Source: Candidatus Colenecus caballi
Lineage (GTDB): Bacteria > Bacteroidota > Bacteroidia > Bacteroidales > Bacteroidaceae
Direction: 5' to 3'
DNA length: 39,509 bases
NCBI GenBank assembly: GCA_018065615.1
Contig: JAGHSY010000055.1
Location: forward strand, 1-39,509
Shown: piece by piece, positions 1 through 39,509 of the stretch
How the letters are laid out: each line of letters opens with the position of its first letter
Position numbering within the stretch: the stretch's first letter is position 1
The notes under the pieces: model-generated
Seen by the model: the letters and a program-made list of their open reading frames with translations, nothing else
The model's database searches: none
What the model was told of the DNA's origin: nothing
Program-made: the position numbers and the translations under genes

Positions 1-919
1 ATTCTATATTATTTCTAGGATGATGTGATACAATTTCCTCACGAAGACGGGTACGGTCTATATGGGTATAAATCTCAGTTGTTGAAATTTTCTCATGGCC
101 AAGCATGCATTGTATTGCACGCAGATTTGCACCACCTTCAAGCAGGTGTGTGGCGAACGAATGACGGAATGTATGCGGACTGACCGTTTTGGTGATTCCG
201 GCTTTGGACACCAGATCTTTGACAATATCGAACACCATCACCCTTGAGATAGGACGACCGCGTCTGATACTGAGAAACAGAAAGTGCTCTGAACCAGCCT
301 TTATGTCAATGTGACAGCGGTCATCGAGATAAAGTGATATTTCATGGATGGCCCTTGGAGAAATGGGGACCAGACGTTCTTTGTTTCCCTTGCCGGTGAC
401 TCGTATGAACCCTTCTTCAGGATACAGGTCCTGCATTTTAAGTGAGCAAAGTTCAGAAACACGCAGACCGCAACTGTACATGGTCTCTAACATGGCCCTG
501 TTCCGATGTCCTTCCGGTGCTGTGAGATCAATGCAAGATATAATGGTGTCTATTTCCTGCACGGTGAGAACATCAGGCAGATGACGACCGGTCTTGGGTG
601 ATTCAAGCAGCTCACTTGGATCATCAGGCCGATAACCGTCCAGATTCAGAAATTTGAAGAAAGACCTGACACCGGAAAGAATTCTGGCCTGGGAACGCGG
701 AGCGATACCCAGATCACCCATAGCTGCGGCAAAGCCGTGAAGATCATCAAGAGTGACAGTCTGCTCGTCAAGGTTGCAGTCATCAAGGTAACCGAGCAGT
801 TTGCCACAGTCATCCATATACGCCTCCAAGGTATTGGGAGACAATGACTTTTCCAAAAGCAGGTACTGTCGGTAACGTTGCAGGACTGCGGTATGTGAAC
901 GCCCTGTATTATTTTCCAT
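1..919 (-). CDS. xerD: Tyrosine recombinase XerD (3' end cut by window edge)
   Basis: Site-specific recombinase of the XerC/XerD type, which resolves chromosome dimers at dif. I translated it from ATG at 919; it stays open to position 1. The N-terminal SAM-like domain (about residues 1-95) is followed by the catalytic domain. The frame shows the first Arg region (SCGLRVSELCSL), HTFRHSFATHLL (the H-x-x-R box), LGHEKISTTEIYTHI (the second His and the Tyr nucleophile) and then HHPR, where Xer proteins normally end, so only a few residues are missing. It is divergent from the O-methyltransferase operon with about 46 bp between starts. The length and isolated single-gene setting fit chromosomal Xer rather than a phage integrase. 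XerD is preferred over XerC from general resemblance only. Confidence 0.9.
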   Translation of the reverse strand, partial: MENNTGRSHTAVLQRYRQYLLLEKSLSPNTLEAYMDDCGKLLGYLDDCNLDEQTVTLDDLHGFAAAMGDLGIAPRSQARILSGVRSFFKFLNLDGYRPDDPSELLESPKTGRHLPDVLTVQEIDTIISCIDLTAPEGHRNRAMLETMYSCGLRVSELCSLKMQDLYPEEGFIRVTGKGNKERLVPISPRAIHEISLYLDDRCHIDIKAGSEHFLFLSIRRGRPISRVMVFDIVKDLVSKAGITKTVSPHTFRHSFATHLLEGGANLRAIQCMLGHEKISTTEIYTHIDRTRLREEIVSHHPRNNIE

Positions 920-935
920 TGTCAGAAAATCAGCT

Positions 936-943
936 TAACTTTG
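936..943 (+). promoter_or_regulatory. Putative -7 box of the O-methyltransferase operon
   Basis: TAACTTTG matches TAnnTTTG and lies 22 bases before the ATG at 966. A TTTT run about 20 bases upstream could act as a poor -33 element. The box nearly touches the opposite-facing xerD box, so the two promoters overlap. Confidence 0.45.
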
Positions 944-950
944 CAAAGTC

Positions 951-958
951 CAAAGATA
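951..958 (-). promoter_or_regulatory. Putative -7 box of the xerD promoter
   Basis: On the minus strand this reads TATCTTTG, matching the Bacteroidetes -7 consensus TAnnTTTG, 31 bases before the xerD start. Only a weak TTG lies near the expected -33 position, so the call rests on the -7 box. Confidence 0.4.
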
Positions 959-965
959 AGGAAAA

Positions 966-1637
966 ATGGCGACAGGCGGACAAGGAATAGGATACACAGG
1001 TGAAGACGTGCTGGAAGAATACATTTCAGCACACATCGAACCTGAAGGTGAACTGCTTTCAGCCCTGTACAGGGAAACGAACCTGAAGCTCCTTAACCCC
1101 AGGATGGCATCGGGCCACATACAGGGAAGACTTCTGAAAATGCTGGTTTCAATGCTGAACCCTGCCAGAGTTCTGGAAATAGGCACATTCACCGGATACG
1201 CAACCCTGTGCATGGCCGAAGGGCTGAAAGATGGTGCAGTGATTCATACCGTTGAAATTGACGATGAATTGGAGAATTTCATTACCGGATGGATTACACG
1301 TTCACCTTTTGCCGAAAGAATCAGGCTTCATATAGGGAATGCTCTTGACGTGGTTCCACAGCTGGGACTTCAGTTTGACATGATGTTCATGGACGGTGAG
1401 AAGAGAGAATATCCGCTATATTATGAGAATCTGCTGGATTTTGTCAGGCCGGGCGGATACATCCTGGCAGACAACACTCTTTGGGACGGGCACGTTGCCG
1501 ACAAGGCGTATGACAGGGACGAACAGACTGTGGCTATCAGAAAATTCAACGATATGGTGGCATCGGACTCAAGAGTTGAAGTTGCCATGATTCCAATTCG
1601 TGACGGACTGACAATCATTAGAAAAAAACAGGATTGA
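966..1637 (+). CDS. SAM-dependent O-methyltransferase (caffeoyl-CoA OMT-like)
   Basis: Class I methyltransferase of the COG4122/Methyltransf_3 type, 223 residues and close to family size. The SAM-binding glycine loop is seen as VLEIGTFTGYATLCMAEGL (about residues 70-88). It is followed by an acidic ribose-binding end (HTVEIDDEL), the FMDGEKREYPLYYENLL metal/substrate region and PGGYILADNTLWDGHVAD, both typical of the family. The substrate cannot be read from sequence. It is the first gene of an operon with rbfA, which starts 3 bases after its stop. The start at 966 is the first ATG after the promoter box; a start a few codons later is possible because homologues usually begin nearer LEEYISAHI. 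Confidence 0.88.
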   Translation: MATGGQGIGYTGEDVLEEYISAHIEPEGELLSALYRETNLKLLNPRMASGHIQGRLLKMLVSMLNPARVLEIGTFTGYATLCMAEGLKDGAVIHTVEIDDELENFITGWITRSPFAERIRLHIGNALDVVPQLGLQFDMMFMDGEKREYPLYYENLLDFVRPGGYILADNTLWDGHVADKAYDRDEQTVAIRKFNDMVASDSRVEVAMIPIRDGLTIIRKKQD

Positions 1638-1640
1638 AAT

Positions 1641-1976
1641 ATGGATTCTACCAGACAACAGAAAATTGCAAGGCTCATTCAGAAAGAACTGAGCGAACTT
1701 ATCCTTCAGCAGACAAAACTTGCCAAGGGACTGCTCATTACGGTAAGCGAAGTCAAGGTCAGCAGCGATCTTGGCATTGCTACTGCCTATTTAAGCGTTT
1801 TCCCTTCAGAAAAAGGAGAAGAAACCGTTAAGAACATCAATGCGAATGTCAAGCAGATACGCTTCGATCTTGGACAGAGGGTACGCCATCAGCTGCGCGT
1901 GATTCCTGAACTACGTTTCTTCCTTGACACGACAATTGATTACATGGCACATATTGACGAACTGCTGAAAAAGTGA
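1641..1976 (+). CDS. rbfA: Ribosome-binding factor A
   Basis: RbfA is a small KH-fold protein that binds 16S rRNA helix 1 during 30S maturation. The 111 residues match the family length. The typical opening RQQKIARLIQKELSELI, the central VSSDLGIATAYLSVFP and the closing LRVIPELRFFLDTTIDYMAHIDELL are all present. It follows the methyltransferase by 3 bases. Its TGA stop overlaps the GTG start of the downstream permease gene, so the two are probably translationally coupled. Confidence 0.93.
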   Translation: MDSTRQQKIARLIQKELSELILQQTKLAKGLLITVSEVKVSSDLGIATAYLSVFPSEKGEETVKNINANVKQIRFDLGQRVRHQLRVIPELRFFLDTTIDYMAHIDELLKK

Positions 1977-3205
1977 ATTTCCCGCTGTTTATAGCTAAGC
2001 GTTACCTTTTTGCAAAAAAGAGCCATAACGTTATCAATGTGATTTCAGGCATTTCCATTGCCGGAGTCGCATTGGCTTCATTTGCCCTGATCTGCACTCT
2101 GTCCGTATTCAACGGATTCAATGATCTTGTAGCATCGCTGTTCCGTGATTTTGACCCGGAGCTCAAGGTCGTTCCGGCACAGGGAAAATTCTTGAAAACC
2201 ACCGATGAAAACATTGAAAAAGCATGCAGTCTCCCATTCATTGACGCGTGCAGTTTCACTCTTGAGGAACAGGCTCTGATAAGCTACAAAAGCAAGCAGG
2301 AAATTGCAATGATAAAAGGTGTTGCTGACAATTACCATGACCTTGTCAACATTAAAGGACTGCTTTTGGGTAAAGGCATTTTCATGCTTGAAGATGAAGT
2401 CTGCCATTACGGTATTCTCGGGGCCGGACTGATGAGCAGGTTGGACTGCGGGACAAGTCCGGCATACCCGCTTAAACTTTACATTCCCAAAAAGGAGGGA
2501 CGTGTCAGCCTGACCAATCCGACCGGGGCCTTCAACCAGGCTAACATCTACTCTCCCGGTGTCGTATTCCGCGTGGAACAGGAGAAATATGATAACAGTT
2601 ATGTAATTGTATCACTTGAACTGGCGCAGAATCTTACCGACAGGCAAGATGAAGCATCGGCCCTGGAAATAATGCTGAAGGATGGCATCGGACTTAGAAA
2701 AGCCAAACGTGAACTGACAGCGGTACTGGGACCCGAATTTCTGGTTCTTGACCGTTTTGAGCAACAGGCCGATGTGTTCAAGGTCGTGAAGCTTGAGAAA
2801 CTGGTTTCTTACCTGTTCCTTACATTCATTCTGCTCATTGCATGCTTCAATATAATAGGTTCACTCATCATGCTGATTGTCGAAAAACAGCAGGACATCA
2901 GTCTGCTTGGAAGCATGGGCGCAGAACAGAAGACCATTGAAAGGATATTTGTTACAAATGGCATTCTCATTTCTCTGATAGGAGCCGTTTCAGGACTTAT
3001 ATTGGGTGTAGCGGCAATTTTCGTTCAAAAGAGATTCGGAATAATCACACTTGGAGCAGAAGGAAGTTTCATAGTTGACGCATACCCGGTAAGCATTCAG
3101 TGGCAGGACATCATTCTGGTACTTGTTACGGTACTGGCCGTCAGTTTCCTGTCAGTACGTCCAATCGGGCCCATTGCCCGGAAATTCATCAGGAAATCAG
3201 AGTGA
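1973..3205 (+). CDS. LolC/LolE-type ABC transporter permease (FtsX family)
   Basis: Inner-membrane permease of the FtsX/LolCE superfamily, 410 residues, probably part of a lipoprotein-release or related envelope ABC system. An N-terminal membrane helix follows the FIAKRYLFAKKSHNVINVISGISI motif seen in LolE-like proteins. A large periplasmic domain (about residues 45-270) is followed by three C-terminal membrane helices (about 275-300, 325-355 and 375-395) and the loop VEKQQDISLLGSMGAEQKTI. The start is GTG at 1973, sharing GTGA with the rbfA stop. No ATPase partner lies here, as is common for this gene in Bacteroidetes. Its last 9 bases overlap the convergent murI. Confidence 0.85.
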   Translation: MNFPLFIAKRYLFAKKSHNVINVISGISIAGVALASFALICTLSVFNGFNDLVASLFRDFDPELKVVPAQGKFLKTTDENIEKACSLPFIDACSFTLEEQALISYKSKQEIAMIKGVADNYHDLVNIKGLLLGKGIFMLEDEVCHYGILGAGLMSRLDCGTSPAYPLKLYIPKKEGRVSLTNPTGAFNQANIYSPGVVFRVEQEKYDNSYVIVSLELAQNLTDRQDEASALEIMLKDGIGLRKAKRELTAVLGPEFLVLDRFEQQADVFKVVKLEKLVSYLFLTFILLIACFNIIGSLIMLIVEKQQDISLLGSMGAEQKTIERIFVTNGILISLIGAVSGLILGVAAIFVQKRFGIITLGAEGSFIVDAYPVSIQWQDIILVLVTVLAVSFLSVRPIGPIARKFIRKSE

Positions 3206-4039
3206 CACGGTCTGCACGTCAATCGGGCCGTCAAGGAAAACCGATGCGTTCGGAAGGAATGTCTCAACTGATTCAGTGGTCAGATACCTGCATTCGCCAC
3301 CTTTTGAACAGCGTTCATCCATATCAGGGTGACGTCTGAGATAGTCGGCCAATGAAGCGGCCACATATTCACCTTGCGAAATGACCTTCACTCCTTCAGG
3401 AACATATCTGACAATCTTGTCCAGAAGCAGCGGATAATGGGTGCAGCCCAGAATGATTGTATCTATCATGGAATCTTTGGACAGCAGATTCTCAACGTGA
3501 CGGCGGACAAAGAAATCAGTTCCATCGGACTGTGATTCCCCTGATTCGACCAATGGAACCCAAATGGGACATGATTCAGCAGTTACCTTGATGTCAGGAA
3601 ACAGTTTGTTGATTTCCAATGGATAGGACAAAGATTTGACTGTTCCGGGAGTAGCAAGAAGTCCGATATGGCGGGTTTTTGTCATTTCACCGATGGATTC
3701 TACGGTTGGACGGATAATTCCAAGGACACGTCTGGAAGAATCAATACGGGGCAGGTCAACCTGCTGGATTGTCCTGAGTGCTTTGGCCGATGCCGTGTTG
3801 CATGCAAGGATGACCAGCTGGCAACCCATTTCAAACAGTTTGGTCACACATTGGAGAGTGTACTCATAGACAACCTGGAACGATCTTGTTCCATAAGGTG
3901 TTCTGGCATTGTCTCCAAAATACAGAAAATCATATTCAGGCATGGCCTGACGAATGTGTCCCAGTATTGTCAGGCCGCCATATCCCGAGTCAAAAACCCC
4001 GATGGAACCGGCCTTTTTTGAAAGATTCTCTGATTTCAT
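3197..4039 (-). CDS. murI: Glutamate racemase
   Basis: Makes D-glutamate for peptidoglycan. The 280 residues fit the family. Motifs in order are GVFDSGYGGLTI (residues 14-25), GDNARTPYG (about 42-50), the first catalytic cysteine in LACNTASA (C80) and the second in LGCTHYPLL (C199). It is the last gene of the envelope operon, 5 bases after the third Skp-like gene, and converges on the LolC/E-like gene with a 9-base overlap. The C-terminal 30 residues after LADYLRRHPDM are less conserved, which is normal. Confidence 0.95.
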   Translation of the reverse strand: MKSENLSKKAGSIGVFDSGYGGLTILGHIRQAMPEYDFLYFGDNARTPYGTRSFQVVYEYTLQCVTKLFEMGCQLVILACNTASAKALRTIQQVDLPRIDSSRRVLGIIRPTVESIGEMTKTRHIGLLATPGTVKSLSYPLEINKLFPDIKVTAESCPIWVPLVESGESQSDGTDFFVRRHVENLLSKDSMIDTIILGCTHYPLLLDKIVRYVPEGVKVISQGEYVAASLADYLRRHPDMDERCSKGGECRYLTTESVETFLPNASVFLDGPIDVQTVSL

Positions 4040-4044
4040 ACGCG

Positions 4045-4605
4045 TTATCTGTCTGTAATTATCTGTACGTCCTCCTTAGTGGCGGGGCTTTCAATACCTA
4101 CAAGAACATACACATCATGAGAAATGTCAACGCCTTTGGTTTCGTTGATGTAAAGGTATGTCCTTGTTCCCGTATCTATCACATAATCCAATCCTGACTT
4201 GCGGCATACCTGTGAAACGGCCATGAGAAGCTTCTTTCTCAACGGATCCAGCAGATTGTCACGCTGCTGTTCAAGTTCATTCTGGATTCTCTGCTTGAAC
4301 ATGGCGTTATTGTCCATAAGAAGCTGCAGCTCCTTCTGGCGTTTGGCAACTATTGAAGGAGAAAGATGGTCCTGTTCCAGCATGAATTCCACATACTGCC
4401 TTTCGAATTCACGCTTTGAACGGTCCAGTTCCTCACGCAAATCGGACTGCAGTTTCTGAAGTGAGATTTCGGCTTCATGATATTCAGGCATCAGCATCAT
4501 TGTGCCGTTGAAATCAAGGAAACCGAACTTGCCTTCCTGAGCATACGCCGGAAGAAGGCAAATAAGCAGGAAAACAGGTAACAGTAAGGTTTTCTTAATT
4601 GTCAT
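4045..4605 (-). CDS. Divergent OmpH/Skp-like periplasmic protein (third copy)
   Basis: Predicted periplasmic chaperone-like protein of 186 residues. A signal peptide (residues 1-22, ending AYAQ) is followed by KFGFLDFNGTMMLMPEYHEAE, the Skp/OmpH opening seen in its two upstream neighbours. A long charged helix region (about 50-140) would form the coiled-coil tentacles, and a final beta segment contains DYVIDTG. It lies 80 bases after the second Skp gene and 5 before murI. It is more divergent and longer at the C terminus than the two upstream copies, which suggests a specialised role; that is inference. Confidence 0.82.
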   Translation of the reverse strand: MTIKKTLLLPVFLLICLLPAYAQEGKFGFLDFNGTMMLMPEYHEAEISLQKLQSDLREELDRSKREFERQYVEFMLEQDHLSPSIVAKRQKELQLLMDNNAMFKQRIQNELEQQRDNLLDPLRKKLLMAVSQVCRKSGLDYVIDTGTRTYLYINETKGVDISHDVYVLVGIESPATKEDVQIITDR

Positions 4606-4633
4606 ATTCAGGTGTAGTACGACTTTAAACGGT

Positions 4634-4663
4634 CAGGGGAAACGGACTGATGTCTGTTCCCCC
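4634..4663 (-). other. Imperfect hairpin between the second and third Skp-like genes
   Basis: GGGGAAACGGAC and GTCTGTTCCCC are near-complementary with a four-base loop, in the widest gap (80 bp) of the skp-murI segment. It could attenuate or stabilise the transcript. There is no clear U-run, so it is not called a terminator. Confidence 0.3.
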
Positions 4664-4685
4664 CGGACGCATATTTCATTTGGAA

Positions 4686-5189
4686 TTACTTGATTCCAAG
4701 TTTTGCCTTGACAGATTCAGTCACATCTGTCGTAAGAGTAGAACTTACAAAAGGAACCACGCCGCCGGCAATGTCGAAAATGCAGACATAAGCTCCTTCC
4801 TCACCTACAGTCTGAATGGCCTTTGTGAGCTTGGTCTGAATCTTTTCCATCAGTTCATTTGACTTGTTCTGCAGGTTGATCTGACAGTCACTGTAATACT
4901 GCTCAGCCTTCTGACGGCTTTCCATGATTTCCTGTTCACGACGCTGACGTATATTGTCGGGAAGGGTTTCTGCCTGTTTCTGATAATCGTCAACCTTCTT
5001 GGTATATTCGGTTTCCATATACTTGAGCTCCTCCTCATACTGTTTGGAAAGCGTCTCTATTTCTGTCTGGGCTTCCTTATAATCCGGCATCAGAATCAGA
5101 ATGTCCGATGAATTGATGTGACCGAATTTCTGAGCAAATACACTAATTGGAGCAAGTGCTACCAATGCAATGGCAATAAATTTTTTCAT
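4686..5189 (-). CDS. OmpH/Skp family outer-membrane protein chaperone
   Basis: Periplasmic Skp-like chaperone of 167 residues for outer-membrane proteins. Residues 1-19 are a signal peptide (ending VFAQ), followed by KFGHINSSDILILMPDYKEAQ. Then comes a strongly helical, Glu/Lys/Gln-rich stretch (about 45-125) expected to make the coiled-coil arms, and a beta segment YVCIFDIAGGVVPFV. It lies in tandem 52 bases after the first Skp copy and downstream of bamA, matching its job of escorting barrel substrates. Confidence 0.9.
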   Translation of the reverse strand: MKKFIAIALVALAPISVFAQKFGHINSSDILILMPDYKEAQTEIETLSKQYEEELKYMETEYTKKVDDYQKQAETLPDNIRQRREQEIMESRQKAEQYYSDCQINLQNKSNELMEKIQTKLTKAIQTVGEEGAYVCIFDIAGGVVPFVSSTLTTDVTESVKAKLGIK

Positions 5190-5241
5190 ATCTGTAATTT
5201 TAATACGTTTCTGTTGAATATATTATCACAAAGGTAAACAA

Positions 5242-5757
5242 TTAATTTGAATACCCCAGTTTGCGCAGGACTTCATTACTGATGTCAATCTTTGGTGAAG
5301 CGTATATCATGCTTGAGGCCGATGAACGGTCAACCACGACCTGGTACCCTTCTGATTCACTTATCTGTTTGACAGCTTCATAAATCTCATCCTGAATTGG
5401 AGCCATAAGGCTTTCACGTTTCTTGTAAAGTTCGCCATCGGGGCCAAAATACTGGCGCTTCAGTTCGCTAGCCTGCTTTTCCTTGGCAACAATCTCCTCT
5501 TCCTTCTTGTTCTTCTGCTCTTCTGACAGGAAAAGAGCTTCGTTCTGATAATTCTTGTACAGAGTCTGGGCCTCCAGCGATACGGCCTCGACTTCAGCCT
5601 CCCAACGCTTTGAAAGCTGGTTCAACTGTTCATTGGCACGTTCATATGTAGGTATCCTGTTAAGAATATACTCCATATCGACAAGAGCGAATTTCTGCGC
5701 ACCTGCGGTGAAGCAGAAAAGGCACATAAGTGCAGTCAGTGTAAATAGCTTTTTCAT
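5242..5757 (-). CDS. OmpH/Skp family outer-membrane protein chaperone
   Basis: First of three tandem Skp-like genes, directly after bamA (42-base gap). A signal peptide (1-20, ending AGAQ) is followed by KFALVDMEYILNRIPTYERA, a canonical OmpH opening, then a long charged helical region (about 45-130) and the terminal segment YQVVVDRSSASSMIYAS. The 171 residues match the family. It is predicted to act in the periplasm with BamA. Confidence 0.92.
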   Translation of the reverse strand: MKKLFTLTALMCLFCFTAGAQKFALVDMEYILNRIPTYERANEQLNQLSKRWEAEVEAVSLEAQTLYKNYQNEALFLSEEQKNKKEEEIVAKEKQASELKRQYFGPDGELYKKRESLMAPIQDEIYEAVKQISESEGYQVVVDRSSASSMIYASPKIDISNEVLRKLGYSN

Positions 5758-5799
5758 AATATTCCGTTTTCCTTTAATATATGCATTGTTTGCGTCAGG

Positions 5800-8436
5800 T
5801 TAAAATTCCTGGCCCAGAATGAAGTGCACCTGACTGCCTCCATACTGGCGGGAACCCATAATCGGGTCAAAGCCGTACGCCCAGTCTATACCCATGAGAC
5901 CAATCATCGATAGGAATACACGGACACCTGCGCCGGCCGAACGTTTCATGTCGAACGGATTGAACTTTCCTATTGAATCCCAGGCATTGCCACCCTCAAG
6001 GAATGCAAGAGCGTAAATGGTTGTTGAGTTCTCCATAAGCAGCGGGAAACGCAGTTCGGCGGCCATACGGGTGTATGCGTAACCGTCAGAATATGGTGTA
6101 AGTGCACCGTTGTCGTAACCGCGCAGGCCCACAATCTCGGTCGCATAGGTATAGGAACCGCCGCTCATGCCGTCACCGCCAACGAAGAAGGTCTCAAACG
6201 GTGATTTCTTATACTTGTTGTAATGTCCAAGCAGTCCGAAGTCAAAGCGCGTCATAAGCACCAGACGTCTCTTGGCCCCCTGTGTGAGCGATGTGTATGT
6301 ACGACTGCGGAACTTCCACTTGTTGTATTCTATCCACTTGTGTTTCTGGCGCAGTTCGTCCTGATAACGGGCCGATGTGGGATCTGCGGCCAGATGCTCA
6401 TAGTCAACACCGTCAAACAGCGAATAGGGAGGAGTAAGATACACCGATGCCGCAAATTCAGAACCGACACGCGGGAAAATTGGATTGTCCGTCGTATTGC
6501 GGCTCAATGTGACACCCAGATTAATGTTGTTGCAGGTACCGTTATTGATCAGGAAGTAATCCCACTGCTTGAGTTTGTACCTTGTGTAGGCCAATTCGCC
6601 ATATATGGTAAAATAATCATCGGGCCAGTGAAGGCGCTTGCCCCAGCCGATACTGGCACCCAGCATTGTGATGTACTTGTCAGGGTCATAATACGACTCA
6701 TAATTGTTATAGTAGCCGCCATTGCCGTAATAGTTGCCGTATCCGTACATGTACTGATACATATTCTGGTAATAGGCAGAATTGTAGTAGTTGCTGCTGA
6801 TATCGGTCTGTTTTGAATAGAACAGTCCTACAGACAATGAGTTCGGTCTCTTTCCACCCAGCCAGGGCTCCAGGAAGGAAATGCTGTATGAATGGTAGAA
6901 CTGGCCGTTGGTCTGACCGCTTATTGACAGTGTCTGTCCGTCACCCTGAGGTATGAACATACGGTAGTTGTCACTCTTGTGGAACAGGTTGTACATTGAA
7001 AAGTTGGTGAATTTCAATGACAGCCTTCCTATGACACCGGTCTGTCCCCAACCGGCAGAGAGCTCCACCTGGTCATTGGCCTTAGACTCAAGTTCCCAAT
7101 TTATGTCAACGGTACCGTTTGAAGGATCCGGTTTGATGTCAGGATTGATGGTTGTGGGTTCAAAATGGCCCATCTGGTCAATCTGACGGTATGTGCTCTC
7201 AATTTCTTGATTAGGGAATGTGTCGAGCGTATGGGTATAGAGTGCACGGCGAACCACATTCTCATACAGCCTGTCATTACCTATAATGCCAACCCTGTTG
7301 ATGGTGGCCTGAGGTCCTTCCGCTATGCGCATTTCAAGGTCAATGGAATCACCAGTGACATTAACCTCGACGGGATCAAGCTGGAACAGCACATATCCGC
7401 GGTTATAGTACATCTTGCCAATGGCATCCTCATCACCGCTTACACGTTCGGTCAGTTTCTTCTGGTTATACACGTCACCGGACTTCATGTTCAGAACAGC
7501 ATCCAGCTGACCTGTTGAATAAACCGTATTGCCCACCCATGTGATGTTCCTCAGGAAGTATTTGTCACCTTCCTCAATCGTCAGCCACACATCAACTGTA
7601 TTGTCATCAAAATTGTTGGAGACACTGTCCCGTACAATGCAGGCATCACGATATCCAAGTTCACCGTATCGGGTCAGAATATTGTCCATGTCATTCTGGA
7701 ATTCATCTTTGACGAACTTCTTTGTACGGAAGAACTCGCGGATATTGCCCTTTTCATTGGTCTTTTTCATCAGTTTCCTGATATCCTTACCCGTCAGGGC
7801 CACGTTGCCGTCAATGTGGATTTCACGTACTTTTACCTTATCTTTCTTGTCAATGAAAACATCCACATAAACCAAGCCGTCCTCATCGGGCTCAGAACGC
7901 TGCTGTACACGGACTTCGGCATCCTTGAACCCCTTTTCATCAAAATAGTCACGTACCAGTTTCTCAGAACGGTTCAGGCCGTTCTGTGTTATCTGACTGC
8001 CCGGGAACAGTCCTATCTTGTCTTCAAGATCCGATGACTCACCATTGCGTACGCCATGGAAAATGACCTCCTTGACCTTAGGGTTCTGTTCTATCAGAAT
8101 TTCAAGCCATATCCTGTCACCGCTGGTCTTCAAGGCCGAAATCTTGACGTTGGCGAACAGGCCGGTGTTCCACAGTCTCTTCATGGCTTCAGTCACTTCT
8201 GGTCCGGGAACAGCAATTCTCTGTCCGACAGACAGGCCTGACAGCTTGATAAGCGACTTGGTGTTGTTTGCTTCAATGCCTGTCACCTGAATTTCAGCAA
8301 TCTCATATCTCTTGGCAGTACCGGAATAGAGTATCACCGGATTTGTCTGCTCTGCTTCATCGGTCTGTGCCATTGCCGGCGCTACCATGAACAACGCCAC
8401 AATGACTGCATATTTCAATTTGAACTTCATCATCAT
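5800..8436 (-). CDS. bamA: Outer-membrane protein assembly factor BamA
   Basis: Core of the BAM complex, which inserts beta-barrels into the outer membrane. I chose the start at 8436 (Met-Met-Met-Lys, then signal peptide ending APAMAQ). An upstream in-frame start inside uppS gives an unlikely leader. The protein is 878 residues. POTRA repeats fill about residues 40-460, with typical phrases such as IQVTGIEANNTKSLIKLSGL and VREIHIDGNVALTGKDI. The barrel (about 475-878) includes the lid-loop segment GGDGMSGGSYTYA, EIVGLRGYDNGALTP and a final FILGQEF with C-terminal Phe. A Tyr/Asn/Gly-rich insertion sits at about residues 546-586. It follows uppS by 2 bases and precedes three skp-like genes. Confidence 0.95.
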   Translation of the reverse strand: MMMKFKLKYAVIVALFMVAPAMAQTDEAEQTNPVILYSGTAKRYEIAEIQVTGIEANNTKSLIKLSGLSVGQRIAVPGPEVTEAMKRLWNTGLFANVKISALKTSGDRIWLEILIEQNPKVKEVIFHGVRNGESSDLEDKIGLFPGSQITQNGLNRSEKLVRDYFDEKGFKDAEVRVQQRSEPDEDGLVYVDVFIDKKDKVKVREIHIDGNVALTGKDIRKLMKKTNEKGNIREFFRTKKFVKDEFQNDMDNILTRYGELGYRDACIVRDSVSNNFDDNTVDVWLTIEEGDKYFLRNITWVGNTVYSTGQLDAVLNMKSGDVYNQKKLTERVSGDEDAIGKMYYNRGYVLFQLDPVEVNVTGDSIDLEMRIAEGPQATINRVGIIGNDRLYENVVRRALYTHTLDTFPNQEIESTYRQIDQMGHFEPTTINPDIKPDPSNGTVDINWELESKANDQVELSAGWGQTGVIGRLSLKFTNFSMYNLFHKSDNYRMFIPQGDGQTLSISGQTNGQFYHSYSISFLEPWLGGKRPNSLSVGLFYSKQTDISSNYYNSAYYQNMYQYMYGYGNYYGNGGYYNNYESYYDPDKYITMLGASIGWGKRLHWPDDYFTIYGELAYTRYKLKQWDYFLINNGTCNNINLGVTLSRNTTDNPIFPRVGSEFAASVYLTPPYSLFDGVDYEHLAADPTSARYQDELRQKHKWIEYNKWKFRSRTYTSLTQGAKRRLVLMTRFDFGLLGHYNKYKKSPFETFFVGGDGMSGGSYTYATEIVGLRGYDNGALTPYSDGYAYTRMAAELRFPLLMENSTTIYALAFLEGGNAWDSIGKFNPFDMKRSAGAGVRVFLSMIGLMGIDWAYGFDPIMGSRQYGGSQVHFILGQEF

Positions 8437-8438
8437 CT

Positions 8439-9185
8439 TTACTTTTTCTGCTCTGAGACCTGATCGGATGTCAGTCCGAAACGGCGCTCGCGCTGCTGGT
8501 AAGTGTATATGGCCCTGCACAGCTCTTCCATATTGAAATCAGGCCAGAAAGTGTCACAGAAATACAGTTCCGTATAGGCAGACTGCCAAAGCAGATAATT
8601 GCTGAGACGTATTTCACCGCCTGTACGGATAAGCAGTTCAGGATCAGGCATGAAACTGGTGTTCAGATTGTCAGAGAACATTTTCTCGTCTATGGAGTCT
8701 GCCGCAATTTCACCCTTTACAGCCTTTTCTGCCAGAATGCGTGCAGTTCTGGCAATCTCCCAGCGTGAAGAGTAACTCAATGCCAGCACCATACATGAGC
8801 GGTCGTACTGCTTTGTATGTTCCATGCAGTCGTTCAGTTTCTTCTGAATCTCAACCGGCAGTCTTCCAATGTCACCTATTACGCGGAAACGGACCTGATT
8901 CCTTGTAAACACCTCCTCCTCAATATTCTTGAAAAGAAGCCCCATGAGAGCGGTCACCTCGGACTCCGGACGGTTCCAGTTCTCAGTGGAGAAAGTATAG
9001 AGGGTAAGATACTTAATTCCAAGTTCCACCGCATTCTCCATAATCTTACGTACAACCTGGACGCCCTTTATATGTCCTTCTGTCCGTGGCTTTCCCTGTT
9101 GTCTGGCCCATCTGCCGTTCCCGTCCATGATGATTGCAACATGCTGCGGAATCCGGTCTTTATCCAACTGCTCCTGATATGTCAT
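8439..9185 (-). CDS. uppS: Undecaprenyl diphosphate synthase (isoprenyl transferase)
   Basis: Cis-prenyltransferase that makes the C55 lipid carrier for peptidoglycan and polysaccharides. The start at 9185 follows the upstream stop (TGATATG) and gives 248 residues, the usual length. Motifs seen are [21 protein letters not shown] (catalytic Asp21), [15 protein letters not shown], and the C-terminal [20 protein letters not shown] and [10 protein letters not shown]. Longer in-frame starts at 9206 and 9245 overlap the previous gene and add no conserved sequence. It is in the bamA operon, 2 bases before bamA. Confidence 0.95.
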
Positions 9186-9186
9186 A

Positions 9187-9885
9187 TCATTTTTCCTTTT
9201 CGTCATTACAATGACAAGGACGTTTGAAAACATCAAACGTGACATACAGCATTGTAAAGCTGTAACTGTCCTTGTTCTTCATTCCCTTTCCCTTTATCAT
9301 GAACGGATTCTCCAGACCCGGCGCCACGTCCTGTGTAACATCAAGGCGGTCCGATGAAGAGAAGCGCATGGTCCACTCCAGACCCAGATTCAACCGTTCA
9401 GACAACTTGTATCTCAATCCCAGTCCTACTGGAAAATTCACTGCAAAATCATTGTTCTGAGGCTTGGGAGCGAAAGTGGCTCCTATGCCCAGAACACCGT
9501 AAGGCGCCAGACGGTGACAGTCGCCAACACTGTAGAGACTGTAACCGCAGAACCCCCATTCAATCTGAACGCCAAAGTCATACAATGTACGGCTGAAACG
9601 CAACCCTTCAGCAGGAAGCGCACCGAATGAGTTTTCGGACTCACCTGAAATTCCAGCTGCAGAGAGATTGGCTTTCAGAGAAAAGCGCGGATTGACATTA
9701 TATCTGAGCAAGGCCGATATGACACCGTTCGTGTTTCTGAACATACGGGTATTGGCATCACCCATGTAGAAACTGCCGCCACCAGCAAGGCCGGCCTCCA
9801 TGAGATAGCCGTCATCCTGGGCTGACACCTTTGTGCCGGCCAGCGTCATGAACGCCAATATCAGAAAGCCTAATCCTGTGCGCAT
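9187..9885 (-). CDS. Small outer-membrane beta-barrel protein (DUF6089-like)
   Basis: Exported protein of 232 residues. The signal peptide (1-22, ending VSAQ) is followed by alternating hydrophobic and aromatic strands typical of an 8-stranded barrel: [48 protein letters not shown] and [20 protein letters not shown]. Barrel proteins of this kind are regularly found just upstream of uppS in Bacteroidales and are catalogued as DUF6089; I assign that by context and resemblance. The C-terminal tail [11 protein letters not shown] is unusually charged and lacks a terminal aromatic. The molecular role is unknown. Confidence 0.75.
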
Positions 9886-9892
9886 TGAGTGT

Positions 9893-11239
9893 TCAACGTT
9901 TGTTCAACCTGTTTATGGCGCCACGCCAGACCTGCCCGTCTGCTGTCATTATCCATATCGAACCTAGACGGTCAACGGCGTAAGCGAAACCCGCACTGCT
10001 GCCAGCCAGCGCGGAGGGCATCTGCATATACTGGTTCCATGAAGAATATTCCTCGGCGTAACGGTTGCACTTATGCCATGTTATGCCGTTGTCCACAGAC
10101 TGCCAGAAACAGTCAAGCCCTGAACCGAATGCGAAAAGCGCACCGTCATAACTGATCAGGGACAGGCCTTCAAGAACGGGAAGACGGTAACTGCTGTATG
10201 AGGCCGGCTCCGTCCTTGTCCATACGCTGTCCGTTGAAAGCTTTGTCCAGACATCGGCATACAGGCTGCCGCTGCCGACACCTACTGCTACTGTCCTGAC
10301 TATATTCTCATTGGTTGCCAGTGCATTTGAATAAGTATGGACAAGAGAATCCGGGAATCCTGCAGGCATGGCCTGTGACGTCCAGGTACGCATGTCTTCC
10401 GATGAAAGGAGACTGCCGTCTGTTCCTGCAGCCCACACTATACCTGACATGTCTGCAGGAGAAAACAGTGTTCTGAAGCCAGATGCGCCCTGAGTCCAGT
10501 TTATACCGTCAGCAGAACTGCAGAGACATGCCCCTGAAATAGTGTACATGCCGTCAGAACGTACAATGACATTTCCGTCCCATGTTGAGGCATCAATTCC
10601 GCTTAAAGGCCCCGGCGCCGTCCATGAACCCGTCAATATGTTTCTGAAGGTGACCGATGGAGTCCCGCTTTCATAGCCAAAGGCGTATATTGTATCGGAC
10701 CTTACGGCCGAACTCCTTATGTCAAATGGACTGAAACCGGCGGTATCGGCATCAGTCCAGACAAGTGAATCGGGGAACATCTTGTGAATGTTGACCTGGA
10801 TGCTGTAATCCCTGACGAAAGAGCCGTCAGTTGAAACAGCTGAAAAAATGACCGGACGGGTAAAGTCTATGGAATCATAAGACATCCATGCATAAATCTC
10901 TTTTTCAGGATCATCGTCATAACGGTACACGACAGACCCCGTTGCTGATACGGAAACCGTGACAGCATTGATTTCAGAACCGTATGCCAGGGAATCAATG
11001 TTGTATATCCTGTTTGAAAACTGGTCAATGGTCATGGGGTACATGTGACCTGCCTCACGTTTGCAGATTGTGGTATCATGGCCCAAGTAGTTTATATCAT
11101 GAAAACGGACATCGTAATATCCCAGCGTAAAACCGGTAATAGCAGCTTGCGGGTCTGTCTGAACTTCCGGATCATCCATACAGGAATATGTCATGGACAG
11201 CAGAATCAGGGCTGACGGTAGGAAAAATCTTTTCATCAA
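9893..11239 (-). CDS. DUF6242-like lipoprotein with beta-propeller-like repeats
   Basis: Predicted lipoprotein of 448 residues. The signal peptide ends SMTYSC (lipidated Cys about residue 20). The N-terminal third (about 30-155) is a beta-sandwich-like region with YYDVRFHDINYLGHDTT and AVTVSVSATGSVVYRYDDD, resembling the DUF6242 N-terminal domain. The remainder repeats patterns such as SADGINWTQGASG, SSEDMRTWTSQAMPAG and SVDNGITWHKCN. These Asp/Trp-box-like turns are typical of sialidase or BNR-type beta-propellers. It is the first gene of the envelope operon, 7 bases before the next gene, with its own promoter box upstream. The function is unknown. Confidence 0.72.
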   Translation of the reverse strand: MMKRFFLPSALILLSMTYSCMDDPEVQTDPQAAITGFTLGYYDVRFHDINYLGHDTTICKREAGHMYPMTIDQFSNRIYNIDSLAYGSEINAVTVSVSATGSVVYRYDDDPEKEIYAWMSYDSIDFTRPVIFSAVSTDGSFVRDYSIQVNIHKMFPDSLVWTDADTAGFSPFDIRSSAVRSDTIYAFGYESGTPSVTFRNILTGSWTAPGPLSGIDASTWDGNVIVRSDGMYTISGACLCSSADGINWTQGASGFRTLFSPADMSGIVWAAGTDGSLLSSEDMRTWTSQAMPAGFPDSLVHTYSNALATNENIVRTVAVGVGSGSLYADVWTKLSTDSVWTRTEPASYSSYRLPVLEGLSLISYDGALFAFGSGLDCFWQSVDNGITWHKCNRYAEEYSSWNQYMQMPSALAGSSAGFAYAVDRLGSIWIMTADGQVWRGAINRLNKR

Positions 11240-11268
11240 TTTTCTAGCTCTTTATTTATTGAACCGCG

Positions 11269-11276
11269 CAAAATTA
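11269..11276 (-). promoter_or_regulatory. Putative -7 box for the envelope operon
   Basis: On the minus strand this reads TAATTTTG (TAnnTTTG), 29 bases before the first gene of the DUF6242-to-murI operon. No convincing -33 element is seen at the right distance. It is probably the main promoter for all eight genes because the gaps downstream are short. Confidence 0.4.
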
Positions 11277-11326
11277 ACAACAATTTCCGACCAAGGGTGT
11301 TTAAGGATGTTGTTTTATATTAAAGA

Positions 11327-11358
11327 TTGGGCACAATGGGCATATTTTCGTAACTTCG
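11327..11358 (+). promoter_or_regulatory. Putative pyrE promoter
   Basis: TTGG at 11327-11330 and TAACTTCG at 11351-11358 are separated by 20 bases, the expected spacing for Bacteroidetes -33/-7 elements (the -7 box has one mismatch to TAnnTTTG). The predicted transcript starts about 28 bases before the pyrE ATG. Confidence 0.5.
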
Positions 11359-11392
11359 CGGCACCGAAAAACCAATAAATTCAAAAACATAC

Positions 11393-12025
11393 ATGGACAA
11401 CGTCAAGAAACAGGTGGCACGCGAACTGTTGCGCATCACCGCAGTAAAAGTCCAGCCCGATGCCCCATTCACCTGGGCATCAGGATGGCATTCACCATTC
11501 TATTGCGACAACCGCAAAGCTCTTTCATACCCCGATGTAAGAAATCTTATACGCGACTCCCTGTGCAGCAGCATTGAAAAGGATTTCCCTGAGTTCGATG
11601 TAATTGCAGGCGTAGCGACCGGAGCCATTGCCCAGGGCGCACTTGTCGCTGACCGCTTGGGCAAGCCGTTTGTCTATGTCCGTTCGGCTCCTAAAGACCA
11701 CGGCATGGGAAACCTTATTGAAGGATATCTTCCTGAAGGCAGCCGCGTAATGGTTGTCGAGGACCTTGTGTCAACCGGTGGAAGCAGCCTGAAGGCAGTC
11801 GAAGCTTTACGCGCTGCCGGTTGTGAGGTCGTTGGCATGGTCGCTTCCTTCACTTACGGATTCCCCGTGGCAGAACAGGCTTTTGCCGCCGCCGGAGTGA
11901 AGCTTGTCACCCTGACAGACTACCCCGCCATGCTTGAGACCGCCGTTGAATCGGAATATATCAGAAAGGAAAGCCTTCCCACTCTTGAGGAATGGCGCAA
12001 GAACCCATCGGAATGGGGCAAATAA
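11393..12025 (+). CDS. pyrE: Orotate phosphoribosyltransferase
   Basis: Transfers phosphoribose from PRPP to orotate to make OMP in pyrimidine synthesis. It is 210 residues. Diagnostic segments are FTWASGWHSPFYCDNRK near the N terminus, GVATGAIAQGALVADRLGKP, the KDHGMGNLIEG loop and the PRPP-binding motif VMVVEDLVSTGGSS (about residues 117-130). It heads a plus-strand operon with the SRPBCC protein (6-base gap) and argH. Confidence 0.95.
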   Translation: MDNVKKQVARELLRITAVKVQPDAPFTWASGWHSPFYCDNRKALSYPDVRNLIRDSLCSSIEKDFPEFDVIAGVATGAIAQGALVADRLGKPFVYVRSAPKDHGMGNLIEGYLPEGSRVMVVEDLVSTGGSSLKAVEALRAAGCEVVGMVASFTYGFPVAEQAFAAAGVKLVTLTDYPAMLETAVESEYIRKESLPTLEEWRKNPSEWGK

Positions 12026-12031
12026 ACACCG

Positions 12032-12457
12032 ATGAAAAGGATAGAAAGTGATATAAAGCAGATACCGTATCCACAGGAGTCGGTCTTTGCAAAAGTGTCT
12101 GATCTGAGCAACCTGCGCTACATTGCAGACCGCATTCCGCAAGAGCAGGCACAACAGTTCAAGGTTGAAGACCTGCAGTGCACACCGGACAGCGTGAGCT
12201 GCAGCATATCACCGGTAGGCCGCATTGAGATAGGTATCGTGTCACGCGAACCTTTCAAATGCGTCAAGATGGAAACCATGCAGTCACCCATCAGACTGAC
12301 CATGTGGATCCAGCTGGTTCCCACGGGTGATGCGTCATGCAAAATGAAACTGACCGTCGATGCCGACATTAACGTGTTCATGGCAAAGATGGTGGAAAAA
12401 CCGCTGACAGAAGCCGTTGGAAAGCTGGCTGACATGCTGTCCATGTTACCATATTAA
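12032..12457 (+). CDS. SRPBCC (START-like) family protein
   Basis: Small cytoplasmic protein of 141 residues with no signal peptide. The pattern of an N-terminal strand, two short helices (SVFAKVSDLSNLRYIADRIP), a run of antiparallel strands (CSISPVGRIEIGIVSREPF and IRLTMWIQLVPTGDASCKMKLTVDAD) and a long C-terminal helix (MVEKPLTEAVGKLADMLSMLPY) is that of the SRPBCC/polyketide-cyclase fold, which binds hydrophobic ligands. The ligand is unknown. It sits between pyrE and argH in one operon. A direct role in arginine or pyrimidine synthesis is not evident. Confidence 0.75.
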   Translation: MKRIESDIKQIPYPQESVFAKVSDLSNLRYIADRIPQEQAQQFKVEDLQCTPDSVSCSISPVGRIEIGIVSREPFKCVKMETMQSPIRLTMWIQLVPTGDASCKMKLTVDADINVFMAKMVEKPLTEAVGKLADMLSMLPY

Positions 12458-12468
12458 AATTCACCGCT

Positions 12469-13806
12469 ATGAAACCTATCTGGGACAAGGGAAAACCGGT
12501 AAACGAACTCATTCAGAAATACACCGTAGGACGTGACCGCGAAATGGACCTTCTGCTTGCAAAGTATGACGTCCAGGGCTCACTGGCACACATAAGAATG
12601 CTTGAATCCATCGGACTTCTGGAGGCCGATGAACTGAAGGCTCTGTCTGACGGACTCAAGGACTTGCTGCCGGTCATTGAACGCGGAGAGTTTGTCATTG
12701 AAGACGGCGTTGAGGACGTGCATTCACAAGTCGAACTCATGCTGACCCGCCAGCTTGGTGACATGGGAAAGAAGATACACAGCGGCCGTTCGCGCAATGA
12801 CCAGGTGCTTGTTGACCTTAAGCTGTTCACACGTGACCGTCTGCGCGGAATTGTCAGTTCGGTGAAAGGCCTGTTTGACATACTTGTACGTCAGAGTGAA
12901 AAGTACAGGAACGTGCTTCTGCCCGGCTACACACACCTGCAGATTGCAATGCCTTCATCATTCGGACTGTGGCTTGGCGCATATGCCGAGGCCCTGACCG
13001 ATGACATGCTCCTGCTGCGCGCAGCCTTTGACCAGGCCAACCGCAACCCGCTGGGATCAGCCGCAGGCTACGGCTCGTCTTTCCCCCTGAACCGTCAGAT
13101 GACCACTGACCTGCTGGGTTTCGAATCAATGAACTACAACGTGGTCTATGCACAGATGACACGCGGAAAGCTGGAGCGCAACGTAGCTTACGCACTTGCA
13201 TCTGTAGCCGCCACCATAAGCCGTCTGGCCTTTGACGCCTGCCTGTACAACAGCCAGAACTTTGCTTTCATTAAGCTGCCTGACGACTGCACCACCGGTT
13301 CAAGCATCATGCCGCACAAGAAGAACCCCGATGTGTTTGAGCTGACACGCGCACGCTGCAACCGTCTCCAGGCCCTGCCGCAGGAGATCACATTGATGAC
13401 CAACAACCTTCCCAGCGGATATTTCCGTGACATGCAGCTGGTCAAGGAAGTGTTCCTGCCCGCATTCGAACAGATGGAGGAGATTCTTGCCATGACCGGA
13501 TACATGATGGACCACATGACTGTCAGGGAGAACATTCTTGATGACCCCAAGTACGATGCCATATTCAGCGTTGAAGAAGTCAACCGTCTTGCACGTGAAG
13601 GCATGCCTTTCCGTGAGGCCTACCGCAAGGTCGGAGCCGACATTGAAAACGGAACATTCAAAGCAGACAAGAACATTCACCACACCCATGAAGGCAGCAT
13701 AGGCAACCTGTGCAATGACCGCATAACAGCCCGCATGGAACAGCTGGTCTCACAGTTCCCGTTCAATGGGATAGATGCCGCCATTGAGAAGCTGACTTCA
13801 CGATGA
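12469..13806 (+). CDS. argH: Argininosuccinate lyase
   Basis: Last step of arginine synthesis: argininosuccinate to arginine and fumarate. It is 445 residues, slightly short of the common 455-465. Signature elements of the aspartase/fumarase superfamily are present: EDVHSQVELMLTRQLGDMGKKIHSGRSRNDQV read in two parts, LPGYTHLQIAMPSSFGLW, and the superfamily signature TTGSSIMPHKKNPDVFEL containing the catalytic serine loop. The gene is 11 bases after the SRPBCC gene, and its TGA overlaps the next ATG (ATGA). Confidence 0.95.
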   Translation: MKPIWDKGKPVNELIQKYTVGRDREMDLLLAKYDVQGSLAHIRMLESIGLLEADELKALSDGLKDLLPVIERGEFVIEDGVEDVHSQVELMLTRQLGDMGKKIHSGRSRNDQVLVDLKLFTRDRLRGIVSSVKGLFDILVRQSEKYRNVLLPGYTHLQIAMPSSFGLWLGAYAEALTDDMLLLRAAFDQANRNPLGSAAGYGSSFPLNRQMTTDLLGFESMNYNVVYAQMTRGKLERNVAYALASVAATISRLAFDACLYNSQNFAFIKLPDDCTTGSSIMPHKKNPDVFELTRARCNRLQALPQEITLMTNNLPSGYFRDMQLVKEVFLPAFEQMEEILAMTGYMMDHMTVRENILDDPKYDAIFSVEEVNRLAREGMPFREAYRKVGADIENGTFKADKNIHHTHEGSIGNLCNDRITARMEQLVSQFPFNGIDAAIEKLTSR

Positions 13807-14312
13807 AAAGGGGAATTCTGCTGCTGTTGACCATTCTTGCAACCGCAGGCTGCGAGAAAAACAGCTACAGCACATTCTCCAACAAGTACAGAGTGATATT
13901 CAGCTACAGCACACAGTATGAACCGTTCAACCAGATTACATCGGCGGGACGGTTCGTTTCAGTCAGACAGGTTGGCAGCATAATCAAAACGGTTGACTCG
14001 GACGGGAACAGAAAGGATTATGAACTGACTGAGATTCAAAGCCGTTCATTCGTCATGGGGCTGGCCGGACTCATAATAGGCACACCGACTTTGAACAATG
14101 ACGACATGTCTGTCTGGGCATACGACCTTGGCTGTCCCGAATGCGACAACGGAAACAGACTGACCTTCAACACAACAGGAAAGGCATCATGCGCCAAATG
14201 CGGCGGAATATGGGATATGAACCGAAGCGGCTTTCCGGAAAACGGCAAAATGCGGCCGCTCTACCGTTACCCCACATATTTCAGTTCTTCATCAATAACC
14301 GTCCAGAACTGA
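13803..14312 (+). CDS. Lipoprotein with a four-cysteine Rieske-like/zinc-ribbon domain
   Basis: Predicted lipoprotein of 169 residues. The signal peptide ends ATAGC, giving an acylated Cys at about residue 17. The C-terminal half carries two CxxC pairs: YDLGCPECDNG (about 106-116) and SCAKCGGIWDMNRSGFPENG (about 126-145). It then has a conserved-looking RYPTYF tail. The layout resembles Bacteroidetes lipoproteins annotated as Rieske-like, but here both metal-binding pairs are Cys-Cys rather than Cys-His, so zinc or iron binding is inferred. It overlaps the argH stop by 4 bases and is followed 4 bases later by a small barrel gene, so it is co-transcribed. Confidence 0.62.
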   Translation: MKRGILLLLTILATAGCEKNSYSTFSNKYRVIFSYSTQYEPFNQITSAGRFVSVRQVGSIIKTVDSDGNRKDYELTEIQSRSFVMGLAGLIIGTPTLNNDDMSVWAYDLGCPECDNGNRLTFNTTGKASCAKCGGIWDMNRSGFPENGKMRPLYRYPTYFSSSSITVQN

Positions 14313-14316
14313 AACC

Positions 14317-14865
14317 ATGAAAGGAAAACTGCTGCTAATTGCCCTATTGATCTGCTGCCGGACTGGTGCGCAGGTTACAGACTGTAGGAATGACCTTAAG
14401 ATCACCTTCCTTTCCTGGGGAACAGGATCTTCAAAAATTTCATACGAACGGGTCACATGGCCCAATCAGACCGATGAAATCACATTCGGGCTCATAAGCA
14501 TGGGCTATGACAAGTTTGGCAATGATCCCAACGGAATAACCGTACGCTATGCGCACAAGTGGATCATTGCAGGAAATGTAGAAAAGCCGCTGGAAGGACT
14601 GTACATACGTCCTGAACTGGTCTGGTCACAGTACCGCTATGACCGGAAGAAAGGCGGACGTACCACATCGGACATGTGCGCACTGTTTGGAACTGCAGGA
14701 TACCAGCATATCTGGAAACGGCTGGTCATGGACGGTTTCATAGGGTTTGGTCCATGCACAGGATACCGTGCCGACACATACTATCAGCACGGTTTCATAA
14801 CCTGTAAGGCCACAGGCGCAAACATAGCATACACCTTTGGGATGAAGTTGGGAGTCGCTTTCTGA
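14317..14865 (+). CDS. Small exported protein, likely outer-membrane beta-barrel
   Basis: 182 residues with a signal peptide (1-18, ending TGAQ). The mature part alternates strands such as DEITFGLISMGYDKFG, GLYIRPELVWSQYRYDR, CALFGTAGYQHIWKRL and NIAYTFGMKLGVAF, and ends with Phe, as outer-membrane barrels do. I do not recognise the family; DUF3575-type barrels look similar. It is the last gene of the pyrE operon. Its stop codon abuts the stop of the convergent GH54 gene. Confidence 0.6.
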   Translation: MKGKLLLIALLICCRTGAQVTDCRNDLKITFLSWGTGSSKISYERVTWPNQTDEITFGLISMGYDKFGNDPNGITVRYAHKWIIAGNVEKPLEGLYIRPELVWSQYRYDRKKGGRTTSDMCALFGTAGYQHIWKRLVMDGFIGFGPCTGYRADTYYQHGFITCKATGANIAYTFGMKLGVAF

Positions 14866-17409
14866 TTATCTGTTGGCAGCACCCGGAGTAGGATTGTCCG
14901 ATACACGGAAATCACTGCTCAGATTATCAGTGTCATTTCCATCAGGGAAACGGACAAGACTCTTTGGAGCAGGAGCAGCATCGGTAGGACTGAACCTGCC
15001 AAAACCACCGAATCTTACACGTGTCTGCGGAACGACGGCTATGCTTCCGCCGGCACTCTGATCGCCCTCAAGGACGGCCAGTTCCGGACTGGCAATCGTA
15101 CCGTTGGCACTTGAACTGCTCTGCTGTGAACCATAGACTACGGCATCGGACACAACACCTGATCTGGGATCAAAAAGTTCGATGGAACCGGCTGTTTCTG
15201 AAAGTGAATAGCCATAATACTGATTGAATTCAGCCTTGCCTTTCAGAACCGGAGCCATGAGTTCCGCATCGGACTCAAGTGCAGGAGAAATGGTGTACGG
15301 CCTGCCAAGAGGCTGGATGGCGTCACCGCTGAAATGCTCGAACCTTATTGACGGGTTGAATGTCACGCCGGTCCCGTAACACCAGGCGTCAACCTTGGCA
15401 ATGTGGTTGCCTTTGAGCGGTTCCTTGAGTGATACGGTGCCTGCATCTTCAACACGCCCCTGTCCTATGCGGCGGCCTGCCGGGAGTGTGGAAGGCTTGA
15501 CAACGGCTGCTATGACCACCTCTTCAAGACGGTCTCCGGTATCGATCTTAAGCAACGAACCGGGTTCAAGACCTTCCGTTGACTCAAGTCTCAGTTCGGT
15601 GTCACCTGCTTTCGATTCAAATGAGATCACGGTCTGGAGAGCGGCTGTTCCGACTGACTTTACGGTCACGACTTCATAATTGCCGCCAAGATCTATACCC
15701 ATGAGCTGACCTGGTTCGAGACCTGCAACAGAGGTGACGGGCAGATTGAAAGCACCGTTCTGGAACCTGAGCCTGTAACCTTCAGACACCGGCATGAATA
15801 TGGTCGTCATGGGACCCGCCGGTGTTCCGGAACTGGCCTTGTATTCCTTTCCACCAATAATCACCTTTTCCGCATGGGCACTGAGACTGACTTCAGACGC
15901 ACCCTTGCCGGCAGCCACGGTAACAGCATTGGGGGCCAGTGCCAGAGTGTAGAAACCGCCGGCCGGAATCGTTGTTCCCTCAGGGATGGTGGCTATTGTC
16001 AAAGGAGCCCACCCGCTGCGGCGTGCAATTATCTGCATGCCGGACAAATCGGTCTCCGTCTTTGAGAAAAGTTCGATGAACTGGGGATATTCTGCATTTG
16101 CAAGCTGCACTTCATTTATCTTGACCGGTTCTGAACAGCGCAGGGGAACTGACACGGCAGACTCAACACCATCTATGACCACATGAATTGTGGCATAGCC
16201 GGCAGAGCGGAATGAAGGAGACCCGACTGCAATCTGAACTCCGTTGGAAGAACGGTTTTGGGAAACCAGTTTCCAGCCTTCGGGCAGGTCCACACCAAAA
16301 CTGTCAAACTGTGATGTCACAGAACAGAAAAGGCTCTTCTCTTCACCCGGAAGGAACGTTGTGGGACGGCTTACAGAAAGCGGGTACTTGTTGTACCTTA
16401 CCTTTGCTATGTTCTTCTGTACGGTACTGATTGCCTTGTCTGTGGGGTAGCCCACGGTCATGACGCCCTCAAAGAACGTGCCGGCAGAACCGTTGCCGTT
16501 GTCACCGCCGTTACCCAGCAGCATGGCGCCCTTCTTGTGCATCGGAAAGTAATTGTCATTGTCTGGGGTGCCGGGACGCACACCGCTGTAAAAGGTTATC
16601 AGCGTGTCCCATGATGCATCGGCCCCGCGCAGGTCCCAACGGTTGCCGCCACCGCCGTTCACAAAGACCGATACAAACGGCCAGCTGTCAATTGACGGGA
16701 CATCGTTCTTCTTGGGACTGTAGCCTGAAAACAGGCCGGACTCCATATCGGACATTATCCACGGGCCGTCACCGTTGCCGCTGCCCCACGCCGTTGCATT
16801 GCCGAAATATGTGGTTTCCATTGTGCCGGTGCCCACTGCACGTCCGTTGGTCGATGAGTTGCCGTAGTCAAAGCAGCAGCCGCTGTCATAGTGCGTGCCG
16901 TCAATCACGTAGTACATGCCTTCAGGTTCGTCATTGATGGCCAGACCGCGGGCCTGGTTGCACCGGAATCCCATTCCCGGCATGATGAATACGCCGTATG
17001 CCTTGTGCCCGTCAATAATGACAGGAGCCATGTCAGCAATTGGAAGCGTGTTGAAATTGCCCTTGTCGGGTCCCAAAAATGTTCCCGGAGGGGCCTGCAG
17101 CAGGTCATTGCCCATGCCTGACTGGTCATAGATCTTTGTTATGACACAGTACGTGCCCCTGCTGAATTCGTCCTGCATGGCGGCATTGGCATAGCCGTCC
17201 TTCAGGGCATATATGTCAAGCAGCTGTCCGTCGGACTCACGGCGCACCTGGTACAGCGGGCCGTCATATTGGGAATTGAGCAGACGCGTTGTGGAATGCG
17301 CCGTAACTGCGGGAGTGCCGTTCTTGCGGTAAATGTCACACGGCAGGTCACCACGGCCACAGCTTGTAATAGATGCAGCCAGGACAAGAAGAAATGTAAG
17401 TTTTTTCAT
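14866..17409 (-). CDS. GH54-type alpha-L-arabinofuranosidase lipoprotein with lamin-tail domain
   Basis: Predicted surface lipoprotein (Cys about 17) of 847 residues. Residues 22-340 match the catalytic domain of GH54 (fungal AbfB type) closely: CDIYRKNGTPAVTAHSTTR, IYDQSGMGNDLLQAPPG, GTHYDSGCCFDYGN with the vicinal Cys178-Cys179, and GDGPWIMSDMESGLFSG. E223 is the expected nucleophile, and D303 in LLGNGGDNGNGS the expected acid/base. In place of the fungal CBM42 there is a linker and a lamin-tail-like domain starting INEVQLANAEYPQFIELF (about 431) and ending FRVSDNPTPGAAN. It appears split by an insert with two GLEPG...ID.G repeats. The likely role is removing arabinose from arabinoxylan. 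It is divergent from an esterase. Confidence 0.85.
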   Translation of the reverse strand: MKKLTFLLVLAASITSCGRGDLPCDIYRKNGTPAVTAHSTTRLLNSQYDGPLYQVRRESDGQLLDIYALKDGYANAAMQDEFSRGTYCVITKIYDQSGMGNDLLQAPPGTFLGPDKGNFNTLPIADMAPVIIDGHKAYGVFIMPGMGFRCNQARGLAINDEPEGMYYVIDGTHYDSGCCFDYGNSSTNGRAVGTGTMETTYFGNATAWGSGNGDGPWIMSDMESGLFSGYSPKKNDVPSIDSWPFVSVFVNGGGGNRWDLRGADASWDTLITFYSGVRPGTPDNDNYFPMHKKGAMLLGNGGDNGNGSAGTFFEGVMTVGYPTDKAISTVQKNIAKVRYNKYPLSVSRPTTFLPGEEKSLFCSVTSQFDSFGVDLPEGWKLVSQNRSSNGVQIAVGSPSFRSAGYATIHVVIDGVESAVSVPLRCSEPVKINEVQLANAEYPQFIELFSKTETDLSGMQIIARRSGWAPLTIATIPEGTTIPAGGFYTLALAPNAVTVAAGKGASEVSLSAHAEKVIIGGKEYKASSGTPAGPMTTIFMPVSEGYRLRFQNGAFNLPVTSVAGLEPGQLMGIDLGGNYEVVTVKSVGTAALQTVISFESKAGDTELRLESTEGLEPGSLLKIDTGDRLEEVVIAAVVKPSTLPAGRRIGQGRVEDAGTVSLKEPLKGNHIAKVDAWCYGTGVTFNPSIRFEHFSGDAIQPLGRPYTISPALESDAELMAPVLKGKAEFNQYYGYSLSETAGSIELFDPRSGVVSDAVVYGSQQSSSSANGTIASPELAVLEGDQSAGGSIAVVPQTRVRFGGFGRFSPTDAAPAPKSLVRFPDGNDTDNLSSDFRVSDNPTPGAANR

Positions 17410-17428
17410 TAAGTTGGTCAGTTTTTCC

Positions 17429-17436
17429 CAAAGTTA
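17429..17436 (-). promoter_or_regulatory. Putative -7 box of the GH54 gene
   Basis: On the minus strand this reads TAACTTTG (TAnnTTTG), 20 bases before the ATG at 17409. The -33 position is not convincing. It lies 13 bases from the opposite-facing box for the esterase. Confidence 0.45.
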
Positions 17437-17448
17437 TGAATAAACCGC

Positions 17449-17456
17449 TACTTTTG
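17449..17456 (+). promoter_or_regulatory. Putative -7 box of the esterase gene
   Basis: TACTTTTG (TAnnTTTG) lies 26 bases before the chosen ATG at 17483. A T-rich run sits about 20 bases upstream. Together with the GH54 box it makes an overlapping divergent promoter, suggesting joint control. Confidence 0.45.
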
Positions 17457-17482
17457 ATAACCGAACCTTACCAAAAATGCAT

Positions 17483-18694
17483 ATGAAGAAATTTACAGCC
17501 ATCTTATCACTGGCACTTGTCATGAGCAGTGTCCAGGCACAGGATTCATTCAGAGTACGTGTCAGCCAGCCCGAACACGGAAAAGTCACGGTTTCACCGG
17601 CGGTTCCGGCCGACGGGATGGTAAAGGCCGGAACGGTCCTGACAATCAAGGCCGATGTCACCGACCCGGGATGGGTGCTGGAAAGCTGCTACTACCTGTC
17701 AACGGACAAGGGCATGTCCTGGCCCACCAACAAGGAGTCAATGGAGAACAACTTCAAGGTGACGGTTGACAACAACATGACAGTAGGCGCATCAATCATC
17801 GAAGCAGCACGGCTGGAGGGATATCGGACTGTAAATGACGTGGTATTTGCACAGCCGGGCAAAAAGCCGCTCAAGTACGATGTGTTCATACCGGACGGGG
17901 CAAAGAACCTGCCCTGCATAGTCATAATCCACGGCGGCGGCTGGTCTGCCAACAATGAGGACATTATGCGCGGACTGGCACGCGAACTGATAAAGGGCGG
18001 CAAGTACGTGGTCTGCAGCATAGATTACCGCTGGATTGGCAAGGCCGATGGCGACGATATGCCGAACACAATGAACCAGCTCATTGAGGACTGCTACGGC
18101 GCCATACTTCACATTAGGGAACATGCAAAAGAATACGGAATAGACCCCAAACGCATTGCCACTACCGGTGACAGCGCCGGCGGACACCTGTCATCGGCCA
18201 TGATCACGCTGGCCGGACGCATTGGTGACGGCGGTTTCGGGAACGGTGTCTATGAGTACCTGCCCACCTACATGCCCAAGGGGATGACTGCTAAGAAGGC
18301 ACGCAAGCAGCTGCTCAAATCCATCAGGGCCGCTGCACCCAGCTACGGCGTCTTTGACCGCGCCACCCTGTCACGTTTCGCCCAGGGTATGGAGGTCGAG
18401 GCCCAGATGGCCATCACCCCCGATGACAACATTCCTTCAATCAGGGAACGCGCCATTCCGCAGTACTTCGTTCTGGGCACCAATGACCGCACCGTCAGCC
18501 GCACACCTATTGAAAAATACGTTGAAAACCTGCAGAACGCAGGCCAGCGCGCCGAACTTGTCATGGTTGAAGGAGCCAGCCACGCCTTCTTTGACTGGAA
18601 GCCGGACAAAGGCACCAAGGACACCTTCGAAAAGTACGGTGTCCCCTACGCCGCAGACATGATGCGCTTCTTTGACAGCGTGTTCTATAAGTGA
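17483..18694 (+). CDS. Exported alpha/beta-hydrolase esterase (feruloyl/acetyl esterase-like)
   Basis: Secreted carboxylesterase-like enzyme of 403 residues. The start at 17483 (MKKFTAIL) gives a clean signal peptide ending VQAQ; ATG at 17477 adds two residues. Residues 20-100 form a beta-sandwich domain (VRVSQPEHGKVTVSPAVPADG). The hydrolase domain has the oxyanion loop IIHGGGW, the nucleophile elbow TTGDSAGGHLSS, the acid region FVLGTNDRTV and the catalytic His in GASHAFFDW. The HGGGW and GDSAGG pattern is that of BD-FAE/acetylesterase hydrolases. With the divergent GH54 enzyme it probably strips acyl groups from arabinoxylan; substrate specificity is inference. Confidence 0.82.
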   Translation: MKKFTAILSLALVMSSVQAQDSFRVRVSQPEHGKVTVSPAVPADGMVKAGTVLTIKADVTDPGWVLESCYYLSTDKGMSWPTNKESMENNFKVTVDNNMTVGASIIEAARLEGYRTVNDVVFAQPGKKPLKYDVFIPDGAKNLPCIVIIHGGGWSANNEDIMRGLARELIKGGKYVVCSIDYRWIGKADGDDMPNTMNQLIEDCYGAILHIREHAKEYGIDPKRIATTGDSAGGHLSSAMITLAGRIGDGGFGNGVYEYLPTYMPKGMTAKKARKQLLKSIRAAAPSYGVFDRATLSRFAQGMEVEAQMAITPDDNIPSIRERAIPQYFVLGTNDRTVSRTPIEKYVENLQNAGQRAELVMVEGASHAFFDWKPDKGTKDTFEKYGVPYAADMMRFFDSVFYK

Positions 18695-18762
18695 TCAATG
18701 GGGACAGTCCCTGCGCAACAGGGACTGTCCCCGTTGTGCAAGGACCGTCCCCATTGTGCAAA
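18695..18762. repeat. REP-like palindromic repeat, copy 1 (before the ABC gene)
   Basis: Starts right after the esterase stop. Arms 18697-18713 and 18719-18735 pair over 17 bases with one mismatch around the 5-base loop CGCAA, built on the core GGGGACAGTCCC. A degenerate extra unit (GGACCGTCCCCATTGTGCA) follows to 18760. The same core and GTTGTGCA flank recur at 20592-20653 and 21108-21138, so this is a dispersed family rather than a simple terminator. Confidence 0.8.
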
Positions 18763-18776
18763 ATAAAATAAATAAT

Positions 18777-20591
18777 ATGAACCTGTTCAAACTTATCCGC
18801 AGCCTGATGCCCTACGTAAAGCCTTACAAGTGGCTTGTAGTGGTAACTCTTATTCTCACACTCATCGGTTCACTCATGGCGCAGGTCAACGCCGTTGTGC
18901 TTGACCGGACCGTCGATGCCGTCAACGCGCTGGTCATATCGGAATCCTTTGCCTGGAGCAAGGCGGCACGCATACTGACCATAATAAGCATTGTCCTTCT
19001 TGGAAAGGAAGTGCTGTCAGCGCTGATAACCTTTGCGCAGAACTACTATGGTGAGCGCATGCGCATATTCGTTTCCAAGGACCTGTCACAGAGTATCATT
19101 GACAAGATTCTCACGTTCCGCATGTCCTTCTTCTCAGCGCAGGACAACGACACCGGCAAGCTGACCACCCGCATTGACCAGGGCGTGAGCAGCCTTTCAC
19201 GCACGGTGCAGAACTTCTTCATAGACCTGCTGCCGCTGTTCACCAGCGCCGTCCTGGCACTCATCCTAATGTTCGTGGCCAATGTCTATGTGGGACTTAC
19301 CGCCCTTTTCATCGTGCCAATTTACTTCTGGATAACCTACCGGCAGGCAAAGAAGCTGAAAGGCTGGCGCCGCAACATGCGCAACACGCGTGAGGAGAAA
19401 AGCCACGGAATCATGAACATAATAGAGTCCATGAACGTCATCAAGTCATTCAACCGCCAGAAGATTGAAAGTGACAAGCAGTGGCAGATGCAGACCGTCT
19501 ACAGCGAGAACCAGATGAACGTACGCCGCACCAGTTTCTACTATGACGGCATGAAGAGTTTCGTACGCCAGACCGGCACAGTACTCATAATCATTCTGAC
19601 CGCCTACCTGGTGCTCATCGGATATCCGGGCATGACCATAGGTAAAATAATGTACCACGTCATGCTGTTCGGCAACGTGACCGCACCAATCACCCAGCTG
19701 CAGCGCATCTTTGACGACATGAATGACGCCCTGATTTACGCCGAGGGCTTCTTTGACATTGTGAATTCCGAGACCGATACCGAACCGTCCGGAACATACC
19801 GTCCCGAGAGCGTGAGCGGTAAGTTTGAAATACGACATGTCGATTTCACCTATCCCAACGGCACCAAGGCGCTTCACGACATCAACATGGACATTGAAAG
19901 CGGACGCATCACAGCATTCGTCGGATTGTCCGGAGCCGGTAAGAGCACAATCATAAACCTGCTTGACAAGTTCTACGAACCTGACTGCGGCAGCATAAAG
20001 CTTGACGGCGTGGAACTGAGGGATTACGATACAAAGTTCCTGCGCGACAACATCGGACTTGTGCTGCAGAAAAACCACATCTTTGACGGGACAATTGAGG
20101 AGAACATACGTTACGGTAAGCCCGATGCCACATTTGAAGAGGTGGCGGAAGCCGCGCGCAAGGCGTTTCTCTATGACCAGGTCATGATGCTTCCTCAACA
20201 GTTCCAGTCAAAGGCCCAGCAGCTTTCCGGCGGACAGCAGCAGAGGGTTGCCATTGCACGCATGTTTTTGAAGAATCCACCGATAATTTTCCTTGATGAG
20301 CCCACAGCCAGTCTTGATGCCGTGGCCACTGAACAGATCAAGGCCAGCATAGACGCCATCAAGAAGAACCGCACCGTGATCATCATTTCACACAGCATTT
20401 CACAGATCATTGACAGCGACACCATCTACGCTCTCAAGGACGGGCGCGTGGAACAGTGGGGTGACCCCGATGAGGTCTACCGCCAGGGCGGAATCTACAA
20501 GGAGATTGTCGATGCATCGGCCCGCAGCCTGAACATTGAAAAGCTGGCCCACACCATTGACGCCGACGGTGACGGCATCATGTTCAACTGA
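18777..20591 (+). CDS. ABC transporter with fused membrane and ATPase domains (exporter)
   Basis: Half-transporter exporter of 604 residues. The start at 18777 lies just after the repeat; longer in-frame starts would translate the repeat and the end of the previous gene. The membrane domain (about 1-325, six helices, e.g. WLVVVTLILTLIGSLMAQ) is followed by the nucleotide-binding domain. That domain has Walker A GLSGAGKST, Q-loop LVLQKNHIFDG, signature LSGGQQQRVAIARMF, Walker B IIFLDEPTASLDA and the H-loop in IIISHS. It should act as a homodimer unless a partner lies elsewhere. The substrate is unknown. The gene is bracketed by palindromic repeats within 15 bases upstream and at its stop codon. 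Confidence 0.92.
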   Translation: MNLFKLIRSLMPYVKPYKWLVVVTLILTLIGSLMAQVNAVVLDRTVDAVNALVISESFAWSKAARILTIISIVLLGKEVLSALITFAQNYYGERMRIFVSKDLSQSIIDKILTFRMSFFSAQDNDTGKLTTRIDQGVSSLSRTVQNFFIDLLPLFTSAVLALILMFVANVYVGLTALFIVPIYFWITYRQAKKLKGWRRNMRNTREEKSHGIMNIIESMNVIKSFNRQKIESDKQWQMQTVYSENQMNVRRTSFYYDGMKSFVRQTGTVLIIILTAYLVLIGYPGMTIGKIMYHVMLFGNVTAPITQLQRIFDDMNDALIYAEGFFDIVNSETDTEPSGTYRPESVSGKFEIRHVDFTYPNGTKALHDINMDIESGRITAFVGLSGAGKSTIINLLDKFYEPDCGSIKLDGVELRDYDTKFLRDNIGLVLQKNHIFDGTIEENIRYGKPDATFEEVAEAARKAFLYDQVMMLPQQFQSKAQQLSGGQQQRVAIARMFLKNPPIIFLDEPTASLDAVATEQIKASIDAIKKNRTVIIISHSISQIIDSDTIYALKDGRVEQWGDPDEVYRQGGIYKEIVDASARSLNIEKLAHTIDADGDGIMFN

Positions 20592-20653
20592 TTGCACAAC
20601 GGGGACTGTCCCTGTTGTGCAGGGACAGTCCCCGTTGTGCAAGGTGCGTCCCT
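20592..20653. repeat. REP-like palindromic repeat, copy 2 (after the ABC gene)
   Basis: Perfect 23-base inverted repeat (20592-20614 and 20620-20642) with a 5-base loop TTGTG, starting one base after the ABC stop. The arm contains GCACAACGGGGACTGTCCC. A degenerate unit (AAGGTGCGTCCCT) follows, as in copy 1. It would form a very stable hairpin and could end or protect transcripts from both sides, but there is no U-run. Confidence 0.85.
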
Positions 20654-20658
20654 CCTGC

Positions 20659-20856
20659 TCACTTTATACGCAACTCTTCAAGCTGCTGCTGGACCATTGG
20701 CAGAATGTCAGGCTTCTCTTCAGGGAGTATATACATCCAGCGGGAGAACTCCACCACGGCTGAACGGCGTATGCGGAGCATGATTTCCTGCTGCTCCTTT
20801 TCAGGAAGCTTGTCCATGTTGTAGTAATACTGGAAGACCAGGCGCGTGAACTCCAT
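20659..20856 (-). pseudogene. C-terminal fragment of an unrecognised protein
   Basis: The minus strand encodes a coherent helical 65-residue segment from Met at 20856 (FTRLVFQYYYNMDKL, IRRSAVVEFSRWMYILPEE, MVQQQLEELRIK). The frame stays open upstream to 20964, but that part is antisense to the nuclease remnant and is not protein-like. I read it as the 3' end of a longer gene whose 5' part was lost near 20858; a small intact gene cannot be excluded. The family is not recognised. Confidence 0.4.
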
Positions 20857-20860
20857 GTGA

Positions 20861-21106
20861 AGATCCCATTTGGGACAGCTCAGTTCGTACGTTTCCTGCG
20901 TCAACCACGTCCTGAAAAAAGACGGAGACAACCCAACCATAGGGCTTTTAATATGCAAGAACAAAGATAATGTGTTCGCGCAATACTCACTGGAAGGCTA
21001 CAACCAGCCGTTAGGCATTTCAGAATTTAATGGCGTGAACCTGCTGCCTGAAGAATACAGACACAGCCTGCCTTCAATTGAGGATATTGAAAGCGGGCTG
21101 TCATGA
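20861..21106 (+). pseudogene. Remnant of a YhcG/DUF1016-type PDDEXK nuclease (C-terminal end)
   Basis: The plus strand reads GQLSSYVSCVNHVLKKDGD, NPTIGLLICKNKDNVFAQY, LEGYNQPLGISEF and LPSIEDIESGL. This is the C-terminal part of DUF1016 (YhcG-like) nucleases. A TGA at 20858-20860 closes the frame upstream, and the N-terminal two thirds, including most of the nuclease core, are absent. It lies head-to-head with another 3' fragment and ends just before repeat copy 3. It is presumed non-functional. Confidence 0.7.
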
Positions 21107-21107
21107 C

Positions 21108-21138
21108 TTGCACAACAGGGACAGTCCCTGTTGATCAG
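21108..21138. repeat. REP-like palindromic repeat, copy 3
   Basis: CAACAGGGACAGTCCCTGTTG at 21113-21133 is palindromic except at the central base, preceded by TTGCA as in copies 1 and 2. It follows the stop of the nuclease remnant and immediately precedes the promoter of the AlkZ-like gene. Confidence 0.75.
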
Positions 21139-21139
21139 T

Positions 21140-21170
21140 TTTGTAGTTTGAAACAAAGGCGATATTTTTG
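21140..21170 (+). promoter_or_regulatory. Promoter of the AlkZ-like gene
   Basis: TTTG at 21140-21143 and TATTTTTG at 21163-21170 are 19 bases apart, a full match to the Bacteroidetes -33/-7 promoter. The -7 box ends 5 bases before the ATG at 21176, so the transcript would be leaderless or nearly so. Confidence 0.65.
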
Positions 21171-21175
21171 CTGAC

Positions 21176-22204
21176 ATGAATCCAGTCAGAGCCAGACTAC
21201 TCAACCAGCAGCTGGTGGCACCGCAGTTCTCCAGCCCCGAACAGGTGGTGTCATACATGGGCGCCATGCAGGCTCAGGACTACCGTCTTATGCGGTGGGC
21301 TGTGGCCATGCGTACAAAGAAACCGTCAAGTGAAGCGTTCAGGAAAGCTTTTGACAGCGGAGCCATAGTGCGCCAGCACCTTATGCGGGGTACCTGGCAG
21401 CTCATTGCCGGACAGGACTGGCCATGGATTATGGGTCTTTGCGTACCTAAAGCCAAGGCTGTCATCACCGGATGGATGCATGCCAACCACATTGACATTC
21501 CACAGGATGAGCAGAACAGAATCAGAGAAATCATTGTACAGACGGCGGCTGACAAAGGCAGCGTGACCGAACAGGACTTCAATCAGGCTCTGCTTGAAAA
21601 GGACATTGTCATGGACAAGCACCGGCTGTCCTACCACATACGCTTCAATGAACTGAGCGGTGTGCTTTGCAGCGGCAATCTTGATTCCAGGAAAGCAACC
21701 TACCGTCTGGCTCCGCAAGTAAAGAACACAATGGAAAGGGATGAATCATTAGCCCTACTGGCCCGCAGGTACTTCCAAAGCCGATGTCCCGCCACTTTTG
21801 AAGACTATGTCTGGTGGAGCGGACTGAACACCGGCGACTGCCGCAGGGGCATTGAACTCATCAGGAATGAACTGCATGTGGAAAAAATCGGTGAACGGGA
21901 ATTCTACGTTCATGATTCATGCCGTACACGCGGTTTCAAGAAGGACACCAACCTGCTGCTTCCTCCCTTTGACGAATACCTGATAGGCTACAAGAGCCGC
22001 GAAATTGTGCTTCCACCTGAACACCGGCACAAAGCCCACAACAACAGCGGCATATTCTATCCTGTCATTGCCCACGACGGCATAATATGCGGAAACTGGA
22101 GCCCCTTCAGCAAGAAACCCCAGTTCGAATTCTTCGATGAAAAGGCCGGTTATGACCTGACCGATGAGTTATCGGTCTTCAGGATATTTCAGGAAATAGT
22201 CTGA
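21176..22204 (+). CDS. Winged-helix DNA glycosylase-like protein (AlkZ/HTH_42 family)
   Basis: 342-residue member of the HTH_42 (DUF1006) superfamily, whose studied members AlkZ and YcaQ are DNA glycosylases that excise alkylated or crosslinked bases. The family's catalytic QxQ motif is present as MQAQDY (Q32, Q34), followed by MRRTW-like RQHLMRGTWQLIAGQDWPW read in order. The C-terminal half has LLPPFDEYLIGYKSRE and GNWSPF-type segments typical of the family. It is cytoplasmic with no signal peptide. The start is supported by the promoter ending just upstream. Its 3' end overlaps the convergent lipoprotein gene by 36 bases. The exact lesion substrate is unknown. Confidence 0.78.
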   Translation: MNPVRARLLNQQLVAPQFSSPEQVVSYMGAMQAQDYRLMRWAVAMRTKKPSSEAFRKAFDSGAIVRQHLMRGTWQLIAGQDWPWIMGLCVPKAKAVITGWMHANHIDIPQDEQNRIREIIVQTAADKGSVTEQDFNQALLEKDIVMDKHRLSYHIRFNELSGVLCSGNLDSRKATYRLAPQVKNTMERDESLALLARRYFQSRCPATFEDYVWWSGLNTGDCRRGIELIRNELHVEKIGEREFYVHDSCRTRGFKKDTNLLLPPFDEYLIGYKSREIVLPPEHRHKAHNNSGIFYPVIAHDGIICGNWSPFSKKPQFEFFDEKAGYDLTDELSVFRIFQEIV

Positions 22205-22726
22205 TACATCCTTCTCCAGTATTTCGCGCTGGTCAGAACAGTATTCTGATACTTCATCAAGTGAACGTGGCCATCTGTCCGAACGGAAATAGTCACGACT
22301 GGTCCTGATGTATTCCAGCATTTCCTGTTTTGTGCCGTCAAAGTCTTCAATGATCCACTTGCCGGAATACACCAGGTTCAGGCTGTGATTGTGTCTTGAG
22401 TTGGGCCATACACAGTCAAAATTGACAGTTGCTCTGTTTCCATCGGACTTTATGGATTTGATTTCTATGCGGTCATACACATCACCGTTGCCGCTCATGA
22501 AATAAGAAAGGAATTCTCCACTGCCAATGTCTCCACAGGGGTCATCATTCGGGACAGCCCACGCTTCAACAAGCAGGGAGTAATATTCTTCAGTAAAGGA
22601 TTCCGTTGGACCCCAGTTGTAATGGTCGGGAACGCATTTGATAAGACTCATAGCCTCCTGTTCAGTCAGAGCAGGACTGCAGGACAATGTCAGTAGAGGC
22701 AGAAATAACAACAGTTTAGACTTCAT
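22169..22726 (-). CDS. Hypothetical lipoprotein
   Basis: 185 residues. The signal peptide ends LTLSC, giving a lipidated Cys at about residue 16. The mature part has a helical start (LTEQEAMSLIKCVPDHYNWG), a strand region (YDRIEIKSIKSDGNRATVNFDCVWP) and a Trp/Asp-containing SGKWIIEDFDGTKQEMLEYI. This resembles NTF2-like or DUF4348-type small exported proteins, but I cannot assign a family. It is the last gene of a four-gene operon, overlapping the AlaX-like gene by 4 bases. Confidence 0.6.
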   Translation of the reverse strand: MKSKLLLFLPLLTLSCSPALTEQEAMSLIKCVPDHYNWGPTESFTEEYYSLLVEAWAVPNDDPCGDIGSGEFLSYFMSGNGDVYDRIEIKSIKSDGNRATVNFDCVWPNSRHNHSLNLVYSGKWIIEDFDGTKQEMLEYIRTSRDYFRSDRWPRSLDEVSEYCSDQREILEKDVSDYFLKYPEDR

Positions 22727-23184
22727 GACAATCTGAACACTATTCTGAAACTACCTTCATTGAAGCTTGTGCTGGTAATGCGGAATTCACCTATTTCTGC
22801 GGTATGCTGCACATGCGAACCAAGGCACGGACATACATCGTAGTCACCCACATACACCAGACGCAGAGTCTCGCTTGCATCACCGGGCAGACGGCTCAAG
22901 TCAATCCCGGCAGGAACATCAGCACGAGTAACGAACTTGGTTGTCACCTGAAGATCCATCCTGATCACTTCATTGACCTTGGCCTCAACCTGGCGCACCT
23001 GATCTTCAGTCAGAGGCTGCTCCATGTCATAGTTGCATTTGCTCTTCTTGCGCTCAATATGATTGACTCTTGAGCGTCCGCAATGGAACATGTTATCCAT
23101 TGTCCTGTTCAGAATATGCTCGGCGGTATGTGCCGGCGGATATTCGTCCTTGTTGTGGGCGTTAAGTACGGGTTCCTGTTCCAT
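22723..23184 (-). CDS. AlaX-like tRNA-editing domain protein
   Basis: Free-standing homologue of the second additional domain of alanyl/threonyl-tRNA synthetases, 153 residues. Both halves of the zinc site are visible: HTAEHILN (HxxxH, about residues 19-26) and CPCLGSHVQHTAEIG (CxxxH, about 118-132). Such proteins hydrolyse mischarged tRNA, typically Ser- or Gly-tRNA(Ala). It is shorter than full AlaX-M proteins because it lacks the N-terminal beta-barrel. It is packed between an M28 peptidase (1-base gap) and a lipoprotein gene. Confidence 0.82.
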   Translation of the reverse strand: MEQEPVLNAHNKDEYPPAHTAEHILNRTMDNMFHCGRSRVNHIERKKSKCNYDMEQPLTEDQVRQVEAKVNEVIRMDLQVTTKFVTRADVPAGIDLSRLPGDASETLRLVYVGDYDVCPCLGSHVQHTAEIGEFRITSTSFNEGSFRIVFRLS

Positions 23185-23185
23185 G

Positions 23186-24442
23186 TCATTTGCCTATGAA
23201 TTCTGTGACAAGCTTGAAAATTTTGGGATAGGTGTCAAAATAGACGTGGTCATAGTCATCCTTTGGAGTATGGTAATACGGGAACGCGTCACCGCTCTCA
23301 TTTTCGAACATTATGCACGGAACGCCTTTCTGAGCAAACGGCCAGTGGTCGCTGTTGGCGTCCAGTTTACCAAGATGCAGTTCCTTGAACAGATTCTGCT
23401 TTGAATTGATGCTCTGCATCTTTCTGAATCCGTCCATACCCTGACTGCTTACTTCACAATACTGTACCGGATTGTTGTCACCGATCATATCCAGATTGAA
23501 AAGGTACTTTATCTGATTCAGGGGGACAAGCGGATGCTCAACAAACCAGTTGGAACCGTTCAGGCCTGAATCCTCGCCTGAAAAGGCAATGAACCAGATA
23601 TCATACTCAGGCTGATTGTTCGCATAATATTCCGCCAATGTCAGTATTGCAGCTGTTCCTGAAGCGTTGTCATTGGCCCCGGGGTAAATGACAGTGGTTC
23701 CAAGATTGCCCAGGTGGTCATAATGGGCGCAGAATACGTAGCATTTGTCATGTTTGCGGCCGTTGACCCTTGCCACCACATTATTGCTTTCAAAGTTTGT
23801 CAGGAACTTGTTTTCAATCTCAAGACTTACATTCTTTGCATTCTTCGGAAAGTCCGATGATACCCATATCACAGGTTTGGGTGCCACATGGTCACCATAA
23901 GCCTTATAGAACTTGAGCGGAGTGTCCCACACATAAATCATTCCAGCATTTGAACAGCCGTCCTTGCTTTCAAGCTTCTTGAAATCATCCTTGTGCCTGT
24001 ATGTGAACCAGAAGTCACAGACAACCATGGCATTCCTGTTCTCCGGCTTCTTAAGGTCAGAAAGCACTTTTTCGGCGCTGTAGTTCAAGGTGTCAATATA
24101 GTAAAGACTGAATTCACCTGTCACTCCCGGTGAATATTCACGCATTACGAAATCACTTCCCGGATTGAGTTTCCGCGCATCGACGCTCATTCTCATCTTA
24201 CCGGGAAATGTGTTTATGTTTATCTTGAAAGGCTGGTTGATCACAGCATCAACCCCGGCAATGCGGAATTCCTTTTCAATATATTCACCAGCCTTAAGCA
24301 CACCGCCCTTGGCATATCCGCGTCCAAGAAATTTTGATGAGCTGAGTGATCTGACTATACGCTTGTACCCGGCAACATCCTGGGCCTGAACTGAAACAGC
24401 CATCACACACGCCAGCAGAAATACAGAAAAAATACGTTTCAT
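23186..24442 (-). CDS. M28-family zinc aminopeptidase, exported
   Basis: 418 residues with a signal peptide ending VQAQ at residue 20. A PA-like insert precedes the C-terminal peptidase domain. Zinc ligands and catalytic residues are seen in order: CAHYDHLGN (His, and Asp two residues on), PGANDNASGTAA (bridging Asp), AFSGEDSGLNGS (catalytic Glu followed by Asp as ligand), LFNLDMIGDN and the final His in PYYHTPKDDYDHV. Periplasmic or surface peptide trimming is expected. It is 12 bases after the NAGPA-like gene in the same operon. Confidence 0.87.
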   Translation of the reverse strand: MKRIFSVFLLACVMAVSVQAQDVAGYKRIVRSLSSSKFLGRGYAKGGVLKAGEYIEKEFRIAGVDAVINQPFKININTFPGKMRMSVDARKLNPGSDFVMREYSPGVTGEFSLYYIDTLNYSAEKVLSDLKKPENRNAMVVCDFWFTYRHKDDFKKLESKDGCSNAGMIYVWDTPLKFYKAYGDHVAPKPVIWVSSDFPKNAKNVSLEIENKFLTNFESNNVVARVNGRKHDKCYVFCAHYDHLGNLGTTVIYPGANDNASGTAAILTLAEYYANNQPEYDIWFIAFSGEDSGLNGSNWFVEHPLVPLNQIKYLFNLDMIGDNNPVQYCEVSSQGMDGFRKMQSINSKQNLFKELHLGKLDANSDHWPFAQKGVPCIMFENESGDAFPYYHTPKDDYDHVYFDTYPKIFKLVTEFIGK

Positions 24443-24454
24443 AGTTGTATCTGT

Positions 24455-25240
24455 TTATTTGAACATCACAATGTTAGGAACAGCACGCTGCCCATAGTGA
24501 TTGAATTTTCTATTGTCACAGGGATGGGAAATGACACCAAGTCCATCACACCATAAAGTGCTGGAACCGCCGCCGTCAAGGTTTATGGCATCATCAAGTC
24601 CCAGCATCAGCGCAACCTGAACGGCCTCAGGTATAGTGACACCTGCCGCCTGACCGCGCGACCTGCCGTCAATCACCACAAAATATACCCATCCATCGGA
24701 CTTTATACCCATCACGGTTCGCGGATGGCGGCTGCTGAAAAAGGAATCCTGCGGCCACTCTTCACGTACCGGACTGCCTCCCTGAAGCAGCAGCGGTCCG
24801 GAAGCCAGAACTTCACGGCACCTTTCCGGAGCCTTTGGAAGAATCATTACCTTATGCCTGCCTCTGACAGCCACCACCCCGTCAGTCCTATATTCCTCGG
24901 CCTGAACGGTCCGGCCTTCCTGCACGCGGTCATCCACCACGTAAGTTGCCGGAGTCAGCGCCTTCACGTCAAAATACGAACCGTTTATCGCGCCAAGTGC
25001 ACCATGTCTCTGAGCCAGGGCCGATGTGCTGTCCGCCATTTCAGCCGGGTCATTGACAATATGGGTAGTGTATCGGGAAGCCCTGTATCGGACTACTGAA
25101 ATGCTCTGGACAGAACCGGAAAGTTCAAATTGGGCATATCCTGCCTGGGCATGCCTTCCTATGTCCTGCCAGTTCCAGTCCTGACAGAAAGCTGCGGAGG
25201 CAAAGACAGAAACCAGAAAAAGACTTACGGTTCTCTTCAT
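24455..25240 (-). CDS. Phosphodiester glycosidase family (NAGPA/DUF2233) exported protein
   Basis: 261 residues with a signal peptide ending AAFCQ. The NAGPA core is clear: GALGAINGSYFDV, LASGPLLLQGG, HPRTVMGIKSDGWVYFVVIDGRS read in order, LMLGLDDAINLDGGGSSTLW and the closing QRAVPNIVMF. The family includes the human uncovering enzyme and bacterial phosphodiester glycosidases that cleave GlcNAc-1-P-type linkages. The substrate here is unknown, perhaps a cell-wall or teichoic-like polymer. First gene of a four-gene minus-strand operon. Confidence 0.87.
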   Translation of the reverse strand: MKRTVSLFLVSVFASAAFCQDWNWQDIGRHAQAGYAQFELSGSVQSISVVRYRASRYTTHIVNDPAEMADSTSALAQRHGALGAINGSYFDVKALTPATYVVDDRVQEGRTVQAEEYRTDGVVAVRGRHKVMILPKAPERCREVLASGPLLLQGGSPVREEWPQDSFFSSRHPRTVMGIKSDGWVYFVVIDGRSRGQAAGVTIPEAVQVALMLGLDDAINLDGGGSSTLWCDGLGVISHPCDNRKFNHYGQRAVPNIVMFK

Positions 25241-25274
25241 GCCTGCAAGTTACTCAAAAATTCAACAGGATTGA

Positions 25275-25282
25275 TAACTTTG
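25275..25282 (+). promoter_or_regulatory. Putative -7 box of the aldehyde dehydrogenase gene
   Basis: TAACTTTG matches TAnnTTTG, 20 bases before the ATG at 25302. No clear -33 element is seen. Confidence 0.42.
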
Positions 25283-25301
25283 CCCTAGAACTGAAACTGA
25301 T

Positions 25302-26714
25302 ATGACTCAGACTGAAATACAGAACATTGTTTCGGCCCAACGGGAATTCTTCCTGAGTGGGGCCACTTTACCGGTGAAATGGCGCATTATGCAGCTCAAG
25401 AAACTGAAACGCGCCGTAATTGAAAGGGAAATGGAACTTGAACAGGCCTTGGCCCAGGACCTTGGCCGCAGTGCCGTTGAAGCCTATCTCTGTGACATCG
25501 GACCTGTTATTGTTGAGATTAACGAGACAATACGGGGGCTGCGCAGGTGGTCCCGGCCGGAAACGCATTTCAGCGGACTGCTGTGTTTTCCAAGCCTGAT
25601 CACCAAAGTCCATAAGATGCCTTACGGCGTGAACCTTATTATTAGCCCGTTCAATTTCCCGCTGCTCCTGACGTTGGGCGTACTTGCCGCCAGCATGGCA
25701 GGTGGCAACACCGCCGTCATAAAGGCAAGTTCCAAGTCACCGGCCTGCACCGCTGCAATAAATAAACTCATATCCGATACCTTCGGACCGGAATATATAA
25801 CCGTCATCAGCGGCGGACATGATGTTGCCGACATGTGCCTTGAGCAGCGTTTTGACAAGATTTTCTACACCGGTTCACCCAAAGTGGCAAAACATGTCAT
25901 GACCCAGGCCGCAAGGAATCTGACTCCGGTGGCTCTTGAACTTGGCGGCGAGACGGGAAACTGGTGCATTGTGCGCAAAGACGCCGACTTGAAGGATGCC
26001 GCCCGCAAGATTGCGTTCTTCAAGCTCTGCAACGCCGGGCAGATATGCATCAACATTAACCAGATTGCCGTTGCCACTGAAGTGGCCGATGAATTCCTTA
26101 AGGAACTCCAGGCCGCCTTTGAAAGACAGATAGGCCCTGAACCCCAGGAAAACCCTGAATATCCAAAACTGATAACTGCCGCCGCCTTTGAAAAATGTGC
26201 GGCTTTGGCTGACAACTGCAGAGACCGCATAATATACGGTGGAAAGGGAGATTCCCAGTCACGGCGCTACTCTCCGACCATAATATTTCCCGTAGGGATT
26301 GATGAGGACATTGTGCAGCACGAACTGTTCTGCCCGCTTCTGCCTGTCGTTCCGTTTGAAGACAAAGACATTGATACAGTCATGGACACCATTGCCCGCC
26401 GTGAACACCCGCTGGCAATGTATCTGTTTACAAAGGACAGACGTTGGGCGGACAGGACCATGCGTACACAGCAGTTCGGAGGTGGCTGCATAAATGAAGT
26501 CTGTGTGCATCTCATGGTGAAAGGCGTTCCCTTTGGCGGCACCGGCCATTCCGGCATGGGTGCCTACCACGGCGAATGGGGATTCCGCGAATTCACACAC
26601 CCGCAGACCGTACTGAGGGGACGCAACCGTATGAACCTGTCCCTGCGCGAACATCCGTACGGCGGCAGGAAAGAAAAGATCAAACTTTGGGTACTGCGCA
26701 GGCTGGAACGCTGA
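25302..26714 (+). CDS. Aldehyde dehydrogenase (class 3-like)
   Basis: NAD(P)-dependent oxidation of an aldehyde, 470 residues, close to ALDH3-type enzymes, which lack the N-terminal extension. The active-site Asn is in SPFNFPLLL (N118), the NAD-binding glycines in FYTGSPKVAKHV, the general base in VALELGGETGN (E213) and the catalytic Cys in NAGQICINI (C249). FGGTGHSGMGAYHGEWGF near the end is typical of class 3. A C-terminal basic/hydrophobic tail (KEKIKLWVLRRLER) could attach it to the membrane, as in fatty aldehyde dehydrogenases; that is inference. It is monocistronic and convergent with the DUF819 gene. Confidence 0.92.
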   Translation: MTQTEIQNIVSAQREFFLSGATLPVKWRIMQLKKLKRAVIEREMELEQALAQDLGRSAVEAYLCDIGPVIVEINETIRGLRRWSRPETHFSGLLCFPSLITKVHKMPYGVNLIISPFNFPLLLTLGVLAASMAGGNTAVIKASSKSPACTAAINKLISDTFGPEYITVISGGHDVADMCLEQRFDKIFYTGSPKVAKHVMTQAARNLTPVALELGGETGNWCIVRKDADLKDAARKIAFFKLCNAGQICININQIAVATEVADEFLKELQAAFERQIGPEPQENPEYPKLITAAAFEKCAALADNCRDRIIYGGKGDSQSRRYSPTIIFPVGIDEDIVQHELFCPLLPVVPFEDKDIDTVMDTIARREHPLAMYLFTKDRRWADRTMRTQQFGGGCINEVCVHLMVKGVPFGGTGHSGMGAYHGEWGFREFTHPQTVLRGRNRMNLSLREHPYGGRKEKIKLWVLRRLER

Positions 26715-26717
26715 AAA

Positions 26718-27833
26718 TCAGAACTGTCTGAGCAGCCCGGCTATAAGGAATCCGATGTAGTTGCCGGCGGCATAGCCCACAACACCTATTGCCAGACCTG
26801 GTGCAATGACACTGCGGTTCTTCATTGTCATGGCCATCATGGGCACAAATGGCGGTGAGCAGATGTAGGTGACTGAACTGATTATGGTCATGTCCGCATC
26901 AATCCTGAAAAGTCTGGAGAAAAGAAGCTGCAGAAACAGAGATACAAAAATCACAAAGGTCAGATACAGCAGCGTGTTCAGACTGCCGGAGAAATCCAGT
27001 TTTGTGAAATCGGCCATGGAGGCCACTACTACTGAGAAAATGCAGATGCAGTAATATCCGATGTCGTATGCCTGCGGGCGTTTTCTTACGGCCGGCAGGA
27101 ACGATGCCGCAATGCCAAGGGTGGTCAGCATGAGAATGAGCACAGTCATGAACCACGCATCGCCGGCCAGCAGGCCAAGTCCGGCCGATACGCCTATTAT
27201 CGCTGCGTCAATCCCCAGCAGGACAAGTATATCCTTGAAACGTAACTTTATCTTTTCCCCGTTTTCATCGGAATTTTCATCGGACTGGACAGACTCTGTG
27301 GGCAGGACACGGCGGAACAGTCTGATGCCTGTTGCCATAAGGAACGTCAGGTACAGGAATGATACCAGCATGTCACATGAATTGACCAGAATGAAGGTCT
27401 CTTCCGGCACGTCAAGCATGGCCTGAAGCGCTGCCAGGTTGACGGTCCCTCCGGTATAGACGCCTGAAAGCATTGCCCCGACCTTGTATCCTTCAGGAAT
27501 GGCACGGCCAAAAATGAAATAACCGCCAACTACTGCCATTACCACAGCAATCATCCCGGTGAAAAGGGCAAGAACAGAGGAACGGTTGCCGGTACGCCTG
27601 AATCTGCATCCGAAAAGCATCAGTGGAATGGCCACCGGTACCATGGCACTGCTCAGCATATCCTGGATTTGGGCCATACTCCGAGGACGTATGGTATTGC
27701 CTATTATGACTCCAAGAATGTACAGAACCAGTACAGGCCCTATCTTATCCAAAACTTTCACCTTACTGCACACTCGCATAACAGCAGCAGGAAGAAATAC
27801 AAAAAGCAGGACTGTCAGTATGTTGCCTATCAT
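26718..27833 (-). CDS. DUF819-family integral membrane protein
   Basis: 371-residue polytopic membrane protein (about ten helices) of the DUF819/YjcL type, predicted to be transporter-like. The start at 27833 (MIGNILTVLLFVFLPAAV) places a helix at the N terminus. The longer frame upstream adds 48 residues that run through the promoter and the start of the divergent gene. Family-like segments are GAMLSGVYTGGTVNLAALQ, YICIFSVVVASMADF-type helices and YICSPPFVPMMAMTMKNR near the end. A charged loop (TESVQSDENSDENGEKIKL) joins the two halves. The substrate is unknown. Confidence 0.82.
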   Translation of the reverse strand: MIGNILTVLLFVFLPAAVMRVCSKVKVLDKIGPVLVLYILGVIIGNTIRPRSMAQIQDMLSSAMVPVAIPLMLFGCRFRRTGNRSSVLALFTGMIAVVMAVVGGYFIFGRAIPEGYKVGAMLSGVYTGGTVNLAALQAMLDVPEETFILVNSCDMLVSFLYLTFLMATGIRLFRRVLPTESVQSDENSDENGEKIKLRFKDILVLLGIDAAIIGVSAGLGLLAGDAWFMTVLILMLTTLGIAASFLPAVRKRPQAYDIGYYCICIFSVVVASMADFTKLDFSGSLNTLLYLTFVIFVSLFLQLLFSRLFRIDADMTIISSVTYICSPPFVPMMAMTMKNRSVIAPGLAIGVVGYAAGNYIGFLIAGLLRQF

Positions 27834-27837
27834 AAAG

Positions 27838-27845
27838 GCAAAAAT
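27838..27845 (-). promoter_or_regulatory. Putative -7 box of the DUF819 gene
   Basis: On the minus strand TATTTTTG (TAnnTTTG) ends 4 bases before the ATG at 27833. Either the mRNA is leaderless or this box is fortuitous and another promoter lies inside the divergent gene. Confidence 0.35.
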
Positions 27846-27848
27846 ACG

Positions 27849-27856
27849 TACATTTG
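27849..27856 (+). promoter_or_regulatory. Putative -7 box of the GNAT gene
   Basis: TACATTTG (TAnnTTTG) ends 7 bases before the ATG at 27864, again predicting a leaderless or nearly leaderless transcript. Confidence 0.4.
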
Positions 27857-27863
27857 CATAAAT

Positions 27864-28316
27864 ATGAAAACAGTTATTGAAAAAGGAACCATATCCGAAC
27901 TGGAAGACATTGTCCGATTCCAGATTGGGATGGCCATGGAGTCTGAAGGAATAGTTCTGGATTCTGAGAAACTTCACTCAGGCGTGAAAGCTGCCTTGGA
28001 GAATCCGTCACTTGGTGAATATTTCGTTGCCAGAAACGAAGAAGGTACATTGATGGGCAGCCTGCTGATAACCAAAGAATGGAGCGACTGGAACTGTTGC
28101 AACTACTGGTGGATTCAGAGTGTCTATGTCCGTCCCGAATTCAGAAAAAACGGCGTTTTCACCGCAATGTTCAACGAAATTAAACGTCTGGCTGGAGAAG
28201 CCGGTTCTACAAGTCTGCGCCTATATGTTGATAGCGCAAACACCAATGCACAAGCCGTATATCTCAGACTTGACATGAAGCGGAGTCACTACCTGATGTT
28301 TGAGGAAGACTTTTAG
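27864..28316 (+). CDS. GNAT-family N-acetyltransferase
   Basis: 150-residue acyltransferase using acetyl-CoA; the substrate is unknown. The start at 27864 (MKTVIEKGTISELEDIVRFQ) is the natural GNAT opening; a longer in-frame start lies within the divergent membrane protein gene. The core strand and pyrophosphate loop are seen as WWIQSVYVRPEFRKNGVFTA, where the usual RGxG is modified to RKNGVF. The C-terminal part has LRLYVDSANTNAQAVYLRLDM, the alpha4/beta6 region. Confidence 0.85.
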   Translation: MKTVIEKGTISELEDIVRFQIGMAMESEGIVLDSEKLHSGVKAALENPSLGEYFVARNEEGTLMGSLLITKEWSDWNCCNYWWIQSVYVRPEFRKNGVFTAMFNEIKRLAGEAGSTSLRLYVDSANTNAQAVYLRLDMKRSHYLMFEEDF

Positions 28317-28381
28317 AATCTGTTTTGAAATGTTGCAAAAATGACAGCAGTTCGGAAGCTTTTTTCAATAAGACCTCAGGG

Positions 28382-30391
28382 CTAATCATGGGCCCTGCCC
28401 AAAGATTCGTATTTCAGGGCTCCGTCCTCCAGGAATAACCTATAGGATAGAGGATAGTTAGTCCAGTTTTCACTGACATATTCGGAATACCAATCCCAGA
28501 CTGTCATTGAGAATGGCTCACTGTTGAGTTCCACCAGATTGGCGTCTTCTTTGTAGAATACGACATAGGCACCTGTTTCATCAACTGCTATCACGGTCAG
28601 TGTGCCCGGACAGCATCCGTAAGGAAAACCTTTGAAAACCAGCAGATACTGGGATTCACTTACCTTGCAGGTGTGGAAGAAACCGTTTTCAAACCGACTG
28701 TCCTTAAACCAGTCATATTCTTTGAATTGGAATTCTCTGCCACCGACATTAATGGTGACCACAGCAAAATCTCCCGGGTCTTCGGACAAGTCCTCTGGAA
28801 AAGAGAAAATTGTTACGGTAAAATGGCCTATTTCTGTTTTAAAAGCCTCAACACACGCCTTGGAATAATCAAATATCGTATCGACAACAAAAGGATCCCC
28901 GAACGGTTCATTAACCTTGACAGAAGACCCTTGCTGGAAGTCGAATATTGTGGTCACCTTTTCACGGACGGGGCGCACAGCCATGCCCAGGTTACGCTTG
29001 TCAGTAGCATAATCCCAGTCTTTTTCATTGAAACTCAAGTTCCATGCCTGATAAACATCATCATTACAGAGAGTATTGGACCAATACAAACCTTCATCTT
29101 CAAGAACAGGCAGGAAAATGGAGTTGCCGTTGATATTGCTCTTGACATTGTATCCTTTGGTTCCATTCACAGTTGTCCAGGTCCAGGTGCATTTTTCATA
29201 CAATTCAGTCAGTTCTTCCTTGGTAGGCATACGCCATTTGTCGCCCCAGTTCATACGGGCGGCATCATCAGTCAGAACGAGAACGGTATCCATTCTTGAA
29301 TCAATATAGTTTATCATGTTGTCGCTGTCTTCAGAATGCCGGTATGTTGACCAGGAGTAATCGTCTTTTGGTCTGGTCTCGCCCCAGGCGAAACGGCTTC
29401 CGTATTCCTGCTGACTGGAGGCACCGACATTACAGTCGGCCCACAGGACACTCAGACCAAGGTCAACACAATCATGCTGGACGTACCCATCGGGGGGCAG
29501 GACTGAAACTTCACATTCGTGGACAATTGTACCGCAAACCGCTTTGACAGTACACTTTCCGTTTGAAATGGCTGTGACTATTCCATTTCTGTCAACTTTG
29601 GCCACATCGGAATTGCCCGAAGACCAGTATATGCTCTGTTTTGTTGCATTTGAAGGAATGAATGATGCCGTCAGCTTATACTCTTCACCGACTCTGATTC
29701 CTATTTCCTTCTTATTCAGACCGATGTCATCAATTGGGACATAACAATCAGTTACAGGTCTGATTGGACGGCCTGACTGACGGGTCAACGGAGTATTACC
29801 CATTCCCATCCCTCTTTGGCCACTGCTATTTATCATGGAATAAAAAAAACAAGATCTGGGCTCAACCGCCATCTCACTATTGGAATTGCAGGAACTTGTC
29901 CAGTAATATACGCCATCATCATAATACAGCAAACGTGTATCGACCTTCAGTCCTCCAGCCGGAAGGAATATGGAATTGCCGTTCTTGCCTGTCACCTTAT
30001 ATCCGTTCCGACCATCCTGCCTGATCCATTCCCATGTGCAGTTGTCTATGAGTTCCTGGAATTCTTGCTTTGTAGGCATACGCCAGTCCTCACCCCAAAG
30101 CACTGTGGCAACGTCATCCTGAGACTCCAGAGTGGGAATCCTGCCATCAAAATAATGGCTCTGTCTGGATGCGAAGACATTGTCCTTGTCATAATTCTTC
30201 TTTTCTTCAGTCTCTCCCCATGCAAAATAACCGCCTGGATATTCAGGCCAATATGAACCGATGTTGCATGTGGCCCAATTGACACTCAGACCAAGGTCAA
30301 CACAATCATGACTTGGATAATACTGTCCCCAACTGCTGCTGGAAAGGATCAATGACGGAATAATCAGGAAAAGGAATCTAGATGATTTCAT
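28382..30391 (-). CDS. Exported protein with two FISUMP domains and a bacterial Ig-like domain
   Basis: 669 residues with a signal peptide ending SSSWGQ. Two copies of a Fibrobacter-succinogenes-major-paralogous-like domain (about 28-205 and 300-480) share HDCVDLGLSV.WA.CN.G, FAWGET, W..DWRMPTK.E..EL...CTW and NGNSIFLP. Between them is a Big_2-type Ig domain (about 214-297) containing LTASFIPSNATKQSIYWSS and GIVTAISNGKCTVKAVCG. The C-terminal 190 residues are unassigned. A surface-exposed role, perhaps adhesion or substrate display, is inferred. It is monocistronic, and the start is fixed by the signal peptide. Confidence 0.78.
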   Translation of the reverse strand: MKSSRFLFLIIPSLILSSSSWGQYYPSHDCVDLGLSVNWATCNIGSYWPEYPGGYFAWGETEEKKNYDKDNVFASRQSHYFDGRIPTLESQDDVATVLWGEDWRMPTKQEFQELIDNCTWEWIRQDGRNGYKVTGKNGNSIFLPAGGLKVDTRLLYYDDGVYYWTSSCNSNSEMAVEPRSCFFYSMINSSGQRGMGMGNTPLTRQSGRPIRPVTDCYVPIDDIGLNKKEIGIRVGEEYKLTASFIPSNATKQSIYWSSGNSDVAKVDRNGIVTAISNGKCTVKAVCGTIVHECEVSVLPPDGYVQHDCVDLGLSVLWADCNVGASSQQEYGSRFAWGETRPKDDYSWSTYRHSEDSDNMINYIDSRMDTVLVLTDDAARMNWGDKWRMPTKEELTELYEKCTWTWTTVNGTKGYNVKSNINGNSIFLPVLEDEGLYWSNTLCNDDVYQAWNLSFNEKDWDYATDKRNLGMAVRPVREKVTTIFDFQQGSSVKVNEPFGDPFVVDTIFDYSKACVEAFKTEIGHFTVTIFSFPEDLSEDPGDFAVVTINVGGREFQFKEYDWFKDSRFENGFFHTCKVSESQYLLVFKGFPYGCCPGTLTVIAVDETGAYVVFYKEDANLVELNSEPFSMTVWDWYSEYVSENWTNYPLSYRLFLEDGALKYESLGRAHD

Positions 30392-30418
30392 TCGGATGCT
30401 TTGATTCGGATGCTTTGA
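30391..30418 (-). repeat. 14-bp tandem duplication at the start codon
   Basis: TTCGGATGCTTTGA occurs twice without gap on the plus strand (30391-30404 and 30405-30418). On the gene's strand the second copy ends with the A of the ATG, so the duplication makes up the immediate leader of the FISUMP gene. Confidence 0.8.
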
Positions 30419-30456
30419 TTTAGAAGCTGTTTTGAATTAATATAGGTCAACATGAC

Positions 30457-30494
30457 TTCTCGGAACAAATACTTGCCCATAATTGTTCCGAGAA
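30457..30494. repeat. Perfect 12-bp inverted repeat, distal hairpin
   Basis: TTCTCGGAACAA at 30457-30468 pairs perfectly with TTGTTCCGAGAA at 30483-30494 across a 14-base loop. It lies between the FISUMP start and the second hairpin. It could be a regulator site or a second terminator for the GH43 transcript. Confidence 0.6.
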
Positions 30495-30507
30495 TCAATG
30501 TATTGGA

Positions 30508-30544
30508 ATCTCGTGGCACTTTCCACAGAAATGTGCCACGAGAT
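30508..30544 (-). terminator. Hairpin after the GH43 gene
   Basis: ATCTCGTGGCAC (30508-30519) and GTGCCACGAGAT (30533-30544) form a perfect 12-bp stem with a 13-base loop, 26 bases beyond the GH43 stop on the minus strand. There is no long U-run after the stem, so factor-independent termination is likely but not certain. Confidence 0.5.
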
Positions 30545-30569
30545 GATTGGATAATCTATTTTATCTGTT

Positions 30570-32003
30570 TTATCTGTCACGGAAATTCCACTTGCAGTTT
30601 ACGTCGTTGAAATCGTACTTTCCAAGTGTGAGTGAGCAGTCGCCTGTGCAGACAAGAGCAAACTGCTGGCCCTTCTTTCCGGGAACATTTTCATTGATTA
30701 TACGGAATGTGCCGTCTATGAGCTGTTCAATTCTCCACAGCTGTTCAGGGGCTCCCGTATACTGCGGAACTGCCGTCAGTTCGCCGTCGGCCGTTGCGGC
30801 CAGCGCACGGTTGGTTCCTTCAATGGTAATCTTGTAATAAGGTGCGCCAAGATAGCCGCCCTTGTCACCGACTGCAGTGACAGTCCATCTCTGGTGGGGA
30901 CGGAACATGTAGTCATTCAGACGTATGTCAATGTTGCCCTTGGGCCAGTCACCTATCACATCAGCCAGAATCTGGTTCTGCAGAGGAACGTTGGGAGTAG
31001 AAGCGTTGCCGAATCCGCGGCCTGCACCCTGCATTCTGACAAAGTCAACTGCAAGTTCCAGAGCATAGCCGCGACGCTCGGACTCAATCTCGAATGTGCC
31101 TTCCCTGAACGGGTCGGCGGCTACGGGCCAGTCGTTCTTCCAGAGAAGCGGAAGTATGCCGAGCACGCTCTTTCCGCTGCGTTCAAAATCGGCCTCAAAG
31201 TGGCAGGACATCTTTTCGCAGCCTTCCTCCTCAATGTAACGTCCGAAATGTCCGGGACCGGTAACCCTATTGCCGGCAGACAGCACCATCTTGCCGCCGC
31301 CCTGCAGCATGTCACGGCCTACATTGTCAAGGTACGGACCGGTAACTTCACGTGAACGGCCGCATACAATGTTGTAGGTCGAGTTCACACCGTCACAGCA
31401 GGTTCCGTGAGTTCCAAGCAGATAGTACCAGCCGTTGTGGTACATCAGTGCCGTTGCCTCACAGTCAATTGCTATGTCAACGGGCTCGCTCTTGGGCAGA
31501 CGCTTTGCGGTCTTGGGGTCAAGTTCAACCAGACGGATTGCACCGAAATAGGTGCCGTATGACATCCACAGGCGTCCTGTGGTCGGGTCAAGGAGAAGCG
31601 CCGGGTCAATGCTGTAGCAGTCGTCATCGGCCCCGGCCCATGCAACAAGCTCTTCGGCAGAATAATCTACTGAATCGGGATTCAGAGTAGTGGCCCACAT
31701 GGTCTGGCATACACCGTGGGTCTTGCCCTGTGTGCCGGGAAAATTGCCGCTGTAGGTAATGAGATAGCGGTCACCTATCTTCATGGCATCGGGTGCCACG
31801 CCGCCGCCGGGCTTGACTGCACCGGAACGCCAGGTGTATCCGTCATCGGACATAAGTCCGCCGCTGCCGGTACCGAAAGTATAGTAAACCCCGTTGCACT
31901 TTACAATGGTCGATGGGTCATGAATGAAAATATCACCTGTAATCTGGGCCGATGCTCCAATTGCCAATGCTGACAGTGCAGCTGCTGCAAATATCTTTTT
32001 CAT
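30570..32003 (-). CDS. GH43-family glycosidase with ricin-type C-terminal domain
   Basis: Secreted enzyme of 477 residues. The start at 32003 (MKKIF) gives a signal peptide ending GASAQ; an ATG at 32015 overlaps the upstream stop as TAATG and cannot be excluded. The five-bladed propeller of GH43 shows the catalytic base in FIHDPSTIVKCNGVYY (D29), the pKa-modulating Asp in CYSIDPALLLDP (D133) and the acid in DCEATALMYHNGWYYL (E182). These point to arabinanase or arabinofuranosidase/xylosidase activity. A middle region (about 265-365) is unassigned. The last 110 residues have QLWRIEQLIDGTFRI and similar turns of a ricin B carbohydrate-binding trefoil. It is coupled to the upstream gene. Confidence 0.85.
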   Translation of the reverse strand: MKKIFAAAALSALAIGASAQITGDIFIHDPSTIVKCNGVYYTFGTGSGGLMSDDGYTWRSGAVKPGGGVAPDAMKIGDRYLITYSGNFPGTQGKTHGVCQTMWATTLNPDSVDYSAEELVAWAGADDDCYSIDPALLLDPTTGRLWMSYGTYFGAIRLVELDPKTAKRLPKSEPVDIAIDCEATALMYHNGWYYLLGTHGTCCDGVNSTYNIVCGRSREVTGPYLDNVGRDMLQGGGKMVLSAGNRVTGPGHFGRYIEEEGCEKMSCHFEADFERSGKSVLGILPLLWKNDWPVAADPFREGTFEIESERRGYALELAVDFVRMQGAGRGFGNASTPNVPLQNQILADVIGDWPKGNIDIRLNDYMFRPHQRWTVTAVGDKGGYLGAPYYKITIEGTNRALAATADGELTAVPQYTGAPEQLWRIEQLIDGTFRIINENVPGKKGQQFALVCTGDCSLTLGKYDFNDVNCKWNFRDR

Positions 32004-32014
32004 AACTTTCTGCA

Positions 32015-32863
32015 TTATTTGTTGGTGATTGTAAGATTGGTCACTGGCTTGCCGTCCAGTCCGATGAAACGGACGCAGAAGTCACTCATGCCCGGACCGT
32101 TGATGACTGAGCAGCGCACAATGTTGGCGCCCTTCTTCAGGGTGAACTGCTTTGAAACGCCGTCATCGACTACCATACGGCGGTCGCCTGAAAGCAGCAG
32201 GACCTCCTGGCCGTTGACCCACCACATTGAGGCCGAGTTGGAACCGGCAGCCAGTCTGACTGTCATGTCCTCAGGGGCGTTGACCACGGTTACGCCAAGG
32301 AACAGCCCTTCGGTAGGACGCTGTCCCAGACTCTTTGCAAAACGGTACAGCTTGACGTTATAACGCTTGCTGTCAACGCTGTGCCACTTAAGACTTACAT
32401 CTGTATATTCCGGCTGGGCTGCGGGCTGGGCCTGTGGCTGCGGAGCCTGCTGGGGGCCGCCCATGCCGCCCATACGCATGCCGCCTCTGGCTGTGCGCTT
32501 GGGAATCTTTACGGTAACCTCATCGCCGTCTTTTGGAAGGACTGTATTCTGTCCCTCAAAATACTCCTTTGCAAACTCTGTCCTGAGCCAAGAATCAGTG
32601 AACAGTGTGTTGGAATTTATTTCCTGCTTGGAAATCGGATCCAGCAGTGTCCAGCGGCGTATGAAACCGTCCTTGTCCGGAGTGGCGGACTTGGACTTTG
32701 CCTCCGAGAAATACACGTCAAACGACACATCGGGCTGGACATACTTGTCAAATACAGGATTTACAGGACCTGAAGCCTGTGCCTGGGCGGGTGCCCCGGC
32801 GCGGTTCTGAGCCATCAGTGAACCCGATGCCAGAACTGCAAGAACTAGAAATAGCTTTCTCAT
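32015..32863 (-). CDS. Exported protein coupled to GH43, with Gly/Met and Pro/Gln linker
   Basis: 282 residues from ATG at 32863, chosen for its signal peptide ending LMAQ; a longer frame starts at 32923. A first domain (about 38-122) is followed by a low-complexity linker (about 123-152) with RGGMRMGGMGGPQQAPQPQ. The second domain (about 155-282) looks like a jelly-roll: GVTVVNAPEDMTVRLAAG, MWWVNGQEVLLLSGDRR and KKGANIVRCSVING recall the sugar-binding sandwich domains attached to glycoside hydrolases. Its stop TAA overlaps ATG 32015. The likely role is a carbohydrate-binding partner of the GH43 enzyme; that is inference from context. Confidence 0.6.
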   Translation of the reverse strand: MRKLFLVLAVLASGSLMAQNRAGAPAQAQASGPVNPVFDKYVQPDVSFDVYFSEAKSKSATPDKDGFIRRWTLLDPISKQEINSNTLFTDSWLRTEFAKEYFEGQNTVLPKDGDEVTVKIPKRTARGGMRMGGMGGPQQAPQPQAQPAAQPEYTDVSLKWHSVDSKRYNVKLYRFAKSLGQRPTEGLFLGVTVVNAPEDMTVRLAAGSNSASMWWVNGQEVLLLSGDRRMVVDDGVSKQFTLKKGANIVRCSVINGPGMSDFCVRFIGLDGKPVTNLTITNK

Positions 32864-32950
32864 TGCCTGATCAGTTGTAATTAAAGTAAACTGTCGGCAA
32901 GTTATTGAAAAAGTCAATACCAAGTTCAGAATCTGCCCGATTATTGTCCG

Positions 32951-35305
32951 TCACATTCTGTTCTTTGCATCCTGCCCGGCACCCGTACCCTTATATTTGC
33001 TGTTTGCGCTGTTGAAACGGTAGGAAACGCGCATGGTTACGCACGATTTGAAATTGTCATTGGGCTGGTCTATGACATATCTTCCGAAATCGGTCCTGGC
33101 ATACACGGCCGATGAATTGAATATGTCCGCCCAGGTCAGGTTCAAGGTCAGCGCATCATCCTTCAGGAATGACTTCTGAATGCTTACCGATAAATCACGA
33201 ACCGGTCTGTAAACTTCGGCAATATCGGTCTCCATCCTGCTGAAGTAACTGTAATCGGCATTCACCATCCAGCTGCGGTTGAAACGGAAGGCGTTGTTGA
33301 ACTGCAGCAGATACATGGGTCTGTTGCGGGAAACCGTACGGATTCCACCCTCAACGCGCGGGTCCTGCACCGTCATTGTCAGGTACTGTTTCTGCATTCC
33401 GACTGTGTACACCGGATACCAGACTCCGACTGAAGGCGATGCTGTCAGATAGAAATTCAGCCTTTTCAACGGGACATCAAGGTTAACGCTTTTTATCAGC
33501 ACCACTCCTTCATCGTTATAAGGAGCGGCCCACTGGGTTATGTAATTGTCAACTCTCTCATAGTTCCCGCTCAAAGTGAGCCACTTCCAACTGGCATTCA
33601 CAGCGACTGTTCTGTATTTCTCATTCAGCAGCTTTGGGTCACCGCTCTGGTAGCAGTAACGGTTGTTGTATGAAATCTCTGTGGTAAGCTTGCCATAACT
33701 GGGGCGCTGCGTCTTGCCTGTGTACGACAGCGAAACGCTTACCGGACCGGCCATTGTGGCAAAACCCAGAGACGGGAACCAGCTGTCGTCAGTGCGGCTC
33801 AAGTCCGATGCGCCCGTCATGTGGTCACGGTATTCAAAGTCTGCGTGCTCATATCGGAGTCCGGCATTCAGCTGGCCGAAAGGCAGTCCTACGGCATACT
33901 GTGCAAATCCGGCAAGAGTGTTCTCCGACATGGAAGCGTCAGTGGCGGGAATCTGGTCAAAGGTTATGGAATATGTCTGCGCAGCTGCAACGTAGGTATC
34001 TTCAGCACCAAACTGCAGAGAACCCTTACCCAGCGGATATGACAGAATCAGTTTTCCGGCACCCATTGAAGTCCATGCCTCGGACCGTGAATACAGTTCT
34101 GCCGGAGAAGTCAGGCTGTGTTCGTACATTTCTGTGTAAGAATCGGTGCGAGCGTCAATGAAATCGGCATTGAAATTTATTCCAAGCTTGCCCGCAGTTC
34201 CATCATAATACAGGTTTCCCGACCACTGTGTTGAGTTTGGGATACGTGTGTCATTGACTGTTGAAAGGCGGTCGGTCATGTCATTGTCAATATAGACATC
34301 GGAATTGACCAGCAGCCGGCTGTCTCCAATGGTGTTATGGTCATGTGATATTTTTAGGCCGATGGAATGGCTGTCGCTTATCTGCCAATTGGCTCCGCCC
34401 ACATACTGCCAGCCGCCGTTATGCGCCCTGTAGTCCAGAGTGCCGGTCTCAAAGAAATCATGATTGCCGTCCGGAGCTTCAAGTAAAGTGGTTCCGTCAA
34501 CGGTACTTATCTGATACCCCCGCTGGTTCCAATATACCAGCTTGCCAAAGAAATCCCATCCGCCTGTGCGGTAGTTCAGGTCAAGCACGGACCAGGAAGG
34601 CTCAATGTCATGACAGGAGTATATATGCTGTTTGGTCTGACTGGTCAGAGCATAGCTCAGCCCTTCTCCCTGACGTTTCACGGTGCGGATCCGTACCACG
34701 CAACGCACGTCACCGCCATACAGCGCACCCGGGTTGCTGACCACATCTATTGACTTTATGTCCTCAGACATCAGATTCCTTAGTTCGGAATCATCAGTGA
34801 CCTTGCGGCCGTTGATGTAATACACAGGAGCGCCGCGGCCAATCACCTCAAGACCGCCGTTTGTACTGATCATGCCCGGTACTTTGGCAAGCACGTCATT
34901 GGCATTGCCGGAATGTTCCAGGACTGACCCGGTTATGTTCGTCACCACGGCATCGCCCTTGATTTCTGTCTTTGGAAGGCTGGCGGTAATGACCACTCCT
35001 TCAAGCATGACATTGTCCGGCTGCAGACGCACCGTACGTGGAAATGCAGAAACCGGCAGTTCCACCATTCCGTATCCCATCATGGACACCTGTACACGCT
35101 GTCCGCCAGCCGGCACTTCAAGGTCAAAAACTCCGTTCAAATCGGTAATTCCGCCACCTGTTATCACTGAGTCCGACAGTATTGCGACCGTTGCAAACTC
35201 CATCGGATTTCCATTCTCATCAAGTACTGTTCCCTGAATGTTCTGCGCTGCTATTGGAAAAGAAATAGACAATCCGATGACAAGTGCCAATGCTGTTCGT
35301 TTCAT
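32951..35305 (-). CDS. Outer-membrane beta-barrel receptor (TonB-dependent-like, OMP_b-brl_3 type)
   Basis: 784 residues from ATG at 35305, which begins the signal peptide MKRTALALVIGLSISF and cuts off an implausible 41-residue leader. After the signal comes a carboxypeptidase-regulatory-like domain (NIQGTVLDENGNPMEFATVA to about residue 105). A plug domain (about 110-200) has VLAKVPGMISTNGGLEVIGRG and VYYINGRKVTD. A long barrel follows, with alternating aromatic strands. No TonB box can be pinned down and no SusD partner follows, so this is the non-SusC class of these receptors. It is divergent from a membrane protein resembling a LytTR regulator, a common arrangement. The ligand is unknown. 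Confidence 0.83.
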   Translation of the reverse strand: MKRTALALVIGLSISFPIAAQNIQGTVLDENGNPMEFATVAILSDSVITGGGITDLNGVFDLEVPAGGQRVQVSMMGYGMVELPVSAFPRTVRLQPDNVMLEGVVITASLPKTEIKGDAVVTNITGSVLEHSGNANDVLAKVPGMISTNGGLEVIGRGAPVYYINGRKVTDDSELRNLMSEDIKSIDVVSNPGALYGGDVRCVVRIRTVKRQGEGLSYALTSQTKQHIYSCHDIEPSWSVLDLNYRTGGWDFFGKLVYWNQRGYQISTVDGTTLLEAPDGNHDFFETGTLDYRAHNGGWQYVGGANWQISDSHSIGLKISHDHNTIGDSRLLVNSDVYIDNDMTDRLSTVNDTRIPNSTQWSGNLYYDGTAGKLGINFNADFIDARTDSYTEMYEHSLTSPAELYSRSEAWTSMGAGKLILSYPLGKGSLQFGAEDTYVAAAQTYSITFDQIPATDASMSENTLAGFAQYAVGLPFGQLNAGLRYEHADFEYRDHMTGASDLSRTDDSWFPSLGFATMAGPVSVSLSYTGKTQRPSYGKLTTEISYNNRYCYQSGDPKLLNEKYRTVAVNASWKWLTLSGNYERVDNYITQWAAPYNDEGVVLIKSVNLDVPLKRLNFYLTASPSVGVWYPVYTVGMQKQYLTMTVQDPRVEGGIRTVSRNRPMYLLQFNNAFRFNRSWMVNADYSYFSRMETDIAEVYRPVRDLSVSIQKSFLKDDALTLNLTWADIFNSSAVYARTDFGRYVIDQPNDNFKSCVTMRVSYRFNSANSKYKGTGAGQDAKNRM

Positions 35306-35403
35306 AAGTTGTTCTGTTTTGTCGGGGCAAAAGAAAATTCCAATAAAAAGACGTAAAACAGGCGGGACTGTTAACGGAAAATTTTGGGACAGATAGATAT
35401 TCA

Positions 35404-35435
35404 TCCATTTGTCCCGACTGTTTTCCATTCATCCC
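35404..35435. promoter_or_regulatory. Pair of 12-bp direct repeats, putative operator
   Basis: TCCATTTGTCCC (35404-35415) and TCCATTCATCCC (35424-35435) agree at 10 of 12 positions and are exactly 20 bases apart, about two helix turns. A partial third unit (ATTCATCC) lies just upstream near 35399-35406. They sit between two divergent genes. The spacing is close to that of LytTR-type binding sites. Confidence 0.5.
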
Positions 35436-35464
35436 AAAACGGCTACGTAATAATTCGGAATGAC

Positions 35465-35472
35465 TATTTTTG
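35465..35472 (+). promoter_or_regulatory. Putative -7 box of the truncated-regulator gene
   Basis: TATTTTTG (TAnnTTTG) ends 7 bases before the ATG at 35480, so the transcript would be essentially leaderless. No -33 match is seen; the direct-repeat operator lies about 30-60 bases upstream. Confidence 0.42.
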
Positions 35473-35479
35473 CTGTGTT

Positions 35480-36082
35480 ATGAAAACCATTCCGCCAAAA
35501 ATATTCAAAGACTATGCAATCCTGAGCACTGGGTTCTGTCTGTTCTTTCTGCTGGATCCGTTCAACCTGGACAATACCATCAGCAATCCCGCAATTCCCT
35601 TGGGCAGTACACTCCAGATACTTGGAGAAGGAATTGTCATATTACTTGGCACCGTTCTCAGTGAACTGATTGTTACTTTCGTCCTGAATCTGCCATGTGA
35701 CTATTCCAAGGGCTGGAACTATCAGATAATGCGCAAAATACCGCTGTACATTCTTGTCATAATTATTCTGTCTGCAGCTGTCGGACAGTATTTCACAGTC
35801 ATCCAATGGGGTTTTGGCAAGTGGTATTATTTCTGGAATGACTATAACGGCAGTTTCAGCCTTAAATGGTTCATGAACAACTTCACACAGGACTTGTCAA
35901 TCTGCGTTTTCATTGCAGTATATTGGGCATTTCTTACCGACAGCCGCATGAAGGAATACAGGATTCAGGAACTGCTCTTACTCAATGACGTGATTGACGG
36001 CACGGACAGCATTACCGGTGACAAGGCCGATGTCATGACAATTACCGCCAAACCCACACCGACCTGCGTAAAATATAGGTAA
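35480..36082 (+). CDS. Membrane protein resembling a LytTR regulator without its DNA-binding domain
   Basis: 200 residues with four predicted membrane helices (about 12-26, 45-68, 88-108 and 138-152). A linker follows, TDSRMKEYRIQELLLLNDVID, of the kind that leads into the LytTR DNA-binding domain in Bacteroidetes membrane-anchored regulators. Instead of that domain the frame ends shortly after KADVMTITAK, in a Pro/Thr-rich tail and TAG/TAA stops. No LytTR-coding sequence is found downstream in any frame. I infer a 3'-truncated gene, broken at about 36050-36080 where the repeat-rich region begins. Alternatively it is a stand-alone membrane protein. Confidence 0.5.
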   Translation: MKTIPPKIFKDYAILSTGFCLFFLLDPFNLDNTISNPAIPLGSTLQILGEGIVILLGTVLSELIVTFVLNLPCDYSKGWNYQIMRKIPLYILVIIILSAAVGQYFTVIQWGFGKWYYFWNDYNGSFSLKWFMNNFTQDLSICVFIAVYWAFLTDSRMKEYRIQELLLLNDVIDGTDSITGDKADVMTITAKPTPTCVKYR

Positions 36083-36143
36083 GAGCGCATCAGAACCTCC
36101 AGTCCGAAGAAGGTGAACTTACATAGTGCATTTGTGCATGTCC

Positions 36144-36285
36144 CGCCAAACTGTGACACACCAACCTGCCCTACAGCACCTTCCAGAGCCTATCACTGCG
36201 TCTCATAGGCCGATTTCAGGGGTGTGAGACACATCAACCCCCACCACAAACATTGTAACGCCACCTGGCGTGTCACACTTTGGCG
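36144..36285. repeat. Nested inverted repeat (MITE-like or structured element)
   Basis: The outer arms CGCCAAACTGTGACACACCAA (from 36144) and CTGGCGTGTCACACTTTGGCG (ending 36285) are complementary with a few mismatches. Inside, TGCGTCTCATA (36197-36207) pairs with TGTGAGACACA (36223-36233). The layout, 142 bases with terminal inverted repeats and no ORF, fits a MITE or a folded RNA. No clear target-site duplication flanks it. Confidence 0.6.
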
Positions 36286-36307
36286 AAATCAAAACCGGAC
36301 CGAAAGC

Positions 36308-36337
36308 ACAAAAAACAGCAGCCCGAAAGCTGCTGTC
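36308..36337 (-). terminator. Rho-independent terminator on the minus strand
   Basis: On the minus strand ACAGCAGC, loop TTTCGG, GCTGCTGT is followed directly by TTTTT. This is a textbook terminator. It would stop transcription from the ATPase gene whose stop lies about 245 bases upstream at 36580. Confidence 0.72.
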
Positions 36338-36579
36338 AGTTATTTCCAATAAGTGAGATGTCGTTTAGTATTCGTCCTCGTTGAAGATAGATTGTGTGAT
36401 TGACTATCAATCAGTTAAATGATTTTGACGGTATTTTATACAAACAAATAATGACGTCTGAGGATTTCAAATGAGTGGTTTGTTTGTATGGCTGAGCAGT
36501 TCCATCGAGCCCGATCTCAAACTGGCCATGCTGCTGTAAAGCAGATTCGAGAAGGAGAGGAAACGCCTGAATATAAAAA

Positions 36580-37950
36580 CTATCTGTTCAAAACAATCAC
36601 TTCTCGCGGTAGGATGGAATTACCTACATCTTCCTTGGGAAGCACTTTGGTAAATAGAACAATCTCAACCTGTTTCCCTTTGGTAAAAGGCAGAACATCG
36701 GCAATCTTCTGAATCTCATTGGTGAGCAGACGTCCGTTCTCCCCGGATGTCCATTTGCATTCTCCAATCAGAATATGCTTTTTGTCCAATGATTCAGCCA
36801 CGACATCCAACTCCACATCCTTGAATTCGCCATCGAAACAGACCTGACCCCACCATCTTCTTGCTTCAGAGTATGTGATTCCGTTTATCATATTGCCTGT
36901 CACGGCATCACGACAAAGCCTTTCCCACCAATATCCTGTCAATTCAGGCAATCTCTCATCAAGCAGGCTGTCTATAAGCGTTGTTCTTCCCAATTCAATG
37001 AATGAACGGTTTGCAGGAACAAACCTGTAATGGAAACTTAGAAAAGGGTCTGCAATGCGATACAGGCTTTTCTTGTTATCTTTTACTGAGACTCCGAACG
37101 GAATGTCTTTTTCGAGATACCCCAAATCTATCAGCTTCGCCAACGGTCTTGAAAGATTTGTGGCCGGTTCATTACATTTTGATGCAATTTCCTTCAGTCT
37201 TGTAGCCCCACCTCCGACTATCGTCATAATGGTTGCCGTTTTGACAATATCCTTGAGATCATCCAGGAAGAGATGCTGAGGCTCCTCGTACAATGCTCCG
37301 AAAGTGGACAGAATATGCTCGTCTATTGCCTCCTTGAGCGAAGCAGAATCTTCCCTGAGCTTCCAGTATCTCGGGATACCACCCCAGATGGCGTAATTTT
37401 CGATAGTCTCAATGTCATTAAGGCCCAACGCTTCCTGCAGATATGGAAGTCTGATGGGGCCTATGTTGAAATCAGCCTCTTTCCGTCCGAACAACGGCGA
37501 TGCCTCATCATGAGTCAGATTATACATCATGGTTTGTGATGATCCACAGAGTACAATGTTATATTTGAGTTCTCCGGAATCCAGAAGCGTCTGAACCACG
37601 GACGGAAGCGAGGTGTCACTTTCCGCCAAATACGGAAATTCATCAAGACAAAGGGTAATTTTTTCCGTAACCCTATGGTTTAATGCCGTAAGCAACGCCC
37701 GCCAATTCTTGTACTGCGCATCGCCAAAACCATCATACAGATGGGATATCACGTAACTCAGATTTGCCATCTGTGTCGAAGCATCTGTCTTGTCTGCCTC
37801 GAAGTAAATATCCTTTTCTGTCAATACCCTTTTAATCAGCGTTGACTTTCCGACGCGTCTGCGGCCTCTGATAATTGCAAACCCAGGCTGCTCTCTTGAA
37901 AGCAGTTTGACCAACTTTTCCTGCTCAATGATTCTGTCTACAAATTCCAT
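36580..37950 (-). CDS. ATPase with C-terminal DUF234 PD-(D/E)XK nuclease-like domain
   Basis: 456 residues from ATG at 37950, chosen because a strong promoter ends just upstream; a longer frame to 38004 would run through it. The P-loop domain (ATPase_2 type) has Walker A IIRGRRRVGKSTLIKR (about 27-42), Walker B ITLCLDEFPYL (D102-E103) and sensor IVLCGSSQTMM. A winged-helix-like middle (GGGATRLKEIASKC) is followed by the DUF234 domain with ELDVVAES and ILIGECKW, which supplies the D and ExK residues of a PD-(D/E)XK nuclease. These archaeal-type ATPases are abundant in Bacteroidetes and of unknown or selfish/defence-related function. Monocistronic. Confidence 0.85.
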   Translation of the reverse strand: MEFVDRIIEQEKLVKLLSREQPGFAIIRGRRRVGKSTLIKRVLTEKDIYFEADKTDASTQMANLSYVISHLYDGFGDAQYKNWRALLTALNHRVTEKITLCLDEFPYLAESDTSLPSVVQTLLDSGELKYNIVLCGSSQTMMYNLTHDEASPLFGRKEADFNIGPIRLPYLQEALGLNDIETIENYAIWGGIPRYWKLREDSASLKEAIDEHILSTFGALYEEPQHLFLDDLKDIVKTATIMTIVGGGATRLKEIASKCNEPATNLSRPLAKLIDLGYLEKDIPFGVSVKDNKKSLYRIADPFLSFHYRFVPANRSFIELGRTTLIDSLLDERLPELTGYWWERLCRDAVTGNMINGITYSEARRWWGQVCFDGEFKDVELDVVAESLDKKHILIGECKWTSGENGRLLTNEIQKIADVLPFTKGKQVEIVLFTKVLPKEDVGNSILPREVIVLNR

Positions 37951-38223
37951 ATTACGGCATTTATTATGCGCTGCAAACATAATGTTTTTAGAACATAATT
38001 GCAAATCAATTGTCTATTATATTAATAGCAGGCTACGTATAGGGAAGGGTTCTAAATCTATTGTCTATCTTCCGTGTTATCCGCGAGGATGTACATTTTG
38101 CATTCAAATCCAGATTAAAAAAGGCTAAAAACAACAATCGGACAAACAAATATTCTTTGTCTATCCGGTTGATTATTAGATATTTGGACCTATAATAGAC
38201 TTTTAATATTCCTCCTCGTTTAA
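37951..38223. other. Intergenic region between ATPase and helicase remnant
   Basis: Apart from the ATPase promoter, nothing gene-like is seen. The right end (38203-38228) resembles 36365-36390. The region is A/T-rich compared with the core genes. Confidence 0.5.
37974..38005 (-). promoter_or_regulatory. Promoter of the DUF234 ATPase gene
   Basis: On the minus strand TTTG (38005-38002), 20 bases, then TATGTTTG (37981-37974) is a full match to the Bacteroidetes promoter. Predicted transcription start is near 37968, giving a leader of about 17 bases to the ATG at 37950. Confidence 0.7.
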
Positions 38224-38781
38224 GAAAAGGAGCATATAGGCTGTATCAACCGCATCGGGCAGCAGAGGAACATCCAGGTTATCAATCTTGTAGTTGCGCA
38301 CACCATCGAAGAATCGATGATTGGCAAATTAAAGTTCAAGACTTCCCTATTCGAAGGAGTCCTTGACGGAGGCGACGATGCCGTATTTGCATCCGATGAC
38401 AAGTTCGCCAAGATTATGGACCTTGTCGGAGAATATGTCGAGCCTTCGACAGAGGAACCTCGTCCTGAAGATTCGGGAGTTACGGTTGATACAGGCGATG
38501 TAGAGCCGAACAAGTGCCAGACCGTGGTGGAAGGTCACCCAGTTGCGGAGGATGAAGACAACGTTTCACCCGCCGATACCGGAGATCTGATAAATCAGGG
38601 TCTGTCTTTTTTCAGCAATCTGGTAGAAACCCTAAAATCACCTGAAAAGACCGCAAAACTAATTGACAGAATCGTAGTCGAAGATAAGGAAACCGGCAAA
38701 GCCTCCATCAATATTCCTGTCCAGAGCAAACGGCTCATCACTGATACCCTTGGATTTATCGGGAAACTGCTGACGAAATAG
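38224..38781 (+). pseudogene. 3' remnant of an SNF2-family helicase gene
   Basis: The frame opens after TAA at 38221 and reads INRIGQQRNIQVINLVVAHT, IEESMIGKLKFKTSLFEGVL, DGGDDAVFASDDKFAKIMDL and on to LGFIGKLLTK. This is the end of an SNF2/RapA-type helicase: motif VI (usually RIHRIGQ, here INRIGQ) and the C-terminal brace with LKFKxSLFEGVLDGG. Both RecA domains up to motif VI are missing. An internal ATG at 38317 would give a 154-residue protein, but it begins inside the conserved segment, so I treat the whole as a decayed gene. Long-helicase homologues often belong to defence islands. Confidence 0.7.
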
Positions 38782-38890
38782 TTGCTGTCTGATCACTAAA
38801 CAGATCATCCAAAGTGATGACCTTCTGCAAATTGTCCGAATAGGCATTACGTTTGATACCATTGGCACTTACCAAGACGTTATGTAACCG
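38756..38890 (-). pseudogene. C-terminal remnant of an AAA-type ATPase
   Basis: The minus strand reads NVLVSANGIKRNAYSDNLQK then VITLDDLFS before running on to a stop at 38756. The pattern NG..RNAYS...Q.VITLDDLF is the usual C-terminal end of Bacteroidetes AAA ATPases with a fused nuclease-like domain. Everything upstream is missing, and its last codons overlap the helicase remnant on the other strand. Confidence 0.6.
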
Positions 38891-38972
38891 TCTCCGCGGT
38901 TACTATTCCGGCAACCAAACTGCGTTATATGTGTAAAAAGCCCGAATTACACATAAAAGGCCGTCCCAGAAT

Positions 38973-39019
38973 AACTGAAAATCCCGACCATAGGTACAAA
39001 TTGGTCGGGATTTTCAGTT
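38973..39019. repeat. Perfect 18-bp inverted repeat
   Basis: AACTGAAAATCCCGACCA (38973-38990) and TGGTCGGGATTTTCAGTT (39002-39019) are exact complements around an 11-base loop. It lies between the AAA remnant and the DUF4143 ATPase. It may be a bidirectional terminator or the end of a lost element. Confidence 0.75.
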
Positions 39020-39142
39020 CTTATACCGCCGATTTATAGTGCTTTAGATTTTTCTACTAAATACTCAGACTAATTCAGGCAAATATGTAAAACGAGCTAA
39101 AACAAGCGGTTTTTACATCCGTTCATAACTTCAAAATCAAGA

Positions 39143-39170
39143 ACGGCGGGACTTTTTAGAGCGCCGCCGT
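39143..39170 (-). terminator. Probable terminator of the DUF4143 ATPase gene
   Basis: On the minus strand ACGGCGG, a 14-base loop and CCGCCGT are followed by a T-rich stretch (TCTTGATTTTG), starting 22 bases after the stop codon at 39192. Confidence 0.5.
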
Positions 39171-39191
39171 ATGCTTTATCGGTATCTGTTT

Positions 39192-39509
39192 TTACTGGTT
39201 TCCGAGAAGCCAGTCAACAACCATAAACTTGTTTATTTTGTGGCCTTCGTATTCTTCAACGCCTCGCTCTGAGAATGAAAGCAGCGTCAGGTTTTCGCAT
39301 TTCAGAAGTTCGGCACCTTTCTTCAGCCCACCCAATTCACGTGTCCTTGTTGTCTGCTTGTCCATTTTAAGAGTGACCTGAATCAGTTCCAGGACTTTCG
39401 TCTTGTCCACTATGATGAAGTCAACCTCGAAATTATCCCGGTAGTAGAACACGTTGATGTTTTCACCTTTATATCTCCTGAGAAGTTCGATATAGACTAT
39501 GTTCTCAAG
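39192..39509 (-). CDS. ATPase with DUF4143 domain, C-terminal part (5' end beyond window)
   Basis: The open frame enters from the right edge and ends at TAA 39192-39194. The visible 105 residues are the C-terminal DUF4143 nuclease-like domain: ENIVYIELLRRYKGENINVF, YYRDNFEVDFIIVDKTKVLE and LIQVTLKMDKQTTRTRE, and then LKCENLTLLSFSERG and INKFMVVDWLL. In PD-(D/E)XK terms the acidic EVDF is kept, but the usual ExK is replaced by QVT, so the nuclease site looks degenerate, as in many Bacteroidetes members. The AAA domain must lie to the right of this window. Confidence 0.78.
   Translation of the reverse strand, partial: LENIVYIELLRRYKGENINVFYYRDNFEVDFIIVDKTKVLELIQVTLKMDKQTTRTRELGGLKKGAELLKCENLTLLSFSERGVEEYEGHKINKFMVVDWLLGNQ

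Follow-up and report, generated by a model that had tools for sequence, protein, structure and literature searches.

A predicted GH54 arabinofuranosidase with an interrupted lamin-tail domain, common to Actinomycetota and a Bacteroidales lineage

How does a Bacteroidales genome come to carry a GH54-type arabinofuranosidase gene joined to an interrupted lamin-tail domain (LTD), and is the product likely to be a working enzyme? Such a gene lies on a contig of Candidatus Colenecus caballi (Bacteroidota; Bacteroidales; Bacteroidaceae; JAGHSY010000055.1), the whole 39,509 nucleotides of which were analysed and are called the window below. A preliminary description, made from the letters of the window, had read the product as a fungal-type GH54 lipoprotein that owed its form to horizontal transfer and domain shuffling. 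With good confidence we propose instead that the window gene encodes a cell-attached, retaining GH54 exo-alpha-L-arabinofuranosidase, that the composite gene is older than its transfer between phyla and is probably actinobacterial, and that two versions of it, types A and B, were inherited vertically thereafter. A complete multi-domain arabinofuranosidase is thus common, in two paralogous versions, to Actinomycetota and a Bacteroidales lineage, which corrects the label 'fungal' for the GH54 of the window. The features are collected in Table 1.

Table 1. Coordinates of the GH54 gene, its parts and its divergent neighbour in the window, and of the VKOR gene elsewhere in the same genome
Feature	Position	Strand	Basis or remark
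GH54 multi-domain CDS, type A paralogue, 847 aa	14866..17409	-	Intact ORF; purifying selection versus G014 orthologue
Putative signal peptide, residues 1-17, with lipobox cysteine C17	17359..17409	-	MKKLTFLLVLAASITSC, by eye
GH54 catalytic domain, residues 23-339	16393..17343	-	PF09206, E=8.7e-118; AkAbfB structures, E about 1e-100
Vicinal cysteines C178-C179	16873..16878	-	Aligned to AkAbfB pair; invariant
Predicted nucleophile E223	16741..16743	-	Aligned to AkAbfB E221; invariant
Predicted acid/base D303	16501..16503	-	Aligned to AkAbfB D297; invariant
NEW3/NPCBM_assoc-like domain, residues 345-425	16135..16377	-	PF10633 in 19/24 aligned homologues, window copy without match
LTD first half, residues 428-496	15922..16128	-	Homologous region matches LTD profile 4-73 of 109
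Insert within LTD, residues 497-730	15220..15921	-	Alignment A1/A3 and spliced LTD matches
Beta repeat m1, residues 546-594	15628..15774	-	Homologous to m2, z=10.5
Beta repeat m2, residues 597-637	15499..15621	-	Homologous to m1, z=10.5
LTD second half, residues 731-847, ending TPGAAN	14869..15219	-	Spliced homologues match LTD 8-108 of 109
Divergent promoter region	17410..17476	.	TAnnTTTG at 17429-17436 (-) and 17449-17456 (+)
BD-FAE-family carbohydrate-esterase-like protein, divergent neighbour	17477..18694	+	PF20434, E=7.8e-24; kept near GH54 in G014
VKOR-thioredoxin gene, own genome	L028:10817-11974, contig C92		Follows type-B GH54

Catalytic domain and putative export signal

The GH54 catalytic domain expected in the first 340 or so residues was recovered by a Pfam search, in which the window protein covered positions 1-314 of the 315 of PF09206, and the best solved structures in a PDB search were those of A. 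kawachii AbfB (AkAbfB). The residues that the preliminary description had singled out, E223, D303 and C178-C179, lie opposite E221, D297 and C176-C177 of AkAbfB, which we take to be its nucleophile, its acid/base residue and its vicinal cysteines, and they are invariant in the 24 aligned proteins. CBM42 (AbfB domain, PF05270) had been thought missing, and a Pfam search of the window protein gave no match to it; the domain was found in the relatives L043 and L170. Compared with AbfB (PF09206; PDB 1WD3, 6SXR-6SXT), the window protein is therefore alike in the full catalytic domain, the nucleophile, the acid/base residue and the vicinal cysteines, but has a NEW3 domain and a split LTD in place of CBM42, and a putative lipobox besides.

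A further difference from AbfB is that two AkAbfB cysteine pairs are half lost in the window copy (C24/A34 and S83/C88), the vicinal pair being retained. Both pairs are retained in L004, the 80%-identical sister of the window gene, and type B retains all six AkAbfB cysteines. Between the window gene and its orthologue in the sister genome G014, dN/dS was 0.10 for the GH54 part and 0.14 for the rest; the window gene is under purifying selection.

A putative lipobox (ITSC, residues 14-17) was recognized by eye; the lipoprotein model PF08139 matched just two of the 24 aligned proteins at E<=1. The enzyme would be exported, with a lipid anchor probably at C17, and would take arabinofuranosyl side chains off plant arabinoxylan or arabinan, E223 acting as nucleophile and D303 as acid/base.

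The NEW3 domain and the interrupted lamin-tail domain

The domains follow each other in the order signal, GH54, NEW3 and LTD with inserted repeats. The preliminary description had the LTD and its insert right and missed the NEW3 domain between GH54 and LTD. No Pfam match, LTD and NEW3 included, was obtained with the C-terminal part of the window protein, even at E<=10, and its LTD is a putative one, assigned through homologues. Among the 24 aligned proteins, 23 matched the Pfam LTD model (PF00932; best 1.6e-12), the window copy being the exception, and NEW3/NPCBM_assoc (PF10633) was found in 19, again without the window copy. When six homologues were scanned singly, all had an LTD above the curated cut-off; the match ended at profile positions 71-74 of 109, where the insert starts, in four of them and at 94-98 in the other two. 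Excision of the insert left three homologues matching LTD positions 8-108 of 109, with higher bit scores. The split that had been claimed thus holds for the homologues, in which both halves match the profile, and lacks a match in the window copy itself. In contrast to the lamin tail domain of PF00932, the LTD here is interrupted by two to three beta repeats.

The two GLEPG repeats that had been pointed out in the insert are homologous to each other in the window protein (score 66, z=10.5, 0/300 shuffles as high). Type A inserts hold two homologous repeats (z 7.7-10.5 in three proteins) and type B inserts three, with two more just before the final TPGxPN of type B. The guess that these repeats are actinobacterial in style was right. 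In the actinobacterial relative L171, from Actinoplanes subtropicus, a LamG-type domain sits within the LTD insert, indicating that the split point accepts further domains. Single-sequence structure models of residues 427-847 and of the insert, in which an Ig-like fold of the LTD was looked for, had a pLDDT of about 30 and were discarded. Profile searches of the PDB, made with the C-terminal part and again with the insert, returned nothing meaningful. The NEW3 and split-LTD part may form a beta-rich stalk or adhesion module.

This part of the protein had been presented as a new module. However, one of the bacterial GH54 architectures given in a paper of 2021 is 'ArabFuran-catal, RICIN, LTD, NPCBM_assoc and RPT1' (PMC8155123), and GH54 with LTD, NPCBM_assoc and repeats was therefore already in print. 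The window protein has the same set of GH54, LTD, NPCBM_assoc and internal repeats as group Bacterium I of that paper (LTD, NPCBM_assoc, RPT1, RICIN) and differs in having no RICIN; Bacteroidota are not among the phyla named for the group, nor is its LTD described as interrupted. What is added here is that the architecture occurs in Bacteroidales, that its LTD is interrupted and that types A and B are shared as a pair; no earlier paper on any of these points was found in the open-access collection searched. Papers rich in mentions of 'GH54' turned out to be about GH5_4.

A separate observation concerns the Novosphingobium plasmid pP6W1 (L167:3503-5404), on which the hypothetical protein WP_052505932 consists of a type-B split LTD with repeats and has no catalytic part. 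Transposase genes lie upstream of it.

Distribution and origin

The genome of the window has a second paralogue, type B, of 1086 aa on contig C92. Within the genus, 26 of the 37 genomes sampled gave a match; 24 genomes belonging to the order's other families gave none. An order-wide sample (n=393) contained true GH54 beyond the genus in only two genomes, which represent two genera of one other family and both carry type B, and in a phylum-wide sample (n=395) GH54 was confined to the window's own genome. Weak matches to PF09206 in five other Bacteroidota genomes and one Bacteroidales genome were short and partial (profile about 8-112) and were not counted as GH54; one of them, L154, is a LamG/DUF2341 protein. 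No relatives were found in viral contigs and phages.

Actinomycetota are rich in GH54. When named genomes were scanned, at least 559 GH54 relatives came up; the best 80 of these all belong to actinobacteria and share 65-76% identity with the fungal enzyme, which makes 'fungal-type' an accident of naming. Whole-genome searches located the GH54-NEW3-split-LTD architecture in four actinobacterial genes and overturned the reading that actinobacterial GH54 comes without LTD, which had been a sampling effect. The architecture is complete in all four: in L171, which has the LamG domain in its insert; in L170, from the Actinomycetes MAG Lab288P3bin173, where CBM42 follows the LTD; and in L178 and L179, which come from two genomes of the same class as L170. 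The last two have the domain order and split point of the window gene, but no lipobox was seen in them and their repeat m0 is well kept.

The preliminary description had proposed a phylogeny, and we computed a maximum-likelihood tree of 88 rows that included one fungal sequence and the four actinobacterial LTD forms. Bacteroidales type A has L178/L179 as its sister (100/100), and Bacteroidales type B has L170/L171 (100/99). All LTD forms make up one group (100/97), which lies inside plain actinobacterial GH54 (97/95) under an assumed rooting on a divergent actinobacterial clade, and the fungal sequence groups apart from the window gene. A single Bacteroidales clade was rejected (AU test, p=4e-6). 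Given this rejection and the separate actinobacterial sisters, the composite gene and the split into A and B are older than the transfer between phyla. Since the whole multi-part gene is common to actinobacteria, it was not assembled here, and the domain shuffling suspected in Bacteroidales has to be given up. The suspected horizontal transfer, in turn, is supported, GH54 being patchy in the order and its genes nested among actinobacterial ones. We infer that the composite enzyme arose before the transfer, probably in Actinomycetota, and would have split there into the two types; both would then have reached ancestors of the Bacteroidales genus, followed by vertical inheritance and by loss in some species. 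As GH54 of Acidobacteria, Verrucomicrobia and Proteobacteria was outside the sampling of the tree, the donor could belong to another phylum than Actinomycetota.

A donor of that kind is the core of one alternative, in which the composite came from a third phylum (e.g. Proteobacteria, Acidobacteria, Verrucomicrobia) and entered Actinomycetota and Bacteroidales independently. GH54 is reported from all three phyla and is placed there in a group that also has the LTD architecture (PMC8155123), and the Novosphingobium plasmid protein has a split LTD with repeats. On the other hand, our tree, which was made without third phyla, places the LTD forms inside plain actinobacterial GH54, and we regard this origin as the less likely one. 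An origin in fungi, with the LTD added by domain shuffling in Bacteroidales, is scarcely credible: the best PDB match is the fungal AbfB, but this merely reflects what has been crystallised, and both Bacteroidales types have actinobacterial sisters of the same architecture, with the fungal sequence elsewhere in the tree.

Another alternative concerns function rather than history. The window copy might be a decaying paralogue under relaxed constraint, with type B as the working enzyme, and the half-lost cysteine pairs (A34, S83), intact in the sister L004, would fit such decay, as would the want of a profile match to NEW3 or LTD. The low dN/dS in both parts of the gene, its open frame and the retained active-site residues make decay improbable, however.

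The VKOR-thioredoxin gene and the gene neighbourhood

Directly after the GH54 gene comes a VKOR-thioredoxin fusion gene (about 380-425 aa) in every one of the 17 type-B loci that were inspected together with their flanks; these loci span two Bacteroidales families and include both genomes of the other family. Within the genus, a genome has at most one VKOR gene. Each of the 20 genomes in which a type-B catalytic domain lies within a contig has this gene, as does G030, where it adjoins a type-B tail, the sole type-B part seen. It is missing in G002, in which the type-B gene is cut by a contig end, and was found in none of the 15 genomes of the genus without type B (association of VKOR with type B: Fisher p=2e-9, uncorrected for relatedness). 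Type B adjoins 19 of the 21 VKOR genes of the genus, the exceptions being G009, with VKOR beside type A, and G004, with VKOR on a separate small contig. Between the two families these VKORs resemble one another (252 and 224 bits) far more than they resemble other Bacteroidales VKORs (31 bits or less). The other VKORs were present in 12 of the 292 genomes sampled that lack GH54. No VKOR gene lies beside the four actinobacterial genes (L170, L171, L178, L179). In two loci, L029 and L030 (genomes G017 and G005), type B, VKOR and type A stand in tandem in this order, an arrangement which suggests that the two GH54 types may have come in as a single cluster.

We tentatively suggest that type-B GH54 and VKOR-thioredoxin might be inherited together in Bacteroidales as a two-gene unit, with a dedicated disulfide-forming enzyme that would accompany and fold one disulfide-rich glycosidase, and that the window gene might be the lipid-anchored paralogue minus cysteine pairs. 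This VKOR-type disulfide enzyme and type-B GH54 would be an example, open to test, of a secreted enzyme that takes a folding helper of its own along.

The window gene and its esterase-like neighbour diverge from a common upstream region. Here TAnnTTTG, the Bacteroides -7 consensus, is found once per direction, some 20 bases ahead of either ATG; across the whole window, the motif shows no enrichment. In G014, the sister genome, the GH54 gene and the BD-FAE-type esterase are separated by a GH3 enzyme, and these neighbours are in keeping with the enzyme proposed. The gene order is otherwise common to the window and G014, which argues against a misbinned contig. Elsewhere in the window (13803-14312), a small putative lipoprotein carries a CxxC...CxxC zinc-ribbon-like motif (PF08271, E=8e-4, below the cut-off), which is unusual for an exported protein.

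Follow-up and report, generated by a model that had tools for sequence, protein, structure and literature searches.

How REP-like repeats spread through bacterial genomes is still debated, and the experimental work that we found on this question concerns the GTAG REPs of Proteobacteria. A second kind of system was described by Di Nocera et al. (2013), who named the TIRYTs, the TIRtrons and the families of TIRs: according to the available text of that paper (PMC3733652), TIRs share the motif GGGGWSAS, and some of them occur as dimers or in clusters. Most TIRYTs belong to subclass 2.1 of the TnpA-Y1 transposases, and in the portion of Quentin et al. (2018; PMC6006769) available to us, no REP-like sequences are reported near genes of subclass 2.1. 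These two papers were the only ones on TIRYTs found among the open-licence papers searched.

Here we describe a palindromic repeat of the Bacteroidales that occurs at three sites in the window (i.e., the whole stretch of 39,509 nucleotides that was analysed). We consider it very probable that these palindromes represent non-autonomous copies of the inverted repeats at the ends of a TIRYT, which is a member of the IS200/IS605-RAYT superfamily of HUH single-strand transposases and has an HTH domain in addition.

Results

Palindromes in the window

All three sites are built on the same 29-bp palindrome (TGNNCAAYRGGGACWGTCCCYRTTGNNCA) with a period of 20 bp (Table 1), and together they hold five exact copies of the core GGGACWGTCCC. 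When up to one mismatch was allowed, the window gave five matches, as compared with a mean of 0.47 in dinucleotide shuffles, none of which (0 of 100) reached five. An earlier note on this DNA had recognised a family of palindromes, had described the second copy as a perfect 23-bp hairpin, and had placed two copies around the ABC exporter gene, each directly after a stop codon; all of these observations are confirmed, and the limits given in Table 1 improve on those of the note. The perfect inverted repeat of array 2 is closed by a loop of 5 nt; its folding energy as single-stranded DNA is -31.1 kcal/mol, as compared with -7.7 for shuffled sequences (z = -10.1), and as RNA its fold is 9.7 standard deviations better than that of shuffles. 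A stop codon stands immediately before each of the three copies, and the TGA of the upstream hydrolase gene (18692-18694) also forms the first three bases of array 1.

We rejected an identity with a known Rfam RNA: positions 18500-21300 gave no match at the gathering thresholds. As to intrinsic terminators, no U-tract was seen by eye 3' of the hairpins at the window copies or after most of the other copies viewed.

Table 1. Repeats and neighbouring genes in the window.
Feature	Position	Strand	Remarks
Alpha/beta hydrolase gene (BD-FAE / Abhydrolase_3)	17483..18694	+	Its stop codon coincides with the edge of array 1
Repeat array 1	18692..18760	.	Two full units (cores 18701-18711 and 18721-18731) and a degenerate third, with core AGGACCGTCCC at 18741
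MsbA-like ABC exporter with membrane and ATPase domains fused	18777..20591	+	ABC_membrane and ABC_tran; between arrays 1 and 2
Repeat array 2	20593..20656	.	Two units (20593-20641; cores at 20602 and 20622) and a degenerate partial unit to ~20656; hairpin arms 20592-20614 / 20620-20642
Short ORF, possibly a gene fragment	20659..20964	-	Without Pfam match; between array 2 and copy 3
YhcG_C PDDEXK nuclease gene fragment	20870..21106	+	Profile positions 88-157 of 157; ends just before copy 3
Repeat copy 3	21109..21137	.	One single unit (core at 21118)
AlkZ-like DNA glycosylase gene	21176..22204	+	

A dispersed family with a regular unit

The three sites are part of a family of short palindromic repeats that has about 100 members across the genome, most of them located at gene ends. 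The genome to which the window belongs (G000; 2,252,565 bases in 125 contigs) contains 89 exact cores, as compared with 0 matches to a reversed control pattern across the same genome, and these cores fall into 52 clusters, 18 of them single, 31 double and 3 triple. The anatomy of the clusters was taken from ~265 kb surrounding all 89 cores, the window included. Neighbouring cores are spaced by exactly 20 bp in 33 of 37 pairs, and the arm TGNNCAAYR is present in 49 of the 52 clusters. When the 104 outer edges were aligned, T occupied position -9 in 96 and G occupied position -8 in 95, followed by two variable bases and CAAYR. Because conservation drops outside position -9, marking a sharp limit, the unit can be written as TGNNCAAYR-GGGACWGTCCC-YRTTGNNCA.

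An insertion sequence was also seen to insert inside the palindromes, at 10 of its 11 readable ends; its transposase gave only a sub-threshold match to rve.

A transposase gene between arrays

The Pfam profile Y1_Tnp has two matches in G000, one of them above the cut-off. The gene above the cut-off (C75:12775-13512) runs into the end of its contig, and a copy of the same repeat begins with its TGA stop codon; the missing 22 N-terminal residues (MSRKNREKSPNGVYHVMIRGIN) are encoded at the start of another contig, C92, on which an array follows at C92:132-182. We infer that the two pieces form a single transposase gene with palindrome arrays on both sides, and it is this transposase that probably spreads the repeats. 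Two relatives, 63% and 64% identical, are present in a sister genome (G014), where the complete one (L089:5996-6802), at 63%, has on its two sides inverted arrays of 47 nt that are 91% complementary; from this G014 locus, the left neighbour gene alone was found in G000 (on C32).

This G014 protein was modelled with AlphaFold from 21 relatives, at a mean pLDDT of 86.7, and the best match of the model in the PDB is 4ER8, an E. coli RAYT with a REP hairpin (E = 2.7e-7). The HUH histidines (H68 and H70), the catalytic tyrosine (Y127) and the asparagine (N131) are invariant in the 21 relatives, Y1_Tnp was found in all 21 aligned members, and the context of the active site reads YIHQNP. C-terminal HTH domains were matched in a number of these members (HTH_23 in 6, HTH_38 in 5 and HTH_28 in 5); P0001 matched HTH_28 only, at E = 0.15. 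Against the NCBIfam model REP_Tyr_transpos, the full-length G014 protein scored 60.8 bits, under the curated cut-off of 80.

Repeat and transposase across genomes

Among 61 genomes, the full arm-plus-core pattern (TGNNCAAYRGGGACWGTCCC) occurs 117 times in G000, 55 times in G014, once in G029 and not at all in the other 58; among the same 61 genomes, a TIRYT with 60% identity or more to P0001 was found in G000 and G014 alone, the next best match being 43% identical. Judged from these sequence comparisons, the full repeat tracks the presence of what appears to be one cognate transposase lineage.

The bare core is less specific, with at least 20 copies in 10 of the 37 genomes of the genus, G000 included. 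Eight genomes of the genus besides G000 and G014 carry 21 to 116 cores, and the arms differ in both of those inspected (G023 and G007); G007, which is 97% complete, has 60 cores and yet gave no TIRYT match. Other genomes of the genus have TIRYTs of their own with their own flanking palindromes (e.g., around GGGGACGGTTC, GGGGTCGTTT, GGGGTCAGACCCC and GGGGACAGGTC), and by eye the stop codon of the transposase touches the repeat, or lies close to it, in most of the 21 loci inspected. Among the matches listed in the open-licence papers searched for the core and for GGGGACGGTTC, there was no relevant title.

A wider set was formed by the best 80 of 569 confirmed loci from one contig scan, which come from Bacteroidales and Firmicutes. 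In these 80 loci, GGGGWCNG was present in 54 of 80 5' flanks, in 52 of 77 3' flanks and on both sides in 44 of 80, as compared with 8 of 80 control stretches taken singly, and the stricter GGGGWSAS of Di Nocera et al. was present in 23 of 80 5' flanks and 17 of 77 3' flanks, as compared with 3 of 80 controls. An exact inverted match of at least 12 nt between the two flanks was found at 48 of the 75 loci with long enough flanks (5 were dropped), as compared with 11 of 75 when flanks were swapped between loci. For the first 50 of the 80 loci (49 genomes), the number of GGGGACGGTTC copies per genome ranged from 0 to 206 and was not significantly higher where the motif flanks a TIRYT (p = 0.11). 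Relatives of the TIRYT were also found in one phage and 13 plasmid records, all of them below 60% identity.

Change between sister genomes

G014 contains 107 cores and is 70-98% identical to G000 at matched flanks. Within the G014 stretches examined, 12 of the 52 G000 clusters were matched on both flanks. The locus comparisons that follow, like the placement and junction counts below, rely on a simple, unvalidated in-house gene caller with a hexamer model. Arrays differ by exactly one extra 20-bp unit in either direction: the unit is present in G000 at L083 relative to L153, and in G014 at L146 relative to L080. In the pair L085 and L089, the G014 site holds a different palindrome (GGGGCCAGACCC). 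One clear pair of an occupied and an empty site was found (L061 and L136), around which the alignment is loose.

Larger differences are seen around the ABC exporter. The hydrolase gene of G014 is followed directly by the AlkZ-like gene, with a single three-core array in between; the 2.4-kb block at 18760-21107 (i.e., the ABC exporter, array 2 and the two gene pieces) is absent from this orthologous site, and the ABC gene of G014 lies on another contig (C6), without arrays. G014 similarly lacks a block of two genes (L081:3035-5283) that is flanked by arrays in G000. A possible, if rather unlikely, explanation is that the arrays are exchange points, at which recombination of one array with another, whether or not the TIRYT takes part, adds or removes blocks of genes. 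The two missing blocks speak for such a role, as does the observation that, among junctions of G014 that were mapped to G000, at least 400 bp of extra DNA is present in G000 at 5 of the 15 that have arrays, as compared with 0 of 41 without (p = 0.0008); however, the stretches were chosen around arrays, which favours this result, the reverse comparison gave 1 of 11 against 3 of 42, three of the five blocks with extra DNA have an array on one side only, and the blocks could have been lost in G014. We therefore treat the excess of extra DNA at array junctions as a lead and not as a result, with gain or loss in either genome as possible causes. The suggestion in the earlier note that the repeats delimit a mobilisable cassette is likewise no more than suggestive: the ABC block is indeed missing from the G014 site, but recombination between repeats explains its absence equally well as transposition. 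Exchange at arrays would in any case be compatible with an origin of the palindromes from TIRYT termini.

Placement and stop codons

The clusters lie predominantly between genes: 43 of 52 are mostly non-coding, whereas 93% of the examined sequence was called coding (p = 3e-41). By the orientation of the adjacent genes, 22 clusters are convergent, 18 co-directional and none divergent, as compared with a baseline of 28 divergent among 174 adjacent gene pairs in the same G000 stretches; four, situated near contig ends, have a called gene on just one of their sides, and eight were scored as ‘inside’ genes, these eight including at least one artefact (L080:132, a gene call that begins within the transposase leader), one armless core within a gene (L066) and some 3' ends of genes. 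In G014, 3 of 45 array junctions fall between divergent genes.

Repeat edges supply stop codons, mostly TGA, to genes. Of the 60 gene 3' ends that face a cluster in G000, 21 stop exactly 6 bases ahead of the core, such that the edge of the repeat is itself the stop codon, and this codon is TGA in 19. Edges that read TGA number 24 in G000 and, with 19 of them serving as the stop of the facing gene, are otherwise rare. In G014, with 105 of its 107 cores taken in, the edge is the stop codon for 15 of 54 gene 3' ends facing a cluster. At the occupied site L061 the gene takes its TGA from the repeat edge, and at the empty site L136 a TAA stands at the corresponding place.

Such positions might be expected if the repeats were selected host elements (i.e., transcript ends, mRNA stabilisers or ribosome-stalling hairpins) whose link with a transposase is incidental. 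The strength of the hairpins, the 3' placement and the lack of divergent positions all accord with this explanation, and in E. coli, according to the available text of PMC12306157, REPs at most 15 nt from a stop codon stall ribosomes. However, the copies follow one transposase lineage across the 61 genomes, the same arrays border the transposase gene, the window copies have neither a U-tract nor an Rfam match, and selection against insertion in genes and promoters would leave the same 3' placement. We consider a host function as the origin of the family to be improbable.

Discussion

What the earlier note had proposed to look for was found in each case: copies throughout the genome, a marked excess of them behind stop codons, and a gene for a Y1 transposase with this repeat on its flanks, in two pieces in G000 and complete in G014. 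Its idea of REP/BIME elements moved by a RAYT was right in kind, in that a related Y1 transposase and dispersed repeats are present, but not in its particulars: because the GT[AG]G foot is absent and the transposase has a C-terminal HTH domain, the pair is better placed in the TIRYT group than among the GTAG-REP RAYTs. Classical GTAG REPs moved by a standard RAYT, although of the same transposase superfamily, similarly dispersed, clustered and 3' of genes, and represented by the closest fold, are highly improbable and were rejected, since GT[AG]G stands by the hairpin at only 3 of 104 cluster ends (below the ~10 expected by chance) where the edge instead reads TGNNCA, the REP_Tyr_transpos score is below its cut-off, and several members have HTH domains of the subclass 2.1 kind.

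If the palindromes are copies of TIRYT termini, we infer a cycle of recognition, cutting and mobility that is linked to replication. Units stacked with a 20-bp period would form arrays whose single strands fold into long hairpins, and the replication fork would expose the single strands on which the transposase acts. The hairpin would be recognised through a conserved GGGGAC-type centre and family-specific arms; the tyrosine would then cut, and units or short arrays would be excised and rejoined or re-inserted, this chemistry of cutting and rejoining being borrowed from the biochemistry of TnpA-REP and IS200/IS605 as given in the available text of PMC8266576 and PMC6006769. In this manner copies could spread, and arrays could grow or shrink by whole units. 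Selection would remove the copies that fall in genes and promoters, leaving survivors mainly behind stop codons, and the TGN edge of a surviving copy would often become the TGA stop of its gene.

It is conceivable, though in our judgement doubtful, that TIRYTs and TIRs constitute a system of single-strand transposition general to Bacteroidales and Firmicutes. The hairpin arms would then be particular to each lineage of the transposase, the GGGGAC-type centre between them would be conserved, and the arrays would act as landing and exchange points, subject to 20-bp expansion, the supply of stop codons, insertion by a dedicated IS, and the exchange of gene blocks.

Because the TIRYT and its repeat form a well-defined pair, in which the unit of 20 bp is regular and the transposase is found only where the repeat is, and because a close sister genome is at hand, recognition, cutting and spread become directly testable.

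Comparison with known systems

Like the enterobacterial and pseudomonad REPs or REPINs and their RAYTs, the repeats described here are dispersed and often paired palindromes behind genes, and they border an HUH Y1 transposase. The termini of GTAG REPs also supply stop codons, in that case TAG (PMC3733652, available text). Unlike those systems, this one has no GTAG or GTGG foot, its conserved centre is GGGGAC, and its transposase has the extra HTH domain. Some IS elements are known to target REP sequences (PMC2817692, as far as its text was available); the insertion sequence found here resembles them in inserting into palindromes and differs in the sub-threshold rve match of its transposase.

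The likeness to the TIRYTs and TIRtrons of PMC3733652, as they appear in its available text, is closer: a RAYT-like tyrosine transposase lies between inverted repeats unrelated to GTAG REPs, the GGGGWSAS motif is present (here as GGGGACAG in the units), and the repeats, like some TIRs, are self-complementary, moderately abundant and grouped in dimers or clusters. Compared with the TIRs presented there, this family has a very regular 20-bp period and ~90-110 cores per genome, in Bacteroidales; it also shows unit-length changes between sister genomes, TGA edges, and a presence that tracks the cognate transposase in 61 genomes.

With subclass 2.1, as defined in the available part of PMC6006769, the transposase shares the class 2 active site Y---NP, the NHVH and FQ motifs, and a C-terminal HTH domain (HTH_23/28). 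It departs from that subclass in its active-site context, YIHQNP, which is listed there under subclass 2.6 (YIH[QN]NP), and in having hairpin repeats, both beside such genes and at sites spread over the genome. By its sequence features the element fits the TIR/TIRYT branch and subclass 2.1, an assignment that rests on the HTH domain, the FQ motif and the TIR features, with motifs that are mixed with those of 2.6. To the extent that the two papers were available, the case of G000 agrees with PMC3733652 and qualifies the statement in PMC6006769 that subclass 2.1 lacks REP-like sequences, and it adds a clear new example to a class of bacterial repeats that is already known, if little studied.

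Insertion sites of the IS element

In the genome of the window (G000), 10 of the 11 ends of the IS element with readable outside sequence fall within repeat palindromes, the site being GGGACWGTCC at eight ends and GGGGTCWGACC at two, and the remaining end is located elsewhere. The placement of these sites in the palindromes suggests that the element makes a target duplication of 9 bp. Its termini are TAGGGTGTTAAGTTAAC, and its ORF encodes 398 aa, with a sub-threshold match to rve as the only match. Altogether, 12 ends were found in G000, the majority close to contig ends, versus none in the sister genome G014.

Coordinates of the features
Feature	Location	Remark
IS element, full copy	C6:2-1621 (= L058:2-1621), G000	1,620 bp
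IS ends, G000	L235-L246	mostly near contig ends
Second Y1-like family, G000	L017:1402-2346; C47:13976; C40:383
Two-unit array within a gene	L059:3094-3124
Terminator-like hairpin with flanking repeat units	L084:2985-3059

Repeats and reading frames

A diverged second Y1-like family (about 324-330 aa) is present three times in G000, and further genomes of the genus have it too; near its L017 member there is no exact GGGACWGTCCC core, only a single two-mismatch match.

One gene of 388 codons contains a two-unit array through which the frame is kept open; the repeat may be translated, and the counterpart in G014 (L138) also has two cores. In two relatives (L030 and L040), the frame of the transposase gene apparently extends into the flanking repeat, which appears to encode the protein's last residues. 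Elsewhere, a hairpin with a T run, flanked by two repeat units, looks like an intrinsic terminator.
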